The notes beneath the pieces were generated by a model. That model was not told the origin of the DNA. It saw only the letters and a program-made list of their open reading frames with translations, and made no database searches. A DNA stretch of 64,000 bases from Pseudomonas eutrophicaquae. Its GTDB lineage: Bacteria; Pseudomonadota; Gammaproteobacteria; Pseudomonadales; Pseudomonadaceae. The stretch's first letter is position 1; every line of letters begins with the position of its first letter. Both the position numbers and the translations under genes were made by a program. The DNA lies in NCBI RefSeq assembly GCF_023544715.1, contig NZ_JAMJEZ010000010.1:1-64000 (forward strand), read 5' to 3'. Below, piece after piece: positions 1 through 64,000 of the stretch.

Positions 1-136
1 AAAAGCGAATCCGCTCAGTACTGCGTCGCCTGCAATCCAGGCCTGAACGGATTCGATCCTACTTCCGACATCCCAAAATCGCGTATGCCGCATGATTTGG
101 GGTATTGGGTTGCCGGATTAATACAGAAAACTACTC
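1..136. other. left-edge non-coding stretch
   Basis: No supported gene is visible in these 136 bases. An 8-bp inverted repeat, CGAATCCG near 5-12 and CGGATTCG near 49-56, could form a long-looped hairpin. It lies downstream of the glycosyltransferase gene, which is read leftwards, so it may help end that transcript, but no T-run follows it closely. Confidence 0.3.
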
Positions 137-3100
137 TCAGGCCGGCTTCAAGACATACTGCTTCAACATCTTTTCGACATCTGCGCGCTTGATATCCGGC
201 TTCAGCTTGAAGAGTCCAGCCGTATCGACACGCTCCAGCGTATCGAGAAAATCAAGGACTACATGGTAGCCAGGACGATCCCAGAAATCGTGGATGAAGA
301 TCCGCGCATCCTCTGGTGATCGGTGGTGATCGAGGATGTGCTGAATGGTCGTCGCTGTGCAGGCGACACGGAAACGGCCATCAACCAGAATCAGGTCGAA
401 TGGGTAATCGTGTGCTTTGATGGCATGACTGTAGTTGGCGAATTTGTGGCTATGCTCGCTCGAGGTCGGATATCCCCACTCACGCGTCGGGCCAATATCC
501 ACTGCCTCGACCTGGCAGTGATCGCCAAGTTGCTGTTTCAGGGCATTGACCCAGCTTGCATCACTCTCCACTCCCTTGACGGTCAGACCGGCACGAACAG
601 CCCAGACGGTCGAGCCGCCAGAGCCGAACTCAAAGTAGCTCTTGGCTTCGCTCAGGGCTTTCTTGAAGAGCGCGCGTTCTGCTTCAGACATATGCGGAGC
701 CTTTGGCAGCTCTAAAGATGAGCTTGAAGGCATGTTTGCAGGAATATCTGTTGGGACGTTCACACGCTCTGCCGGGTCAGCTGGAGTGCTCTGTGGCGCG
801 GTCAGAAACTTCTCAGCGATCAGGTAGTTTCTTTCCAGCTTTTCGTCGAGCGAATGGAGAAGAGCACTGACCAGGTCGTGTGCGCTGTAAACCGTGTGCA
901 GGACAAAAGCCAGCTTCATACGCTGGTTGGCAGGTAGCTGTGCCAGACGATTCTGGTCGGGAATGAACAGAGCGTCGGCGCTGCGCAGTTGTGTGGCTTG
1001 ACGCGCGATCAGATCATCCCGCTTCGGCAGGTGGCTGTAATGCTCCAGTCCACTGAACCGATAAAAACTGAACCCATGCCGCGCCAGCCAGTGACTGATT
1101 TGGGTCAGTTCCGGCTGATTCTTGTGGGTGGGTACAAAGTTGACTCTCACCTGCACCAGCAGGGTATTGGCCAGCGCCTGCTCGCCATTTTCCAGCACCT
1201 TCAGGCTGTCATTCATATTGTCCAGCAGCAGCCAGTCGATGCTGTCCAGTCCCTCGATATCATCCAGGCGCAGGGTGCTGATCGGCAGGCGGGTCAGCAG
1301 CTGGGTGGGCTGCACATGGTTGGGCAGTTGCTGTTCGGCAGGCAGGGGTTCGAGGGTGGCGCTCATCGCCGGGTCAAGGCAGACATACAGCGTGCCCTCC
1401 GTGCCATCGCCCAGCGCGGCGTGCGGGTAGTGGTGCAGCTCGCCATTGGCCTGCAGCAGGCCGGGTGCCTGCAGGGCGCTGGCCGGATCGAAGGTGATGG
1501 TGGCTATCGCGCCGAGCTTTTGCAGATTGCGGAAGTTCGGGCTGCCGCTCAGCAGGGTGCCCTGTTCGAGCGCGATGATCTTGCCATCAAACTGGAAGCG
1601 GAATTCGTTTTCGTCGACCTCTTCCGGCGCATGCTGCAGCGGCAGCGGTGCGGATTCATCGGCAAACCAGGCCTGCCCCTGCTCATCCAGACGCAGGGCT
1701 TCGGGGGCCTTGCCCGCGCAGTAACGCTGCCAGATGGCCCGCATGGCATTGCTGAAGTGGCGCGCAAACTGCTCGGCGTTGCAGACCGGTGATTGCAGCA
1801 GGATATCCCGCAGGTGGCGGCGGATGGTCGCCAGGCTGTCGAGGTCCAGCGCCAGCTCACGCACGCGCATCCGGTACTCCGCCCAGTCAGCGGCGACCAG
1901 CTCCGGCATGCCGGCATTGACCAGGTGCGTGGCACTGTGGCGCCCGGCAAAGGTCGGGCCGGGCAGGGTGACCACGGGCACGCCCATCAGCAGGGCTTCG
2001 CAGGTGGTCAGACCACCGGAGTAGGGCCAGGGGTCTAGGGCAATATCGACTCGGTTATAGGCAGTCAGCAGTTCGAGGTGTGGAGAGTATCCCTCTATGA
2101 TGAGGCGCTCCGCACTGATGCCCTGGGTTTCCATGAACTGGCATATCCGCTCACCCAATGCCTCGCTGTTATAGGCCGCTCCTTTCAAAAACAATCTTGA
2201 GTGAGGCAGCTCATGCATGAGCAACGCCCACTGGGTCATCAGCTCGGTATTGATCTTGGTCGGGTTGTTGAAGCAGCCCAGGGTGATGTAGTCATTATCC
2301 TGGGCAGGTAGCGGACCAACATCGGGTGCGTGAGGTGGGGCTTCATAGCAGATGTAGTCCCCCGGCATGCGGATCAGCTTTTCGGTGTAGAAGGCATCAT
2401 CGCCTTCAGGGGATTCGACCGGGTCGCTGAGCAGGTAGTCGATGGCGGTCAGGCCGGTGGTGTTGATCAGGCCGCCGACCCACTTGACCTGCAGTGGCGC
2501 CGGCTGCATGGCCATGACTCGCGAGCGGGTGCCGGCGTTGTGGCCGCACAGGTCAAAGAGAATATCGATCCGGTCATCACGGATGCGCTGGGCAAGGCGC
2601 TCATCGGTATCTTGATCGACCTGGGTGAATGCACCTAAGTTGCGCAGTCGCTGAGTCAAGATATCGACACGCTTGTTGGTGCTGTAGAAGAAGAGCTGGA
2701 AGTTATGGCTGGCCAGCTGCTCCAATGCCGAGGTGATCATGTTGCCTACAGGGTGGCGGCGGAAGCCATCGGATATCATGCCAATACGCAGGCGGCGTTT
2801 GGGGCTGCGGTCAGTTGGTATCGGGCGATCGGGTATTACCGAAGGCGCATAGCGCCGTTCCCACTCGCGCAGTGCAGCAAGGATATCTTCACGGCTGCAG
2901 CGCGGATCGTAATGCATGGCGGTGATCAGGTTGCAAAAGGGCAGCTCTGCCTGCGGGTTGAGCTCCATGCTCTTGCGATAGTGTGCATAAGCCTGATCGA
3001 TAAGGCCCATATCCCTGTACAGATTCCCCAGATTGTTCCAGTGTTCAGGGGAGTTGGGCTCCCTTGTACACAGCTCATCGCGCAGCGCAATGGCTTCATC

Positions 3101-3565
3101 GTAGCGATAGAGGTTGGTCAGTAGTCCGGCCTTGATGGCGAGTGAAGGCAAAAAGGCCGGCTTCAGCTCCAGGGCGCGCTCTATGTGTTGCAAGGCATTC
3201 TTGTTATTCCCTGTCTTGGTATAGATCAGGGCAAGCAGTGTGTGGGTTTCTTCATCATCGGGCGCAAGCTTCAGTGCTTGCTGAAGGGTGCGCTCGGCAT
3301 CCGTGATGGCGCTGCACTTGTAGTGCGCATTGCCCAGCCACTTCAGTACCTCAGCATCCTCGTTGAACAGTGTGTGCGCCTGTTGCAGGGCCGCGATGGA
3401 TTCATTCAGCTGAGCTGCATGCAGGTAAGCCAGACCGAGAGCCTTCCAGGCAGAGTGGTCTTGCGGACGTTGTTCAGTCAGGCGACGTGCCTGCTCGATG
3501 CTTGTGGGCCGTATCTTGGTGGTCTGTATGAGGCGAGGGCGAGAGGGGTACTTTTTTCTGGACAT
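137..3565 (-). CDS. TPR / SPINDLY-type O-glycosyltransferase with FkbM-like and methyltransferase-like domains; probable flagellin glycosyltransferase
   Basis: This 1142-residue protein probably attaches O-linked sugars to flagellin in the cytoplasm before export. About five tetratricopeptide repeats lie at residues 23-215. A GT41 (OGT/SPINDLY) catalytic region follows at about 250-630, with the family-like stretches RIGMISDGFRRHPVG, LGCFNNPTKIN and DPWPYSGGLTTCEALLMG. Residues of about 650-900 resemble an FkbM methyltransferase module (LRLDDIEGLDSIDWLLLD, then QVRVNFVPTHKNQ). The last 180 residues look like another Rossmann methyltransferase (FEFGSGGSTVWA, VESDASWV, LILVDGRFR). It lies 184 bp downstream of flagellin on the same strand, with a terminator between, which supports flagellin as the substrate. 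An AAGG lies about 9 nt before the ATG. The transferase assignment is firm; the sugar, the target and the activity of the two C-terminal modules are inference. Confidence 0.8.
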   Translation of the reverse strand: MSRKKYPSRPRLIQTTKIRPTSIEQARRLTEQRPQDHSAWKALGLAYLHAAQLNESIAALQQAHTLFNEDAEVLKWLGNAHYKCSAITDAERTLQQALKLAPDDEETHTLLALIYTKTGNNKNALQHIERALELKPAFLPSLAIKAGLLTNLYRYDEAIALRDELCTREPNSPEHWNNLGNLYRDMGLIDQAYAHYRKSMELNPQAELPFCNLITAMHYDPRCSREDILAALREWERRYAPSVIPDRPIPTDRSPKRRLRIGMISDGFRRHPVGNMITSALEQLASHNFQLFFYSTNKRVDILTQRLRNLGAFTQVDQDTDERLAQRIRDDRIDILFDLCGHNAGTRSRVMAMQPAPLQVKWVGGLINTTGLTAIDYLLSDPVESPEGDDAFYTEKLIRMPGDYICYEAPPHAPDVGPLPAQDNDYITLGCFNNPTKINTELMTQWALLMHELPHSRLFLKGAAYNSEALGERICQFMETQGISAERLIIEGYSPHLELLTAYNRVDIALDPWPYSGGLTTCEALLMGVPVVTLPGPTFAGRHSATHLVNAGMPELVAADWAEYRMRVRELALDLDSLATIRRHLRDILLQSPVCNAEQFARHFSNAMRAIWQRYCAGKAPEALRLDEQGQAWFADESAPLPLQHAPEEVDENEFRFQFDGKIIALEQGTLLSGSPNFRNLQKLGAIATITFDPASALQAPGLLQANGELHHYPHAALGDGTEGTLYVCLDPAMSATLEPLPAEQQLPNHVQPTQLLTRLPISTLRLDDIEGLDSIDWLLLDNMNDSLKVLENGEQALANTLLVQVRVNFVPTHKNQPELTQISHWLARHGFSFYRFSGLEHYSHLPKRDDLIARQATQLRSADALFIPDQNRLAQLPANQRMKLAFVLHTVYSAHDLVSALLHSLDEKLERNYLIAEKFLTAPQSTPADPAERVNVPTDIPANMPSSSSLELPKAPHMSEAERALFKKALSEAKSYFEFGSGGSTVWAVRAGLTVKGVESDASWVNALKQQLGDHCQVEAVDIGPTREWGYPTSSEHSHKFANYSHAIKAHDYPFDLILVDGRFRVACTATTIQHILDHHRSPEDARIFIHDFWDRPGYHVVLDFLDTLERVDTAGLFKLKPDIKRADVEKMLKQYVLKPA

Positions 3566-3684
3566 GAAATGAGCCTTGATGGATCAGAGGCGGGTAGCCT
3601 GCTGCACAAGCCGGTACGCAGCGTGTGAGGGCATATGTAGCGGCGTTCAGGCAAGGATAGGACGCAATCTGTCGAGAGCAGAAA

Positions 3685-3714
3685 CACAGCAGGCGCCACA
3701 AGGGCGCCTGTTGT
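3685..3714 (-). terminator. flagellin transcript terminator
   Basis: A hairpin with an arm of about 12 bp (core CAGGCGCC/GGCGCCTG, loop about 5) lies 36 bp past the flagellin stop. On the minus strand it is followed by TGTTTCTG. It separates flagellin from the glycosyltransferase gene. Confidence 0.6.
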
Positions 3715-3749
3715 GATCGTGAGCAGGATACTGGCCTGCCTTTGAAGTA

Positions 3750-5237
3750 TTACCGCAGCAGCGACAGTACACCCTGCGGGATCTGGTTGGCCTGAGCCAG
3801 CACCGAGGTACCGGCCTGCTGCAGGATCTGCGCACGGGTCATGTTGGCTACCTCGACCGCGTAGTCGGCGTCCTGGATGCGCGAGCGGGCTGCCGAGAGG
3901 TTGGTCTCGTTGGTGCCCAGGTTGGTGATGGCGTCCATGAAGCGGTTCTGGATGGCACCCAGATCCGAGCGCAGTGCATCGACACTCTTCAGCGCATTGT
4001 CGATGGCCTTCAGCGGATCAACGGCTGTCAGCGCACCCTGTGTCACGGCGCCCGTTGCTGCATCAACAGTCGCCGCGTAGTAAGAAGTCTCAGAGTCGTT
4101 GACGTTCTTGATGTAATAAGCACCATCCTCACCTTGCATCAGAGTATTGGTACCCTCAAGCTCCACGCCGCTCAGATCCGCGGTCACTTTTGCACTGCCG
4201 GGAAGGGTCAGTACGTCACCTTCGGAGACCGCATCAAACCCAGTTGTCGCGGCAGCCGTTCCATCTTTGGTGCCCAGCGTGACGATGCCGGTATTGAGGT
4301 TGATCGCGGCGTCAGCCCCACTCCATGTATTCGTGCCGTCAGAGACCAGATACGCACCGGTGGCCTTCTCCTGGTAAACGGTAAATGTTACCGGGCCTGC
4401 AGCGTCACTGCGAGTTGCATCACCCAGATCAGCCAGCTCGACGAGCGTCCCATCCAGCACGAAGCTGGTTGCTCCCGAGTCCGCCATGGCCACGCCAGTG
4501 GCGCTGGTGTTATAAGAAACGGTATCAGTTTCCGGATCGTACGTAGCCGCCCACGCCTCACCGGCGGTACCGGCATACAGCGCGCCATTAGTGCCTACAA
4601 AGAGTGCCGGTTCAGCAGCCGCAGCCCCTGTGAAGGTCAGGGTGACTTTGGTGGGCGCAACTGCCTCGCTGACCACAGTGACCTGAGTCAGGGAGTCAGA
4701 GGTCACCTGCTTGGTCATGTCGAGGTTCTGGAGACCCAGCGTGGTAGCGTTGATCTGCTTCAGGTCGACATTGATGATCTCACTGTCGTTGGCACCTACC
4801 TGGATCTTCAGGCCTTGGTCACTGGCGAGCACCTTCACGCCGTTGAAGTTGGTTTCCTTGGAGATGCGGTTGATCTCATCCAGACGCTGGCCGATTTCAT
4901 TCTGGATCGAGACCAGGTCTTCACCGGAGTTGGTGCTGTTGGCGGCCTGTACGCTCAGTTCGCGGATACGCTGCAGGTTGTCATTGACCTGGTTCAGCGC
5001 GCCTTCAGCGGTCTGAGCCACGGAGATACCGTCATTGGCATTACGCTGTGCCTGGGCCAGGCCCTTGATCTGCGCAGTCATACGGTTGGCAATCGCCTGA
5101 CCGGCGGCATCATCCTTGGCGCTGTTGATGCGCAGGCCGGAGGAGAGACGCTCCATCGAGGTGGTCAGTGCGTTACGCGATGCACCCAAGTTCTTCTGAG
5201 CGATCATCGAGGTGATATTGGTATTGATCACGGACAT
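3750..5237 (-). CDS. fliC: flagellin (flagellar filament protein)
   Basis: This is the filament subunit, 495 residues, exported by the flagellar type III apparatus and polymerised outside the cell. The N-terminal D0/D1 region (about 1-165) has the usual start MSVINTNITSMIAQKNL and SSGLRINSAKDDAAGQAIA. The C-terminal D1/D0 region (about 410-495) has NRFMDAITNLGTNETNLSA and ends in VLSLLR. The middle (about 170-400) is a Thr/Ser/Ala-rich variable domain, a plausible site for the O-glycosylation expected from the neighbouring transferase. AGGAG precedes the ATG by about 9 nt. A FliA-type promoter lies upstream and a terminator downstream, so it is probably a single-gene transcript under sigma-28. 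Confidence 0.97.
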   Translation of the reverse strand: MSVINTNITSMIAQKNLGASRNALTTSMERLSSGLRINSAKDDAAGQAIANRMTAQIKGLAQAQRNANDGISVAQTAEGALNQVNDNLQRIRELSVQAANSTNSGEDLVSIQNEIGQRLDEINRISKETNFNGVKVLASDQGLKIQVGANDSEIINVDLKQINATTLGLQNLDMTKQVTSDSLTQVTVVSEAVAPTKVTLTFTGAAAAEPALFVGTNGALYAGTAGEAWAATYDPETDTVSYNTSATGVAMADSGATSFVLDGTLVELADLGDATRSDAAGPVTFTVYQEKATGAYLVSDGTNTWSGADAAINLNTGIVTLGTKDGTAAATTGFDAVSEGDVLTLPGSAKVTADLSGVELEGTNTLMQGEDGAYYIKNVNDSETSYYAATVDAATGAVTQGALTAVDPLKAIDNALKSVDALRSDLGAIQNRFMDAITNLGTNETNLSAARSRIQDADYAVEVANMTRAQILQQAGTSVLAQANQIPQGVLSLLR

Positions 5238-5323
5238 GCGAGGTACTCCTGGCTTGCTGAATAGTCACCGGCGTTTGCCTTGGGGCCTTGCGGCGTGGGG
5301 CTGTGCGCTGGCTGTTACCCAAA

Positions 5324-5350
5324 GTATCGTCGCTCGTCCGGCGAGCTTTA
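5324..5350 (-). promoter_or_regulatory. sigma-28 (FliA) promoter of flagellin
   Basis: Read on the minus strand this is TAAA, 15 nt, then GACGATAC. That fits the FliA consensus TAAA-N15-GCCGATAA with two mismatches. It lies about 87 nt upstream of the flagellin ATG. Confidence 0.72.
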
Positions 5351-5437
5351 GGGCCTGGGGAATTTTTTTTCTGCCATGCCATACTGTCGCAGCTGGGGCA
5401 CGCTGGCGTGCCCTGACCGTATCCCCCGGAGTTGTTC

Positions 5438-6235
5438 ATGAATCCATCCACCCTGATCGGTATCGTCACCAGTATTGCCTTGCTGGCGGTGGTGCTGGTG
5501 TTCTCCGCCGAGGACCCGATGCTGTTCCTCGACTGGCCAAGCCTTGGCATCGTGCTCACCGGCACGCTGGCGGCCACCTTTATCAGTTACCCGCTGGGCG
5601 AGGTGCTGCGGGTGTTCGGCCTGTTCGCCACCGTGCTGCGCAACGAGAAGCTCTACACCCAGAACGACATGGAGGAGCTGGTCAACATCTCGCGGTTGTG
5701 GATGCAGGGCAATCTGCGCCAGGTCGAGGATGCGCTGGCGGGCGTGCGTAACCCCTTCCTGCGTACCGGCGTGCAGCTGGTGGTGGACAACACCCCGGAG
5801 GAGGACATCATCGAGCTGCTGCAGTGGCGCATCTCGCGCCTGCGTGCCCGTGAGCATGCCGAGGCGCAGCTGTTCCGGGTGATGGCGAGCTTTGCCCCGG
5901 CGTTCGGCATGGTCGGCACCCTGATCGGCCTGGTGAACCTGATGTTCCTGCTTGGCGATGGCGACATGACCGCCATTGGCCGGCAGATGGCGCTGGCGCT
6001 GATCACTACCTTTTATGGCGTGCTGATGGCCAACCTGGTGTTCAAGCCGGTGGCGGTCAAGCTGGAGCGGCGTACCGAGCAGCGCGTGGTGCTGATGAAC
6101 ATGGTGCTGCAGGGCATCTCGATGATGTGCAACAAGCGCAGCCCCGGCCTGATGCGCGAGACGCTCAACTCGTTCATGGCCCAGTACCAGGACGAGATCC
6201 ACGACAGCGGCGGCGACCGCCGTGCCCGTGACTGA
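5438..6235 (+). CDS. MotA/TolQ/ExbB-family proton-channel stator subunit (PomA/MotA-like)
   Basis: This 265-residue inner-membrane protein is a probable flagellar stator subunit working with the OmpA-type protein 12 bp downstream. Hydrophobic segments lie at about 5-22, 30-50, 150-175 and 185-205. The last two carry the family-like stretches FAPAFGMVGTLIGLVNLM and ALITTFYGVLMANLVFKP. A charged cytoplasmic loop with ERRTEQRVVLMN follows. The ATG at 5438 has GGAG six nt upstream; the in-frame TTG six nt earlier overlaps the ribosome-binding site and was not used. Divergent from flagellin and followed by a MotB-like gene and a chemoreceptor, it fits a motility role. The coupling ion (H+ or Na+) cannot be read from sequence alone. 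Confidence 0.85.
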   Translation: MNPSTLIGIVTSIALLAVVLVFSAEDPMLFLDWPSLGIVLTGTLAATFISYPLGEVLRVFGLFATVLRNEKLYTQNDMEELVNISRLWMQGNLRQVEDALAGVRNPFLRTGVQLVVDNTPEEDIIELLQWRISRLRAREHAEAQLFRVMASFAPAFGMVGTLIGLVNLMFLLGDGDMTAIGRQMALALITTFYGVLMANLVFKPVAVKLERRTEQRVVLMNMVLQGISMMCNKRSPGLMRETLNSFMAQYQDEIHDSGGDRRARD

Positions 6236-6247
6236 CGGAGAGCGGCG

Positions 6248-7066
6248 ATGAGCGAGCAGAACGAGGGCACCCCCGCCGCGCAACCGGCCGCCGCGCCGAC
6301 GCCGGCCAGTGCGCGTCAGGCATTGCTGGCTCGCCAACGCGAGCTGGAAAAGTCAGTGCAGCGCCTGCAAAAGACCAGCCAGCGCGCCAAGCGTCAGGCC
6401 GCCGAGGCCGCCGCCCTGCCATCGGGCGCGGAGGAGGAGGAGAGCTGGCTGATGACCTATCTGGACATGCTCACCCTGCTGCTGGTGCTGCTGGTGGTGA
6501 TGCTGGCCTTTGCCGGCAAGAACACTGGCGATGCGGTGCGCCAGCTGCCTGCGGTGCTCTCCGGGCAGAGCGTGCTGCCCGAGGGCGCCGGGCTGCTCAA
6601 GGGCAGCGGCCCGGACATGCAGACCGCCGAGGGCATGCCCGACCCGCTGGAAGGGCTGGAGCTGGGCGCGCTGGGCGAGGACATCGACGTGGTGGTCAAG
6701 GAGGGTACGGTGAGCTTTCGGATCAGCAGTGAGATCCTGTTCTCCTCCGGGCAGGCCGAGCTGAGTCTGGATGGCTTGCGGGTGCTGCGTCAGCTGATCT
6801 CGGTGCTCAACAGCAGCACCCATAACGTCGCGGTGGTCGGGCATACCGATAATGTGCCGATCCGCAATGTGCGCTTCCCCTCCAACTGGGAGCTGTCGAG
6901 TGCGCGGGCGGGGAGTGTGGTGCGCTATCTGGAGTCCAACGGGGTGGCCAGCAACCGTCTGCGCGCGGTCGGTTATGCCGATACCCAGCCGCTGGTTGAT
7001 AACGCCAGCGCCGAGGGCAAGGCCACCAACCGCCGTGTGGAGCTGATCCTCGAGCAGCCGCGCTAA
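6248..7066 (+). CDS. MotB-like OmpA-domain stator subunit
   Basis: This 272-residue partner of the preceding MotA-like protein has one membrane helix at about 70-90 with an aspartate at its start (YLDMLTLLLVLL, Asp73). That is the position expected for the ion-binding Asp of MotB (Asp32 in Escherichia coli). A C-terminal OmpA/MotB peptidoglycan-binding domain (about 145-270) contains VVGHTDNVPIRN, NWELSSARA and TNRRVELIL. The oddity is the N-terminus: about 65 residues, first Ala/Pro-rich and then a charged helix, precede the membrane helix, whereas classical MotB has about 30. The start has GGAG eight nt upstream and the gene follows its partner by 12 bp, so co-translation is likely. Confidence 0.85.
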   Translation: MSEQNEGTPAAQPAAAPTPASARQALLARQRELEKSVQRLQKTSQRAKRQAAEAAALPSGAEEEESWLMTYLDMLTLLLVLLVVMLAFAGKNTGDAVRQLPAVLSGQSVLPEGAGLLKGSGPDMQTAEGMPDPLEGLELGALGEDIDVVVKEGTVSFRISSEILFSSGQAELSLDGLRVLRQLISVLNSSTHNVAVVGHTDNVPIRNVRFPSNWELSSARAGSVVRYLESNGVASNRLRAVGYADTQPLVDNASAEGKATNRRVELILEQPR

Positions 7067-7170
7067 GGCGGGCTGTTTTTAACGGGGCTGTGCCAGGGGC
7101 GCGGCTGTTCCTATACTGTGAAGAGAATGCCGGCCGGCACCTTCCATCCTTCTTCTGCCAGGTATCTTCA

Positions 7171-8880
7171 ATGGCCAATGCCCCCTACACGACCCACCGG
7201 GAATACGAGCTCAGGGAGGATGACTTCCTGATTTCGCGCACCGATCTCAAGGGTTACATCACCTACGCGAATCCGGCGTTCGTCGAGGTCAGCGGCTTTA
7301 CCTACGATGAGCTGCTGGGTGCCAACCACAATCTGGTGCGCCACCCGGACATGCCGGCGGCGGCCTTTGGCAACCTGTGGTCAACGGTCAAGGCCGGGCA
7401 GCTCTGGCATGGTCTGGTGATGAACCGCCGCAAGAACGGCGAGTTCTACTGGGTGGATGCCTCGGTGGTGCCCTATTACGAGAACGGCGCTCACGTCGGC
7501 TATGCCTCGATCCGCGTGCGCCCGAGCCGCGAGATGGTGGCGCTGGCCACCGAAACCTATCGGGCAATGCGCGAGGGGCGCGCCTCGATGAGTCTGGACC
7601 GTGGCCGGCTGGTACATGGCGGGCTGCGCGGCCGGCTGGAGCGTTTGCAGCTCGGCTCGATGAAGGCGCGCCTGAGCTATCTGGCCGCTGCCTGCACGCT
7701 GAGCCTGCTCGGCAGTGGCTGGCTGGCGCTGGAGAACATGCCGGTGGCGCAATGGGCGGTGATCGGCGGCGGCAGTCTCCTGGTCGCGCTGCTTAGCGTG
7801 GCCACCGCACGGGCGGTGCTGCGCCCTTCGGCCGAGGCGGTGAGCTTCTTGGAGCAGATGTCGGCAGGTAACGTCGCGGTACGGATGCGCGATGTTGGCC
7901 ACAACGAGCTGGGTGAGCTGGCGCGGATGCTCGACACCCTGCGCAAGAGCCTGATGGGCATTGCCATGGACATTCGTGGCAGCGTGGAGACCGTAGCCCA
8001 GGCAACCCGCAGCATGGCCGACAGCAACCTGGATCTGGCGGCGCGCACCGAGCAGCAGGCTGCGGCATTGCAGGAAACCGCCGCGAGCATGGAAGAGATC
8101 ACCTCGACCGTTGAGCAGAGCGCCCACAGCGCCCGTCAGGCCAGCACCTTGTCCGGGGATGCGGTGCAGAGCGTTGAGCAGAGCGGCGCGGCGATGGGCG
8201 ATGTGGTGGCGACCATGGAGCGCATCACCGCCGGTGCCGCCGAGATGCACAACGTGATCGCCACCATTGAGGGCTTGGCCTTCCAGACCAACCTCTTGGC
8301 GCTCAACGCCTCGATCGAGGCAGCCAAGGCGGGTGAGCAGGGCAGTGGCTTTGCGGTGATTGCCCGCGAGGTGCGCACGCTGGCGCGGCGTACCGCGTCG
8401 GCCACCGAGGAGATCCGCGGGCTGATTGAGGCCTCCGGCACGGTAATCGACAGCGGGGCAGACCAGGTGCGCCAAGCCGAGGAGGCGATGCGCGAAGTGG
8501 TGGGGGCGGTGAGCCGCCTCAACGGCATCATGGGCGAGATTGCCAGTGCCTCTAACGAGCAAAGTCTGGGGATTTCCCAGGTCAGCCAGGCCATCGTGCA
8601 GATGGACCGGGTGACGCAGGAGAACGCCGCGCTGGTGCAGACTTCGTCCCACGTCGCCGGCCAGCTGGATGCCCAAGGCGTCGAGCTCAATCGCTCGATG
8701 GATCTGTTCTGCGGCGTGCCACAGGCCGCGCCGCGCAGCGCTGCCGCGCAGGGCGGTGCGGGGCACGGTCAGGGCCACAGCGCATCCCATGCCGCAACGT
8801 CACGCCCGGCCGCCAGCAAGCCGCGTCCGGCACCGGTGGCGCAGAAGGCGGCCAGTGAGGACGACTGGGAGAGCTTCTGA
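7171..8880 (+). CDS. aer: Aer-like PAS-domain methyl-accepting chemotaxis protein
   Basis: This 569-residue receptor is probably for aerotaxis or energy taxis. An N-terminal PAS domain (about 10-125) has YITYANPAFVEVSGFTYDEL and GEFYWVDASVVPYY, which resembles the FAD-binding PAS of Aer. Two hydrophobic stretches lie at about 168-215, followed by HAMP (about 215-270) and a long coiled-coil signalling domain with the hairpin tip IEGLAFQTNLLALNASIEA. There is no periplasmic sensor domain. The tail is an Ala/His/Gln-rich linker ending in DWESF, which resembles the NWETF-type pentapeptide that docks CheR/CheB. ATG 7171 was chosen because MANAPYTTHREYELRE aligns with the usual Aer start; the longer in-frame start at 7090 adds 27 unconserved residues. 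Confidence 0.88.
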   Translation: MANAPYTTHREYELREDDFLISRTDLKGYITYANPAFVEVSGFTYDELLGANHNLVRHPDMPAAAFGNLWSTVKAGQLWHGLVMNRRKNGEFYWVDASVVPYYENGAHVGYASIRVRPSREMVALATETYRAMREGRASMSLDRGRLVHGGLRGRLERLQLGSMKARLSYLAAACTLSLLGSGWLALENMPVAQWAVIGGGSLLVALLSVATARAVLRPSAEAVSFLEQMSAGNVAVRMRDVGHNELGELARMLDTLRKSLMGIAMDIRGSVETVAQATRSMADSNLDLAARTEQQAAALQETAASMEEITSTVEQSAHSARQASTLSGDAVQSVEQSGAAMGDVVATMERITAGAAEMHNVIATIEGLAFQTNLLALNASIEAAKAGEQGSGFAVIAREVRTLARRTASATEEIRGLIEASGTVIDSGADQVRQAEEAMREVVGAVSRLNGIMGEIASASNEQSLGISQVSQAIVQMDRVTQENAALVQTSSHVAGQLDAQGVELNRSMDLFCGVPQAAPRSAAAQGGAGHGQGHSASHAATSRPAASKPRPAPVAQKAASEDDWESF

Positions 8881-9018
8881 CCGGTAGCACTGCCTGCCAG
8901 CCTTTGCGGCGGGTTGCGTGATCAATCAGCGACAGATGCGCGGCGGGCCTTGTGCCCGCCGCGTTGCGTTTGGGCGCGGGCAAAAGCGCGGCGCTGCGGC
9001 TGGCCGGGCGCCAGATGC

Positions 9019-9048
9019 AAAAAGCCCCAGCACAGGGCCGGGGCTTTT
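9019..9048 (-). terminator. terminator of the tRNA-Phe transcript
   Basis: AAAAAGCCCC and GGGGCTTTT flank a short loop. Read on the minus strand the hairpin lies 10 nt past the tRNA 3' end and is followed by a run of T. It would also stop transcription coming from the chemoreceptor gene on the plus strand. Confidence 0.8.
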
Positions 9049-9057
9049 CGAAATTTG

Positions 9058-9133
9058 TGGTGCCCAGGGACGGAATCGAACCGCCGACACGGGGATTTTC
9101 AATCCCCTGCTCTACCAACTGAGCTACCTGGGC
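9058..9133 (-). tRNA. tRNA-Phe (GAA), second copy in the transcript
   Basis: This is a 76-nt tRNA on the minus strand. The acceptor stem GCCCAGG pairs with CCTGGGC, the anticodon loop is TTGAAAA with anticodon GAA, the T-arm is GGTTCGATTCC, and the CCA end is encoded. It is identical to the copy 29 nt upstream and probably shares its promoter. Confidence 0.97.
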
Positions 9134-9162
9134 CAATCTGTTGCGGAACCACTTATGTTAAG

Positions 9163-9238
9163 TGGTGCCCAGGGACGGAATCGAACCGCCGACACGGGGA
9201 TTTTCAATCCCCTGCTCTACCAACTGAGCTACCTGGGC
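9163..9238 (-). tRNA. tRNA-Phe (GAA), first copy in the transcript
   Basis: This 76-nt tRNA has the same sequence as its neighbour: anticodon GAA in loop TTGAAAA and an encoded CCA. It is the promoter-proximal copy. The spacer to the second copy is 29 nt and is presumably removed by tRNA processing. Confidence 0.97.
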
Positions 9239-9251
9239 AACAACGGGCGGC

Positions 9252-9280
9252 ATTAAACCGCCATCCCGTTGCTACGTCAA
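9252..9280 (-). promoter_or_regulatory. sigma-70 promoter of the tRNA-Phe pair
   Basis: On the minus strand TTGACG (9275-9280) is followed after 17 nt by TTTAAT (9252-9257). Transcription would begin a few bases before the first tRNA. A GC-rich stretch lies between the -10 and the tRNA, as in stringently controlled stable-RNA promoters. Confidence 0.7.
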
Positions 9281-9323
9281 CTGCTGCCGGCAAAAAAGCG
9301 CGGTTTTATGAACTTTCCCGCCA

Positions 9324-10220
9324 CTAAACCACTGTTGCGGTTGTAGTAGGGGTTTCGCGGGTCTTCGACCTGGGCTTGACCGCTTGCGCGGGCAGAGGCT
9401 TGAGTCTCGCCGCCACGCCCGTCCCAGGCGTGTGCTCTGGTGTCCAGGCGTCGAGCAACACGACCCTGGCACTGTTCTGATCCCTCGGCAGCGAGCAACC
9501 GCAGTTGCGGGCATAGGTGCCAGCGCTCGTTGAGCGTCTTGGGCACCACGGCCCAGCAGCCGGAGCAGCGCTGCGAGGGTTTGAGTTGGCGGGTGAAGGC
9601 CAGATGCAGCCGAGTACCAGCTTCTGCCGCTTTGTACTGGAGCATCTGGTGCGCCATGCCGAACCCGGCCGAAAGGATCTCCCGGTTGAGCCCAGCCTTC
9701 TGCCGCACGCGCCGGCCCGGTGCTTCGACCGTGCCTTTGGCGCTGCGGCTCATGTTTTTCGGTGCCAGCTCCTCGGTGGCGATCAGCGCGCAGCGCTGCA
9801 CCAGGGCCGAGGTTTCCCGGTGGATGAAGTCCCGGCGACGGTCGGCAATGCGCTGATGCAGCCGGGCGATCTGCTGGGACAGCAGGCGGTAACGGTGCGA
9901 GCCGCGCCGCTTCCGAGCCCGTTGACGTTGCAGGTCGGCCAGCCGGGGTAGCGCCTCGCGCAGCCAGCGTGGGTTACTGAGGGCGCTGCCATCGTCGAAG
10001 TTCGCCCAGTGTGCCAGGCCGAAGTCGACGCCTACGGCTTCGTCGCCGGTGCGCTGCCGGGCACAGGCCGACGTGGGCACTCGCAGGGTGATCGAGGCGG
10101 TCCACTGGTCCTCGCCAGTGGCCGCATTGCGGCGGCGACTGAGGGCCAGGTCGTTGGGCGTGAATTCGGCAAAACGGTGGCGTCCGCGCAGGCGGATCAT
10201 CATGGCGTCCTTGCCGCTGC
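9324..10220 (-). pseudogene. tnpB: tnpB (RNA-guided nuclease of IS605), 5'-truncated and frameshifted
   Basis: The reading frame keeps RuvC-I (VGVDFGLAHWANF), RuvC-II (IATEELAPKNM) and the first zinc-finger pair (CSGC). After HLCP the frame is wrong. Dropping one extra base near 9507 restores NCGCSLPRDQNSARVV, which supplies the second zinc-finger pair and the RuvC-III Asp, and this corrected frame stops at 9324. The uncorrected frame runs on to 9277 with an unrelated tail. The N-terminal third is missing, and the open frame continues to 10419 only as antisense of tnpA. TnpB is normally a transposon-associated guide-RNA nuclease; this copy should be inactive. Confidence 0.85.
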
Positions 10221-10232
10221 CCAGCCGCAGGG

Positions 10233-10545
10233 TGCCTGGCGTTGCGAGCTGCTGGAGTTTGGCGGCGAGGCAGATCACGTCCATTTGCTGCTTGATATAC
10301 ACCCGGCGCTTGACATCTCTGTGCTGATCAACAACCTGAAAACAGCCAGTGCCCGGCGCGCTCGCGGTCGTTTTGCCAGCCACCTGGCGGCCTTCTACCA
10401 CAAGCCAGTGTTCTGGCACCGCGCCTACTTTGTGGGCAGCGTGGGCGGCGAAACACTGGATACGGTGAGGGCTTATGTCGAGTCGCAGGGTACAGAGGAG
10501 TACGCCAGAAAAGGCGCAGAGCGTACGGTAACATCGTCCGCTTGA
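10233..10545 (+). pseudogene. tnpA: tnpA (Y1/HUH transposase of IS200/IS605), 5'-truncated
   Basis: The C-terminal part of an IS200-like single-strand transposase survives. The HUH motif is HVHLLL (His codons at 10276 and 10282), and FWHRAYFVGSVGG and VRAYVESQ follow, the latter holding the probable catalytic Tyr. The N-terminal portion is missing, and the open frame upstream of about 10225 is antisense to tnpB and not transposase-like. Confidence 0.8.
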
Positions 10546-10575
10546 CCCCCTACTGGCCTACGGCCTAGCAGGGGG
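10546..10575. repeat. subterminal hairpin of the IS200/IS605 element
   Basis: CCCCCT and AGGGGG form the base, and CT/AG then GGCC/GGCC close the upper stem with one mismatch and one bulged base. This shape is typical of the terminal structures recognised by Y1 transposases. It begins immediately after the tnpA stop. Confidence 0.55.
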
Positions 10576-10592
10576 AATGCGCGGGCAGGTGT

Positions 10593-10865
10593 TCAGGCAC
10601 TTGGCGGGACGTAACCTTCGGCCTGGGCGTATTCCTCACCGCTGAGGAACTTGTCCATCTCCGCCTGGATGAACCGGCGATCCTCGGCGTTCATCATGTT
10701 CAGGCGCCGCTCGTTGATCAGCATGGTCTGGTGCTTCTGCCACTCCTCCCAAGCCTTTTTCGATACATGCTGGAAGATGTCCTCACCCTTGGGACCGGGG
10801 TAGGGTGGGCGGTCGAGGCCCTGGAGTTCTTCCTGATACTTGCGGCAGATCACCATGCGGGTCAT
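10593..10865 (-). CDS. yggX: Fe(2+)-trafficking protein YggX
   Basis: This 90-residue cytoplasmic protein is linked to iron handling and protection of Fe-S clusters from oxidation. The family signature is clear: [17 protein letters not shown] at the start, [20 protein letters not shown] in the middle and an acidic C-terminus. Its length matches the family. The ATG overlaps the stop of mutY by four bases (ATGA), so it is translated from the mutY message. The pairing is logical, since MutY carries a 4Fe-4S cluster. Confidence 0.97.
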
Positions 10866-11956
10866 AGCGGCTCTCCTGAAGCGGGGGTTAGGTGCAAGGA
10901 TGCGCGTTCGAGCAGTTTCTTGACCGGTGCGGCCAGGCCCAGACGCGGCGGGTTGGCGAGCTTATACCAGAGCCAGTCGCCTTCGGCCACGCAGGTGCCC
11001 TGCGGCACGGCCTCGATCAGTTGCGCGTCGATGTGCAGCTGAAAGTGGCTGAAGGTGTGGCTGAGGGTGGTCAGCGGCTGCGGGGTGCCAAGCGTTAGTG
11101 CGTGCTGGCGGGCTAGCTGCGCCAGTGCCCCCGGCTGTGCCGGTTCCAGCTCCGGCAGGCTCCACAGCCCGCCCCACAGCCCGCTGGAGGGGCGGCGATA
11201 GAGTAGGATAGCGCCCTGGCCATCGTGCAGCAGCGGCATCAGCGTGTGCTTTTGCGGCAACGCCTTGCGCGGCTTGGGCGTGGGGAAGTCGCGCTCCCGG
11301 CCCAGCGCATGGGCGCGGCAATCCTGGGCCAGCGGGCAGAGTAGGCAGCTTGGCTTGCTGCGGGTACACAGGGTCGCGCCGAGATCCATCATCGCCTGGG
11401 TGTAGTGATTGGCCCGAAGGCTTGGGATGAGATGCTCGGCGGCAGCCCATAGCCGGGCAGCCACGGCGCTTTCACCGGGGTAGCCGGGCTCGGCTAGGTA
11501 GCGGGCCAGCACGCGCTTGACGTTGCCATCAAGGATCGGCGCACGCAGGCCCATGCTGATGCTGGCAATCGCCCCGGCGGTGGAGCGGCCGATGCCGGGC
11601 AGCGCGGCCAGCGCCTCGACCGAGCGCGGGAACTCGCCGCCATGCTGCGCGACCACCTGCTGCGCGGCGCGGTGCAGGTTGCGGGCGCGGCTGTAGTAGC
11701 CGAGCCCGGTCCACAGGTGCAGCACCTCATCCTCGCTGGCCGCCGCCAGCGCCTGCACGGTGGGGAAGGCGGCCATGAAGCGCGGGTAGTAGCCGAGCAC
11801 GGTGGCCACCTGGGTCTGCTGCAGCATGATTTCTGACACCCAGACCCGGTAGGGGGTGATGTCCTGCTGCCAGGGCAGGTCGTGGCGGCCGTGGCGGTCG
11901 AACCAGCTGAGCACCCGTTCGGCAAAGTCGCTGGCAAGGAAATGACTGTCGTACAT
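10862..11956 (-). CDS. mutY: A/G-specific adenine DNA glycosylase MutY
   Basis: This 364-residue enzyme removes adenine mispaired with 8-oxoguanine. The N-terminal HhH-GPD region has [14 protein letters not shown] and the helix-hairpin-helix [13 protein letters not shown] followed by the catalytic Asp region ([12 protein letters not shown]). The iron-sulfur loop shows the spacing C-x6-C-x2-C-x5-C ([17 protein letters not shown]). Residues of about 230-360 form the Nudix-like 8-oxoG recognition domain. The ATG at 11956 is preferred over the TTG two codons upstream. It overlaps yggX by four bases and follows the AsmA-like gene after 12 bp. Confidence 0.97.
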
Positions 11957-11968
11957 GGTCAAGATCCG

Positions 11969-14221
11969 TTAGCGGCGGAACAGCCCGCGCAGGGCGTCCT
12001 TGAGTTCCGGGCTGAGCTTGTCGCCGAGTTTCTCGTCGAGCTTCTCTTCGAGCTTTTCCTCCAGCCGGCTGCCGGCCAGCTGGCGGGCGATCTCGCCGAG
12101 ACCTTCGCTGTCGAGGCGGCAGGCGCGCGCGCCCAGCTCCAGCGGGCCGCGACAATGCAGCGGCCAGGCGATGCCGGCGTAGCGCGGATTGACCTGGCAG
12201 GCCGGATCGGGCATCGCGCGCTGATCACCTTCCAGCGTCACGCCGAGGCGGTAATCCAGCCCCAGCACGCGCAGGTCGATGTCCCCGGCGCCCTTGACGG
12301 TCAGTCCGGGCAACCGCGCGAGCAGATCGTCACTGTGCGCCACGCCGTTTTGCAGGCGCAGGCTGCTGCTCAGGGTCTGCAGCGGGGTGTCGCGCTCGCT
12401 GAACGGCTGGGTCAGTGGCTTGCGGTTGAGCAGGGCGATGCCGCGGCACAGCTGCTGTTCGAGGTTGGCATCGTTCAGCGCGCCGTTATCGATCTGCAGG
12501 CGGGCGTTGCCGGCGAGGCTGCCGATCAGCACCTGTTCGCTGTTGCCGCGGGCGCTGAGCTCGGCCTGTAGCTGCAGGCTGCCACGCAGCGCCGGCGGTT
12601 CGCTGGGCTCCAGCTGTGTGAGCAGGCGGGCCAGATCGAGGCCGCTGCTGTGCAGGCGCAGGGCTAGTGTGGCGGGTGTTGCGCGGCTGTTCAGCTGGCC
12701 GGCCAGTTGCAGGCGGCCACCGAGCAGATCGGCCTGCGCGTCTTCAAGGCTCAGGCGCCCGTTACGGGCCTCGGCCTTGAGCGTGACCTGCTCGAAGGGC
12801 AGATCGCGCAGGGTCAGCTGGTTGAGTGCCAGCTCCAGTCGGCCATTCAGGCGGCGCAGGCTGGCCGGGTCAAGCAGCGGCTCGGCACTCCAGCGCTCCT
12901 CGGTGGGCACGGCGGGCAGGGCGCTGCTGCTGGCGCCGGCGCTCGCGCGGGCTGTTGTGGGCGCACGGGGGGCGCTGGGTGTGCCCGTATCAGCGGTGGC
13001 GCGCTCGTCGCTCGCCTGGGGCGCGAGGTAGCGGTCCAGATTCAGACGATTGCCGGCCAGGGTCAGCTCCAGCCGGGGCGGCTCGCTCAGGGTCAGCTGC
13101 AGCTGGCCGTCCAGCTGGCTGTCGTCGAGTTGCAAGCGCAGGTCCTGCAGACGCAGCTGCTCGGGGCTTGCCTGAATCCGGCTGGCCAGCGCGACCTGGC
13201 GCAGGGCCTGCTCGTCGGCCATCGCCGGCAGCGTCTGCCTCAGTTGCTGCAGCAGGGCGCGCAGATCAAAGGCAGCGATGGACAGCTCGCCGCTCAGGCG
13301 CGGCGCCTCACCGCCTTGCAGCTCAAGCTGGCCGAGCAAGCTGAGCTGGTTGGCATCCATATGCAGCTTTTGTGCGCTGAGCGTGCGGCGGGCGGTGTCC
13401 AGCTGCAGGTCGCCGCGCAGGCGCAGATCCAGCGGCTGGCCGTTGAGGGCGCTGCTGGTCAGATCGCCGCGCAGGTCGGTGGCCTCCAGGCGCAAGATGC
13501 GCAGCCCTGCGTCAAATTGCAGGGTGCTTTGCAGGCTCAAGCGCGCTTGCAGCGCCGGCTGGTTCAGGCTCAGGTGGCCGCTGGCGCGCAGGTCAGCCGG
13601 GTTGTCGGCGGCCAGTGCGCTGCTCTGCAGCTGTAGCCCCTGCAGGCTGAGCTGCTGGCCGCTGGCCAGATCGCGGTAGTCGATGCGGGCGTTGTTCAGC
13701 GTCAGACCGTCGATACGCAGGGTGGCGCTGGGCGCTGAGGCGGCAGGCACATTTTCCATGCTGCGGGTATCGCTGGCGCTCGGGCGAGCCGGGGCATCGG
13801 TGGACTTACCGGCACTGCCGCCTGCGGTCAGCGGCAGCTCCCAGTTGCCCCGCCCGTTGTGGCCGCGCACCAGATCCAGTTGCAGGCCCTCGACGCGCAG
13901 GGCATCCATCTGAATATCCCGGCGCAGCAGCGGCAGCAGCTGCACGGCGATCCCCAGCTCGTCGATGTGCAGCAGCGTCTGCGCTGGATCGCGGCCAGCC
14001 AGCTGCAGATCGCGCAGCTCAAGGCCCAGCCAGGGGAACAGCCGCCAGCTGATCGGCCCGCGCAGCTCGATGTCCAGCCCGCTGCGGGCCTGGATCTGGC
14101 TGCGGATCTGCGCCTTGTAATCGTTGGGGTCAAACAGCTGTACCAGCGCCAGCGCGCCGAGCAGCAGCAGGATCAGCAGTCCGGCGATCAGCGCGCCGCT
14201 AAGGCGCAGGGCGCGGTTCAT
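11969..14221 (-). CDS. AsmA-family protein (inner-membrane anchored, periplasmic)
   Basis: This 750-residue member of the AsmA group is associated in other bacteria with outer-membrane lipid transport and assembly. One N-terminal membrane helix (about 8-30, GALIAGLLILLLLGALALVQ) is followed by the family-like FDPNDYKAQIRSQIQARSGL. A long periplasmic region is built of short amphipathic beta-strands and ends with a C-terminal AsmA domain (about 560-720). The ATG at 14221 overlaps the stop of the preceding acetyltransferase (ATGA); the longer open frame upstream is out-of-frame reading of that gene. The last 40 residues are Lys/Glu/Leu repeats (EEKLEEKLDEKLGDKL), an amphipathic charged helix. 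Confidence 0.88.
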   Translation of the reverse strand: MNRALRLSGALIAGLLILLLLGALALVQLFDPNDYKAQIRSQIQARSGLDIELRGPISWRLFPWLGLELRDLQLAGRDPAQTLLHIDELGIAVQLLPLLRRDIQMDALRVEGLQLDLVRGHNGRGNWELPLTAGGSAGKSTDAPARPSASDTRSMENVPAASAPSATLRIDGLTLNNARIDYRDLASGQQLSLQGLQLQSSALAADNPADLRASGHLSLNQPALQARLSLQSTLQFDAGLRILRLEATDLRGDLTSSALNGQPLDLRLRGDLQLDTARRTLSAQKLHMDANQLSLLGQLELQGGEAPRLSGELSIAAFDLRALLQQLRQTLPAMADEQALRQVALASRIQASPEQLRLQDLRLQLDDSQLDGQLQLTLSEPPRLELTLAGNRLNLDRYLAPQASDERATADTGTPSAPRAPTTARASAGASSSALPAVPTEERWSAEPLLDPASLRRLNGRLELALNQLTLRDLPFEQVTLKAEARNGRLSLEDAQADLLGGRLQLAGQLNSRATPATLALRLHSSGLDLARLLTQLEPSEPPALRGSLQLQAELSARGNSEQVLIGSLAGNARLQIDNGALNDANLEQQLCRGIALLNRKPLTQPFSERDTPLQTLSSSLRLQNGVAHSDDLLARLPGLTVKGAGDIDLRVLGLDYRLGVTLEGDQRAMPDPACQVNPRYAGIAWPLHCRGPLELGARACRLDSEGLGEIARQLAGSRLEEKLEEKLDEKLGDKLSPELKDALRGLFRR

Positions 14222-14631
14222 GCCGGGGCCTGCGCGCTGCGATCCAGCACCAGCCCGAGGCGCACTGCCCAGGCCTGGGCATCGAGCTGCTCGGGCGGCA
14301 CGACCAGGCGCAGGGGCATGCCTGCAGTCTCGGCCTGCTGGCGGGCAGCGGCGACCAGGCGGGTGGCCACGCCGCGCCCGCGGGTCAGTTTGCGCACGCA
14401 CAGGTGCGACAGTCGCCAGCCCTGGGCGTCCTGCATCAGCCAGGCCGCGCCCAGCAGGCGATCATTGAAACGCCCGGCAATCAGCTGGCCGGCGGCAAGG
14501 CCAGCCTCGATCAGCGCCTCGGCCGAGGCGTGGGGCGGCAGCAGCCAGGCCGGGGCATCGGCGTAGATTTTCGCCAGATCAAGGCGATCCTGGGTGCTGG
14601 GCTGGGTGAGGTGTTCGACGATGACGGGCAT
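14218..14631 (-). CDS. PanZ/PanM-like GNAT protein (acetyl-CoA sensor)
   Basis: This 137-residue GNAT-fold protein resembles PanZ, which in Escherichia coli binds acetyl-CoA and promotes PanD (aspartate decarboxylase) maturation in pantothenate synthesis. The visible features are DLAKIYADAPAWLLPP near the N-terminus, GRFNDRLLGAAWL and the acetyl-CoA loop LCVRKLTRGRGVATRLV. The ATG at 14631 was chosen because GAGGAG lies six nt upstream; an in-frame start 16 codons earlier lacks such support. It overlaps the AsmA-like gene by four bases. The family is firm; the PanZ function is inferred from resemblance, and panD is not in the window. Confidence 0.75.
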   Translation of the reverse strand: MPVIVEHLTQPSTQDRLDLAKIYADAPAWLLPPHASAEALIEAGLAAGQLIAGRFNDRLLGAAWLMQDAQGWRLSHLCVRKLTRGRGVATRLVAAARQQAETAGMPLRLVVPPEQLDAQAWAVRLGLVLDRSAQAPA

Positions 14632-14749
14632 GGCAGGCTCCTCAAGATGATCGGGGGATTGTATGTGTTTGCGCGCCATTGTGCCGATGGCCTGCCGGGC
14701 GTGCCGCCTGCGTCCGGCGCGTCGGTAGCCCGCGATGGCGGGCGCGGCC

Positions 14750-14755
14750 TATAAT
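14750..14755 (+). promoter_or_regulatory. -10 element before hisB
   Basis: A perfect TATAAT lies 39 nt before the hisB ATG. No recognisable -35 occurs at 16-18 nt, where the sequence is GC-rich, so this is only a candidate, possibly activator-dependent. Confidence 0.4.
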
Positions 14756-14794
14756 GGCCGCCCAATTTCGCCCCGTGATTCTGTGGAGCTGGCA

Positions 14795-15388
14795 ATGGCC
14801 GAACGCAAGGCGTCCGTCGAGCGCAACACCCTGGAAACCCAGATCAAGGTGTCCATCAATCTGGATGGCACCGGCAAGGCCCGATTCGACATCGGCGTGC
14901 CTTTCCTCGAGCACATGCTCGACCAGATCGCCCGCCACGGGCTGATCGATCTGGACATCGAGTGCAAGGGTGACCTGCATATCGACGACCACCACACCGT
15001 CGAGGATGTCGGCATCACCCTGGGGCAGGCCTTCGCCCGCGCTGTTGGCGACAAGAAGGGCATGACCCGCTACGGCCACTCCTATGTGCCGCTGGATGAG
15101 GCGCTGTCGCGGGTGGTGATCGACTTCTCCGGCCGCCCCGGCCTGACCATGAACGTGCCCTATACCCGCGCCACGGTCGGTGGTTTTGATGTCGATCTGT
15201 TCCAGGAATTCTTCCAGGGCTTCGTCAACCATGCCCAGGTGACCCTGCACATCGACAACCTGCGCGGCACCAACACTCACCACCAGATCGAGACGGTGTT
15301 CAAGGCCTTTGGCCGCGCCCTGCGCATGGCGCTGGAGCTGGACCCGCGCATGGCCGGGCAGATGCCCTCGACCAAGGGGTGCCTCTGA
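14795..15388 (+). CDS. hisB: imidazoleglycerol-phosphate dehydratase HisB
   Basis: This 197-residue enzyme performs the sixth step of histidine synthesis, dehydrating imidazole glycerol phosphate. It is the monofunctional form without the phosphatase domain found in enterobacteria. The metal-binding signatures are visible: [23 protein letters not shown] and, near the end, [25 protein letters not shown] lies six nt before the chosen ATG, and the in-frame start 20 codons upstream falls in the promoter region. It overlaps hisH by one base. Confidence 0.98.
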
Positions 15389-16026
15389 TGCAGACCGTCG
15401 CCGTCATCGACTACGGCATGGGCAATCTGCACTCGGTGGCCAAGGCGCTTGAGCACGTCGGCGCCGGCCGGGTGCTGGTGACCAGCGACGCGCAGACCAT
15501 CCGCGAAGCCGACCGCGTGGTGTTCCCCGGCGTCGGCGCGATCCGCGACTGCATGGCTGAAATCCGTCGCCTGGGCTTTGATGCGCTGGTGCGCGAGGTC
15601 AGCCAGGATCGGCCGTTTCTGGGCATCTGTGTCGGCATGCAGGCGCTGATGGAGCACAGCGAGGAGAACGGCGGGGTCGATTGCATCGGCCTGTTCCCCG
15701 GTCAGGTGCGCTTCTTCGGCAAGGACATGGTCGAGGCCGGTGAACACCTCAAGGTGCCGCACATGGGCTGGAACCAGGTGTTCCACGATGGCGACCACCC
15801 GCTGTGGCACGAGATTCCCGATGGCGGGCGCTTCTACTTCGTGCACAGCTACTACGTCGAGGCCGGCAACCCGGCGCAGGTCGCCGGGCACGGTCACTAC
15901 GGCAAGCGCTTTGCCGCCGCGCTGGCTGACGGTTCGCGCTTTGCCGTGCAGTTTCACCCGGAAAAGAGCCATACCCACGGTCTGCAGCTGCTGCAGAACT
16001 TCATCGCCTGGGATGGCCGCCGCTAA
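15388..16026 (+). CDS. hisH: imidazole glycerol phosphate synthase, glutaminase subunit HisH
   Basis: This 212-residue class I glutamine amidotransferase supplies ammonia to HisF. The nucleophile Cys sits in [13 protein letters not shown] and the His/Glu of the triad in [10 protein letters not shown]; the oxyanion-side motif [11 protein letters not shown] is also present. The start codon overlaps the hisB stop (TGATG), indicating coupled translation. A gap of 151 bp separates it from hisA. Confidence 0.98.
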
Positions 16027-16177
16027 TGTGCAGGGCGGCAGTGCGCTGCCGCCGCTGCGCCTGATTGTGCTGGCCGCCCGCCGTATTTTGCTACCTGCGG
16101 GCGAGCGCACGAGACGCACCCCCGATTCGCCTGCGCTCGCTGCCTGACGCGAGCCCGGACACTTAGAGGTTTCAATC

Positions 16178-16915
16178 ATGCTGATCATCCCCGCAATCGA
16201 TCTCAAGGACGGTGCCTGCGTGCGTCTGCGCCAGGGCCTGATGGACGACGCCACGGTGTTCTCCGACGACCCGGTGGCGATGGCTGCCAAATGGGTGGAG
16301 GCCGGCTGCCGCCGCCTGCACCTGGTCGATCTCAATGGCGCCTTCGAGGGCAAGCCGGTCAACGGCGAGGTGGTCACCGCCATCGCCGCGCGCTACCCGA
16401 ACCTGCCGATCCAGATCGGTGGCGGCATCCGCTCGCTGGAAACCATCGAGCACTATGTGCGCGCCGGGGTCAGCTACGTGATCATCGGCACCAAGGCGGT
16501 CAAGCAGCCGGAATTTGTCACCGAGGCCTGCAAGGCCTTCCCCGGCAAGGTGATCGTCGGTCTGGATGCCAAGGATGGCTTTGTCGCCACCGACGGCTGG
16601 GCGGAAGTCTCCAGCGTGCAGGCCACCGATCTGGCCAAGCGCTTCGAGGCCGATGGCGTCGCAGCGATCGTCTACACCGACATCGCCAAGGACGGGATGA
16701 TGCAGGGCTGCAACGTCGAGGCCACCGTGGCGCTGGCCAACGCCAGCCGCATCCCGGTGATCGCCTCCGGCGGCATCCATAATATTGGTGACATCCAGAA
16801 GCTGCTGGACACCCGCAACGCCGGCATCGTCGGCGCTATCACTGGCCGGGCGATCTATGAGGGCACGCTGGACGTGGCCCAGGCCCAGGCGCTGTGCGAC
16901 GGGTTCGGGGGGTAA
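16178..16915 (+). CDS. hisA: phosphoribosylformimino-AICAR-phosphate isomerase HisA
   Basis: This 245-residue (beta/alpha)8 isomerase acts in histidine synthesis, opening the ring of ProFAR. The catalytic Asp near the N-terminus ([14 protein letters not shown]) and the second Asp in [12 protein letters not shown] are present, with the phosphate-binding GGGIRS and [10 protein letters not shown]. Its start has AGAGG nine nt upstream. It is separated from hisF by five bases. Confidence 0.98.
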
Positions 16916-16920
16916 TCGCC

Positions 16921-17691
16921 ATGGCCCTCGCCAAACGCATCATTCCTTGCCTGGACGTGGACAACGGCCGCGTGGTCAAGGGCGTGCAGTTCGAGAACAT
17001 CCGCGATGCCGGTGACCCGGTGGAGATCGCCCGCCGCTACGACGAGCAGGGCGCTGACGAGATCACCTTCCTCGACATCACCGCCAGTTCCGACGGTCGC
17101 GACACCACCCTGCACACGGTGGAGCGCATGGCCAGCCAGGTGTTCATCCCGCTGACCGTCGGCGGGGGCGTGCGCAGCGTGCAGGACATCCGCAACCTGC
17201 TGAATGCCGGCGCCGACAAGGTGTCGATCAACACCGCGGCGGTGTTCACCCCGGAGTTCGTCCGCGAGGCGGCCGAGCGCTTCGGCTCGCAGTGCATCGT
17301 GGTGGCGATTGATGCCAAGAAGGTCTCCGCCCCCGGTGAGCCGGGCCGCTGGGAGATCTTCACCCACGGCGGGCGCAAACCGACTGGGCTGGATGCGGTG
17401 GCCTGGGCGCAGAAGATGGCCGACTACGGCGCCGGCGAGATCCTCTTGACCAGCATGGATCAGGATGGCGTCAAGCGTGGCTATGATCTCGGCGTGACCC
17501 GCGCGATCAGCGAGGCGGTGAGCATTCCGGTGATCGCCTCCGGTGGGGTGGGCAATCTGGAGCATCTGGCCGCCGGCATCCTCGAAGGCAAGGCCGACGC
17601 GGTGCTGGCGGCGAGCATCTTCCACTTTGGCGAGTACAGCATTCCCGAGGCCAAGGCCTACCTGGCCAGCCGCGGGATTGTGATGCGCTGA
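16921..17691 (+). CDS. hisF: imidazole glycerol phosphate synthase, cyclase subunit HisF
   Basis: This 256-residue (beta/alpha)8 cyclase works with HisH to make imidazole glycerol phosphate and AICAR. It begins [21 protein letters not shown] with catalytic Asp11, and the second catalytic Asp lies in [15 protein letters not shown]. Phosphate sites are GGGVRS and ASGGVGN. A GGGGGG run sits about eight nt upstream of the ATG. It is the last gene of hisBHAF. Confidence 0.98.
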
Positions 17692-17714
17692 GTGGTATAG
17701 GCAGTACAGGCTGT

Positions 17715-17750
17715 AAAAGCACAAGCCCGGGCCGTGACCCGGGCTTGTGC
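17715..17750 (-). terminator. terminator between convergent hisF and ctpA
   Basis: A 14-bp stem (GCACAAGCCCGGG...) with a four-base loop is followed on the minus strand by TTTT. It best ends the ctpA transcript and could act on hisF from the other side. Confidence 0.8.
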
Positions 17751-17770
17751 GTGTGGGGAGTCGCCTCGTC

Positions 17771-19063
17771 TTACGGCCGGCGAGTGATGTTCAGCCCCTT
17801 GAGCAGGTTAAGGGCCTGGGCCAGCTGGTAATCCTCATCCTGCGGCTTGCCGGCCGTGCGGCCCTTGGCGCCGCCCGGCTTGTCCGCGCCGCCGTTGCCA
17901 TTGCCCAGATGCCCGGCCAGATCCGCTTCCTTGACGCGGCTGGCGTCTTCCTCGCGGGTCAGGCGGGCGCGCTCGACGACGATGTCCGGCACGATGCCTT
18001 GGGCCTGGATCGAGCGGCCGTTGGGCGTGTAGTAGAGTGCAGTGGTCAGCTTCAGGGCGCGCTCGTTGGTTAGCGGCAGCACGGTCTGCACCGAGCCCTT
18101 GCCGAAGCTGTCGGTGCCCATGATCACTGCGCGCTTGTGATCCTGCAGCGCGCCGGCAACGATTTCCGCTGCCGAGGCGCTGCCGCCGTTGACCAGCACC
18201 ACCAGCGGCACGCCGCGGCTGGCATCGTCGGCATCGGCCGAGAAGCGCAGCTCGGAGTTGGCGATGCGCCCCTTGGTATAGACGATCAGCCCCTTGCTGA
18301 GGAAATGGTCGGAGACCTCCACCGCTGCCTGCAACACGCCACCCGGGTTGTTGCGCAGATCCAGCACCAGCCCGTCCAGCGCCTTGCCGTTGTCGCGGGC
18401 CATGCGGGCCAGTGCGCGCTCCACCTCGCGGCCGGTATCGACCTGGAACTGGGTGATGCGCAGGTAGCCATAGCCCTTGTCCAGCAGCTCGCTCTTCACG
18501 CTGCGCACCTTGATCACATCACGGGTCAGCTCCAGATCGAAGGGCTTGCCGGTATCGCGCATCAGGGTCAGGTTGACGCTGCTGCCGGGCTTGCCGCGCA
18601 GCTTTTCCACCGCCTGCATCAGCGTCCAGCCCTTGGTCGGCTGCTCGTCGATGCGGGTAATCAGATCGCCGGCCTCGATGCCGGCGCGCGCCGCCGGAGT
18701 ATCATCGATCGGTGAGATGACCTTGAGCATCCCGTCCTCGATACCCAGCTCGATACCCAGGCCGCCGAACTCGCCGCTGGTGCTTTCCTGCAGCTCCTGG
18801 AACGCCTGTGGCTCGAGGTAGGCGGAGTGCGGGTCGAGGTTGCCGAGCATGCCCTTGATGGCGTTTTCCAGCAGGGTGCGGTCGTCGATCGGCTCGACGT
18901 AGGCGCTCTTGATGCGGTCGAGCACCTCGACGAAGGTGCGTAGCTCGTCAAGGGGCAGGGTAGCGGGCGCGGATTCGCGGGTGTCGTTGGCCAGCGCGGC
19001 CGGCAGGCCACCAGCCAGGGCCAGGCTCAGCGCCAGGGCGGAGATACGGGAGCGCGACGACAT
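17771..19063 (-). CDS. ctpA: carboxy-terminal processing protease (S41 family) CtpA
   Basis: This is a 430-residue periplasmic serine protease. In P. aeruginosa CtpA degrades peptidoglycan hydrolases that cross-link the cell wall. A signal peptide covers residues 1-25. A PDZ domain (about 90-170) contains GELGGLGIELG-like sequence and TPAARAGIEAGDLI. The catalytic Ser is in NGGSASAAEIV (about 295) and the Lys in FGKGSVQT (about 322). A Gly/Lys-rich linker and a short helical C-terminus follow. It lies 45 bp downstream of the envC-like gene in the same direction, a pairing that fits joint control of murein turnover. Confidence 0.95.
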   Translation of the reverse strand: MSSRSRISALALSLALAGGLPAALANDTRESAPATLPLDELRTFVEVLDRIKSAYVEPIDDRTLLENAIKGMLGNLDPHSAYLEPQAFQELQESTSGEFGGLGIELGIEDGMLKVISPIDDTPAARAGIEAGDLITRIDEQPTKGWTLMQAVEKLRGKPGSSVNLTLMRDTGKPFDLELTRDVIKVRSVKSELLDKGYGYLRITQFQVDTGREVERALARMARDNGKALDGLVLDLRNNPGGVLQAAVEVSDHFLSKGLIVYTKGRIANSELRFSADADDASRGVPLVVLVNGGSASAAEIVAGALQDHKRAVIMGTDSFGKGSVQTVLPLTNERALKLTTALYYTPNGRSIQAQGIVPDIVVERARLTREEDASRVKEADLAGHLGNGNGGADKPGGAKGRTAGKPQDEDYQLAQALNLLKGLNITRRP

Positions 19064-19108
19064 GAATGACTCCTGAAGTGAACGGGGTGGCGATGCGATG
19101 GGCAGGCC

Positions 19109-20398
19109 CTAGCCCCGGGTGCTGCACCAGCGGCGCGGATCGCTGGGCTGGCCTTGCTGGCGGATGGCAAAGTACAGCGCCGGACGTTCCTGCCCGCCAC
19201 TGTCGCCGACGGTGGCGATGGTCTCGCCGGCCTGTACCCGGTCACCGGCCTGCTTGAGCAGGCGCTGGTTGTGGCCGTACAGGCTGAGGTAGCCGTCGCC
19301 ATGGTCGATGATCAGCAGCTGGCCGGAGCCGCGTAGCCAGTCGGAAAACACCACCCGGCCCGCGTGGATGGCCCGCACCGGGCTGCCGGCCGGCGCGCCG
19401 ATCAGCACGCCATCCCATTTAAGACGCTCATCGCCGCGCGGTGAGCCAAAATTCGCCAGCAGCGGGCCGCTGACCGGCCAAGGCAGCCGGCCACGGGCGC
19501 GGGCAAACGGGCCATCGACATGCGCTGCGCTGCTCGTGACCACTGCCGCGTCGCCGTCGGGCTGGGCGGCAGGGCGCTGGTCACGCCGCGCCTGTGACTC
19601 GGCCTCGGCCTGCGCGCGAGCCTGGGCTTCGGCCAGACGGCGCTGCTCCTCGGCCAGCCGGCGCTGCTCGGCCTCGCGGGCCTGACGGGCGAGGGTTTCC
19701 TCGATGGTCTTGAGCAGCTGCTCAAGACGCGCCTGCTCCTGCTGGCGAGCCTGCAGGCGCCGATCGCCTTCGCCCAGCTCGTGGCTGAGTTTGGCCACCA
19801 GCTGCTGGTGGGTTTGGCGCGCGCTATCCAAGGCGCTGCGCCGCTCCTGCAGCTCCAGGCGCTGGCCGGCGAGCAAGGCGTGCTGGGTGGCCAGTTCGCC
19901 CTCGACATTTTGCAGCTGCTCCAGGGTGCTCTGGAAGGTCGCCAGCTGGGCGTTGCGCGCCCGGCTCAGGTAGTCGTGGTAGGTGAGGTTGCGGCTGAAC
20001 TGTTCGGGCTGCTGCTGGTTGAGCAGCAATTTCAAGTATTCCTGGCGCCCGCTCTGATAGGCCGCGCGGATCTGCAGGGCAACCAGCCGCTGCTGTTCGG
20101 CCTGTTGGGCCAGCAGGGCCTGCTGCTCGCTCCCCAGACGGGCAATTTCGGCCTCGCCGGTTTGCAGCTGCTGCTCCAGCGTGGCGATCTGCTGGGCGAT
20201 CTTGGCGATCTCCCGGTCGCTGCGCGCCAGTTGCTGCTCGGCGGCGCCTTTCTCCTCACGCACCTTGGCGATGCGCTGCTGCAGCTCGCGGATGTCGCGC
20301 TGTGCGGCCTCCAGCTCGCGCTGGGCGCTGGCGCGCTGATCGGCCACGGCCGGGCTCAGGCAGCAGACGAGCAGGACAGTCAGGAGGGCACGCAGCAT
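19109..20398 (-). CDS. envC: EnvC-like murein hydrolase activator (degenerate LytM/M23)
   Basis: This 429-residue periplasmic protein has a signal peptide (1-20) and long coiled coils (about 22-115 and 155-270, heavy in Gln, Glu, Arg and Ala). A C-terminal LytM domain follows (about 315-425) with AGRVVFSDWLRGSGQLLIIDHGDG and LYGHN. The final metal-binding H-x-H motif is replaced by LYFAIR, so it should not cut peptidoglycan itself. EnvC-type proteins instead activate amidases at the division site. It lies between gpmI and ctpA, all on the minus strand. Confidence 0.93.
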   Translation of the reverse strand: MLRALLTVLLVCCLSPAVADQRASAQRELEAAQRDIRELQQRIAKVREEKGAAEQQLARSDREIAKIAQQIATLEQQLQTGEAEIARLGSEQQALLAQQAEQQRLVALQIRAAYQSGRQEYLKLLLNQQQPEQFSRNLTYHDYLSRARNAQLATFQSTLEQLQNVEGELATQHALLAGQRLELQERRSALDSARQTHQQLVAKLSHELGEGDRRLQARQQEQARLEQLLKTIEETLARQAREAEQRRLAEEQRRLAEAQARAQAEAESQARRDQRPAAQPDGDAAVVTSSAAHVDGPFARARGRLPWPVSGPLLANFGSPRGDERLKWDGVLIGAPAGSPVRAIHAGRVVFSDWLRGSGQLLIIDHGDGYLSLYGHNQRLLKQAGDRVQAGETIATVGDSGGQERPALYFAIRQQGQPSDPRRWCSTRG

Positions 20399-20483
20399 GG
20401 CAGTGGGTTCCGTGGCGGGAGCGCCCTAGTATGCCCGGCCCCCGGGGCAAAAAGAACGCCCCGGACGGGCCGGGGCGCAGGAC

Positions 20484-22022
20484 TCAGGACAGTTCGACCA
20501 GCGGTGTGCCGCTCATCTCGGTCGGGATCGGCAGATCCAGCAGCCTGAGCATCGTCGGCGCCACATCCGCCAGCACGCCGCCCGCGCGGATCGTCAGGCT
20601 GCGCGGGCCGTAGTAGAGGAAGGGCACCGGCTCGCAGGTGTGCGCGGTGTGTGCCTGGCCGGTGACTTCGTCTTCCATCTGCTCGACGTTGCCGTGGTCG
20701 GCGGTGATCAGCGCCTCGCCGCCGACCTTATCCAGCGCGGCGGTGATGCGGCCGATGCAGTGATCGAGGGTTTCCACCGCCTGGATGGCGGCCTCGAACA
20801 CCCCGGTATGGCCGACCATGTCGCCGTTGGCGTAGTTGACCACGATCACGTCATAGCGCTGGTTCTCGATGGCGTCGACGATCTTGTCGGTGACCTCCGG
20901 GGCGCTCATCTCCGGCTTGAGGTCGTAGGTGGCGACGTTAGGCGAGGGGATGAGGATGCGCTCCTCACCCGCGAATGGCTCCTCGCGGCCGCCAGAGAAG
21001 AAGAAGGTCACATGGGCGTACTTCTCAGTCTCAGCGATACGCAGCTGGGTCTTGCCGTTGTTGGCCAGGTACTCGCCGAGCACGTTGGTCAGCGGCTCCG
21101 GCGGGAAGGCGCAGGGCGCCGGGATGCTCGCCGCGTACTGGGTGAGCATCACAAAACCGGCCAGTTGCGGCACGCGGGCGCGCTGGAAACCGCTGAACTC
21201 GCCACCCTCGACAAAGGCGCGGGTCAGCTCGCGGGCGCGGTCGGCACGGAAGTTCATGAATACCACGCAATCGCCGTCTTCCACCTTCACCGGTGCGCCG
21301 ACGGTGGTGGCCTTGACGAACTCATCGCTCTCGCCGCGGGCGTAGGCGGCTTCCAGCCCCTCGACCGCGCTGGCGGCAGCGAACTCGCCCTCACCATCGA
21401 CGATCAGCTTGTAGGCCTGCTCGACGCGGTCCCAGCGGTTGTCGCGGTCCATGGCGAAGTAGCGGCCGGTCAGGCTGGCGATGCGGCCCTTGCCGAGCTT
21501 GGCGAAGGTGGCATCCAGCAGCTCGATCGACGGCTGGGCGCTTTTCGGCGGGGTGTCGCGGCCATCGAGGAAGGCGTGCAGATAGATCTGCTTGGCGCCG
21601 CGGCAGGCGGCCGACTCAACCATCGCCACCAGATGATCCTGATGGCTGTGTACGCCACCGTCGGAGAGCAGGCCGAGGATGTGTACCGCCTTGCCGGCGG
21701 CCACCGCTTTATCCACGGCCGCATTGATCGCGGCATTCTCGAAGAACTCGCCGTCGCGGATCGCCTTGGTGACGCGGGTGAAGTCCTGATACACCACACG
21801 GCCGGCGCCAAGGTTCATGTGGCCGACCTCGGAGTTGCCCATCTGCCCGTCAGGCAGGCCGACATCCATGCCACTGCCAGAGATCAAGCCCCACGGGCGC
21901 TCGGCGCGCAGGCGATCCCAGACCGGGGTATTGGCGTGGAAGATGGCGTTGTAGTCCGGGCTTTCACTGTGGCCGAAGCCATCGAGGATCATCAGAACCA
22001 GGGGTTTGGGCGTGGCAGGCAT
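20484..22022 (-). CDS. gpmI: 2,3-bisphosphoglycerate-independent phosphoglycerate mutase
   Basis: This 512-residue Mn-dependent glycolytic enzyme interconverts 3- and 2-phosphoglycerate. The phosphorylated Ser64 lies in [16 protein letters not shown]. The metal-binding sites include [13 protein letters not shown] at the N-terminus, [12 protein letters not shown] and ADHGNVEQM near the C-terminus. The start MPATPKP fits the family better than the in-frame ATG 12 codons upstream. The gene precedes envC and ctpA on the same strand, with 85 bp to envC. Confidence 0.97.
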
Positions 22023-22172
22023 GCGTCCGTCTCGGCTTGAAGTGGGCGGGATGGGCATTTTAAGGGCTCAGGGCGGGGGCGTCACCGTGGATCAGCACCC
22101 GCGGGCCGGGCGGTTGCCCAAGGCGCGGGGCGGTGCTTAGATGCTGGCTCAATCTGGAGCGTGAGGTGCGCC

Positions 22173-22919
22173 ATGGAGTTTTTGCCAGCATCGATTTCCC
22201 TGTTGGAGGCGGGCGTGCTGATCGCCAGTGCCGGCTTCACCTCGCTGCTCACCGCGGCGGTGGGGATCGGCGGCGGGGTGCTGCTGCTGGCGATCATGGC
22301 CGGCATCGTCCCGGTGGCGGCGCTGATTCCGGTGCATGGGCTGGTGCAGCTCGGCTCGAACGGCAACCGCGCCTGGATGACTCGCCAGCACATCGACCAT
22401 GCGCTGCTGCGCCGCTTTGTGCTCGGCGCGCTGCTCGGCGCGCTGTTGGCCTCGCTGCTGGTGGTGCAGTTGCCGCTGCAGATCATCCAGTTCAGCGTGG
22501 CGGCCTTCATTCTCTACCTGGTCTGGGGGCCGAAGCCGGCGCGCCACAGCCTGAGCGCGCGCGGCCAGCTGCTGGCCGGGGCTTTCACTACGCTGGTGTC
22601 GATGTTTGTCGGCGCCACCGGGCCGCTGGTGGCCGGCTTCATCCATCGCCACGGCATGGACAAGCTGGCGACCACGGCGACCTTCGCCGCCTGCATGAGC
22701 GCTCAGCACCTGCTGAAGATGACGGTGTTCTCGGTGGTCGGTTTTGCCTTCAGCGAATGGCTGGTGCTGGTCGTGCTGATGCTTCTGGCCGGCACGCTGG
22801 GCAGCTGGCTGGGGCTCAAGCTGCTGGATCGCCTGCCGGCGGCGCGTTTTGCGCAGATCTTCCGGGTGCTGGTGACCTTGCTGGCGCTGCGTCTGCTCTG
22901 GCAGGCGGCCGGATTCTGA
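22173..22919 (+). CDS. TSUP (TauE/SafE) family membrane transporter
   Basis: This 248-residue inner-membrane protein has about eight hydrophobic helices. The family features are an N-terminal AAVGIGGGVLLLAIM and the repeated-half motif FVGATGPLVAGF. TSUP members move sulfite, sulfonates or other small anions; the substrate cannot be told here. GAGG lies six nt before ATG 22173, so the GTG four codons earlier is unlikely. It is divergent from gpmI and separated by 75 bp from the rhodanese gene. Confidence 0.88.
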   Translation: MEFLPASISLLEAGVLIASAGFTSLLTAAVGIGGGVLLLAIMAGIVPVAALIPVHGLVQLGSNGNRAWMTRQHIDHALLRRFVLGALLGALLASLLVVQLPLQIIQFSVAAFILYLVWGPKPARHSLSARGQLLAGAFTTLVSMFVGATGPLVAGFIHRHGMDKLATTATFAACMSAQHLLKMTVFSVVGFAFSEWLVLVVLMLLAGTLGSWLGLKLLDRLPAARFAQIFRVLVTLLALRLLWQAAGF

Positions 22920-22994
22920 CGCGCGCGCCGGTTCCGGCCGGGGGCGGGCTGTGTATACTTCGGCACTCTCTGCGACCCGTACCGGATGCCTGCA

Positions 22995-23408
22995 ATGCTT
23001 GCCCAGCTGATCGAATTTGCCTCCAACCATTACCTGCTCAGTACCCTGTTCGTGGTGCTGCTGGCCCTGCTGCTCGCCAATGAGGCACGCCGCGGCGGGC
23101 GCAGCCTGAGCTGCCGCGAGCTGACCGCCGCGCTGAACGCCGGCAGCGCCGTGGTGCTGGATGTGCGTCCCCATAAAGAGTTCGCCACCGGCCACATCAC
23201 CGGCGCGCTGAACATTCCCTATGACAAGCTCGACAGCCGCCTGAGCGAGCTGGACAAGCACAAGGGCAAGACGCTGATCGTGGTCGATGCCATGGGCCAG
23301 CATGCCGGCAGCATCTGCAGCACGCTGAAGAAGGCCGGCCATGAGGTCACCCGCCTGAGCGGTGGCCTCGCCAGCTGGCGCAACGACAACCTCCCGGTGG
23401 TGAAGTGA
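22995..23408 (+). CDS. YibN-like membrane-anchored rhodanese-domain protein
   Basis: This 137-residue protein has one N-terminal membrane helix (about 13-30) and a cytoplasmic rhodanese fold (about 35-135) with VVLDVRPHKEFATGHITGA. The catalytic Cys loop of active rhodaneses is replaced by VVDAMGQHAG, as I recall for YibN-type proteins, so sulfurtransferase activity is not expected. The second ATG (22995) has GGA nine nt upstream; the first (22986) has no space for a ribosome-binding site. It begins the yibN-grx-secB string. Confidence 0.9.
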   Translation: MLAQLIEFASNHYLLSTLFVVLLALLLANEARRGGRSLSCRELTAALNAGSAVVLDVRPHKEFATGHITGALNIPYDKLDSRLSELDKHKGKTLIVVDAMGQHAGSICSTLKKAGHEVTRLSGGLASWRNDNLPVVK

Positions 23409-23409
23409 T

Positions 23410-23664
23410 ATGGCGAACGTGATCATCTATTCCAGTGACTACTGCCCCTACTGCGTGCGCGCCAAGCAGCTGCTGACCAGCAAGGGCGTAGCCTTCGAGG
23501 AAATCTGCGTCGACGGCAAGCCGGCCGTGCGCGCCGAGATGGCCCAGAAGGCCGGCCGCACCTCGGTGCCACAGATCTGGATCGGCGGCACCCATGTCGG
23601 TGGCTGCGACGACCTGCACGCGCTGGAGCGGGCCGGCAAGCTCGATGCCCTGCTGCGCGCGTGA
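23410..23664 (+). CDS. grxC: glutaredoxin 3
   Basis: This 84-residue dithiol glutaredoxin reduces disulfides using glutathione. The active site CPYC lies near residue 12, the cis-Pro segment is TSVPQIWIGG, and the glutathione-binding GGCDDL follows. It begins one base after the rhodanese stop, so the genes are probably translated together. The secB-grx-yibN order is typical of gammaproteobacteria. Confidence 0.97.
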   Translation: MANVIIYSSDYCPYCVRAKQLLTSKGVAFEEICVDGKPAVRAEMAQKAGRTSVPQIWIGGTHVGGCDDLHALERAGKLDALLRA

Positions 23665-23692
23665 TTCCCTCCCATAACAAGGAATGCAACAC

Positions 23693-24166
23693 ATGACCGA
23701 GCAAGCCAACGATCAGGCCCTGCAGGCCGAGCAGCCGCAGTTCGCCCTGCAGCGCATCTATGTCCGTGATCTGTCCTTCGAGGCACCCAAGACCCCGGAG
23801 GTGTTCCGTCAGGAATGGCAGCCCAACATCAGCATCGATCTCAACACCCGTCACAAGGACCTGGAGGGCGGTTTCTACGAGGTGGTGCTGAACCTCTCGG
23901 TGACCGCGCGTAATGGCGAGGATGTGGCGTTCATTGCCGAGGTGCAACAGGCGGGGATCTTCCTGATCAAGGGGCTGGATGCCGCCTCGATGAGCCACAC
24001 CCTGGGGGCCTTTTGCCCGAGCCTGCTGTTCCCCTATGCCCGCGAGACCCTCGACAGCCTGGTGGTGCGTGGCTCCTTCCCGGCCCTGATGCTGGCGCCA
24101 GTCAACTTCGATGCCCTGTACGCCCAGGAGCTGGCGCGCCTGCAAGGCGGCGAAGCCCAGGCCTGA
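23693..24166 (+). CDS. secB: protein-export chaperone SecB
   Basis: This 157-residue cytoplasmic chaperone keeps secretory preproteins unfolded and hands them to SecA. The conserved core is present: [17 protein letters not shown], then [16 protein letters not shown] near the C-terminus. ATG 23693 has AAGGA nine nt upstream; the ATG three codons earlier abuts that site. It is the last gene of the string and is followed by a long hairpin. Confidence 0.98.
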
Positions 24167-24182
24167 TCTTTGTAGCTACAGG

Positions 24183-24225
24183 CAGACAGACAGAGCCCCG
24201 CTGCGCGCGGGGCTCTGTCTGTCTG
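24183..24225. terminator. perfect 19-bp hairpin between convergent secB and trmL
   Basis: CAGACAGACAGAGCCCCGC pairs perfectly with its complement across a five-base loop. Neither side has a clear T-run, but the position between convergent genes suggests a bidirectional terminator. Confidence 0.65.
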
Positions 24226-24257
24226 GCGAGCCTGCAGAAACCTTGCCGGTTCGCGGC

Positions 24258-24719
24258 TCAGGCGCCGGCGAACTCCAGCTGGCGCCAGGCTTCGTAGACG
24301 GTAACTGCCACCGCGTTGGAGAGATTCAGGCTGCGACAGCCGGCGCGCATCGGCAGGCGCAGCAGCTGCTCGGGCGGCAGGCTGTCGCGCACATCTTCCG
24401 GCAGGCCGCGGCTCTCCGGTCCGAACAGGAAGGCATCGCCCGGTCGATAGCTGACGGCGGCATAGCTGTGCCGGGCCTTGGTGGAGAAGGCGAACAGCCG
24501 TGCCTCGCCCAGCTGCGCAAGGCATGCCTCAAGCGAGGCATGGCGCTGCACGGTGGCGTATTCATGGTAATCGAGGCCGGCGCGGCGCAGGCGCTTGTCG
24601 TCCAGCTCAAAGCCCAGCGGCTCGATCAGGTGCAGCTGACAGCCGGCGTTGGCGCACAGGCGGATGATGTTGCCGGTGTTGGGCGGAATTTCCGGCTGAA
24701 AGAGCACGACATGGAACAT
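24258..24719 (-). CDS. trmL: tRNA (cytidine/uridine-34 2'-O)-methyltransferase TrmL
   Basis: This 153-residue SPOUT-family enzyme methylates the ribose of the wobble base in certain leucine tRNAs. It begins [21 protein letters not shown], and the trefoil-knot SAM site is seen as [11 protein letters not shown] and [18 protein letters not shown]. Its length fits the minimal TrmL form with no extra RNA-binding domain. It is convergent with secB. Confidence 0.96.
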
Positions 24720-25048
24720 GGCAAGGCATCCGGTCTGAAAAGGGCGAGATGATAGCGCTCCCGGTCATCTGCCGGTCACTTCAGTGTCATGCTTTCGTGC
24801 ATGTCAACCTAGCCTAACGGAGGGCGGTGTTCGCCCTGCCAATTTGCCAGAATCCGTTGCAAGGCTTTTCAAATGCTACTTTTTGCGGCATTTTTGAAAC
24901 CGCCGTGCAATTGACATGGATCGGCAGTTCCGCCCCGGCAGCCGCTGCTTACTGGCCAACAGCACCAGTCCAGCGCTACCCGACCGGCACCGTCACGGTC
25001 GATGGGTGAAAATTCGAAGAAAAAGTCCCTCGTGGAGATACAATAACA
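24720..25048. other. 329-bp intergenic region, trmL / oprD-family gene
   Basis: This holds the divergent upstream regions of trmL and the porin. TTGACA occurs at 24911-24916, but no acceptable -10 follows at 16-18 nt. GGAG lies about 12 nt before the porin ATG. The stretch of about 24830-24910 is more AT-rich than its surroundings, which would suit a regulated promoter. No gene or known riboswitch was recognised. Confidence 0.4.
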
Positions 25049-26329
25049 ATGAACAAGATTTCCCAACGTTCGAAGCTGGGCCTGAGCATCCTCGCTGCTG
25101 CCATGGCCATTCCCGCCGTATCTCAGGCTGCGCTGGTCGAAGACAGCAAGGCGAGCCTGGAGCTGCGCAACATGTATCAGAACCGTGATGTGCGTAATGC
25201 TCACGGCGCCAACACCGATACCCACAAGGAATGGGCTCAGGGCTTCAAGTTGCGTTTTGAGTCCGGCTTCACCGAAGGCACCGTCGGTGTCGGTATCGAT
25301 GCTCTGGGCATGGCCGGCATCAAGCTGGATCACAGCAATGGCCAGAACAGAAATGGCTCCGGCGTACTCAACATCAACCACAAAGGCGATGGCCGTGGTG
25401 ATGCGGAAAGCTCGTTCGGCGAGCTGGGTCTGACTGCCAAGGCGCGCATCTCCAAGACCGTGCTCAAGCTGGGCACCCTCGAGCCGATGCTGCCGGTGGT
25501 GATGGCCAACGACGCGCGCCTGCTGACCAGCACCTACGCCGGCGGCATGATCACCTCCCAGGAGATCGACGGCCTGACCCTGAACGCCGGTCGCCTCGAG
25601 CGCCACAACGACCGTGACGACTCCAGCAACCAGAAGATTCGTCTGCGTACTCCGTCCTACGCGGGTGGCGTTGAAGCCGATCGTCTGGACTTCGCCGGTG
25701 GCTCCTATGTCATCAGCCCCGAGCTGACCGCCAGCTACTACTACGGCAACATGGAAGATGTGTACAAGCAGCACTTCGTCGGTGCCGTGCACAACGCCAA
25801 TCTCGGTGATGGCCTGACCCTGCGTACCGATCTGCGCTACTTCAAGAGCAAGGATGAAGGTCGCGCACTGGGCGGCAAGATCGACAACGACTTCTTCAAC
25901 GGCATGGTTACCCTGGGCATGAACGCCCACAAGTTCGGCCTGGGCTACTCCACCGTCAGCGGTGATGGCAACTTCCCCTATGCTGCCATCGATGCCTACA
26001 CCGTCAACAGCGTCTCGCTGACCGACTTCACCCTGGCTGACATGGATGCCTGGCAGCTGCGCTACGATCTGGACTTCACCTCGCTGGGTGTCCCGGGCCT
26101 GAGCTTCATGACCCGCTACATCTATGGCGATGATGCGCAGGTAGGCACTGCCAACACCGGCAAGCAGATCGAGCGTGACAGCCTGATCTCCTATGCCTTC
26201 CAGAGCGGTCCGATCAAGGGTGCTCGTGTGACCTGGCTGAACGCCACCCTGCGTAACGGTGGTGGTCTGACAACTCAGGACCTCAACGAAAACCGTCTGA
26301 TCGTCAGCTACACCCTGCCGCTGCTCTAA
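25049..26329 (+). CDS. OprD-family outer-membrane porin
   Basis: This 426-residue outer-membrane beta-barrel is of the Pseudomonas OprD type, which takes up small solutes such as amino acids or organic acids. The signal peptide ends at about residue 27 (AIPAVSQAALVED). The mature start LVEDSKASLELRNMYQNRD resembles OprD members, as do KEWAQGFKLRFESGFTEG, GTLEPMLPVV, MITSQEIDGL and the C-terminal RLIVSYTLPLL, ending in a hydrophobic residue as barrels often do. The substrate cannot be assigned. A strong terminator follows directly, so it is probably transcribed alone. Confidence 0.93.
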   Translation: MNKISQRSKLGLSILAAAMAIPAVSQAALVEDSKASLELRNMYQNRDVRNAHGANTDTHKEWAQGFKLRFESGFTEGTVGVGIDALGMAGIKLDHSNGQNRNGSGVLNINHKGDGRGDAESSFGELGLTAKARISKTVLKLGTLEPMLPVVMANDARLLTSTYAGGMITSQEIDGLTLNAGRLERHNDRDDSSNQKIRLRTPSYAGGVEADRLDFAGGSYVISPELTASYYYGNMEDVYKQHFVGAVHNANLGDGLTLRTDLRYFKSKDEGRALGGKIDNDFFNGMVTLGMNAHKFGLGYSTVSGDGNFPYAAIDAYTVNSVSLTDFTLADMDAWQLRYDLDFTSLGVPGLSFMTRYIYGDDAQVGTANTGKQIERDSLISYAFQSGPIKGARVTWLNATLRNGGGLTTQDLNENRLIVSYTLPLL

Positions 26330-26347
26330 GCATCGGCTGCGTAAAAG

Positions 26348-26373
26348 ACCCGCCGCGCCCCGGCGGGTTTTTT
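26348..26373 (+). terminator. terminator of the OprD-family gene
   Basis: A stem of about seven GC pairs (CCCGCCG/CGGCGGG) is followed by TTTTTT. It lies about 20 bp past the stop codon. Confidence 0.9.
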
Positions 26374-26445
26374 CGTTGTGGGCCGGCGCCGGATCGGTGA
26401 AGATCCGCGCAGCATACTGCCTCACACGCTGCCAAGGAGCCTTTC

Positions 26446-26880
26446 ATGTTGCGTCAACAAGCCACCCTGTCTCTTGAGCTGGCCCGCATTGCCCTGTCGG
26501 CGGTGCTGGAGGAGGCGGCCTGCCTGCAGGTGCAGATCAGCGTGTCGATCGTCGATGCTGCCGGTCAGCTGATTCATTTGGCGCATATGGATGGTGCGCC
26601 GGCGCTGAGCCGCGATATCGCGCTTGACAAGGCCTACACCGCGGCCAGCTTCGGCCTGTCCACCGGGCGCTGGGAGGCGCAGCTGGCCGAGGCGCCTGCC
26701 AGCGTGCGTGACGGTCTGGCGCATCGTCCGCGCATGGTGCTGTTTGGTGGGGGCGAGCCGGTGCGGACCAGTGGTCAGGTGGTCGGCGCGATTGGCGTAT
26801 CCGGTGCCAGCGCCGAGCAGGACGAGCAGTGCGCCCATGCCGGGGTGCAGGCGGTGATGGCTGCCCTGGCCTCCGCCTGA
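26446..26880 (+). CDS. GlcG/HbpS-family protein (DUF336)
   Basis: This 144-residue member of the GlcG/HbpS group includes haem-binding and corrinoid- or diol-utilisation-associated proteins. The features seen are VSIVDAAGQLIHLAHMDGA, DIALDKAYTAASF and the glycine-rich GQVVGAIGVSGASAEQDEQC, which fit the domain along its full length. There is no signal peptide. AAGGAG lies before the ATG. The preceding porin has its own terminator, so this gene is probably separate. The molecular role is unknown. Confidence 0.85.
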   Translation: MLRQQATLSLELARIALSAVLEEAACLQVQISVSIVDAAGQLIHLAHMDGAPALSRDIALDKAYTAASFGLSTGRWEAQLAEAPASVRDGLAHRPRMVLFGGGEPVRTSGQVVGAIGVSGASAEQDEQCAHAGVQAVMAALASA

Positions 26881-26970
26881 GCCGGCGATCGGGGAGGCCG
26901 GGCGTGAGCATCCGCCCCGCGCTAGGCGTGCCCGAGTGCCGGGCCAGCCGTGTGGCGCGGGGTAGGGCGC

Positions 26971-28338
26971 TTAGCGCAGCTTGAGGGCTTTCCAGCCCGG
27001 CAGCATCCACACCACCTGTGTCTGCTCGGCGCGCTCGGCGAGCACCGCCTCATCGGCCGGGCGGCTGCTCAGGGTGTAGAGCTTGTGCAACTCGCCATAC
27101 AGACGATCGGCCTCGACCTGCTCCAGCATCGAGCGTGCCAGGCGCAGCCAGGCCAGCATGCGCTCCAGGCGCGGCAGCTGCTCCGGCAGATCGCCCGGCT
27201 GGCGCTGGTAACGCTCCAGCGGCAGGTCGGCGATTTCCTCACCCAGAAGGCGCGTCAACCAGCGCCCGACAGCGGCCTGGCCCGCGCGCTGGCCACGCGG
27301 ATTGCGCGCCGCGGTCCAGGCGCGCTGCAGCAGCCAGAGCGAGGCGCGCAGCGAGAACAGGCCCCAGCGGGTATTTTCCAGCTCCTGGGCAAACTGCTCG
27401 GCTGCCTGCTGACGCGCGGCGCCGTCTTGCTGGCCGGTCTGCAGGCGGGGACGCCAGTCATTCAGCAGAGCATCCAGATCCTCACGCAGCTGGCGGGAGC
27501 TGGCGCGTGGCGCGGCCTGGCCCAGTGAGCCGAGCAGTGCGCGCAGGTCGATCAGTTGCTGCAGCCACTGCTCCAGCAGCTTCCAGTGCCCGCTGAAGCG
27601 GTACTGCTCGGCCAGCCGCTGGCTGGTGCCAAGCAGGTGCCAGGCGAGGGCGGCAAAGGCATCGTCCAGCGGCTGCGCTGCGTCCAGCGCCGGCTCGGCG
27701 GCGCGGGTGCTGTAGCTGGTCGGGTCCAGCAGGCGATAACCGCGCTCGGCCTTACTGATATCGCAGGGCATTAGCGGCAGCGCCTCGGCCAGCGCGATCG
27801 CCAGTGTCAGCAGATCCTCCGGCTGGCCCTCGCGCAGCTCCAGCTCCAGCTCGCAGATCGCCTCACACTGCTCGCCCGCGCGTACCTCGCCCAGATCCAG
27901 CGCCGCCTCGATGGCGACCCGGCGCTCCTCGGCCGACCAGACGATATCGGCGCGCTCGCGGTGGAAGTCGGTGCTGAACATCGGTTGCAGCCGGGTCTTG
28001 TCCAGCGTGGCCAGGCTTTCTGGCCAGCACTGGGCATCGAGCAGGGCGGTGTCGAGCTGGTCGCCGCTGAGGTACCAGTCCCACTCGTTGCGCTCGGACA
28101 GCCCAGCCACGCTCTGGCCGCGAGTCTTTAAGGTCTGGATATATTGGCTGCCATCACGGCGCAGGCGCAGCGCCACGCGGGCGGCGGCCAGTTCGCGGGC
28201 AGGGGTGTCGTAATACTGATTGAACAGCTCGCGCGGCTGCCAGCCACTGGTATTGCGCGCCTGCAGCAGCGGGTGGACACGCAGGGCGTCGAGCGTGGCG
28301 CGACTGACGCGCAGCTTGATTTCGGTTTCTTTGACCAT
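26971..28338 (-). CDS. CYTH-CHAD protein, probable inorganic triphosphatase (YgiF-like)
   Basis: This 455-residue protein has an N-terminal CYTH domain (about 1-200) with the signature ExExK (KETEIKL at the very start) and alternating acidic and basic strands (ELELELREG). A C-terminal CHAD-type helical domain (about 225-450) is rich in His/Arg/Gln. The Escherichia coli relative YgiF hydrolyses inorganic triphosphate, and CHAD domains bind polyphosphate. Adjacent, divergent genes encode a DUF47 protein and the Pit phosphate transporter, a shared phosphate theme. ATG 28338 gives the family start; the open frame extends 35 codons further without support. Confidence 0.9.
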   Translation of the reverse strand: MVKETEIKLRVSRATLDALRVHPLLQARNTSGWQPRELFNQYYDTPARELAAARVALRLRRDGSQYIQTLKTRGQSVAGLSERNEWDWYLSGDQLDTALLDAQCWPESLATLDKTRLQPMFSTDFHRERADIVWSAEERRVAIEAALDLGEVRAGEQCEAICELELELREGQPEDLLTLAIALAEALPLMPCDISKAERGYRLLDPTSYSTRAAEPALDAAQPLDDAFAALAWHLLGTSQRLAEQYRFSGHWKLLEQWLQQLIDLRALLGSLGQAAPRASSRQLREDLDALLNDWRPRLQTGQQDGAARQQAAEQFAQELENTRWGLFSLRASLWLLQRAWTAARNPRGQRAGQAAVGRWLTRLLGEEIADLPLERYQRQPGDLPEQLPRLERMLAWLRLARSMLEQVEADRLYGELHKLYTLSSRPADEAVLAERAEQTQVVWMLPGWKALKLR

Positions 28339-28456
28339 GGTGAAGTGGGCCCCCTGGGTCTGGGAAATGCGAGTCGTGCGTTGCCGCGAATGCGTGCTGG
28401 CGAGGCCATCGGCGGCAGACCTATAATTGGAGTCCCTTCCCAACGGGTTTTACCCC

Positions 28457-29134
28457 ATGCCGATCAATCCCTTTGTCAGCCTGTTCGGCCGTTCGCCGAT
28501 CGGGCCGATGCAACAGCACATTGCCAAGGCGCACGAATGTGCTGCGAGCCTCCTGCCGTTCTTCCAGGCCGTGATTGCCGAGGACTGGGTGCAGGTGGAG
28601 CAGATCCAGCAGACGATGGCGCGTCTGGAGCAGGAAGCCGACAAGCTCAAGAAGAGCGTACGCATTCACCTGCCCAAGAGCCTGTTTCTGCCGGTTCCGC
28701 GCTCCGACCTGCTGGAGCTGCTGAGTGTACAGGACAAAGTTGCCAATCGTGCCAAGGACATCGCCGGGCTGATGCTGGGCCGGCAGATGACCATCCCCGC
28801 CCCCCTGCAGCCGCTGATGCTTGCCTATGTGCAGCGCACCGTGGATGCCAGCGCCCAGGCCCTCAAGGCCATGAACGAGCTGGATGAGCTGCTGGAAACC
28901 GGCTTTGCCGGCCGCGAGGCGACCCTGGTGGAGACCATGGTCGAGGAGCTGGAAGTCATCGAGCACGACACCGACCGTCTGCAGGTCGAGGTGCGTCGTG
29001 CGCTGTTCAAGCTCGAGAAAGAGCTGCCGCCGGTCGATGTGATCTTCCTGTACAAGATCATCGAATGGATCGGTGACGTCGCCAACCGCGCTGAGCGCGT
29101 TGGTAACCGTCTGGAGCAACTGCTGGCGCGCTGA
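28457..29134 (+). CDS. DUF47 / TIGR00153 PhoU-like protein (Pit accessory)
   Basis: This 225-residue, all-helical cytoplasmic protein resembles PhoU. It begins MPINPFVSLFGRSPIGPMQQH, and features LPVPRSDLLELLSVQDKVANRAKDI-type and IEWIGDVANRAERVGNRLE sequence. Such proteins regularly sit before pit genes and are thought to regulate the transporter. Here the next gene, 38 bp downstream, is pit. The ribosome-binding site is weak, but the start is fixed by family resemblance. Confidence 0.93.
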   Translation: MPINPFVSLFGRSPIGPMQQHIAKAHECAASLLPFFQAVIAEDWVQVEQIQQTMARLEQEADKLKKSVRIHLPKSLFLPVPRSDLLELLSVQDKVANRAKDIAGLMLGRQMTIPAPLQPLMLAYVQRTVDASAQALKAMNELDELLETGFAGREATLVETMVEELEVIEHDTDRLQVEVRRALFKLEKELPPVDVIFLYKIIEWIGDVANRAERVGNRLEQLLAR

Positions 29135-29172
29135 GCGCCGGCATTCTTTCTGGGACCAACGAGAAACTTCTT

Positions 29173-30435
29173 ATGTCTCTTATCGCGGATTACGGCTTCG
29201 TACTTCTGGTGCTGGCCTGTCTGTTCGGCTTCTTCATGGCCTGGGGCGTCGGTGCCAATGACGTGGCTAACGCCATGGGCACCTCGGTCGGCTCGCGTGC
29301 GCTGACCATCAAGCAGGCGATCATCATCGCCATGGTCTTCGAGTTCTGCGGTGCCTACCTGGCCGGCGGTCAGGTCACCGAGACCATCAAGAGCGGTATC
29401 GTCGATGCGGCAGTGATTCCGCCGGAGCTGATGGTGCTGGGCATGATGTCCGCCCTGCTGGCAGCCGGCACCTGGCTGCTGATTGCCACCAGCCGCGGCT
29501 GGCCGGTGTCCACCACCCACACCATCGTCGGCGCGGTGATCGGCTTTGCGGCGGTCGGTGTCTCGGTGGATGCCGTGCACTGGTCGGGCATCGGCCCGAT
29601 TGTCGCCAGCTGGGTGGTCTCGCCGCTGCTGTCGGGCATCGTCGCCTTTGGCGTGTTCATGAGCGTGCAAAAGCTGATCATCGACACTGATGATCCGTTC
29701 CGCAACGCCAAGCGTTTCGTGCCGTTGTACATGTTCCTCACCGGCTTCATGGTCGCCGTGATGACCGTGACCAAGGGCCTCAAGCACGTCGGCCTGCACC
29801 TCTCCAACGGTGAGGGGTTGCTGCTGGCGGTAGGCATCGGCCTGCTGGTCATGCTGCTGGGGATCGCGCTGCTCAGCCGCATCCAGATCGACGCCGAGGC
29901 CGACAAGACCTTCCACTACGCCAGCGTGGAGAAAGTCTTTGCGGTGCTGATGATCTTCACTGCCTGCTCGATGGCCTTTGCTCATGGCTCCAACGACGTG
30001 GCCAACGCGGTCGGCCCGCTGGCGGCCATCGTCGGGGTGATCCAGTCTGGTGGCGAAGCAGTCGGTGCGAAGGCGGCCCTGCCGGGCTGGGTGCTGCTGC
30101 TGGGTGCGGTGGGCATCGTCATCGGTCTGGCCACCTACGGCTACAAGGTGATCGCCACCATCGGCAAGGAAATCACCGAGCTGACCCCAAGCCGCGGCTT
30201 TGCCGCCGAGCTGGCTACTGCGACCACCGTGGTTGGTGCTTCGGCCATCGGCCTGCCGGTCTCCACCACCCACACGCTGGTGGGTGCGGTACTGGGTATC
30301 GGCATTGCGCGCGGTATCGGCGCGCTGAACCTTGGCGTAGTGGGTAAGATCTTCATGTCCTGGCTGATCACCCTGCCGGCCGGCGCGATCCTCGCGATCA
30401 TCTTCTTCGCCATCCTCAAGCTGATCTTCGCCTGA
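29173..30435 (+). CDS. pit: inorganic phosphate transporter, Pit family
   Basis: This 420-residue inner-membrane low-affinity phosphate symporter has about ten helices. The two inverted-repeat signatures are GVGANDVANAMGTSVGS near the N-terminus and HGSNDVANAVGPLAAI in the second half, with WPVSTTHTIVGAVIG and LPVSTTHTLVGAVLG forming the paired motif. A cytoplasmic loop separates the halves. It is likely co-transcribed with the upstream DUF47 gene. Confidence 0.96.
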   Translation: MSLIADYGFVLLVLACLFGFFMAWGVGANDVANAMGTSVGSRALTIKQAIIIAMVFEFCGAYLAGGQVTETIKSGIVDAAVIPPELMVLGMMSALLAAGTWLLIATSRGWPVSTTHTIVGAVIGFAAVGVSVDAVHWSGIGPIVASWVVSPLLSGIVAFGVFMSVQKLIIDTDDPFRNAKRFVPLYMFLTGFMVAVMTVTKGLKHVGLHLSNGEGLLLAVGIGLLVMLLGIALLSRIQIDAEADKTFHYASVEKVFAVLMIFTACSMAFAHGSNDVANAVGPLAAIVGVIQSGGEAVGAKAALPGWVLLLGAVGIVIGLATYGYKVIATIGKEITELTPSRGFAAELATATTVVGASAIGLPVSTTHTLVGAVLGIGIARGIGALNLGVVGKIFMSWLITLPAGAILAIIFFAILKLIFA

Positions 30436-30570
30436 TCCGCGCCGGGCATGGCCGGCCGGTGCGCTTCGTCATTGCCCTTGTGGCAGGCGGAGCGTGCCGC
30501 TGGCGGTGCCGGCGGTTTCGCCGCCAGGCGCCGCGTCCTATGATGACGGCCTCTCTTGTGGAGTACCGTC

Positions 30571-31728
30571 ATGCCCATCCCCTCCCTCAAACAGCAGTTT
30601 GCCGAGCTGATTGCCCTGCCGTCGGTGAGCTGTACCCAGCCGGCGCTGGACATGCCCAACCGGGCGCTGATCGAGCGTCTGGCCAGCTGGCTCGGCGATC
30701 TCGGCTTCGCCTGTGAAATCCAGGACATCGCCCCCGGCAAGGCCAACCTGCTGGCCACCTATGGCAGCGGCCCCGGCGGGCTGGTGCTGGCCGGACACAG
30801 CGATACCGTGCCCTTTGATGCAGCGCTGTGGCGCAGCGATCCGCTGACCCTGCGCGAGGCGGATGATCGCTGGTATGGCCTTGGCGTGTGCGATATGAAG
30901 GGCTTCTTTCCGCTGATCATCGAAGCGGTGCGCCCGCTGCTTGATCAGCCATTCCGCCAGCCGCTCCTGATCCTCGCCACCTGCGATGAAGAAAGCTCGA
31001 TGAGCGGCGCCCGTGCGCTGGCCGAGGCGGGGCGTCCGCTGGGCCGCGCCGCGGTGATCGGCGAGCCGACCGGGCTCAGGCCGATCCGACTGCATAAGGG
31101 CGTGATGATGGAGCGCATCGACATCCAGGGCCAGAGCGGCCACTCCTCGAACCCGACGCTTGGGCGCAGCGCGCTGGAGGCCATGCACGCGGCGATGGGC
31201 GAGCTGCTGGCGCTGCGCCGTGAGTGGCAGCAGGCCTATCACAACCCGCTATTCAACGTGCCGCAGCCGACCCTGAACCTTGGCTGCATCCACGGTGGCG
31301 ACAACCCCAATCGCATCTGCGGCCAGTGCGCGCTGGAGTTCGACCTGCGCCCGCTGCCCGGCATGGACCCCGAGGAGCTGCGCGCGGCGATTCGCGGCAA
31401 ACTGCAGCCCTTGGCCGAGCAGCGCGGCGTGCGCATCGACTACGGGCCGATCTTCCCCGGCGTGCCGCCCTTCGAGCAGGCAGCGGACAGCGAGCTGGTG
31501 CGCCTGGCCGAGCGCCTTACCGGCCATACCGCCGAGGCGGTGGCCTTTGGCACTGAGGCGCCTTATCTGCAGCAGCTTGGCTGCGAGACGCTGGTGCTCG
31601 GCCCGGGCGACATCGCCTGCGCCCATCAGCCGGATGAGTACCTGGATCTGGCACGCCTCACCCCGACCATTGCGCTTTTGCGCGGCCTGATCGGCCACTA
31701 TTGCCTCGACGCCCAACCGCTTGCCTAG
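30571..31728 (+). CDS. argE: acetylornithine deacetylase ArgE
   Basis: This 385-residue M20-family zinc hydrolase releases acetate from N-acetylornithine in arginine synthesis. Metal-binding and catalytic motifs are LVLAGHSDTVPFD, GVCDMKGFFP, the CDEESS Glu pair and, near the C-terminus, GPGDIACAHQPDEY. GGAG lies seven nt before ATG 30571. The next gene, argA, starts nine bp after the stop, so the two form an arginine operon. Confidence 0.95.
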   Translation: MPIPSLKQQFAELIALPSVSCTQPALDMPNRALIERLASWLGDLGFACEIQDIAPGKANLLATYGSGPGGLVLAGHSDTVPFDAALWRSDPLTLREADDRWYGLGVCDMKGFFPLIIEAVRPLLDQPFRQPLLILATCDEESSMSGARALAEAGRPLGRAAVIGEPTGLRPIRLHKGVMMERIDIQGQSGHSSNPTLGRSALEAMHAAMGELLALRREWQQAYHNPLFNVPQPTLNLGCIHGGDNPNRICGQCALEFDLRPLPGMDPEELRAAIRGKLQPLAEQRGVRIDYGPIFPGVPPFEQAADSELVRLAERLTGHTAEAVAFGTEAPYLQQLGCETLVLGPGDIACAHQPDEYLDLARLTPTIALLRGLIGHYCLDAQPLA

Positions 31729-31736
31729 GATTGCCC

Positions 31737-33035
31737 ATGCACGATTACGTCAACTGGCTTCGCCATGCCACGCCCTACATCAACGCCCACCGCGAGCGGA
31801 CCTTTGTGGTCATGCTGCCGGGGGAGGGGGTCGAGCATCCCAACTTCGCCAACATCGTCCACGATCTGGTGCTGCTGCACAGCCTCGGCGTGCGTCTGGT
31901 GCTGGTGCACGGCTCGCGGCCGCAGATTGAGGCGCGCCTGACCGCTCGTGGTCTGCAGGCCCATTACCACCGCGGCTTGCGGGTCACCGATGGGCCGACC
32001 CTGGAGTGCGTGGTCGAGGCGGTCGGCGGGCTGCGGCTGGGCATCGAGGCGCGGCTGTCGATGGACATGGCCGCCTCGCCGATGCAGGGCGCCCGGCTGC
32101 GGGTGGCCGGGGGCAATCTGGTCACCGCCCGGCCGATCGGCGTGGTCGAGGGGGTGGATTATCAGCACACCGGTGAGGTGCGGCGCATCGACCGCAAGGG
32201 CATCGAGCGGCTCCTGGATGAGCGGCGCATCGTGCTGCTCTCATCGCTCGGTTATTCCCCGACCGGCGAGATCTTCAACCTCGCCTGCGAGGACGTGGCG
32301 ATGAGCACCGCCATCGAGCTGGCCGCCGAGAAGCTGATCCTGTTCGGCGCCGAGCGCGGCGTGCTGGAAGCTGATGGCAGCCTGATCCGCGAGCTGCGTG
32401 CCCAGCAGGCCGGCCCGCATGTGCAGCGCCTTGGCAGTGACTATCAGGGCGAGCTGCTGGATGCCGCGGCGCAGGCCTGTCGGGGTGGCGTGCGCCGCAG
32501 CCATATCGTCAGCTATGCCGAGGACGGCGCGCTGCTCAACGAGCTGTTCACCCGCGACGGCGCCGGCACCCTGGTCGCCCAGGAGCAGTTCGAGCAGCTG
32601 CGCGAGGCAAACATCAATGATGTGGGTGGGCTGCTCGAGCTGATTCGCCCGCTGGAGGAGCAGGGCATTCTGGTGCGCCGCTCCCGCGAGGTGCTGGAGC
32701 GGGAGATCGGCCAGTTCAGCATCGTCGAGCGCGACGGGTTGATCATCGCCTGTGCCGCGCTGTATCCGGTGCCGGATTCCGACTGGGGCGAGCTGGCGTG
32801 TCTGGCGGTCAATCCCGAGTACCGCCAGGGCGGGCGCGGTGATGAGCTGCTGGAGCGCATCGAGCAGCGTGCCCGCGCCACGGGTCTCAAGACTCTGTTC
32901 GTGCTCACCACCCGCACCGCGCACTGGTTCCAGGAGCGCGGCTTCAAGGCCTGCGGCGTCGAGCGCCTGCCGCCGGCCCGTGCCTCGCTGTACAACTTCC
33001 AGCGCCAGTCGAAGGTATTCGAGAAGGCGCTGTAA
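31737..33035 (+). CDS. argA: N-acetylglutamate synthase ArgA
   Basis: This 432-residue enzyme catalyses the first step of arginine synthesis, acetylating glutamate. An N-terminal amino-acid-kinase domain (about 1-285, VLVHGSRPQIEARL, LSSLGYSPTGEIFNL) serves for arginine feedback. A C-terminal GNAT domain follows (about 290-430, CLAVNPEYRQGGRGDELLE, HWFQERGF). The ATG at 31737 has AGGA upstream and gives the usual start MHDYVNWLRHATPYINAHR. It is coupled to argE and converges with gshA four bases after its stop. Confidence 0.97.
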   Translation: MHDYVNWLRHATPYINAHRERTFVVMLPGEGVEHPNFANIVHDLVLLHSLGVRLVLVHGSRPQIEARLTARGLQAHYHRGLRVTDGPTLECVVEAVGGLRLGIEARLSMDMAASPMQGARLRVAGGNLVTARPIGVVEGVDYQHTGEVRRIDRKGIERLLDERRIVLLSSLGYSPTGEIFNLACEDVAMSTAIELAAEKLILFGAERGVLEADGSLIRELRAQQAGPHVQRLGSDYQGELLDAAAQACRGGVRRSHIVSYAEDGALLNELFTRDGAGTLVAQEQFEQLREANINDVGGLLELIRPLEEQGILVRRSREVLEREIGQFSIVERDGLIIACAALYPVPDSDWGELACLAVNPEYRQGGRGDELLERIEQRARATGLKTLFVLTTRTAHWFQERGFKACGVERLPPARASLYNFQRQSKVFEKAL

Positions 33036-33039
33036 GGGC

Positions 33040-34623
33040 TCAGGCGGGGGTGATGGCCGCCATGTAGCGCGCGACGTACTCGTCGAAGCTGCCTTCCTGC
33101 GCGGCTTCAAGCGCGGCCTGGGCGGCGAGTGAATCGCGCGCGGCCTGCTCGAAGGCCGCTTGTTCGGCGGCTCCCAGCGGCCGGCTGCGGAACCATTCGG
33201 CGTGGCGCTCGGACTGGCGAAGGGCGAAGGCGTGGAAGCTCAGCTGCTCCTCGCGCAGGCTCTGCAGCACCCGCGCTGACGGGGTCAGGCGGACGTCTTC
33301 GAGCTTGGCACGCTGGCTGGCCAGCGCTTGGCGGTGCAGATCACTCGTGCCGTGGGCGGCGTCCAGCGCGGTGGCGCAGGCTTCGATGCGCGCCAGCAGT
33401 TCCAGCCCCCAGTCGGTGAGCGTGACCGGCTGGCCGGCGCGGCTCAACTGCAGCCCCGGCTTGCGCCCTGCCTTGACGGTCAGGGCGAAGTTGGTGGTGC
33501 ATTCGCTGCATTCGGCACCGTCCAGCGCCGGGCTGTCTTCCAGGGCGCAGAACAGCAGGAAGGCATCGAGGAAGCGCGCAGCCACCACATCAATGCCCAG
33601 CGGCAGGAATGGGTCGATGTCCAGGCAACGCACCTCGACATACTGCACGCCGCGCGCCGCGAGCGCCTGAATCGGCCGCTCGCCGGGGCGGGTGACGCGC
33701 TTGGGACGGATGCTCGAGTAGTACTCGTTTTCGATCTGCAGCACGTTGGTGTTGAGCTGCCGCCACTGCCCCTCCGCATCATGGGTGCCGAGGGCCTGAT
33801 AGGGCGGGTAGGGGGTCGAGACCGCCCGGCGCAGGCTGGCGAGGTAACTGTCCAGGCTGTTGTAGCAGGGCTTGAGACTGGCCTGGGCGTTGTTCTGGTA
33901 ACCCAGGTCGCTCATCCGCAGGCTGGTGGCCCAGGGCAGATAGAAGGTGTCGGCATCCAGACGCTCAAGGTCGTGTTCGCGGTCCTTGAGAAAACCCGCG
34001 TCCAGCGCCGGCGAGGCGCCGAACAGGTACATCAGCAGCCAGCTGTAGCGGCGGAAGTTGCGGGTCAGCGCGATGTAGCCGGCCGACTGCCAGTCCGCGG
34101 CCGGGCGCGTGTCTGCGCTATCTGCCTGCAGCAGCGGCCACAGCCCCTCGGGCAGCGAGAAGTTGTAGTGAATGCCGGCAATGCACTGCATGGCCTTGCC
34201 GTAACGCACCGCCAGTCCCTGACGGTAGACATGCTTGAGACGCCCGCTGTGGCTGGTGCCGTATTCGGCAATCGGAATCTCTGCCTCCTCGGGCAGCGTG
34301 CAGGGCATCGAGTGCATCCACAGCTGCTCCTCGCCCAACTGCGCGCAGGCAAAGCGGTGGATGGCATCCAGCTCATCAAGGGTCTGTTGGGGATCCTCGT
34401 GGGCGTCGGTGATGAACTCCAGCAGCGCTTCGGAGTAGTCGGTGGTGATCTGCGCGTGGGTCAGGGTCGAGCCCAGCGCCGGCGGGTGCGCGGTCAAGGC
34501 CAGATGCCCTTGGGCGTCGACGCGCAGGCTTTCCTTTTCCAGGCCATGCCGGCAGTGGCGCAGCAGTTCACGCGCTTGGGCGCCTTCCAGCAGGGCCAGG
34601 CGGCGGGACAGTAGGTCGCTCAA
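33040..34623 (-). CDS. gshA: glutamate-cysteine ligase GshA
   Basis: This 527-residue class I enzyme makes gamma-glutamylcysteine, the first step to glutathione. Family features are [30 protein letters not shown], a Pro/Tyr-rich [10 protein letters not shown] and [18 protein letters not shown]. The start is taken as TTG at 34623 because CAGGA lies about nine nt upstream and the protein then begins (M)[11 protein letters not shown] as in relatives; a further in-frame TTG seven codons earlier overlaps that site. A TTG start may limit its translation. Confidence 0.95.
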
Positions 34624-34741
34624 AAGTCGGATTCCTGTTGGCAAATTTTCCGCACTATGGGGGCGAATCGCGTCAGTCTCAAGAGCCGGCCGCCCAGCGC
34701 GAGCGGCCGCGAGCCAGACTCATGACGCGCCACCGCGCCGT

Positions 34742-35131
34742 TCAGAGTTGCATGAAGGTGCCCTGGGCACGGGCTGCCAGCACCTCGCCCTGCCGCACTT
34801 CCGCCTCCACCACCAGCGTGCGGCTGCCGTGATGCACCACCCGCGCCAGGCACAGCACCGCCCCTTCACCGATGGCGCGCAGGTAGTTGATCTTGCACTC
34901 CAGGGTGACGCTCTGGCGGTCAAAGCCGTGGGCGCTGGAGCAGGCAAAGCCCATCGCCACATCCACCAGACTGAAGATCACCCCGCCATGCAGCATGCCG
35001 GCGCGGTTGCGCAGTTCGGGCCGCAGGTGCAGGCGCACCTCGGCCTCGCCCTGCTCGACCCGCAGCAGTTCACAGCCGAGCAGGTCGCTGAAGGCGCTGG
35101 TGGTGAGGCTGCGAGGATCAATAGCGCTCAT
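34742..35131 (-). CDS. PaaI-type hotdog thioesterase
   Basis: This 129-residue protein has a single hotdog fold. It shows NRAGMLHGGVIFSLVDVAMGFA, the typical helix with the HGG turn and catalytic acid of acyl-CoA thioesterases, then TLECKINYLRAIGEG. The substrate is unknown. It lies 28 bp downstream of tex, on the same strand, so it may be read from the tex transcript. Confidence 0.88.
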   Translation of the reverse strand: MSAIDPRSLTTSAFSDLLGCELLRVEQGEAEVRLHLRPELRNRAGMLHGGVIFSLVDVAMGFACSSAHGFDRQSVTLECKINYLRAIGEGAVLCLARVVHHGSRTLVVEAEVRQGEVLAARAQGTFMQL

Positions 35132-35158
35132 GGCGAGGATTCTCCGAACACAGGGGCT

Positions 35159-37486
35159 TCAGCGCTTCTTGAGCGACTTGGCATTGGCAAACAGTGCAGC
35201 CATCGCCGCGTTGGCCGGCGCCGGCTTGTCTTGGCTGGAGTGGCGCTCGCTGCGCGGCGCATTGCCGCCCTTGCCAGCACCGCGCTGACCGCCTCGTGGC
35301 CCGTCAACCTTCTCGCCGGGAGTGTCGCTCATACGCATCGACAGGCCGACTCGGCTTCGCGGGATGTCCACTTCCATGACCTTGACCTTGACGATGTCAC
35401 CGGCCTTGACCACTTCATATGGGTCCTTGACGAACTTCTCCGACAGCGCGCTGATATGTACCAGACCGTCCTGATGCACGCCGATGTCGACGAAGGCGCC
35501 GAAGTTGGTCACGTTGGTCACCACGCCCTCCAGCACCATGCCCGGCTGCAGGTCCTTGAGGCTCTCGACGCCGTCCTGGAAGGCGGCGGTCTTGAACTCC
35601 GGGCGCGGGTCGCGGCCGGGTTTGTCCAGTTCCTTGAGGATGTCGCTGACGGTCGGCAGACCAAAGCGCTCGTCGGTGAACTTGGCCGGGTCCAGGCGCT
35701 TGAGGAACGCCGAGTCGCCGATCAGCGAGCGGATGTCGCGGCCCGTGTCTGCCGCGATGCGCGTGACCAGCGGGTAGGTCTCCGGGTGCACCGCCGAGGC
35801 GTCCAGCGGGTTATCGCCGTTCATCACCCGCAAAAAGCCCGCCGCCAGCTCGAAGGTCTTCTCGCCCAAGCGCGGCACCTTCTTCAGTTCGCTGCGCGAC
35901 TTGAACGCGCCGTTGGCGTCGCGGAACTGCACGATGTTGCTGGCCAGGGTGGCGTTGAGGCCGGAGATGCGCGCCAGCAGGGCGGCGGAGGCAGTGTTCA
36001 CATCCACGCCGACCGCGTTCACGCAGTCCTCGACCACCGCGTCCAGCGAGCGCGCCAGCTTGAGCTGGGAGACGTCGTGCTGGTACTGGCCGACGCCGAT
36101 CGCCTTGGGCTCGATCTTCACCAGCTCGGCCAGCGGGTCCTGCAGACGGCGGGCGATCGACACCGCGCCGCGTAGCGACACGTCCAGCTCGGGGAATTCG
36201 CGGGCAGCCAGCTCGGAGGCCGAGTACACCGAGGCGCCGGCCTCGCTGACTATGATCTTGGTCAGCTTGAGTGCCGGCAGCTGGCGGATCAGGTCGGCTG
36301 CCAGCTTGTCGGTCTCGCGGCTGGCGGTGCCGTTGCCGATGGCGATCAGCTCGACCTGATGCCTGGCGCACAGGCGGGCGAGCACGGCCAGGGTGCCGTC
36401 CCAGTCGTTGCGCGGCGCATGTGGGTAGACGGTGGCGGTGTCGAGCAGCTTGCCGGTGGCATCGACCACCGCCACCTTGCAGCCGGTACGAAGACCCGGA
36501 TCCAGCGCCAGCACGCTGCGCGGGCCGGCCGGGGCGGCCAGCAGCAGGTCGTGCAGGTTGCGGGCGAACACGTTGATCGCCTCGCTCTCGGCCGCCTCGC
36601 GCAGCTCGCCGAGCAGGTCGGTTTCCAGGTGGGTGTAGAGCTTGACCTTCCAGGTCCAGCGCACCACCTCGGTCAGCCATTTGTCGGCGGCGCGGCCACG
36701 CTGCTCGATGCCGAAGCGCTCGGCGATCATCCCCTCGCAGGGATGGGCGCTGCCCGGCAGCTCCTCACCGACCTTCAGGCTGGCGCTCAGCACGCCCTCG
36801 TTGCGGCCGCGGAAGATCGCCAGGGCACGGTGCGACGGCACGCCCTTGAGCGGTTCGTCGTGCTCGAAGTAATCGCTGAACTTGGCGCCTTCCTGCTCCT
36901 TGCCCGGCACCAGGCGCGCGCTGAGGGTGGCGTTGTCCTTGAGGAAGCCGCGCAGCCGCTCGAGCAGGCTGGCGTCCTCGGCGAAGCGCTCCATGAGGAT
37001 GTACTTGGCGCCATCAAGCACCGCCTTTACATCAGCAAAACCTTTGCCTTCATCGACAAAGCGCGCCGCTGCCGTTTCGGGATCGAGCTGCGGATCGGCG
37101 AACAGCGCATCGGCCAGCTCGCCGAGGCCGGCTTCCAGGGCGATCTGGCCCTTGGTGCGGCGCTTCTGCTTGTAGGGCAGGTAGAGGTCTTCCAGGCGCG
37201 TCTTGGTGTCGGCCAGCTTGATCTCGCGGGCCAGTTCCGGGGTCAGCTTGCCCTGCTCCTCGATGCTGGAGAGGATCGCGCTGCGCCGCTCCTCCAGCTC
37301 GCGCAGGTAGCGCAGGCGCTCTTCGAGGGTGCGCAGCTGGGTGTCGTCGAGACTGCCGGTGACTTCCTTGCGGTAGCGGGCGATGAAGGGCACGGTCGAG
37401 CCCTCGTCGAGCAGCGCCACAGCGGCGGCGACCTGTTGCGGGCGGACGCCGAGTTCCTCGGCGATGCGGGCGTTGATGCTGTCCAT
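35159..37486 (-). CDS. tex: Tex transcription accessory / RNA-binding protein
   Basis: This 775-residue nucleic-acid-binding protein affects transcription and virulence gene expression in several bacteria. An N-terminal helical region has [20 protein letters not shown], followed by a YqgF/RuvX-like domain (about 325-430, [18 protein letters not shown]), helix-hairpin-helix motifs (about 490-560) and an S1 RNA-binding domain (about 645-715, [19 protein letters not shown]). The tail is Lys/Gly/Arg-rich. The ATG at 37486 has AGGAA upstream; the open frame upstream of it is unconserved. Confidence 0.97.
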
Positions 37487-37869
37487 GAAACTTCCTGCAA
37501 CTGCACAGTGAAGCCGCACGCAGGCGGCAGGGGGCGGCAGATTAGCAGTTTTGCCGGTGCCGCCGGCAGCGCCATGCGCAGGCCGGGTCAAAGGACGCTG
37601 CCGAGCTCGTCTGCTTTTTGCGACATAAATATGGCTTTCTGATTAAATGCGGCAGCCTAAAATGCTTTGCGTGCCGTCTTTTTGATGGCCTTGTGGGCCC
37701 TTGGGCGCCGGCCTTCTGCCGCCTGGATCTCGAAGGGCGCACAGGCGCTGCGTGGCAAATGCTATTTTCAGCACGCATCCTGCACCAACCATGCAGGGTA
37801 TGCGGCGTGGTCACTCCTACAACAATACAGCCAGTGATGGATCAGATCCTGTCACGACAAGGAGTCGGG
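37487..37869. other. 383-bp intergenic region between tex and the bcs operon
   Basis: This stretch carries the divergent upstream regions. The part at about 37610-37680 is AT-rich; TTGCGA (37618-37623) followed by GATTAAAT (37641-37648) is a weak sigma-70 candidate for bcs transcription. The frame of bcsE stays open back to 37618 but the upstream codons are not family-like. AAGGAG at 37856-37861 is an ideal ribosome-binding site for the TTG at 37870. No further gene was recognised. Confidence 0.4.
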
Positions 37870-39396
37870 CGTTTGAGCGGTTTTCCCCTGACGATCCCTA
37901 GTTTGCGCGATGAATGGCAGCAGCTGCAGCAAGGCGGCCTCTACTGGCTGAATGCTGAGCAGCGCGACACGGCGGTGCAGCTGTGCAGCCAGGTGCTGGC
38001 CGGGCTTGGCCACGCGCAGCGGGTGATCTTGCTGGATACAGCGGCGCACCCAGAGCGCCTGCTGGAGCGCCTGCCGACTGACGCCGGCCCCGCTGAAGTC
38101 TGGCCGGTGCAGATCATCGGACGTGATCTGCGCGCGGCCCTGCAGGCCCTGACGCGCGATCTGCAGCGGCGTGGCCGGCCGCATGGGCAACTGCTGGTGC
38201 TGGTGATCCCGACCGAGGCATTCGATGCCTTCCATGACGCTTCCCTGCAGCGCTGGTGCCGTGAAACCCGCAGCTGGTTGCAGGCCCGTGACTGCACCTT
38301 GCTGGTACTGGGCTATGGCGCCGCGCACCGTTTGAGTGGCCGTCTGCTGGCCTGCAGTGCGGACCTGGACGGGCTGGTGCAGCTGTACCGGGCGCGCGGC
38401 AGTCTGCAGTACCTGCTGCACTTCTGGCGCCATTCAGGTGGCGTGCATGCCCGCAATGAGGTGGCTTTGGGTGAGGAGCAGGGGCAGCTGTGTGCCCGCG
38501 CTGAGTCGGTCCTGCCGGCTGATCCTGCCGCCGAGGATCTGCAGCGCTGTCTGGCACTGCGCGCGGTGCTGGAGGGGGCGCCGCCGCTCTCCGAGCACTG
38601 GCAGCTGTTCGATGAGCCGGCGGAGCTACTGGCGGTTGCGCAGCAGTCCAGCGCCGCCAGTGTGATCCTGGCCATCGACAGCAACGACGCCGTCGCCACC
38701 CTGGCCGAGCAGCTCTATCAATTGCGTCGCCTGCGCGGTCATGCGCTGAAGATTGTGGTGCGCGAGTTGTCACCGTGCCTGCGCTATCTGGATGAACAGC
38801 TGCTGCTGAGCTGCGGGGCATCGCTGATCGTGCCGTGCGGCACCGTGCTGGCGCGCTTTCTGACCCTGCTCGACAGCCTGCAGGGCCAGGTGTGGAATCG
38901 CACCTTGCCGGATGATTTCGCGCAGGCTTTGCGGCAGCTGCAACCGCCCAGCGTGCGCGGTCTGCTGGCGGTCGAGGACTTCTGCCGCACCGTGGATCAC
39001 TTGCTGGAGCAGGCGCGGCTGGCCGAGGTCAGCCACCTGCTGGTGCGTCTGCAGCCGGTACCGGGGCTGGAGCCGGCCCAGCTCATCGGCCAGTGCCGTT
39101 TGCGCCGCTATGGCGATCTGGCCTGTGTGGCGGATGGGTCTGTTTATCTGTTCCTGTTTGCCTGCCGCCCCGGCATGCTTGAAAGTGCGCTGGACAATAT
39201 CTTTCGCCTGGCCTGGCGGGAGTTGTTTGTGGCGCATGCCTTGCTGGAAGACAGTCGCACGATCCGCCGTGATGCCCAGCCGCTGCCCCAGGTACTGGCC
39301 CCGCACCCAGCGCCTGCGTCTGCTCAGGCACTGGCTCAGGCACTACGGCCCGCGCCGATGCGGGTGACATTGCACGGCGGGGAGGACAGGACATGA
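37870..39396 (+). CDS. bcsE: BcsE, c-di-GMP-binding cellulose synthesis regulator
   Basis: This 508-residue cytoplasmic protein binds c-di-GMP and helps the cellulose synthase complex and BcsG work at full activity in enterobacteria. A degenerate N-terminal domain and REC-like middle (VLEGAPPLSEHWQLFDEPAE, LKIVVRELSPCLRYLDEQLL, LLSCGASLIVPCG) precede the GIL domain. There the RxGD motif is RYGD at residues 413-416, matching Escherichia coli (415-418) almost exactly in position. The TTG start is chosen for its AAGGAG eight nt upstream and because it reproduces the family's N-terminus; the alternative ATG at 37834 has no such site. The gene overlaps bcsF by four bases. Confidence 0.92.
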   Translation, partial: RLSGFPLTIPSLRDEWQQLQQGGLYWLNAEQRDTAVQLCSQVLAGLGHAQRVILLDTAAHPERLLERLPTDAGPAEVWPVQIIGRDLRAALQALTRDLQRRGRPHGQLLVLVIPTEAFDAFHDASLQRWCRETRSWLQARDCTLLVLGYGAAHRLSGRLLACSADLDGLVQLYRARGSLQYLLHFWRHSGGVHARNEVALGEEQGQLCARAESVLPADPAAEDLQRCLALRAVLEGAPPLSEHWQLFDEPAELLAVAQQSSAASVILAIDSNDAVATLAEQLYQLRRLRGHALKIVVRELSPCLRYLDEQLLLSCGASLIVPCGTVLARFLTLLDSLQGQVWNRTLPDDFAQALRQLQPPSVRGLLAVEDFCRTVDHLLEQARLAEVSHLLVRLQPVPGLEPAQLIGQCRLRRYGDLACVADGSVYLFLFACRPGMLESALDNIFRLAWRELFVAHALLEDSRTIRRDAQPLPQVLAPHPAPASAQALAQALRPAPMRVTLHGGEDRT

Positions 39397-39566
39397 GTCA
39401 CACCCAGGCGCTGTACCTGCTGCTCAGTGGCGCGGCGCTGGGCCTGCTGGCCGGGTTACTGCTTCCAGCCCTGCTGCGCGGCCTGTGGGCGCTGCTGGCG
39501 CGCGTATGGCCCTCACGCCACCTGCGTTTCTACCCGCGCCAGCGGCGTCGGGGAGGCCGGGCATGA
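39393..39566 (+). CDS. bcsF: BcsF, small membrane subunit
   Basis: This 57-residue single-span membrane protein begins MSHTQALYLLLSGAALG, has one hydrophobic helix (about 7-30) and a basic cytoplasmic tail rich in Arg. In enterobacteria BcsF recruits BcsE to the membrane, near BcsG. Size, topology and position between bcsE and bcsG identify it, since sequence conservation in this family is low. It overlaps both neighbours by four bases (ATGA). Confidence 0.85.
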   Translation: MSHTQALYLLLSGAALGLLAGLLLPALLRGLWALLARVWPSRHLRFYPRQRRRGGRA

Positions 39567-41185
39567 TCGCGCCGGGTACAACCGGCCACTGGTCGGGGCT
39601 AGGGCACTGGAACCTGTATTTTCTCGCCAAGCTGCTGCTCGCCTGGCAGGGCAGCCTGTCGCTGCAGGTGCTGCCCAACCTGCTGCTGGCCGCCGTCCTG
39701 CTGCTGCCGCTGGGGCTCTGGCTGGCCCGCCTGCGCCTGCTGCTGGCCGTGCCGGCGGCGCTGGCGCTGCTGTACCAGGAAAGCCCGTTGCCGCCGGTGG
39801 AGCGGCTGACCGCGCTTTCGGGGCTGCTGGATTTCTCCCCCGAGTACCTGCTGGAACTGGCGGGGCGGTTCTTTAGCGTGCGTGAGGCGGGGGCGGTGGC
39901 CCTGTGTCTGCTCGCCTACTACCTGCTGTCGCCCTGGCTGCGGCTGAGCAGCCTGTCGCTGGGTGGCCTGCTCTGGCTGGCGCTGCTGCAGGTGCCGCTG
40001 CCAGCCTTTTGGCCGTTGCTGCAGAGTGAGACCGTGCAGGCCGCCTCAACGCCAGCTGCGGGCAGCACAGCCGCCCCGGCCGAGGCCGATCTTGATCAGT
40101 GGCTGGTCGAGTTCCACGCCCGTGAGGCGCAGCGCCGGGTCAGCTTCCCGGCGGCAAGCGGCACACCGCCCTTTGATCTGCTGGTGCTCAATATCTGCTC
40201 GCTGGCCTGGAGCGATCTGCGCCAGGTTGGCCTTGTGCAGCACCCTCTGCTGCAGGACATGGATATCCTGTTCGAGCAGTTCAACTCGGCCACTTCCTAC
40301 AGCGGCCCGGCCGCGATCCGGCTGCTGCGCGCCAGCTGCGGCCAGCCGGCGCATAGCCAGCTGTACCAGGCTGCCGATGCGCAGTGCCAGCTGTTCGACA
40401 ACCTGGCCCAGCTCGGCTTTAGCAAGCACCTGGCGCTCAATCACAACGGGCGTTTCGAGGGCTTTGGCGACATGCTGCGTGCCCATGGCAACCTGCCGGC
40501 GGCGCAGTCCAGCGAGGGGCTGCGCCGCGCCTGGGTGGCCTTTGATGGCACGCCGATCTGGAGCGATGGCGAGGTGCTGGAGCGCTGGTGGCAGCAGCGT
40601 AGCGCACAAGATCCGGCGCCCGCGGCGCTGTTCTACAACACCATCACCCTGCACGACGGCAATCGCGTGATTGAAGTGGATGGCGGGACGCGCTCAGCCA
40701 CCTATGCCGAGCGGGCGACCCGTTTGATGGATGATTTGCAGGCGTTTCTCACGGCTCTGGAGCGCAGCGGCCGGCCGGTGGTGGTGGTGCTGGTGCCCGA
40801 GCATGGTGCGGCGCTGCGTGGCGATGCGCTGCAGATTGCCGGTCTGCGCGAGTACCCCTCGCGCTCGATTACCCATGTACCGGTCGGCCTGCGCCTGATC
40901 AACCTGCCGCTGGACGAGACAGCGCCGCAGCGGGTCAGTACGCCGAGCAGCTATCTGGCGGTGGCGGAGATCATCGCCCGTCTGCTGGCCGGTATCCCGG
41001 CGGGGCAGAGCGCCCTCTCGCCCGCCGCGCTGGTGCGTGATCTGCCGGTCAGCGAGTGGGTGGCGGAAAGCGAGGGCGGGGTGGTGGTCGCACCGGCCGG
41101 GATCGATTACCTGCGGGTGCGCGAGGGCGGTGCCTGGCGGCGCTATCCTGTGCCCCTCGATGCCGGGGGACAGGATGGCCGCTGA
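39563..41185 (+). CDS. bcsG: BcsG, cellulose phosphoethanolamine transferase
   Basis: This 540-residue inner-membrane enzyme transfers phosphoethanolamine from lipid to nascent cellulose in the periplasm. The N-terminal third has about four or five membrane helices (from WNLYFLAKLLLAWQG to about residue 155). The soluble catalytic domain keeps the key sites: Cys212 in NICSLAW, nucleophile Ser247 in NSATSYSGPAAIRLLRAS, and the zinc ligands Glu413-His414 in VPEHGAAL. These equal Cys243, Ser278, Glu442 and His443 of Escherichia coli BcsG. This predicts phosphoethanolamine-modified cellulose. It overlaps bcsQ by 11 bases. Confidence 0.96.
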   Translation: MIAPGTTGHWSGLGHWNLYFLAKLLLAWQGSLSLQVLPNLLLAAVLLLPLGLWLARLRLLLAVPAALALLYQESPLPPVERLTALSGLLDFSPEYLLELAGRFFSVREAGAVALCLLAYYLLSPWLRLSSLSLGGLLWLALLQVPLPAFWPLLQSETVQAASTPAAGSTAAPAEADLDQWLVEFHAREAQRRVSFPAASGTPPFDLLVLNICSLAWSDLRQVGLVQHPLLQDMDILFEQFNSATSYSGPAAIRLLRASCGQPAHSQLYQAADAQCQLFDNLAQLGFSKHLALNHNGRFEGFGDMLRAHGNLPAAQSSEGLRRAWVAFDGTPIWSDGEVLERWWQQRSAQDPAPAALFYNTITLHDGNRVIEVDGGTRSATYAERATRLMDDLQAFLTALERSGRPVVVVLVPEHGAALRGDALQIAGLREYPSRSITHVPVGLRLINLPLDETAPQRVSTPSSYLAVAEIIARLLAGIPAGQSALSPAALVRDLPVSEWVAESEGGVVVAPAGIDYLRVREGGAWRRYPVPLDAGGQDGR

Positions 41186-42095
41186 TGATCTGGACGGCGT
41201 GCGCCGGGCGCTGGGCCTGAGCGAACTGCCTTACCTCGACCTGGCTGCCCAGCGCGTGCTGGCCCAGCTGCCGCAGCGCTGGCCGTGGCTGCCGATGGCG
41301 CTGCCCACGGCAAAGACGCCACCCAGCCGCTCGCCGGGAACCGGGCCCTGCCTGCTGGCGCTGCAGGGGCTGCGTGGTGGTGTCGGGGTCAGTGCGCTGG
41401 TTGCAGGTCTGGCGGTGGCATTGCAGGCGCTGGGGCAGCGGGTGCTGATCCTTGAGCTGGACCCCGCCGGGTTGCTGCGTCACTACGCGGCCCTGCCGGC
41501 CGGTCCGCTGGAGGGCTGGGCGAATGCCGAGCAGGCCGGCGGCGACTGGCATGCCTGCGCCTGGCACATCCAGCCCCAGGTGTATCTGCTGCCTTACGGC
41601 ACGCTGGAGCCTTTGGCGCGCCTGCAGCTGGAGCAGTCGCTGGCGGGGCGCGGCGATCTCTGGACCGCGCGTCTTCGTAGCCTGCAGCCCAATATCGACT
41701 GGGTGCTGTGCGATCTGCCCCAGCACTGGCCCGCGCATGTCGGCAGCCTGAGGGCAGATCTGTACCTGCGGGTCATCGAGGCCGATCCTGCCTGCCATCT
41801 GCGCCTGCAGGAGGGGCTGCCGGCCGAGCAGTGGCTGCTGGTCAATCGTTTTGATCCCACCCGGCGCCTGGCGCAGGATCTCTGGCGGCTCTGGCAATCG
41901 AGCCTGCAGGCCTGTCTGGTGCCGCAGTGCCTGCATGAAGATGAGGCGGTGCGCGAAGCGCTGGCCAACCAGCAGCTGCCCGGTATCCACGCCCCGAACA
42001 GCCTGTTCGCCGAGGATCTGCACGGCCTAGCTACCTGGTGCCTGGCCCGTGCCGCCCGCGCGCGCCACGCGGCAACGCCAGAGGTGCCGGCATGA
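41175..42095 (+). CDS. bcsQ: BcsR-BcsQ fusion, cellulose synthase assembly regulator
   Basis: This 306-residue protein has two parts. Residues of about 60-300 are a SIMIBI/MinD-like BcsQ domain: LQGLRGGVGVSALVAGL is the deviant P-loop, VLILELDPAG the switch strand and DWVLCDLPQHW the Walker B-like strand. In E. coli BcsQ is an ATPase partner needed for synthase assembly. The first 45 residues (VRRALGLSELPYLDLAAQ, QRWPWLPMAL) closely resemble the separate 62-residue BcsR, which binds BcsQ and BcsE. No separate bcsR is present. Both P-loop lysines typical of MinD are absent (Arg and Val instead). The ATG at 41175 lies inside the bcsG 3' end; the stop overlaps bcsA. Confidence 0.9.
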   Translation: MAADDLDGVRRALGLSELPYLDLAAQRVLAQLPQRWPWLPMALPTAKTPPSRSPGTGPCLLALQGLRGGVGVSALVAGLAVALQALGQRVLILELDPAGLLRHYAALPAGPLEGWANAEQAGGDWHACAWHIQPQVYLLPYGTLEPLARLQLEQSLAGRGDLWTARLRSLQPNIDWVLCDLPQHWPAHVGSLRADLYLRVIEADPACHLRLQEGLPAEQWLLVNRFDPTRRLAQDLWRLWQSSLQACLVPQCLHEDEAVREALANQQLPGIHAPNSLFAEDLHGLATWCLARAARARHAATPEVPA

Positions 42096-44644
42096 GTTTG
42101 CGTCTGCCGGGCCGCTTCCCCTGGTATTACCGCACCCTGCGTCAGCAGCAGGGCGCCTCGGTGCCGGTTGCGCTACTGGGGGCCGTACTGGGGTTGCTGG
42201 CGGCGCTGCTGCTGCGTCTGGAGGCCCCCGCCTGGCAGGCGCTGCTGGCGCGCTATCGCCAGCGGTTTGCCGCCGAGCCTGAACTGCGCGCGCACCACAG
42301 CGTGCGCCATGCCTTGCAGCTGCTCTGGCTGCTGCTGGTGCGCGAGCAGGGTGCGCCGCGGCGGATCCTGCTGCGCCGCTGGACCGAAGAGGTTGCCGCG
42401 GAGTCGGCGGAGCGGCCCCTGCGCCGTGCTATGCCCTGGCAGCGGGCCGAGCGGGCGATCGCCCGCCTGCCCCAGCGCGTGCGTCAGTTGCTGCTGGTTA
42501 GTCTGGGTAGCCTCACGGCGCTGCTGGCCTGGCTGTGCATCACCACGCCCTTCGGCGTGCAGGCCCAGCTGCTGTTTGTGGGCCTGCTCTGGGCGTTGGC
42601 CCTGCTGATCCGCCGTCAGCCGGGGCGTTTTGCCGTGCTGCTGCTGATCCTGCTGTCGGTGGTGGCCTCCTGCCGCTACCTGTGGTGGCGCTACACCGCC
42701 ACACTGAACTGGGAGACGCCGCTGGATTTGACCTGCGGGCTGATCCTGCTGGCCGCCGAGACCTATGCCTGGCTGGTGCTGATGCTCGGCTACCTGCAGA
42801 CCAGCTGGCCGCTGGGCCGCAAACCAGCGCCGCTGCCGGCCGATCGGGCGCAGTGGCCGACCGTCGATCTGCTGATCCCCACCTATAACGAAGACCTGAG
42901 CGTGGTGCGCAACACCGTGTATGCGGCGCTGGGCCTCGACTGGCCGGCCGACAAGCTGCGCATCCATCTGCTCGATGATGGGCGGCGCGAGACCTTCCGC
43001 GCCTTCGCTGCTGAGGTCGGCATCGATTATCTGATCCGCCCGGACAACAGGCACGCCAAGGCCGGCAACCTCAATCACGCGCTGACGCAGATCGACGGCG
43101 AACTGGTGGCGATCTTCGACTGCGACCATGTGCCGGTGCGCGCCTTCCTGCAGTTCACCGTCGGCTGGTTCCTCAGGGACCCGAAGCTGGCACTGGTGCA
43201 GACCCCGCACCACTTCTTCTCCCCCGACCCCTTCGAGCGCAACCTTGGCACCTTCCGCCGCCGGCCCAACGAGGGCGAGCTGTTCTACGGCCTGGTGCAG
43301 GAGGGTAACGACCTGTGGAACGCAGCGTTCTTCTGCGGCTCCTGCGCGGTGCTGCGCCGCGCCGCCATCGACTCGATCGGCGGCTTCGCCGTGGAGACGG
43401 TCACCGAGGACGCCCACACCGCGCTGCGCCTGCACCGTCAGGGCTGGAACTCCGCCTACCTGCGCATCCCGCTGGCCGCGGGGCTGGCCACCGAGAGCCT
43501 GTCGGCGCACATCGGCCAGCGCATCCGCTGGGCGCGCGGCATGGTGCAGATCTTCCGTACCGACAACCCGTTCCTCGGGCGCGGACTGAGCTTCTTCCAG
43601 CGCATCTGCTATGCCAACGCCATGCTGAGCTTTCTCGCCGGCCTGCCGCGGCTGATCTTCCTCACCGCGCCGCTGGCCTTCCTGCTGCTGCATGCCTACA
43701 TCATCTACGCGCCCCCGCTGATGATCCTGATCCATGTGCTGCCGCACATGGCCCATGCCAGCCTCGCCAACTCGCGGATGCAGGGCGCGTTTCGCCACAG
43801 TTTCTGGGGCGAGGTCTACGAAACGGTGCTGGCCTGGTACATCACCTGGCCGACCACCATGGCGCTAATCGACCCCGGCAAGGGCAAGTTCAATGTCACC
43901 GCCAAGGGCGGGCTGATGGAGGATGATCAGTTCGACTGGCGCATCGCCCGGCCCTACCTGCTCCTGGCGGCCCTGAATGTGCTGGGGCTGGGCTTTGCTG
44001 TCTGGCGTCTGCGTTACGGGCCGGTCGAGGAGGCCGGCACGGTGCTGATCAGCCTGCTGTGGGTGTTTTATAACCTCTTGATCATCGGCGGCGCCCTGGC
44101 GGTGGCTGCGGAAGTGCGCCAGGTGCGGCAGAACCACCGGGTCGCCACCGACTTGCCGGCGGCGCTGCGTCTGCCCGATGGCCATCTGCTGCAGGCCCGG
44201 CTGGTGGACTATTCCAGTGGCGGCGCCGGGCTGGCGCTGACCGAGGCACGCTCGCTGGCCACCGGCAGTGCGGTCTGGCTGCTGCTGCGCCGCGGCAATC
44301 GCGAGTTCGCCTTCCCGGCGCAGGTCAGCCGCTGTACCGCGCAGCACCTGGGGCTGAATTTTGCCGAGCTGGACCTGCAGCAGCAGATCGATCTGGTGCA
44401 ATGCACCTTTGCCCGCGCCGATGCCTGGCTGAACTGGGGCGAGGAGCATGCGGCGGAGCGACCACTGCGCAGCCTCTTCGAGGTGCTGGCGCTGGGCATT
44501 CAGGGCTATCTGCGTCTGATGGAGCACCTGCCGGCGCCGCTGCGCGCGCTGTATCGTGGTGTGCAAGCGCTGTTTCGCGGGCTGGGCAGTCTGCTGCCCC
44601 GTCCGCTTCCTTCGACCCCTTCGCGAGCGGTGACCGAGCGATGA
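42092..44644 (+). CDS. bcsA: cellulose synthase catalytic subunit BcsA
   Basis: This 850-residue inner-membrane GT2 enzyme polymerises UDP-glucose into beta-1,4-glucan and extrudes it. An N-terminal cytoplasmic region precedes helices at about 140-235. The GT domain has PTYNED, Asp295-Asp296 (LDDGRRE), DCD at 343-345, the catalytic base in TEDAHT (Asp440) and the acceptor motif QRIRW (476-480). More helices follow (about 515-680). The PilZ domain shows R679xxxR683 and D706xSxxG711, the c-di-GMP binding residues, so synthesis should depend on that messenger. The ATG overlaps the bcsQ stop. Confidence 0.98.
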   Translation: MSLRLPGRFPWYYRTLRQQQGASVPVALLGAVLGLLAALLLRLEAPAWQALLARYRQRFAAEPELRAHHSVRHALQLLWLLLVREQGAPRRILLRRWTEEVAAESAERPLRRAMPWQRAERAIARLPQRVRQLLLVSLGSLTALLAWLCITTPFGVQAQLLFVGLLWALALLIRRQPGRFAVLLLILLSVVASCRYLWWRYTATLNWETPLDLTCGLILLAAETYAWLVLMLGYLQTSWPLGRKPAPLPADRAQWPTVDLLIPTYNEDLSVVRNTVYAALGLDWPADKLRIHLLDDGRRETFRAFAAEVGIDYLIRPDNRHAKAGNLNHALTQIDGELVAIFDCDHVPVRAFLQFTVGWFLRDPKLALVQTPHHFFSPDPFERNLGTFRRRPNEGELFYGLVQEGNDLWNAAFFCGSCAVLRRAAIDSIGGFAVETVTEDAHTALRLHRQGWNSAYLRIPLAAGLATESLSAHIGQRIRWARGMVQIFRTDNPFLGRGLSFFQRICYANAMLSFLAGLPRLIFLTAPLAFLLLHAYIIYAPPLMILIHVLPHMAHASLANSRMQGAFRHSFWGEVYETVLAWYITWPTTMALIDPGKGKFNVTAKGGLMEDDQFDWRIARPYLLLAALNVLGLGFAVWRLRYGPVEEAGTVLISLLWVFYNLLIIGGALAVAAEVRQVRQNHRVATDLPAALRLPDGHLLQARLVDYSSGGAGLALTEARSLATGSAVWLLLRRGNREFAFPAQVSRCTAQHLGLNFAELDLQQQIDLVQCTFARADAWLNWGEEHAAERPLRSLFEVLALGIQGYLRLMEHLPAPLRALYRGVQALFRGLGSLLPRPLPSTPSRAVTER

Positions 44645-46929
44645 TGCGAATTTTCATGCCCTGGATGGCCGCCATCGGTCTGTTGCTGGGCAGCCTGCCA
44701 GCGGTGCTGGCCATTCCGCTGCCTGAGGGGACGGTTGTGCCGGCTCCGGCGGTGCTGGAGCCGCCGCCGGCCCCGATCTGGAGCCGCGAATACAGCCTGG
44801 CCGACATGGGCCGCGCCGGCGATGTACTGCTGCTGGGCATCCGCAACAGCGTGCAGCTGGAGCTGCCGCTGCGCCGTGACCGGGTGGTGACCGCCGCGAC
44901 CCTGAACCTCGAATACCATCCCTCACCGGCCCTGCTGGCGGCGCTGTCGCACCTGCGCGTCTACCTCAATGACCGCCTGATGGGCGTGCTGCCGGCGGTC
45001 GGCGAGGAGCCGCTGGCGCTCGGGCAGCCGCTGCGCCGCCAGGTGGCGCTGGATGCGCGGCTGTTCGGTGACTTCAATCGCCTGCGCGTGGAGTTTGTCG
45101 GGCATTACCGGGAAATTTGCGAAGATCCGGCCAACTCGGCGCTCTGGCTGAGTATCGGGCAGGGCAGCACCCTGCAGCTGATCGAGCAGGCGCTGCCGGC
45201 CACGCAGGATCTGGCGCATTTCCCGGCGCCGCTCTTTGATGCGCGTGACAACCGCGCGCTGGAGCTGCCGATGCTGTTCGCCGCCGACGTGCCGCTGGCC
45301 GAGCGGCAGGCGGCGGCGATCCTCGCCTCCTACTTCGGCAGCCTGAGCGACTGGCGCGGCGCGCGCTTTCCGGTGCTGCTGGATCGCCTGCCGGAGGTCG
45401 CGTTGGACCGGCCGCCCCAGCATGCGGTGGTGTTTGCCACCAATGCGCGTCGTCCGGCCCTGCTGGCCGATCGCCAGCGCTTCCCGGATGTGAGCGGGCC
45501 GGTGATCGAGCGGGTGGCGCACCCGGAGAGTCCCTATGCCAGCCTGCTGCTGATCCGCGGGCGCGACAGTGCGGATCTGCAGCGCGCGGTCACGGCGCTG
45601 GCGCTGGGCACGCCGCTGCTGCGCGGCGCACGGGTCGAGGTGGGCGAGCTGCCGGCGCTGCCGGTTCGCCGGCCGTATGATGCGCCGAACTGGGCGCCGG
45701 TCGATCGTCCGGTGCGCCTGGGCGAGCTGATCGATTACCCGCAGCAGCTGCAGGTCAGCGGCCTGCTACCACCGCCAGTTACGCTGGACATCACCCTGCC
45801 GCCGGATCTGTTCGTCTGGCGCAATCAGGGCATTCCGCTGAGCACCCGGTACCGCTTCACCGCCAATGAGCGCGGTGACGAGTCGCGGCTGACCGTGCGG
45901 ATCAATGAGCAGTTCATCGACAGCCTGCCGCTGCGCAGCCGCGAGCAGCGCGGGGCGCTGGATGAGCTGCGTCTGGGGCTGAGCGACCGCCAGGGCAGCG
46001 GGGAGAACGAGCGCCTGTCGATCCCCTCGCTCAAGGTCGGTGCCAGCAACCGCCTGAGCTTTGAGTTCAGCTTTGCCGCCAGCGTCGGCAGCAGCCAGCA
46101 GGATCGCTGCCAGACGGTCTTGCCGGCCAGTGTCTATGGCGCGATCGATGAGGATTCCAGCATTGATCTCTCCGGCTACCACCATTACATGGCGATGCCC
46201 GATCTGGCCGCATTTGCCGGCAGTGCCTACCCGTTCAGTCGCATGGCCGATCTGAGCGCTACCCGCATGCTGGTGCCGGCCGAGCAGGGCGAGGCGTCGC
46301 TGACCAGTTTGCTGGAAGTGTTCGGTCATCTGGGTGCGCGGATCGGTTATCCGGCGTTTGCCGTGCAGCTGTTCGACGACTGGGCGGTGGCCAGTGCTGA
46401 ACCGGCGGATCTGCTGATCCTCGGGCAGTGGCCGGCGGCCCTGCAGGCGGCGGGTGTGCTGCCGCTGCAAAAGGGCCTGGCCGATCACCTGCTGGCCGGT
46501 GCTCCGCCGCGCACGCCACTCAGTGAGCCGCAGACGGTGGCTAGTACCGCAGTGACCCTGAGCGCCGCGGCGCCGCTGGCCGCGGTGGTCGGGCTGCAGT
46601 CGCCGCTTTACCCGCAGCACAGCCTGGTGGCCCTGCTGGCGGACAGTGACGCCGAGCACCATTTGCTGCAGGAGGCGCTGGCCGACCCGGCCCGGCGCGC
46701 TGAGATCCGTGGTTCGCTGGCGCTGATCCGCAGCAGCGGGGTGGTCAGCCAGACGGTCGGTGAGCCCTATTACGTCGGTGAGCTGCCCTGGTGGTGGCTG
46801 CTGTGGTTCCACCTCGCCGCGCAGCCGTTGTGGCTGGCCGGGGTAGCGGTGCTGGTGGTGCTGCTTGGCAGCTTCCTGATCTGGCGTCTGCTGCGGGGCG
46901 TGGCCCGGCGGCGACTGGAGGAGCGCTGA
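44641..46929 (+). CDS. bcsB: cellulose synthase regulatory subunit BcsB
   Basis: This 762-residue protein is a periplasmic partner of BcsA that guides the glucan across the periplasm. A signal sequence (1-24) is followed by repeated carbohydrate-binding/flavodoxin-like halves (SREYSLADMG, SVQLELPLRRDRVVTAATL, VTLDITLPPDLFVWRN). A C-terminal amphipathic helix and membrane anchor (about 725-750, WLAGVAVLVVLLGSFLIW) complete the protein. The CRxC-like and QDRCQTVLP segments agree with the family. It overlaps bcsA by four bases and precedes bcsZ by three. Confidence 0.97.
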   Translation: MMRIFMPWMAAIGLLLGSLPAVLAIPLPEGTVVPAPAVLEPPPAPIWSREYSLADMGRAGDVLLLGIRNSVQLELPLRRDRVVTAATLNLEYHPSPALLAALSHLRVYLNDRLMGVLPAVGEEPLALGQPLRRQVALDARLFGDFNRLRVEFVGHYREICEDPANSALWLSIGQGSTLQLIEQALPATQDLAHFPAPLFDARDNRALELPMLFAADVPLAERQAAAILASYFGSLSDWRGARFPVLLDRLPEVALDRPPQHAVVFATNARRPALLADRQRFPDVSGPVIERVAHPESPYASLLLIRGRDSADLQRAVTALALGTPLLRGARVEVGELPALPVRRPYDAPNWAPVDRPVRLGELIDYPQQLQVSGLLPPPVTLDITLPPDLFVWRNQGIPLSTRYRFTANERGDESRLTVRINEQFIDSLPLRSREQRGALDELRLGLSDRQGSGENERLSIPSLKVGASNRLSFEFSFAASVGSSQQDRCQTVLPASVYGAIDEDSSIDLSGYHHYMAMPDLAAFAGSAYPFSRMADLSATRMLVPAEQGEASLTSLLEVFGHLGARIGYPAFAVQLFDDWAVASAEPADLLILGQWPAALQAAGVLPLQKGLADHLLAGAPPRTPLSEPQTVASTAVTLSAAAPLAAVVGLQSPLYPQHSLVALLADSDAEHHLLQEALADPARRAEIRGSLALIRSSGVVSQTVGEPYYVGELPWWWLLWFHLAAQPLWLAGVAVLVVLLGSFLIWRLLRGVARRRLEER

Positions 46930-46932
46930 TTC

Positions 46933-48039
46933 ATGCGCAGACTGTGGCTGATGATCTTGACCCTGCTCACCCTGGCGCAGGCGGAGGCGGCGAGCTGCCG
47001 CTGGCCGGCCTGGAGCCAGGTGCAGACCCACCTGCTCAGTGAAGACGGGCGGATGATCGATCCATCCTCACCGCGCCAGATCACCACCTCCGAGGGGCAG
47101 TCCTACGGGCTGTTCTTCGCGCTGGTGGCCAACGATCCGGCGAGCTTCGCTCGTGTGCTGAGCTGGACGCAGAACAACCTAGCCGAGGGCGACCTGACCC
47201 GCCGCCTGCCCGCCTGGCTGTGGGGGCGCGCAGATAGCGGTCGCTGGCAGGTGCTGGACGCCAACAATGCCAGCGACTCCGATCTGTGGATCGCCTACAG
47301 CCTGCTGGAGGCCGGGCGTCTCTGGCGGCGGGAGGACTACCGCCGCCTCGGTCTTGAGCTGCTCTGGCGCAGCGCCGCGCAGACCCTGCGGGTGCTGCCG
47401 GGGCTGGGGCTGATGCTGCTGCCGGGGGATATCGGCTTTGAATCGGCGCAGGGCTGGCGACTGAATCCCAGCTATCTGCCGCCGCAGCTGCTGGCCCGTT
47501 TTGCCGAGGAGAGCCGCATCTGGGCGGAGTTGGAGGCCAATACCTATCAGCTGCTGCGCCGCAGCGCCCCGCGCGGTCTGGCCCCGGACTGGTTGCTCTG
47601 GCAAAGGAGCGGGCAGCCGGCGGCCGATCCCGAATACGGCCACGAGGGCGATTACGATGCGATCCGCGTCTACCTGTGGCTGGGCATGCTGGCAACGGAT
47701 GCCCCGGAGCGCGCCGCGCTGCTGGCTCATGTCGCGCCGATGGCCCGCCTCACCGCCCAGCGCGGTGCGCCGCCTGGGCGGATCGACGCCGCCACCGGGC
47801 AGGCGCAAGGGCAGGGGCCGGCCGGCTTCTCCGCCGCATTGCTGCCGCTCTTGGCCGCTCAGGCACCCGCCGCGCTGAGCGTGCAGCGTCAGCGCCTGGC
47901 GCAGCACGCGCCGGAGCCGACGGCCTATTACGGGCAGATGCTGCGCCTGTTCGGTGAGGGCTGGGATCAGGGCTGGTACCGCTTCGATGCCCGGGGCCGG
48001 CTGCTGCCTGCCTGGCAGGAGGGATCATGCCCCGACTGA
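46933..48039 (+). CDS. bcsZ: BcsZ, periplasmic endo-beta-1,4-glucanase (GH8)
   Basis: This 368-residue cellulase associated with the synthase trims or edits the polymer. A signal peptide covers about 1-20. The GH8 catalytic acid is Glu54 in TTSEGQSYGLFFAL, and the catalytic/substrate Asp residues are Asp115 and Asp117 in NNASDSDLWIAY. The length is that of the family. It lies in its usual place between bcsB and bcsC, and its end overlaps the bcsC start by 13 bases. Confidence 0.97.
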   Translation: MRRLWLMILTLLTLAQAEAASCRWPAWSQVQTHLLSEDGRMIDPSSPRQITTSEGQSYGLFFALVANDPASFARVLSWTQNNLAEGDLTRRLPAWLWGRADSGRWQVLDANNASDSDLWIAYSLLEAGRLWRREDYRRLGLELLWRSAAQTLRVLPGLGLMLLPGDIGFESAQGWRLNPSYLPPQLLARFAEESRIWAELEANTYQLLRRSAPRGLAPDWLLWQRSGQPAADPEYGHEGDYDAIRVYLWLGMLATDAPERAALLAHVAPMARLTAQRGAPPGRIDAATGQAQGQGPAGFSAALLPLLAAQAPAALSVQRQRLAQHAPEPTAYYGQMLRLFGEGWDQGWYRFDARGRLLPAWQEGSCPD

Positions 48040-51000
48040 GAACCCTGCTGTGCGGCATGGCGCTCTACCCGGTCCTGACGCTGGCCCAGACCCCGCCGGC
48101 GAGCGCCCAGGCCGATCCACAAGCCTGGCTGCTCGGGCAGATACGTCTGGCCGAGTCGCTGGGCCGTGATGATCTTCTGGACAGCGCGCTGGCGCGGCTG
48201 CAGCAGTTCGACCCGCAGCATCCCGAGGTCATGGCTGCCCGACTGCGCCAGGCGCTGCGTCAGGATCAGCCCGAGACCGCCGCGCAGTGGCTGGAGCAGC
48301 TGGAGCAAAGCGCACCCGGCTCGCCACTCTGGCAGTCCGCCCGGCTGCAGCTGCAACTGGCCAGCGAGGCCGGGCGCGCGCAGCTGATGGCGATCCGCCA
48401 GCAGGCCGAGGAGGACCCGGCACAGGCGCTGGCGGCGCTGGAGGCGCTGTTTACCGGTCACTGGCCGGGTATCGAGCTGGCGCTGGAGTACTGGCGGCTG
48501 CGCGATCGGCTGGACGGGCAACGCCCCGCCGTGCTGGCGGGGCTGCAGGCGCTGGTCGCCGAGTATCCGCAGCAGCCGACCCTGCGGCTGCGGCTGGCCG
48601 ATCTGCTGTTTGCCGAAGGCCGCGAGCGTGAGGCGCTGGATCAGCTGCAGGCGCTGGCCGAGCATCCCCAGGCCCGGCTGGCGGCGGCCGAGCGCGAGTT
48701 CCAATACCTGCAGGAGCAGTCGCTGAGCGCCGCAGCCGGGCTGCGCTGGGGGACATTCATGCACCGCTACCCGGACTCGCCCCTCAAGGAAGAGGCGCGT
48801 CAGGAGCAGGAGCGGGTCCGCCAGCGGCTGGCAGATCCGGCCTGGCAGGCGCTGCTGCGCGGCGAAGCGCTGCTGGAGCAGGACAACCCCGAGGCGGCCC
48901 TGGCCGCGTTGCAGCCGGCCGTCCGCCGGCTACCGCGCGAGGCGGCGGTGCAGGGTGCGCTGGGGCTGGCGCTGATGCGCGTGGGGCGTCATGAGGAGGC
49001 GCAGCGGGCCTTTGCCGTGGCGCGCCAGAGCGAGCAGAACCTCGACCGGCTCAGCCGCTGGTATTCGCTGCAGGAGGTGGCCCGTTACTGGGGCTTGATC
49101 GGACAGGCCGAGCAGCAACTGGCTCAGCAGGCGTTGGAGCCGGCGCGCCGGTTGTATGCCAAGGCGCGCGCGTTGCAGCCGCAGGAGAGCGCCGCTTGGG
49201 TCGGGCAGGCCAATGTACTGATCCTGCAGCAGGACTACCCGGGGGCCGAGCGCCTGCTGCGTCAGGCCCGCAGCCTGGCGCCTGAGGATGGCGATGTGCT
49301 GCGCGGCTGGTTGCGTCTGTATCAGGCGCAGTCCCCCGAGCGGGCGCTGGCCTTCCTCGAGGGGCTGCCCGAACGGCTGCGCCAGCCCTTTGCGGACGCC
49401 CTGCGCGACCTGCGGGTCGAGGTGCTGCTCAAGGAGGCTGATGCCCTGCAGGCGCGGGGCGAGACGGCCGCCGAGGTGCAGGTGCTGAGCCGCGCCCGGG
49501 CGCTGAAGCCGGACAATCCCTGGCTGACCTATCGCCTGAGCGACCGCCTGCTGGCGCTGGGGCGCGGGGCCGAGGCGGAGCCGCTGTTTGCCGATCTGCT
49601 GCAGCGGCAGGGGCAGCTGCCGGCGGCGCGCTATGCCCATGCCCTGTACCTGTCGGCGCAGACCCGTGACGATGAGGCGCGGGCCAGTCTGCAGCAGATT
49701 CCCCGCACGGCGTGGAGCGCCGACATGCAGGCGCTCGATGAGCGGCTGGCCGAGCGCCAGCTGCTGACCCGGGCTGGCGCCTTGCTGGACCGTTTCGAGC
49801 AGCAACTGGCGGCCGGGCAGCGTCAGCAGGCGCGCCAGGCGCTGGACGCCTTGCCGGAGTTGCCGGCAACCGCCGTGGCGCTGCGCCGGCGCAGTGCCGA
49901 GGCCTGGCTGGCGCTCGGGGAGGCGGACAAGGCCTTGCCGCTGATCGAGTCACTGCAAAGTGAAGAAGGCGAGCCGCAGCTATGGCGCGATGCCGCGCGT
50001 CTCAAGGCGGACAAGGCCCCGCAGCAGGCGCTGGACCTCTACGCCCGCGGTCTGCAGGACGCCGGTGTGCTGCCGGCAGCATCCGCCGAGCGCCTCCGCG
50101 ATGACCGCGCGCTGACCCGCGCCACCCGGCCCGAGGCCGAGGACGACTGGCTGCGCAGCAGCCTGCGCGCCGAGGCGGCGGCGCTCTATCAGCGGCAGAA
50201 TCCGACCCTGCGCCTGCAGCAGGAATATGCCTGGCGCACCGATGAGGTCACCGGCGGTATCTCGGATCTGCAGCAGGATCTGCGTCTGCTGCAACTGGAG
50301 TGGCCGCTGAGCGGCGGGCGCGCCTTCCTGCGCGCCGAGGACATCGTGCTGGATGCCGGGCGTTTTGCCGCCGAGGCTGACGGCCTGCACCGTGAGCTGT
50401 TCGGCACCTGTGCGCTGCCGGGGCTGCCCGGCTGCCCGATCACCCGTGAGCAGGCGCGCGGCACGACGCTGGCGCTCGGTTGGAGCGATGCGCGCTGGTC
50501 GGTCGATCTGGGGCGCAGTCCGCAGGGCTTTGCCCTCGGCAACTGGCTCGGCGGGGTGAGTCGCTCCGGGGACTGGGGCACGCTGGGCTGGACCCTGACC
50601 ACCTCGCGCCGGCCGCTGGCCAACTCGCTGCTCTCCTACGCCGGCGCCCGCGATCCACGTACCGGTATCCGCTGGGGCGCGGTGACCGCGACCGGCATGA
50701 CGCTGGGGCTCAGTTACGATCAGGGCGGTGATCACGGCTTCTGGGCCAACATCGGCCAGCACTGGCTAGAGGGCGAGCAGGTGGCCGACAACCGCCGTAC
50801 CCGGCTCATGGCCGGGTATTACTATCGGCTCAACGAGCAGGTCAACCAGCGCCTGCGTCTCGGGCTGACCGCCATGCACTGGCGTTATGAGCGCGACCTG
50901 GGCGGCTATACCCTCGGGCAGGGCGGCTACTACAGCCCGCAGCGTTACAACTCCCTCAGCCTGTCGCTCAGTCAGGCCTGGCGCAGTGCCAACTGGTCAG

Positions 51001-51341
51001 TGCAGCTGGACGGCGCGCTGGGCGCCTCGTGGTCGCGCAGCGCCGCCAGTCGTGACTATCCGCTGCGCGGCCTGATCGATGGCCTGCTGCTGGCACCGCC
51101 CGCCGCCGACTTCGACCTCAACCCGGGGGAGAGTGGCCGCGCCTGGTCCTACCGCTTCACCACCTTGCTGGAGCGGCGCCTGAGCGATCACTGGCTGCTC
51201 GGCGGCAGCTTCAACTGGCAGCAGAGCGAGGACTACGCCCCCAGCTACCTGCAGTTGCAGCTGCGCTATCTGTTCGAGCCCTGGCAAGGGGCGCTGCCGC
51301 TGGGCGCCGAACTGCTGACCCCCTACAGCGAGTTCCGCTGA
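48027..51341 (+). CDS. bcsC: BcsC, cellulose export TPR-porin
   Basis: This 1104-residue outer-membrane export protein has a signal peptide (about 1-27) and a long periplasmic array of tetratricopeptide repeats (about 30-690), very rich in Leu, Ala, Gln and Arg. A C-terminal beta-barrel of about 360 residues begins near 740 (RLQQEYAWRTDEVTGGI) and ends in a barrel-type strand (LGAELLTPYSEFR). TPRs are thought to bind peptidoglycan or the BcsA-B complex, and the barrel releases the glucan. It is slightly shorter than Escherichia coli BcsC (about 1150). It is the last gene of the operon. Confidence 0.96.
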   Translation: MPRLRTLLCGMALYPVLTLAQTPPASAQADPQAWLLGQIRLAESLGRDDLLDSALARLQQFDPQHPEVMAARLRQALRQDQPETAAQWLEQLEQSAPGSPLWQSARLQLQLASEAGRAQLMAIRQQAEEDPAQALAALEALFTGHWPGIELALEYWRLRDRLDGQRPAVLAGLQALVAEYPQQPTLRLRLADLLFAEGREREALDQLQALAEHPQARLAAAEREFQYLQEQSLSAAAGLRWGTFMHRYPDSPLKEEARQEQERVRQRLADPAWQALLRGEALLEQDNPEAALAALQPAVRRLPREAAVQGALGLALMRVGRHEEAQRAFAVARQSEQNLDRLSRWYSLQEVARYWGLIGQAEQQLAQQALEPARRLYAKARALQPQESAAWVGQANVLILQQDYPGAERLLRQARSLAPEDGDVLRGWLRLYQAQSPERALAFLEGLPERLRQPFADALRDLRVEVLLKEADALQARGETAAEVQVLSRARALKPDNPWLTYRLSDRLLALGRGAEAEPLFADLLQRQGQLPAARYAHALYLSAQTRDDEARASLQQIPRTAWSADMQALDERLAERQLLTRAGALLDRFEQQLAAGQRQQARQALDALPELPATAVALRRRSAEAWLALGEADKALPLIESLQSEEGEPQLWRDAARLKADKAPQQALDLYARGLQDAGVLPAASAERLRDDRALTRATRPEAEDDWLRSSLRAEAAALYQRQNPTLRLQQEYAWRTDEVTGGISDLQQDLRLLQLEWPLSGGRAFLRAEDIVLDAGRFAAEADGLHRELFGTCALPGLPGCPITREQARGTTLALGWSDARWSVDLGRSPQGFALGNWLGGVSRSGDWGTLGWTLTTSRRPLANSLLSYAGARDPRTGIRWGAVTATGMTLGLSYDQGGDHGFWANIGQHWLEGEQVADNRRTRLMAGYYYRLNEQVNQRLRLGLTAMHWRYERDLGGYTLGQGGYYSPQRYNSLSLSLSQAWRSANWSVQLDGALGASWSRSAASRDYPLRGLIDGLLLAPPAADFDLNPGESGRAWSYRFTTLLERRLSDHWLLGGSFNWQQSEDYAPSYLQLQLRYLFEPWQGALPLGAELLTPYSEFR

Positions 51342-51429
51342 GCGCGACAGGCGTAAAATCTGCTAACAATGGCTGGCCGATGGCCCGGCAGCGCTGGGCC
51401 ATAATCGGCGCATTCACAAGGGGATTACC

Positions 51430-52173
51430 ATGCACAGCACCGCCAGCACCGCGCCGGAAGGCGAAAAGATCCTGATCGTCGATGACGATGTCCGCCTGCG
51501 TCGTCTGCTTGAGCGCTTTCTCGACGAGGAAGGCTACCGGGTGCGCACGGTGGAGAACGTCGAGCAGATGGACCGCCTGCTGGCCCGCGAGCTGTTCAAT
51601 CTGGTGGTGCTGGACCTGATGATGCCCGGCGAGGACGGCCTGTCGGCCTGCCAGCGCCTGCGCGAGGGCAATAATCAGGTGCCGATCATCATGCTGACCG
51701 CCAAGGGCGATGAGCACAGCCGCATTCAGGGCCTTGAGGTCGGTGCCGACGATTACCTGGCCAAGCCCTTCAACCCGCGTGAGCTCTTGGCGCGGATCAA
51801 GGCGGTGCTGCGCCGCCAGCAACCGGTGGTGCCGGGGGCGCCGGGCAGCGAGGAGGAAACGGTCACCTTCGGCGATTACGAGCTGAATTTGGGTACCCGC
51901 GAGCTCAAGCGCGGCGGCGAGGTACACATGCTGACCACCGGCGAGTTCGCCGTGCTCAAGGCGCTGGTCCAGCACGCCCGCGAGCCGCTGACCCGTGACA
52001 AGCTGATGAGCTTGGCGCGCGGACGCGAGTGGGATGCGCTGGAGCGCTCGATCGATGTGCAGATCTCCCGCCTGCGCCGGCTGATCGAGCCGGACCCGTC
52101 CAAGCCGCGCTACATCCAGACGGTATGGGGCGTCGGCTATGTGTTCGTCCCGGATGGCAGTGCCCGCAAGTGA
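51430..52173 (+). CDS. amgR: OmpR-family response regulator AmgR
   Basis: This 247-residue two-component regulator has a receiver domain (about 12-125) with the acidic pocket IVDDD, phosphoacceptor Asp62 in LDLMMPGEDG and Lys in DDYLAKPFNPREL. A winged-helix DNA-binding domain (about 145-240) has VQISRLRRLIEPDPS and QTVWGVGYVFVPDG. It is the OmpR ortholog of pseudomonads. In P. aeruginosa AmgRS responds to membrane stress and mistranslated membrane proteins such as aminoglycosides cause. AGGGG lies before the ATG. It overlaps the kinase gene by four bases. Although next to bcs, it belongs to the conserved core order. Confidence 0.92.
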   Translation: MHSTASTAPEGEKILIVDDDVRLRRLLERFLDEEGYRVRTVENVEQMDRLLARELFNLVVLDLMMPGEDGLSACQRLREGNNQVPIIMLTAKGDEHSRIQGLEVGADDYLAKPFNPRELLARIKAVLRRQQPVVPGAPGSEEETVTFGDYELNLGTRELKRGGEVHMLTTGEFAVLKALVQHAREPLTRDKLMSLARGREWDALERSIDVQISRLRRLIEPDPSKPRYIQTVWGVGYVFVPDGSARK

Positions 52174-53483
52174 AGACCCCGGCCTGGTTCCCGCAGAGCG
52201 TGTTCGCCCGCACGCTCTGGCTGGTGTTGATGGTGGTGCTGTTCTCCAAGGTGCTGACCCTGGTCTACCTGCTGATGAACGAGGACATGCTGGTCGATCG
52301 ACAGTACAGCCACGGCACCGCCCTGACCCTGCGCGCCTACTGGGCGGCGCCGCCGGAGTCGCGCCCGGCGATTGCCCAGGCCACCGGCCTGCGTCAGCTG
52401 GGGGCCGAGCAGGTGCCGGCGGGTGAGCATCACTGGCCCTACACTGAAGTTTTCGAGGCGCAGATGCGTCAGGAGCTCGGCGAGGATACTGAGCTGCGCA
52501 TGCGCGCCGCCCGCACGCCGCGCCTCTGGGTGCTGGCGCCCGCGCTCGGCCCGGACTGGGTCGAGGTGCCGCTGTATCCCAACCCCCTCAAGGTGCAGCG
52601 CATCGGCAGTGTGCTGGGCTGGTTCCTGGCCATCGGCCTGCTGTCGACTGCGGCGGCGTGGATCTTCGTGCGGCTGCTGAGCCTGCCGCTCAAGCGGCTG
52701 GTGTTTGCCGCCCGGCAGATCGGGCGCGGGCGCAGCGTGCGGCTGCCGGTCGGTGATACGCCGAGCGAAATGGCCGAGCTGTACCGCGCCTTCAACCAGA
52801 TGGCCGAGGATGTCGAACAGGCCGCCCGTGAGCGCGAGCTGATGCTGGCCGGGGTTTCCCACGATCTGCGTACCCCACTGACCCGCCTGCGCCTGTCGCT
52901 GGAGCTGCTGGACAGCGACAACGAGCTGACCGAGGACATGGTCCGCGACATCGAGGACATGGACGCGATTCTCGACCAGTTCCTGGCCTTTATCCGCGAC
53001 GGGCGCGACGAGCCGCTGGAAACCCTCGACCTCAATGAGCTGGTCCGCGAAGTGGCCGCGCCGCTCAATCAGAGCGAAGAGCGGGTGCGGCTGTGCCTGG
53101 AAGCGCTGCCGGCGATTCCGCTGCGCCGGGTGTCGTTCAAGCGCCTGTTGGCCAACCTGATGGAGAACGCCCTGCGCCACGGTGGCAGTGGCGTGGAGGT
53201 CAGTTCCAGCCTTTGCGGCGGCACGGCCTCGCCCTATGTGGTGCTGAGCGTGCTGGATCGCGGGCCGGGCATTGATCCGGCCGATCTGGAAAACATCTTC
53301 AACCCGTTCATCCGCGCTGATCGGGCGCGCAGCAGCAAGGGCACTGGCCTTGGGCTGGCGATCGTCAAGCGCATCGCCGCCCAGCATGGCGGTAGCGTCG
53401 AGCTGCGCAACCGCGCCGGTGGTGGCGTGGAGGCGCGGGTGCGTCTGCCGCTGGGCCTGCTGCTGCCGCGCGAGGCGACATGA
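52170..53483 (+). CDS. amgS: EnvZ-type sensor histidine kinase AmgS
   Basis: This 437-residue inner-membrane kinase is the partner of AmgR. Helices lie at about 13-32 and 145-168 around a periplasmic sensor of about 110 residues. HAMP (about 168-222) is followed by the phosphoacceptor His231 in GVSHDLRTPLTRLRLSLEL. The ATP-binding domain has NLMENALRHGG, DRGPGIDPADLENIF and GTGLGLAIVKRIAAQHGG. The start is a GTG that overlaps the amgR stop, which gives (M)KTPAWFPQSVFARTLW, a typical EnvZ-like N-terminus; an upstream open frame is only antisense-free extension inside amgR. Confidence 0.93.
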   Translation: MKTPAWFPQSVFARTLWLVLMVVLFSKVLTLVYLLMNEDMLVDRQYSHGTALTLRAYWAAPPESRPAIAQATGLRQLGAEQVPAGEHHWPYTEVFEAQMRQELGEDTELRMRAARTPRLWVLAPALGPDWVEVPLYPNPLKVQRIGSVLGWFLAIGLLSTAAAWIFVRLLSLPLKRLVFAARQIGRGRSVRLPVGDTPSEMAELYRAFNQMAEDVEQAARERELMLAGVSHDLRTPLTRLRLSLELLDSDNELTEDMVRDIEDMDAILDQFLAFIRDGRDEPLETLDLNELVREVAAPLNQSEERVRLCLEALPAIPLRRVSFKRLLANLMENALRHGGSGVEVSSSLCGGTASPYVVLSVLDRGPGIDPADLENIFNPFIRADRARSSKGTGLGLAIVKRIAAQHGGSVELRNRAGGGVEARVRLPLGLLLPREAT

Positions 53484-53492
53484 CCCGCCGCC

Positions 53493-54398
53493 TCAGCCCC
53501 GGCCTTTGGTACGGGTCTGGTGCGGGCGGGCGTGTTCTTCGATGTGCTGGATGATGATGTCGGCGACATCCTGCCCGGTGGTGGTCTCGATGCCCTCAAG
53601 GCCGGGGGAGGAGTTGACCTCCATCACCAGCGGGCCGTGATTGGAGCGCAGGATATCGACCCCGGCAACGCCCAGCCCCATCGCCTTGGCGGCGCGCAGC
53701 GCGGTCATGCGCTCCTCGGGGGTGATCTTGATCAGGCTGGCACTGCCTCCGCGGTGCAGGTTGGAGCGGAACTCGCCGGGCTTGGCCTGGCGCTTCATCG
53801 AGGCGATCACCTTGTTGCCGACCACAAAGCAGCGGATGTCGGCGCCGCCAGCCTCCTTGATGTATTCCTGAACCATGATGTTCTGCTTGAGGCCCATGAA
53901 TGCCTCGATCACCGACTCGGCAGCCTTGTGTGTCTCGCAGAGCACCACGCCGATGCCCTGGGTGCCCTCCAGCACCTTGATCACCAGCGGCGCGCCGCCG
54001 ACCATGTCGATCAGGTCGGGGATGTCGTCCGGCGAGTGGGCGAAGCCGGTCACCGGCAGGCCGATGCCCTTGCGCGACAAGAGCTGCAGCGAGCGCAGCT
54101 TGTCCCGCGAGCGGCTGATCGCCACCGACTCGTTGAGCGGGAACACGCCCATCATCTCGAACTGGCGCAGCACCGCGCAGCCGTAGAAGGTCACCGAGGC
54201 GCCGATGCGCGGGATCACCGCGTCGAAGCCCTCCAGCGCCTGGCCACGGTAGTGGATCTGCGGCTTGTGGCTGGCGATGTTCATGTAGGCGCGCAGGGTG
54301 TCGATCACCTGCATCTCGTGCCCGCGGGCGCGACCCGCCTCGACCAGGCGGCGGGTGGAATACAGGCGCGGGTTGCGCGACAGCACGGCGATCTTCAT
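53493..54398 (-). CDS. rimK: ribosomal protein S6 modification protein RimK
   Basis: This 301-residue ATP-grasp ligase adds glutamates to the C-terminus of ribosomal protein S6 and in pseudomonads tunes translation and surface behaviour. It begins [24 protein letters not shown]-grasp features are [32 protein letters not shown] and [14 protein letters not shown]. In P. fluorescens its activity responds to c-di-GMP, according to published work as I recall. It overlaps the zinc-protease gene by four bases and is convergent with amgS. Confidence 0.96.
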
Positions 54399-54874
54399 CG
54401 GACACCTGAGGGGGTTGTGGGCGCAGGCAGCTGGGGCCGGCCCTGGAGGTAGGAGAGGGAGGGATCGACCTGCAGATGACCGTCGATCAGGGCACGGGCG
54501 CCGATCAGGGCCCGGTAGCGCATCTCGCGGCGGCAGGTCAGGCTGATTTCCACCGGCCAGCAGCGCGGGCCGAGCACCATCGGGGTGCAAATTACGTAGC
54601 GGCGTTGCAGCTGTCCAGTGGCGCTGCGGATGTCGCGAAGGCCCACCAGCGGTGCCTCGCAGGTCTGCGTCCTTGGCCGGCGACGGCTGCCGGTGTAGGC
54701 GGTGAAGCGCAGCCAGGCCTGCCCCTCGCGCTCGAAGGGCTGGAAGTCGCTGGCATGCAGCGTCGCCGTGTGGGCGCCGGTATCGATCTTGGCGCGCAGC
54801 GCGGTGATGCCCAGCGCTGGCAGGGCGATCCATTCGATGAGGCCGACCAGGGCCGGTTGGGCGAAACGCTGCAC
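54395..54874 (-). CDS. rimB: retropepsin-like ATP-dependent zinc protease family protein (RimB-like)
   Basis: This 159-residue protein of the DUF785 group has an aspartic-protease-like fold. It shows [33 protein letters not shown]-type features (key motif KIDTGAHT), with the Asp-Thr-Gly active-site loop, and [14 protein letters not shown] near the end. The same group is called RimB in P. fluorescens, next to rimK. The open frame is longer, but the conserved part begins just after a GTG at 54874 with GGAA eight nt upstream, which I take as the start; an earlier ATG at about 54930 is possible. It overlaps rimK by four bases. Confidence 0.8.
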
Positions 54875-54995
54875 GTCAGAAGTTCCGAAAAAGCGGGCGC
54901 ATCCGCTGGCTGCCCGGTATGCCAGCATAATATGACACGCATTCGATGGCCGGTACGCCGGGGTATCGGCCCACCACACAGGACGCAGAACAGGC

Positions 54996-55403
54996 ATGGG
55001 CAGACAGACAGAAGCAGCAGATGAGCGCGAGCGGATCCGCCTGGACAAGTGGTTGTGGGCGGCACGGTTCTTCAAGACCCGCGCGCTGGCCCGCGAGGCG
55101 ATCGACAGTGGCAAGGTGCATTGTCGGGGCGAACGCTGCAAACCCTCGCGTGAACCCAAAGTGGGGGATGAGCTGCAGATCCGCTGCGGCTTTGATGAGC
55201 GGGTGGTGATCGTGCAGGCGCTGTCTGCGGTGCGCCGCGGCGCGTCGGAGGCGCAGCAACTCTACACGGAAACGCCCGACAGTCTGGCGCGGCGCGAGCA
55301 AGCCGCCGAGCTGCGCCGCGCCGGCGCGCTGGGGCTGCAGACCGACGGGCGGCCGAACAAGAAGCAGCGCCGGCAGATCCATCAGTTCCGCGACGGACAT
55401 TGA
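54996..55403 (+). CDS. hslR: heat shock protein 15 (HslR)
   Basis: This 135-residue S4-domain RNA-binding protein rescues nascent-chain-carrying 50S subunits from stalled ribosomes. The S4 motif is RIRLDKWLWAARFFKTRALA, AIDSGKVHCRG. The C-terminal tail is basic (GRPNKKQRRQIHQFR). It is divergent from rimB and precedes hslO, the usual heat-shock pair. The ATG at 54996 matches the family; a nearby ATG at 55021 is out of frame. Confidence 0.96.
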   Translation: MGRQTEAADERERIRLDKWLWAARFFKTRALAREAIDSGKVHCRGERCKPSREPKVGDELQIRCGFDERVVIVQALSAVRRGASEAQQLYTETPDSLARREQAAELRRAGALGLQTDGRPNKKQRRQIHQFRDGH

Positions 55404-55520
55404 GTGGCGCCCGATAGAGCGCCTCTTGTCATCCGATAGGTGCGCGAGTCTTGGTCGCGCCTGCATTTATGCCTAGAATCGCGACCTTTATGGTCCCCAT
55501 GGGCTTTTGAGCGAGCAGGC

Positions 55521-56408
55521 ATGTCCGATTTCACCCAGCGCTTCCTTTTCGATGACAACGACGTGCGTGGCGAGATGGTCGAACTCGACCGCAGCTATGC
55601 CGAGGTGCTGGCCAAGCACGCCTACCCGGAGCCGGTTGCCCGCCTGCTGGGCGAGATGCTGGCCGCGGCGGCGCTCTTGGGGGACATCCTCAAGTTCGAC
55701 GGCCTGCTGGTGCTGCAGGCGCGCTCCTCGGGCGCGGTGCCGCTGCTGATGGTGGAGATTTCCAGCGAGCGCGAGGTGCGTGGCATCGCCCGCTATGAAG
55801 CCGAGCAGATCGCCGCCGATGCGGGCCTGCGTGAGCTGATGCCCGAAGGCGTGCTGGCGATGACCATCGATCCGCGCGAAGGGCAGCGCTATCAGGGGAT
55901 CGTCAGCCTGGATGGCGACAGCCTCTCGGCCTGCTTCTCCGAATACTTTGCCCTCTCCCAGCAGCTGCCCAGCCGCTTCTGGCTGCGCGCCGACAGCCGG
56001 CGCGCCCGTGGCCTGCTCTTGCAGCAACTGCCCGCTGACCGGTTGACCGACAGCGAGGCGCGCAGCGCCAGCTGGGAGCATCTGGTCACCCTGGCCGATA
56101 CCCTGAGCACCGAGGAGCTGCTGGCGCTGGATAACCAGACCCTGCTGCACCGCCTCTACCATCAGGAGGAGCTGCGCCTGTTCGAGCCCCAGCCGCTGCG
56201 CTTTGCCTGCAGCTGCTCGCGGGAACGCTCGGCCGGGGCGCTGGTCAGTCTGGGCGAGGCGGATGCGCTGGCACTCCTGGAGGAGCGCGGCGGTAAGGTG
56301 GAAATCGACTGCCAGTTCTGCAATGCGCGTTACCAATTCGATGCAGCGGACGTCACCCAATTGTTCGCCGGTGGTGGCAGCGGCGCGCCGTCACCGACCC
56401 GGCACTGA
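55521..56408 (+). CDS. hslO: redox-regulated chaperone Hsp33 (HslO)
   Basis: This 295-residue cytoplasmic holdase is switched on by oxidation. The start [18 protein letters not shown] is typical. The zinc-binding redox switch near the C-terminus has the spacing CxC (FACSCSRER) then CxxC (DCQFCNARY), so all four Cys are present. It lies 117 bp after hslR and before pckA. An upstream in-frame extension to 55440 is not conserved. Confidence 0.97.
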
Positions 56409-56531
56409 TTGCCTGCACCCTTGCGGTGCTTTCTGGCATAATCGCGCGCACTTTTTCTCGCTGTAGTCGGCCTGGCCGCTGGCTACAAATCGTATAGATA
56501 GAGCACCCGGCCGCGGGCCGACGGGGACCAC

Positions 56532-58076
<1,545 letters not shown>

Positions 58077-58094
58077 GCGAACCGCGCTGTCTGC

Positions 58095-58118
58095 AGAAGC
58101 CGCCTTTGGGCGGCTTCT
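58095..58118 (+). terminator. pckA terminator
   Basis: The stem AGAAGCCGCC/GGGCGGCTTCT has a short loop 18 bp past the pckA stop. The following sequence is T-rich (GTCATTCTGTT) rather than a pure T-run. Confidence 0.7.
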
Positions 58119-58147
58119 GTCATTCTGTTCCCCGTAAGGAGAAAGTC

Positions 58148-58750
58148 ATGGATACCCTTGAAGCCCTGCGCAGCCGCCGTGCGGTCAAGCATTACGATGC
58201 CAGCCATGTGATGAGCGAGGCTGAGCAGCGCGAGCTGCTGGAGCTGGCGCTGCTGTCGCCGACCGCCTTCAACCTGCAGCACTGGCGCTTTGTCGTGGTC
58301 GAGGAGCCGGCTCTGCGCCGCGAGATTCGCACCCTGGCCTGGGATCAGGCCCAGGTCACCGATGCCAGCCTGCTGGTGGTGCTGTGCGCTGACCTGGCCA
58401 GCTGGCAGAAGCAGGCTGCGCGGGTCTGGGCTGATGCACCGCAGGCGGCGCGTGATTTCCTCGTGCCGGCCATCGACGCCTACTACCGCGATGCGCCGCA
58501 GGTACAGCGTGACGAGGCGATGCGCAGCTGCGGCATCGCCGCGCAGAGCCTGATGCTGGCCGCCCGTGGCATGGGTTATGACAGCTGCCCGATGGATGGT
58601 TTTGACTTTGACAAGGTGGCCGAGCTGATCAACCTGCCGAGTGATCACTGCATCAGCCTGATGCTGGCGATCGGCAAGGCGGCGATTCCGGCCCAGCCGC
58701 GCATCGGCAAGCTGCCTTTTGATGAGGTGGTGATCCGCAACCGCTTCTGA
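58148..58750 (+). CDS. nitroreductase-family flavoprotein
   Basis: This 200-residue FMN-dependent oxidoreductase fold starts MDTLEALRSRRAVKHYDASH, then has the family-like LLSPTAFNLQHWRFVVVEEP and, further on, GIAAQSLMLAARGMGYDSCPMDGFD. Such enzymes reduce nitro compounds or quinones with NAD(P)H; the natural substrate here is not known. TAAGGAG lies eight nt before the ATG. It follows the pckA terminator. Confidence 0.93.
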   Translation: MDTLEALRSRRAVKHYDASHVMSEAEQRELLELALLSPTAFNLQHWRFVVVEEPALRREIRTLAWDQAQVTDASLLVVLCADLASWQKQAARVWADAPQAARDFLVPAIDAYYRDAPQVQRDEAMRSCGIAAQSLMLAARGMGYDSCPMDGFDFDKVAELINLPSDHCISLMLAIGKAAIPAQPRIGKLPFDEVVIRNRF

Positions 58751-58778
58751 GCGGGCCGGTTGCGGTAGCGCCAACAAA

Positions 58779-58802
58779 CAAGGGCACCCGAGGGTGCCCT
58801 TG
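58779..58802. terminator. bidirectional hairpin between convergent genes
   Basis: CAAGGGCACCC pairs with GGGTGCCCTTG across a two- to four-base loop. On the minus strand TTTGTTGG follows, which suits the end of the glycine-zipper gene; on the plus strand it follows the nitroreductase gene. Confidence 0.75.
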
Positions 58803-58816
58803 TGGTTTCTGCAGGA

Positions 58817-59239
58817 TCAGTCACGCCAGTAGCGGGCCCGGCGGTTTTCGCGCCATTCGCGGCGCTGCTCGTCGCGGGTGTTGCGATCGCCAATGTTGTT
58901 GCCGACGCCGCTGCCCAGTGCAGCACCGATAGCCGCACCGACCAGGCCGCCGGTATTGCCGCCGACCTGGCGACCGACCACCTGACCCCCGGCGCCGCCG
59001 AGGCCCCCGCCAATCGCCGCCTCGGTACGGCTGCCCCGATTGGCACCGACCGCACCGGCGGCCGCGCCGCCGACGCCGGCCCCGATGGTGGCACCGGTAC
59101 TGCCGCCGATTTGCTGGCCGACCACCGAACCCAGCACGCCGCCCAGGGCGCCGGTAATCGCGCTGCGGGTATCACCGTCGGCCATCGCCGGGGCGCTGGA
59201 CAGGCTCAGGGCCAGCAGGAGCAGGGAAGGGTATTTCAT
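58817..59239 (-). CDS. glycine-zipper (2TM-like) envelope protein
   Basis: This 140-residue protein has a signal peptide (1-21). Its Gly/Ala-rich core contains three or four repeats of a GxxxG-type zipper (GALGGVLGSVVGQQIGG, GATIGAGVGGAAAGAVG, AAIGGGLGGAGGQVVGRQVGG, GAAIGAALGSGVGNNIG). A charged C-terminal tail (EQRREWRENRRARYWRD) follows. The composition suggests a small envelope or outer-membrane-associated protein; the exact role is unknown. Confidence 0.85.
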   Translation of the reverse strand: MKYPSLLLLALSLSSAPAMADGDTRSAITGALGGVLGSVVGQQIGGSTGATIGAGVGGAAAGAVGANRGSRTEAAIGGGLGGAGGQVVGRQVGGNTGGLVGAAIGAALGSGVGNNIGDRNTRDEQRREWRENRRARYWRD

Positions 59240-59324
59240 GACAGGTCACTCCGTGGTCATCAAGAAAAGCTGCCTGTCATTGACCTGCGGCGCTGCTGGC
59301 CGGTTCCATCGGCGGCGAAGGTTT

Positions 59325-60047
59325 TTAATTTTCGCCGAGGTTCAGCGTCGATGACGACGCTGCTGCGTTCTCGGCCTCGCCGCCCGCCAGGTCTGCCAGC
59401 AGCGTGTGGTAATGCTCGATGGCGGCAAACTCCTCAGTGTTCTTCAGCGGGCCGCGGCTGTCCGGCTGGCGCACGCCGAGCAGGTAGGCGATGCCGTAGT
59501 CGCGGGCGCTGCGCAGGATTGGCAGGCTGTCGTCGATGAACAGGCTACGCGCCGGATCAAAGCCGAAGTCCTGCTGCAGGGCGAACCAGAACTGCTGATC
59601 CTCCTTGGGGAAGCCGTAGTCGTGGGAGCTGATCAGCCGGTCGAAGTAGGGGGCGAGCTCGATGCGCTCCATCTTCAGCGACAGCGAGTCGCGGTGCGCG
59701 TTGGTGATCAGCGCCACGCGCTTGCCGGCGGCGCGCAGGGCGGCGAGGAAGCGGTCAGCATCCGGGCGCAGGGCAATCAGGTGGGCGATTTCGTCCTTCA
59801 AGGCGCGCACCGGCAGGTCTAGTTCGCGGGTCCAGAAATCCAGGCAGTACCAGCTCAGCTGCCCAGCATGTTGCTGGAACAGCGGCAGCAGTTCGGCCAG
59901 TGCGGCATCCAGCGTGATGGCGTGCTTGTCGGCGTAGCGTTGTGGCAGATGGTGCAGCCAGAACTGGTTGTCAAAGTGCAGATCGAGCAGGGTGCCGTCC
60001 ATGTCGAGCAGGACGGTATCGATCTGGGACCAGGGCAGCGTAGGCAT
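59325..60047 (-). CDS. yrfG: YrfG-like HAD-family GMP/IMP nucleotidase
   Basis: This 240-residue HAD phosphatase has motif I in LLDMDGTLLDL, motif II in LITNAH, and motif III/IV in SSHDYGFPKEDQQFW and FIDDSLPILRSA. The Escherichia coli relative dephosphorylates purine mononucleotides. The start MPTLPWSQIDTVLLD at 60047 is conserved; the open frame upstream is antisense to nudE. It is divergent from nudE, and the nudE-cysQ neighbours fit the gammaproteobacterial arrangement. Confidence 0.93.
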   Translation of the reverse strand: MPTLPWSQIDTVLLDMDGTLLDLHFDNQFWLHHLPQRYADKHAITLDAALAELLPLFQQHAGQLSWYCLDFWTRELDLPVRALKDEIAHLIALRPDADRFLAALRAAGKRVALITNAHRDSLSLKMERIELAPYFDRLISSHDYGFPKEDQQFWFALQQDFGFDPARSLFIDDSLPILRSARDYGIAYLLGVRQPDSRGPLKNTEEFAAIEHYHTLLADLAGGEAENAAASSSTLNLGEN

Positions 60048-60104
60048 GGGAGAGGGCTCGCTCTGGGGGCAGCCCACCGGCCGCCGGGCGTCGAAATAAA
60101 GGTC

Positions 60105-60117
60105 CGTTATGATAACG
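60105..60117. promoter_or_regulatory. inverted repeat over a candidate nudE -10
   Basis: CGTTAT-G-ATAACG is a perfect 6-bp palindrome around one base in the yrfG/nudE intergenic region. It includes TATGAT (60108-60113), a possible -10 for nudE. It could be a repressor site or chance. Confidence 0.3.
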
Positions 60118-60143
60118 TGTCGGCCATGCTGAGGAGTCCATCT

Positions 60144-60710
60144 ATGCGCCAGAAACCCGCTGTACTTGCCCGCGCCATCGTTGCCAAGAGCCGTCTGTTT
60201 ACGGTCGAGGAGCTGCAGTTGCGCTTTGCCAACGGTGTCGAGCGCACCTACGAGCGGCTGGTCAGTCGCGGCATGGGTTATGGCGCGGTGATGGTGGTGG
60301 CGATGGAGGATGCCGAGACGGTGCTGCTGATCGAGGAGTACTGTGGCGGCACCGACAGTTACGAGCTGTCGCTGCCCAAGGGGCTGGTCGAGCCGGGCGA
60401 GGATATCCTTGCCGCTGCCAACCGCGAGTTGCAGGAGGAGGCCGGTTTTGCCGCCCGCACCCTGGAGCACCTCACCGAGCTGTCGCTGTCGCCGGGCTAC
60501 ATGAATCAGCGGATTCAGGTGGTGCTGGCGCGCGATCTGTACCCCTCGTCGCTGCCCGGTGATGAGCCGGAGCCGATCCGGGTCGAGCGCCTGAATCTTC
60601 GCGAGCTGAGCCAGCTGGCGCTGAGCGACAACTTTACCGAGGGGCGTGCGCTGGCGGCGCTCTATCTGGTGCGCGATCTGCTCAGCCAGCGCGGCGAGTA
60701 TCAGCCATGA
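60144..60710 (+). CDS. nudE: ADP compounds hydrolase NudE (Nudix)
   Basis: This 188-residue Nudix hydrolase is active in relatives on ADP-ribose, NADH and diadenosine compounds. The Nudix box reads GLVEPGEDILAAANRELQEE with the REx2EE metal-binding core. GAGGAG lies seven nt before ATG 60144. It overlaps cysQ by four bases. Confidence 0.95.
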   Translation: MRQKPAVLARAIVAKSRLFTVEELQLRFANGVERTYERLVSRGMGYGAVMVVAMEDAETVLLIEEYCGGTDSYELSLPKGLVEPGEDILAAANRELQEEAGFAARTLEHLTELSLSPGYMNQRIQVVLARDLYPSSLPGDEPEPIRVERLNLRELSQLALSDNFTEGRALAALYLVRDLLSQRGEYQP

Positions 60711-61534
60711 ATACGTTGCCGCATCCGTGGTTGTCCGCGGTCATTGAGCTGGTGCAGCAGGCGGGCGAGGCGATCCTGCCGTTCTGGCGTGGCGCGCTGG
60801 ACATCACCCTCAAGGCTGATGCTTCGCCGGTGACCGCCGCCGATCTGGCCGCCCATCGTCTGCTGGCCAGCGGCCTGGCCCGGCTGGCGCCCGAGGTGCA
60901 TCTCTTGTCCGAGGAGGATTGCGCGATTGGCCAGGCGGTGCGCGAGCACTGGCAGCGCTGGTGGCTGGTCGATCCGCTGGATGGCACCAAGGAGTTCATC
61001 GCCGGGAGCCCGGAGTTCACCGTCAATGTGGCACTGATCGAGCACGGGCGGGTGGTGTTCGGTGTGGTCGGTGTGCCGGCGCAGGGCCGGTGCTACTACG
61101 GCGGTGCCGGACTCGGTGCGTGGTGCCTTGAGGCGGGTGCGGTGCGGCCGATCCGCGTGCGTCTGGCGCCGGAGGAAGCCTTTACCGTGGTGGCCAGCCG
61201 GCGCCACAGCAGCCCCGCTCAGGAGCGCCTGCTCGGCGGGCTGGCCGAGCGTTTTGGCGATCTGCAGCTCAGCAGTGTCGGCAGCTCGCTGAAATTCTGC
61301 CTGCTGGCGGAAGGCCAGGCCGACTGCTATCCGCGGCTGGCACTCACCTCGCAGTGGGACACCGCCGCGGCGCAAGGCGTGCTGGAGGGCGCGGGAGGCG
61401 AGGTGCTGGATCTGGCCGGGCAACCGCTGTGCTATCCGCCGCTTGGCGATCACCTCAATCCGCATTTTCTTGCCTTGCCCAGCGCCTGTGCCTGGCGAGG
61501 CGCGCTGCTGCAACTGGCGCGCGCCCTCGACTGA
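60707..61534 (+). CDS. cysQ: 3'(2'),5'-bisphosphate nucleotidase CysQ
   Basis: This 275-residue inositol-monophosphatase-fold enzyme removes the 3'-phosphate of PAP formed in sulfate assimilation. Metal sites are SEEDCAIG and WLVDPLDGTKEFIAGSPE, and a late QWDTAAAQGVLEGAGG holds the third metal Asp. It overlaps nudE by four bases and is convergent with the thioesterase gene one base away. Confidence 0.96.
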   Translation: MNTLPHPWLSAVIELVQQAGEAILPFWRGALDITLKADASPVTAADLAAHRLLASGLARLAPEVHLLSEEDCAIGQAVREHWQRWWLVDPLDGTKEFIAGSPEFTVNVALIEHGRVVFGVVGVPAQGRCYYGGAGLGAWCLEAGAVRPIRVRLAPEEAFTVVASRRHSSPAQERLLGGLAERFGDLQLSSVGSSLKFCLLAEGQADCYPRLALTSQWDTAAAQGVLEGAGGEVLDLAGQPLCYPPLGDHLNPHFLALPSACAWRGALLQLARALD

Positions 61535-61535
61535 T

Positions 61536-62003
61536 TCAGGCCGGCGTGCCCTGACGCTGCAGCACGTATTCGCCGCGCAAGGTCACCGCCACGGCGCCCT
61601 CGGCATCGACGATGCGGCTGTCCAGATACAGGCGCGCCAGACCACGGCGCCGGTACAGCGCCTCAAAGCGCCGCCATTCATCCTCGGGCGGCGCGGCGCA
61701 AACCGCCTGCGCATCGGCGATGACCGGCAGCGGGTAGTCGATCTGCCCGCCCTTGATGACGATCACCCCATCCTCGATGCCCGCCTCGCGCAGGCGCAGT
61801 GTCAGCCAGCCCCAGCCGGCCAGCACCACGCTGCTGTACAGGCTGCCGCCGAACATGCTGCCGGTGTGGTTGATGTTCGGGGCCAGCGGCACGCTCAGGC
61901 GCAGTTCGTGGTCCTGCCAGCCGAGCACCTTGAGCCCCATGGCGCGGGTCAGCGGGATGGCGTCATGCAGGAGGGTTTCGAGCGGGCGATGGTCGCAGGT
62001 CAC
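61536..62003 (-). CDS. YiiD-type C-terminal hotdog thioesterase-domain protein
   Basis: This 155-residue protein has a hotdog fold resembling the C-terminal domain of YiiD: HDAIPLTRAMGLKVLGW, the helix-bearing NINHTGSMFGGSLYSSVVLAGWGWL and QIDYPLPVIADA. It starts at GTG 62003, with GAGGA seven nt upstream. The substrate is unknown. It is convergent with cysQ, and the upstream 182 bp contain no other supported gene besides the start of the next small reading frame. Confidence 0.85.
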   Translation of the reverse strand: MTCDHRPLETLLHDAIPLTRAMGLKVLGWQDHELRLSVPLAPNINHTGSMFGGSLYSSVVLAGWGWLTLRLREAGIEDGVIVIKGGQIDYPLPVIADAQAVCAAPPEDEWRRFEALYRRRGLARLYLDSRIVDAEGAVAVTLRGEYVLQRQGTPA

Positions 62004-62185
62004 GGTAGAGTCCTCGGCAACGGGGTGAAGGGGCAGGCGGGGTGTCCGTCACTGCCCGCTCATCATCGGCGCAAGGCGCGTTGCAGTGCAAATCGCGGGT
62101 ATCGCCTGCGGCGGTAGCGGCATCGTCAAATTGTCATGGCGAGGCGGTAAATAGCTGCCATCCTTGCTGAAAATCAGGTGTATCC

Positions 62186-62377
62186 ATGTCCAGTATTACC
62201 GAGCTGGCGCGTCTGCTCGCCGAACTCTATCCGCTGCACGACAAGCAGGTGGGCAAACGCTACCGGGTGGTGCGCGAGCTGGCCGGGCTGACCGAGCTGG
62301 AAGAGGTCGGTGGGCAGGCGCGCTATGTGGCCAGCGCCAGCCTGCGCGATGCCCGCCAGTGGGAGCAGGCACACTGA
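62186..62377 (+). CDS. small hypothetical protein, 63 residues
   Basis: I do not recognise this protein. It begins MSSITELARLLAELYP with an amphipathic Leu-rich helix, then a basic segment (DKQVGKRYRVVRELAG) and an acidic turn. AGG lies about eight nt before the ATG, the codon use is like its neighbours, and no overlapping gene competes. The overall pattern, a short helix plus charged strands, could be a small cytoplasmic regulator. It may equally be a chance open frame. Confidence 0.5.
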   Translation: MSSITELARLLAELYPLHDKQVGKRYRVVRELAGLTELEEVGGQARYVASASLRDARQWEQAH

Positions 62378-62519
62378 CGGGCGCTGCGATGGGCCCGCAG
62401 ATCTTGCTGCTCTGCTGGCCTGCCAGTGGCTCGCCGGTTACCCTGCGCCCGGTCAGCCGCGCTGGATCGCGCCCCGCCGGGGCTGTGCTGCGCGGCCGGC
62501 GCGGCGACAGGATATCCCC

Positions 62520-63326
62520 ATGCTCACTCTTTCCCTTGGCCCGCTGGTGCTGGCCACCTCCCATCTGCTGTTGATCGTCAGTCTGCTGCTGGCCAGTGTG
62601 GCGGCGAGCTGGCTGGCGCGCCGTCAGGGGCTGCCGGCGCCTGACAACCTGCTGTTCGGTCTGTGGCTGCTGGCGCTGCTGGTGGCCCGGGCGGCGTTTG
62701 TCTGGGAATACCGCGAGCACTTTGGCGGACAGCCCTGGTGGGCGGTCCTTGATCTGCGCGATGGGGGCTTCACGCCCTGGCCCGGCGTGCTGGCGGCGGC
62801 ATGCTATGGCGGGCGCTCGGCGGCACTGCGCCGTCCGCTCGGGCTGGCGCTGCTGGTCGGGCTGGGGATCTGGGGTGGCGGCACGGCAGTGCTGCAGGCG
62901 CTGGAGCGCAGCCAGCAGTTGCCGGCCCTTACCTTGCGGGATGCACAGGGGCAGGGGGTCGAGCTGCAGTCCTTGCAGGGCCAGCCGCTGGTGATCAATC
63001 TCTGGGCCACCTGGTGCCCGCCGTGCCGGCGTGAGATGCCGGTCCTCGCGCAGGCCCAGCAGCGGGAGTCCGGGGTGCGTTTTCTGTTCGTCAATCAAGG
63101 CGAGGCGCCCGAGACCGTGCAGGCGTACCTGCGTGCGCAGGGGCTGGCGCTGGATGGATTGCTGTTTGATGCCTCGGCGGCCCTGGGCGCGCTGGCCGGC
63201 TCGCGCTCGCTGCCCACCACCTTGTTCTACGATGCGCACGGACGTCTGCGCGGCACCCATCTGGGGGAGCTATCGGCGGCCAGTCTGGCCCAAGCGCTGC
63301 AGGTCGTGCGCCCTGCGCCGCGCTGA
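62520..63326 (+). CDS. TlpA-like membrane-anchored thioredoxin-fold protein
   Basis: This 268-residue protein has an N-terminal membrane region of about three helices (about 8-32, 45-65, 85-130), partly resembling an incomplete DsbD/prolipoprotein-diacylglyceryl-type module. A periplasmic thioredoxin-like domain follows (about 135-265) with active site WCPPC at 165-169 (NLWATWCPPCRREMPVL) and cis-Pro in RSLPTTLFYD. It is likely a thiol-disulfide reductase of the envelope. AGGA lies eight nt before the ATG. The 142 bp upstream hold no other gene. Confidence 0.88.
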   Translation: MLTLSLGPLVLATSHLLLIVSLLLASVAASWLARRQGLPAPDNLLFGLWLLALLVARAAFVWEYREHFGGQPWWAVLDLRDGGFTPWPGVLAAACYGGRSAALRRPLGLALLVGLGIWGGGTAVLQALERSQQLPALTLRDAQGQGVELQSLQGQPLVINLWATWCPPCRREMPVLAQAQQRESGVRFLFVNQGEAPETVQAYLRAQGLALDGLLFDASAALGALAGSRSLPTTLFYDAHGRLRGTHLGELSAASLAQALQVVRPAPR

Positions 63327-63342
63327 GACCAGCCTATAAATG

Positions 63343-63379
63343 CACAGCGCCGATACAGTCTTGCTGTATCGGCGCTGTG
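63343..63379. terminator. perfect 16-bp hairpin between convergent tlpA-like gene and katG
   Basis: CACAGCGCCGATACAG pairs perfectly with its complement around TCTTG. On the minus strand CATTTATA follows. It is probably a bidirectional terminator. Confidence 0.75.
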
Positions 63380-63426
63380 GATGAGCCCTGACGACCACCC
63401 CGCACGAGGCAGGGTGGCCTGGGTGA

Positions 63427-64000
<574 letters not shown>

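Follow-up and report, generated by a model that had tools for sequence, protein, structure and literature searches.

In Escherichia coli, BcsR and BcsQ (PF10945 and PF06564; PDB 6yar, 6ybu and 9fnn) are two polypeptides that are unstable or aggregating when alone and that together form a stable 2:2 complex, as set out in the study describing them (PMC7439463). In the same study, the GGDEF-like domain of BcsE co-purifies with BcsQ and not with BcsR, and it is proposed that separate polypeptides, as opposed to “genetically fused modules”, could allow extra regulatory input as well as varied stoichiometry and symmetry (PMC7439463). A 2024 cryo-EM study depicts one BcsR hairpin plugging BcsA, with the second hairpin not resolved, and gives D21, I22, L25, F29, L31, I34 and Y36 as the hairpin residues in the BcsA contact; it also describes the N-terminus of BcsP as homologous to BcsR (PMC11470070).

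In the window (the whole stretch of 64,000 nucleotides that was analysed), the two proteins are encoded as one. The frame at 41175..42095 on the + strand, translated from an ATG at 41175 to a stop codon at 42093-42095, encodes 306 residues and was confirmed, on translation and profile matches, to join BcsR, through a linker of about 20 residues, to BcsQ in a single reading frame, as the sequence-only reading had claimed. This fused gene (bcsRQ) has the domain order and conserved BcsR core of the E. coli proteins and shares with E. coli the variant BcsQ P-loop RGGVG and the operon partners bcsE, F, G, A, B, Z and C. It differs in that one polypeptide, with no separate bcsQ start, takes the place of two, of which the free BcsR has about 62 residues, and in a BcsR leader of three residues instead of 19. 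A second species of the same genus (genome G003) encodes a fused protein, G003a, that is 54% identical to the window's, in the same operon order. Searches of the main texts of open-licence papers turned up no natural fusion of BcsR with BcsQ; the fused BcsR/BcsP-BcsQ architecture is already detectable by family databases in other proteins of the bacterial family.

The fused gene and its operon

A profile check of the N-terminus against BcsR found a match. The BcsR domain, residues 4-39 (41184..41291, + strand), matched the NCBIfam model NF040717 (BcsR_only) with an E-value of 3.8e-9 and 36.1 bits on the protein and of 1.7e-9 and 39.2 bits in the genome scan, both scores lying below the curated cut-off of 46; G003a reaches 44.4 bits. 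PF10945 covered residues 4-39 at 13.8 bits (E 0.045) on the whole protein and scored 17.6 bits (E 0.0029) on the first 55 residues alone, the cut-off being 25.2 bits. Scores beneath the curated cut-offs of both models count against strict family membership. In addition, a profile of 23 separate BcsRs aligned without a gap to residues 2-41 (hhalign, probability 95.2, E 2.5e-8), and the first 60 residues scored 36.4 bits against our own seven-sequence BcsR profile, compared with 11.0 for the best shuffled sequence (2000 made, 1678 scored). A MAFFT placement of the separate BcsRs had suggested internal homology between BcsR and the C-terminus of BcsQ; profile comparison gave this pairing a probability of 0.3 over one aligned column. 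It was set aside as an alignment artefact, and alignment A2 was left out of use.

Ungapped alignment to residues 20-57 of E. coli BcsR yields 11/38 identities for the window and 15/38 for G003a. Six E. coli residues are invariant in the 23 separate BcsRs (D21, L25, Y36, D38, W52 and P53), and the window keeps five of them, the sole change being L25 to V9; L31 and R51 are kept as well. The position of L49 is P in the window and T in G003a, and that of L54 is W in the window and F in G003a. Among the BcsA-contacting hairpin residues, D21, L31 and Y36 are identical in the window, and I22, L25, F29 and I34 are hydrophobically replaced. The BcsR motif given in the sequence-only reading stood in part: Y-x-D and RWP align at the spacing of E. 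coli BcsR, but the LP is not equivalent, since without gaps the window's LP (GLSELPYLDL) does not align with the E. coli one (SLPDIDYADI).

The linker, residues 42-59 (41298..41351, + strand), is rich in Pro, Ser, Thr and Gly. It leads into the BcsQ domain, a SIMIBI NTPase at residues 60-290 (41352..42044, + strand), where the C-terminal part exceeds the curated cut-offs of both BcsQ models: PF06564 at E 2.8e-61 and 207.5 bits (cut-off 21.3; E 1.2e-61 in the genome scan) and TIGR03371 at 179.4 bits (cut-off 157.85). This is the single match to TIGR03371 in the genome at E 1e-30. The genome is 2.55 Mb in 57 contigs and 99.85% complete, and a BcsR-profile search of the whole of it, up to E 10, found no other credible BcsR. 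The only other match covers 17 positions within a 395-residue frame at E 0.14, which supports the claimed absence of a separate bcsR.

The operon, bcsE-F-G-RQ-A-B-Z-C, is a complete E. coli-like (type II) set; bcsE-F-G and the synthase genes lie in line on the + strand, whereas E. coli has two divergent operons. The first gene, bcsE (37618..39396, + strand), matches PF10995 at E 2.9e-138 from residue 89; judged by eye, it probably starts at the ATG near 37837, and its I-site RxxD is kept as RYGD. A bcsF-like gene follows (39393..39566, + strand), assigned by position and hydropathy, whose 57-residue product has a hydrophobic stretch and no Pfam match of its own; its counterpart in genome G008 of the same genus matches PF11120 at E 1.4e-4 and 22.2 bits, with a cut-off of 23. 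Next to bcsRQ lie bcsG (39563..41185, + strand; PF11658, E 1.2e-187) and bcsA (42092..44644, + strand), the latter identified by NF008558 and PilZ matches and by alignment to E. coli BcsA. They are followed by bcsB (44401..46929, + strand; PF03170, E 1.5e-192 from residue 128), whose start is uncertain, the listed frame extending upstream of it, and by bcsZ (46933..48039, + strand; PF01270, NF008305) and bcsC (48027..51341, + strand; PF05420, NF008520). Window BcsA has two arginines, R350 and R775, of the triad that contacts BcsR around D21, as well as the PilZ RxxxR (R679, R683); as the two triad arginines are also present in 7/7 other aligned Pseudomonadaceae BcsAs, one of them from a BcsP-type operon, they discriminate little. 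Upstream, on the opposite strand, lies tex, and downstream of the operon are an OmpR-type regulator, a histidine kinase and rimK. Elsewhere, a neighbouring pair of tRNA-Phe genes that share an anticodon occupies 9058-9238 on the - strand, and no other tRNA or Rfam matches were found in the window.

Constraint on the two domains

The bcsRQ product is, as a whole, best explained as a covalently joined BcsR-BcsQ subunit belonging to a type II cellulose secretion system, a sequence-based reading to which we give a probability of roughly 0.78, and we infer that the fusion is functional. By simple counting between the window and G003a, dN/dS is 0.35/0.74 in the R part (38 codons) and 0.40/0.79 in the Q part (233 codons); the linker, at 20 codons a rough estimate, gives 0.75/2.85. 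Linker residues 40-59 are 35% identical to those of G003a, with gaps of one and two residues, versus 58% for R and 56% for Q. By these values, the BcsR part is under constraint similar to that on the BcsQ part.

The BcsQ domain keeps G68, G69 and G71 of its P-loop, and has E94, G99 and Y104 where D, N and H are near-invariant. Over the 57 columns near-invariant in 20 separate BcsQs, the window departs at 10 and G003a at 4, on a scale where leave-one-out departures of those 20 themselves run from 0 to 20. Since the switch aspartate is replaced by E94 and the asparagine by glycine at 99, the ATPase of the window BcsQ may be altered; E at the switch position is also found in 9/41 BcsQs fused to BcsP and in 8/41 unclassed BcsQs of the survey below.

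Some of these features would be expected if the N-terminal segment were a decaying BcsR remnant, accidentally fused and inactive, with BcsQ acting alone or the system drifting. Decay would fit the long branch of the window BcsQ together with its 10/57 departures, the change of L25 to V, the P or T at the L49 position, and BcsR scores below the cut-offs. Against this, the R domain is 58% identical across two species and has a dN of 0.35, compared with 0.75 for the linker and 0.40 for Q; D21, L31, Y36, D38, R51, W52 and P53 are kept, and the operon genes read open. Decay is thus an unlikely account of this protein.

Compact and long-linker fusions in the family

The reading of a covalent BcsR-BcsQ subunit can be set against a survey of Pseudomonadaceae, in which TIGR03371 at E 1e-30 matched 124 places in 110/399 genomes, all 124 being classed with two small profiles. 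BcsR is fused to BcsQ at 2 places (the window genome, G000, and G003) and separate at 37, and BcsP is fused at 41 and separate at 3; no N-terminal partner was found at the remaining 41, a class that includes proteins with extensions the profiles may miss, so that the count of 41 for fused BcsP may be an underestimate. Ten of the long-frame proteins themselves served as seeds for the BcsP profile.

Wider samples, which overlap in part, were searched with a profile of the fused protein (A1) that is insensitive to BcsP-BcsQ proteins. At the level of the order, 13/293 genomes match A1 at E 1e-25, and only the window's own is fused; G003 is not among the matches and so lies outside that sample. The compact fusion was not found in two other families (20 places in 19/21 genomes and 12 places in 12/140), and at 6/32 of these places R and Q align in a single frame that is interrupted by one or two stop codons. 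At the level of the class, 3/369 genomes match A1, the window's own included, and type II systems are few (3/369 in each of two samples). A fused-profile contig scan returned four Pseudomonas loci, 37-38% identical in the BcsQ part only. A BcsQ relative is present in 18 plasmid records, in two of which (Yersinia frederiksenii and Pseudoalteromonas donghaensis) it covers 80% or more of the query. In both, as in species of the two other families, bcsR and bcsQ are adjacent, in line and in the same frame, but are separate genes in which the stop codon remains. The plasmid near-relatives of window positions 36500-60000 comprise 24 records, none beyond the 60-80% identity band. As a separate observation, eight loci in four genomes (L136, L184, L174, L186, L165, L190, L168 and L189) are paired BcsQ-like genes about 1.1 kb apart.

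The BcsQ tree, midpoint-rooted, has 72 rows: all 42 R-type or separate-P rows, 8/41 fused-P, 3/41 unclassed, 3 references and 16 outside loci. The window and G003a group together as a clade (99/96) nested in a starred set of 38 rows whose separate-R members run from E. coli to the nearest relatives, and the BcsP-type clade is split off at 100/100. The nearest sister of the fused pair is poorly supported (91/12), and the window row is a long branch (0.88, versus 0.23 for G003a) whose place the tree program flags as unsure. The simplest reading of these sequences is one compact fusion event in the data seen, apart from the BcsP-type fusion. Within the bacterial family, where fusion of a BcsR/BcsP domain to BcsQ also occurs elsewhere, the compact BcsR-BcsQ of a type II operon is a rare form.

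The fused BcsP-BcsQ proteins at 41/124 loci (e.g., L058, L096, L047 and L099; NF040718 and TIGR03371) likewise place a BcsR-homologous N-terminal domain ahead of BcsQ in one frame. Of four that were scanned, three exceed the PF10945 cut-off and one matches below it, and all four exceed that of PF06564. Those of 344 residues resemble WssA. Their linkers are 59-116 residues long, compared with 20-21 in the compact fusions; their P-loop, in the 12 rows seen, reads KGGVG, then K or R, then S or T; and their BcsQs form a clade separate from the window's. Could the window protein nevertheless be a member of this long-linker family? The homology of BcsP to BcsR noted in PMC11470070, and the very frequency of that fusion (41/124), speak for it. 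However, both compact proteins match NF040717 (BcsR), with NF040718 (BcsP) unlisted for either, and the window protein differs in type of N-terminus, linker length and clade, the tree setting the pair among the separate-R BcsQs. The window operon also includes bcsE and bcsG, matches to which are absent from the BcsP-type maps drawn (0/7). Membership of the BcsP-BcsQ family is accordingly highly improbable.

One position may connect the two kinds of fusion. Window H103 (41481-41483) corresponds to E. coli BcsQ L46, a position that is L or V in 40/40 separate-R BcsQs (37 from the survey and 3 outside references), L in 3/3 separate-P, H in 2/2 fused-R and not L in 40/41 fused-P; it is L in 23/26 BcsQs of two other families and mixed in the 41 unclassed (H 15, L 13, others 13). 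It is conceivable, if doubtful given a position chosen post hoc and a comparison of about two events, that BcsR/BcsP-BcsQ fusion arose at least twice and that the compact and long-linker lineages both lost the hydrophobic residue equivalent to L46. If this loss reflects altered docking of the tethered domain, covalent linkage would change the seating of BcsR on the BcsQ dimer, and in G003 fused and separable versions would operate side by side with one bcsE.

The junction and the likely effect of a covalent link

G003 holds two cellulose operons in tandem (G003:C1:565470-597106; L069, L070, L216 and L217). One set has the fused RQ and bcsE; the other has separate bcsR and bcsQ with bcsG, A, B and C, but matches to bcsE and bcsZ are absent from it. 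The two are flanked by tex and ompR-envZ-rimK, as is the window operon, and in G008 an operon with separate bcsR and bcsQ adjoins tex. Where the genes are separate, in G008, G003b and G024, the start of bcsQ falls in an ATGA that overlaps bcsR, the two genes being read in different frames, and by eye a purine-rich sequence precedes that start. In both fused copies the ATGA start is gone. The G003a junction stretch that was scanned has no ATG, GTG or TTG codon, and the window junction has one ATG (codon 41), with no Shine-Dalgarno-like sequence seen before it by eye. A small frame-changing indel at the bcsR/bcsQ overlap could have created the fusion. As the genes of these three relatives overlap in different frames, one frame-changing sequencing or assembly error could join them, but this is scarcely credible, because G003 has the same architecture with a linker differing by whole codons, and third-position G+C remains high across all three parts (R 0.85, linker 0.83, Q 0.81).

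The structures of the E. coli proteins are compatible with a fusion, and for the covalent BcsR-BcsQ subunit they suggest the following arrangement. BcsQ would dimerise as an ATP sandwich, with a BcsR tethered to each protomer by the flexible linker of about 20 residues, and the C-terminal helices of BcsR would clamp the dimer. One of the two N-terminal BcsR hairpins would fill the hydrophobic pocket of BcsA and keep the PilZ domain actively oriented. With one polypeptide in place of co-synthesis from two overlapping genes, BcsR would fold on BcsQ in cis, and neither partner would be made without the other.

The likely effect of fusion is thus obligatory 1:1 synthesis and folding in cis, and the final stoichiometry need not change. 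The sequence-only reading had proposed that the link fixes an R2Q2 stoichiometry; the covalent link stands, but the separate E. coli proteins are already 2:2 (PMC7439463), so that fusion would fix a stoichiometry that is the same anyway. Its further proposal, a change in how BcsE engages the complex, found no support: it is BcsQ, not BcsR, to which the GGDEF-like domain of BcsE binds (PMC7439463), and we see no reason to expect changed engagement. Judged from PMC11470070, the contact most exposed to tethering would be that of the BcsR hairpin with BcsA.

Two helper proteins of the cellulose machine that are normally separate are joined here, which provides a natural test of whether separation is needed. 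If the system works, its occurrence as a natural fusion within a complete type II operon suggests that separateness is not needed in every lineage, and the fused and separate versions in tandem in G003 make the idea of a need for separation testable. As the E. coli proteins are unstable apart, the fused protein could also serve biochemistry as a single-chain BcsRQ.
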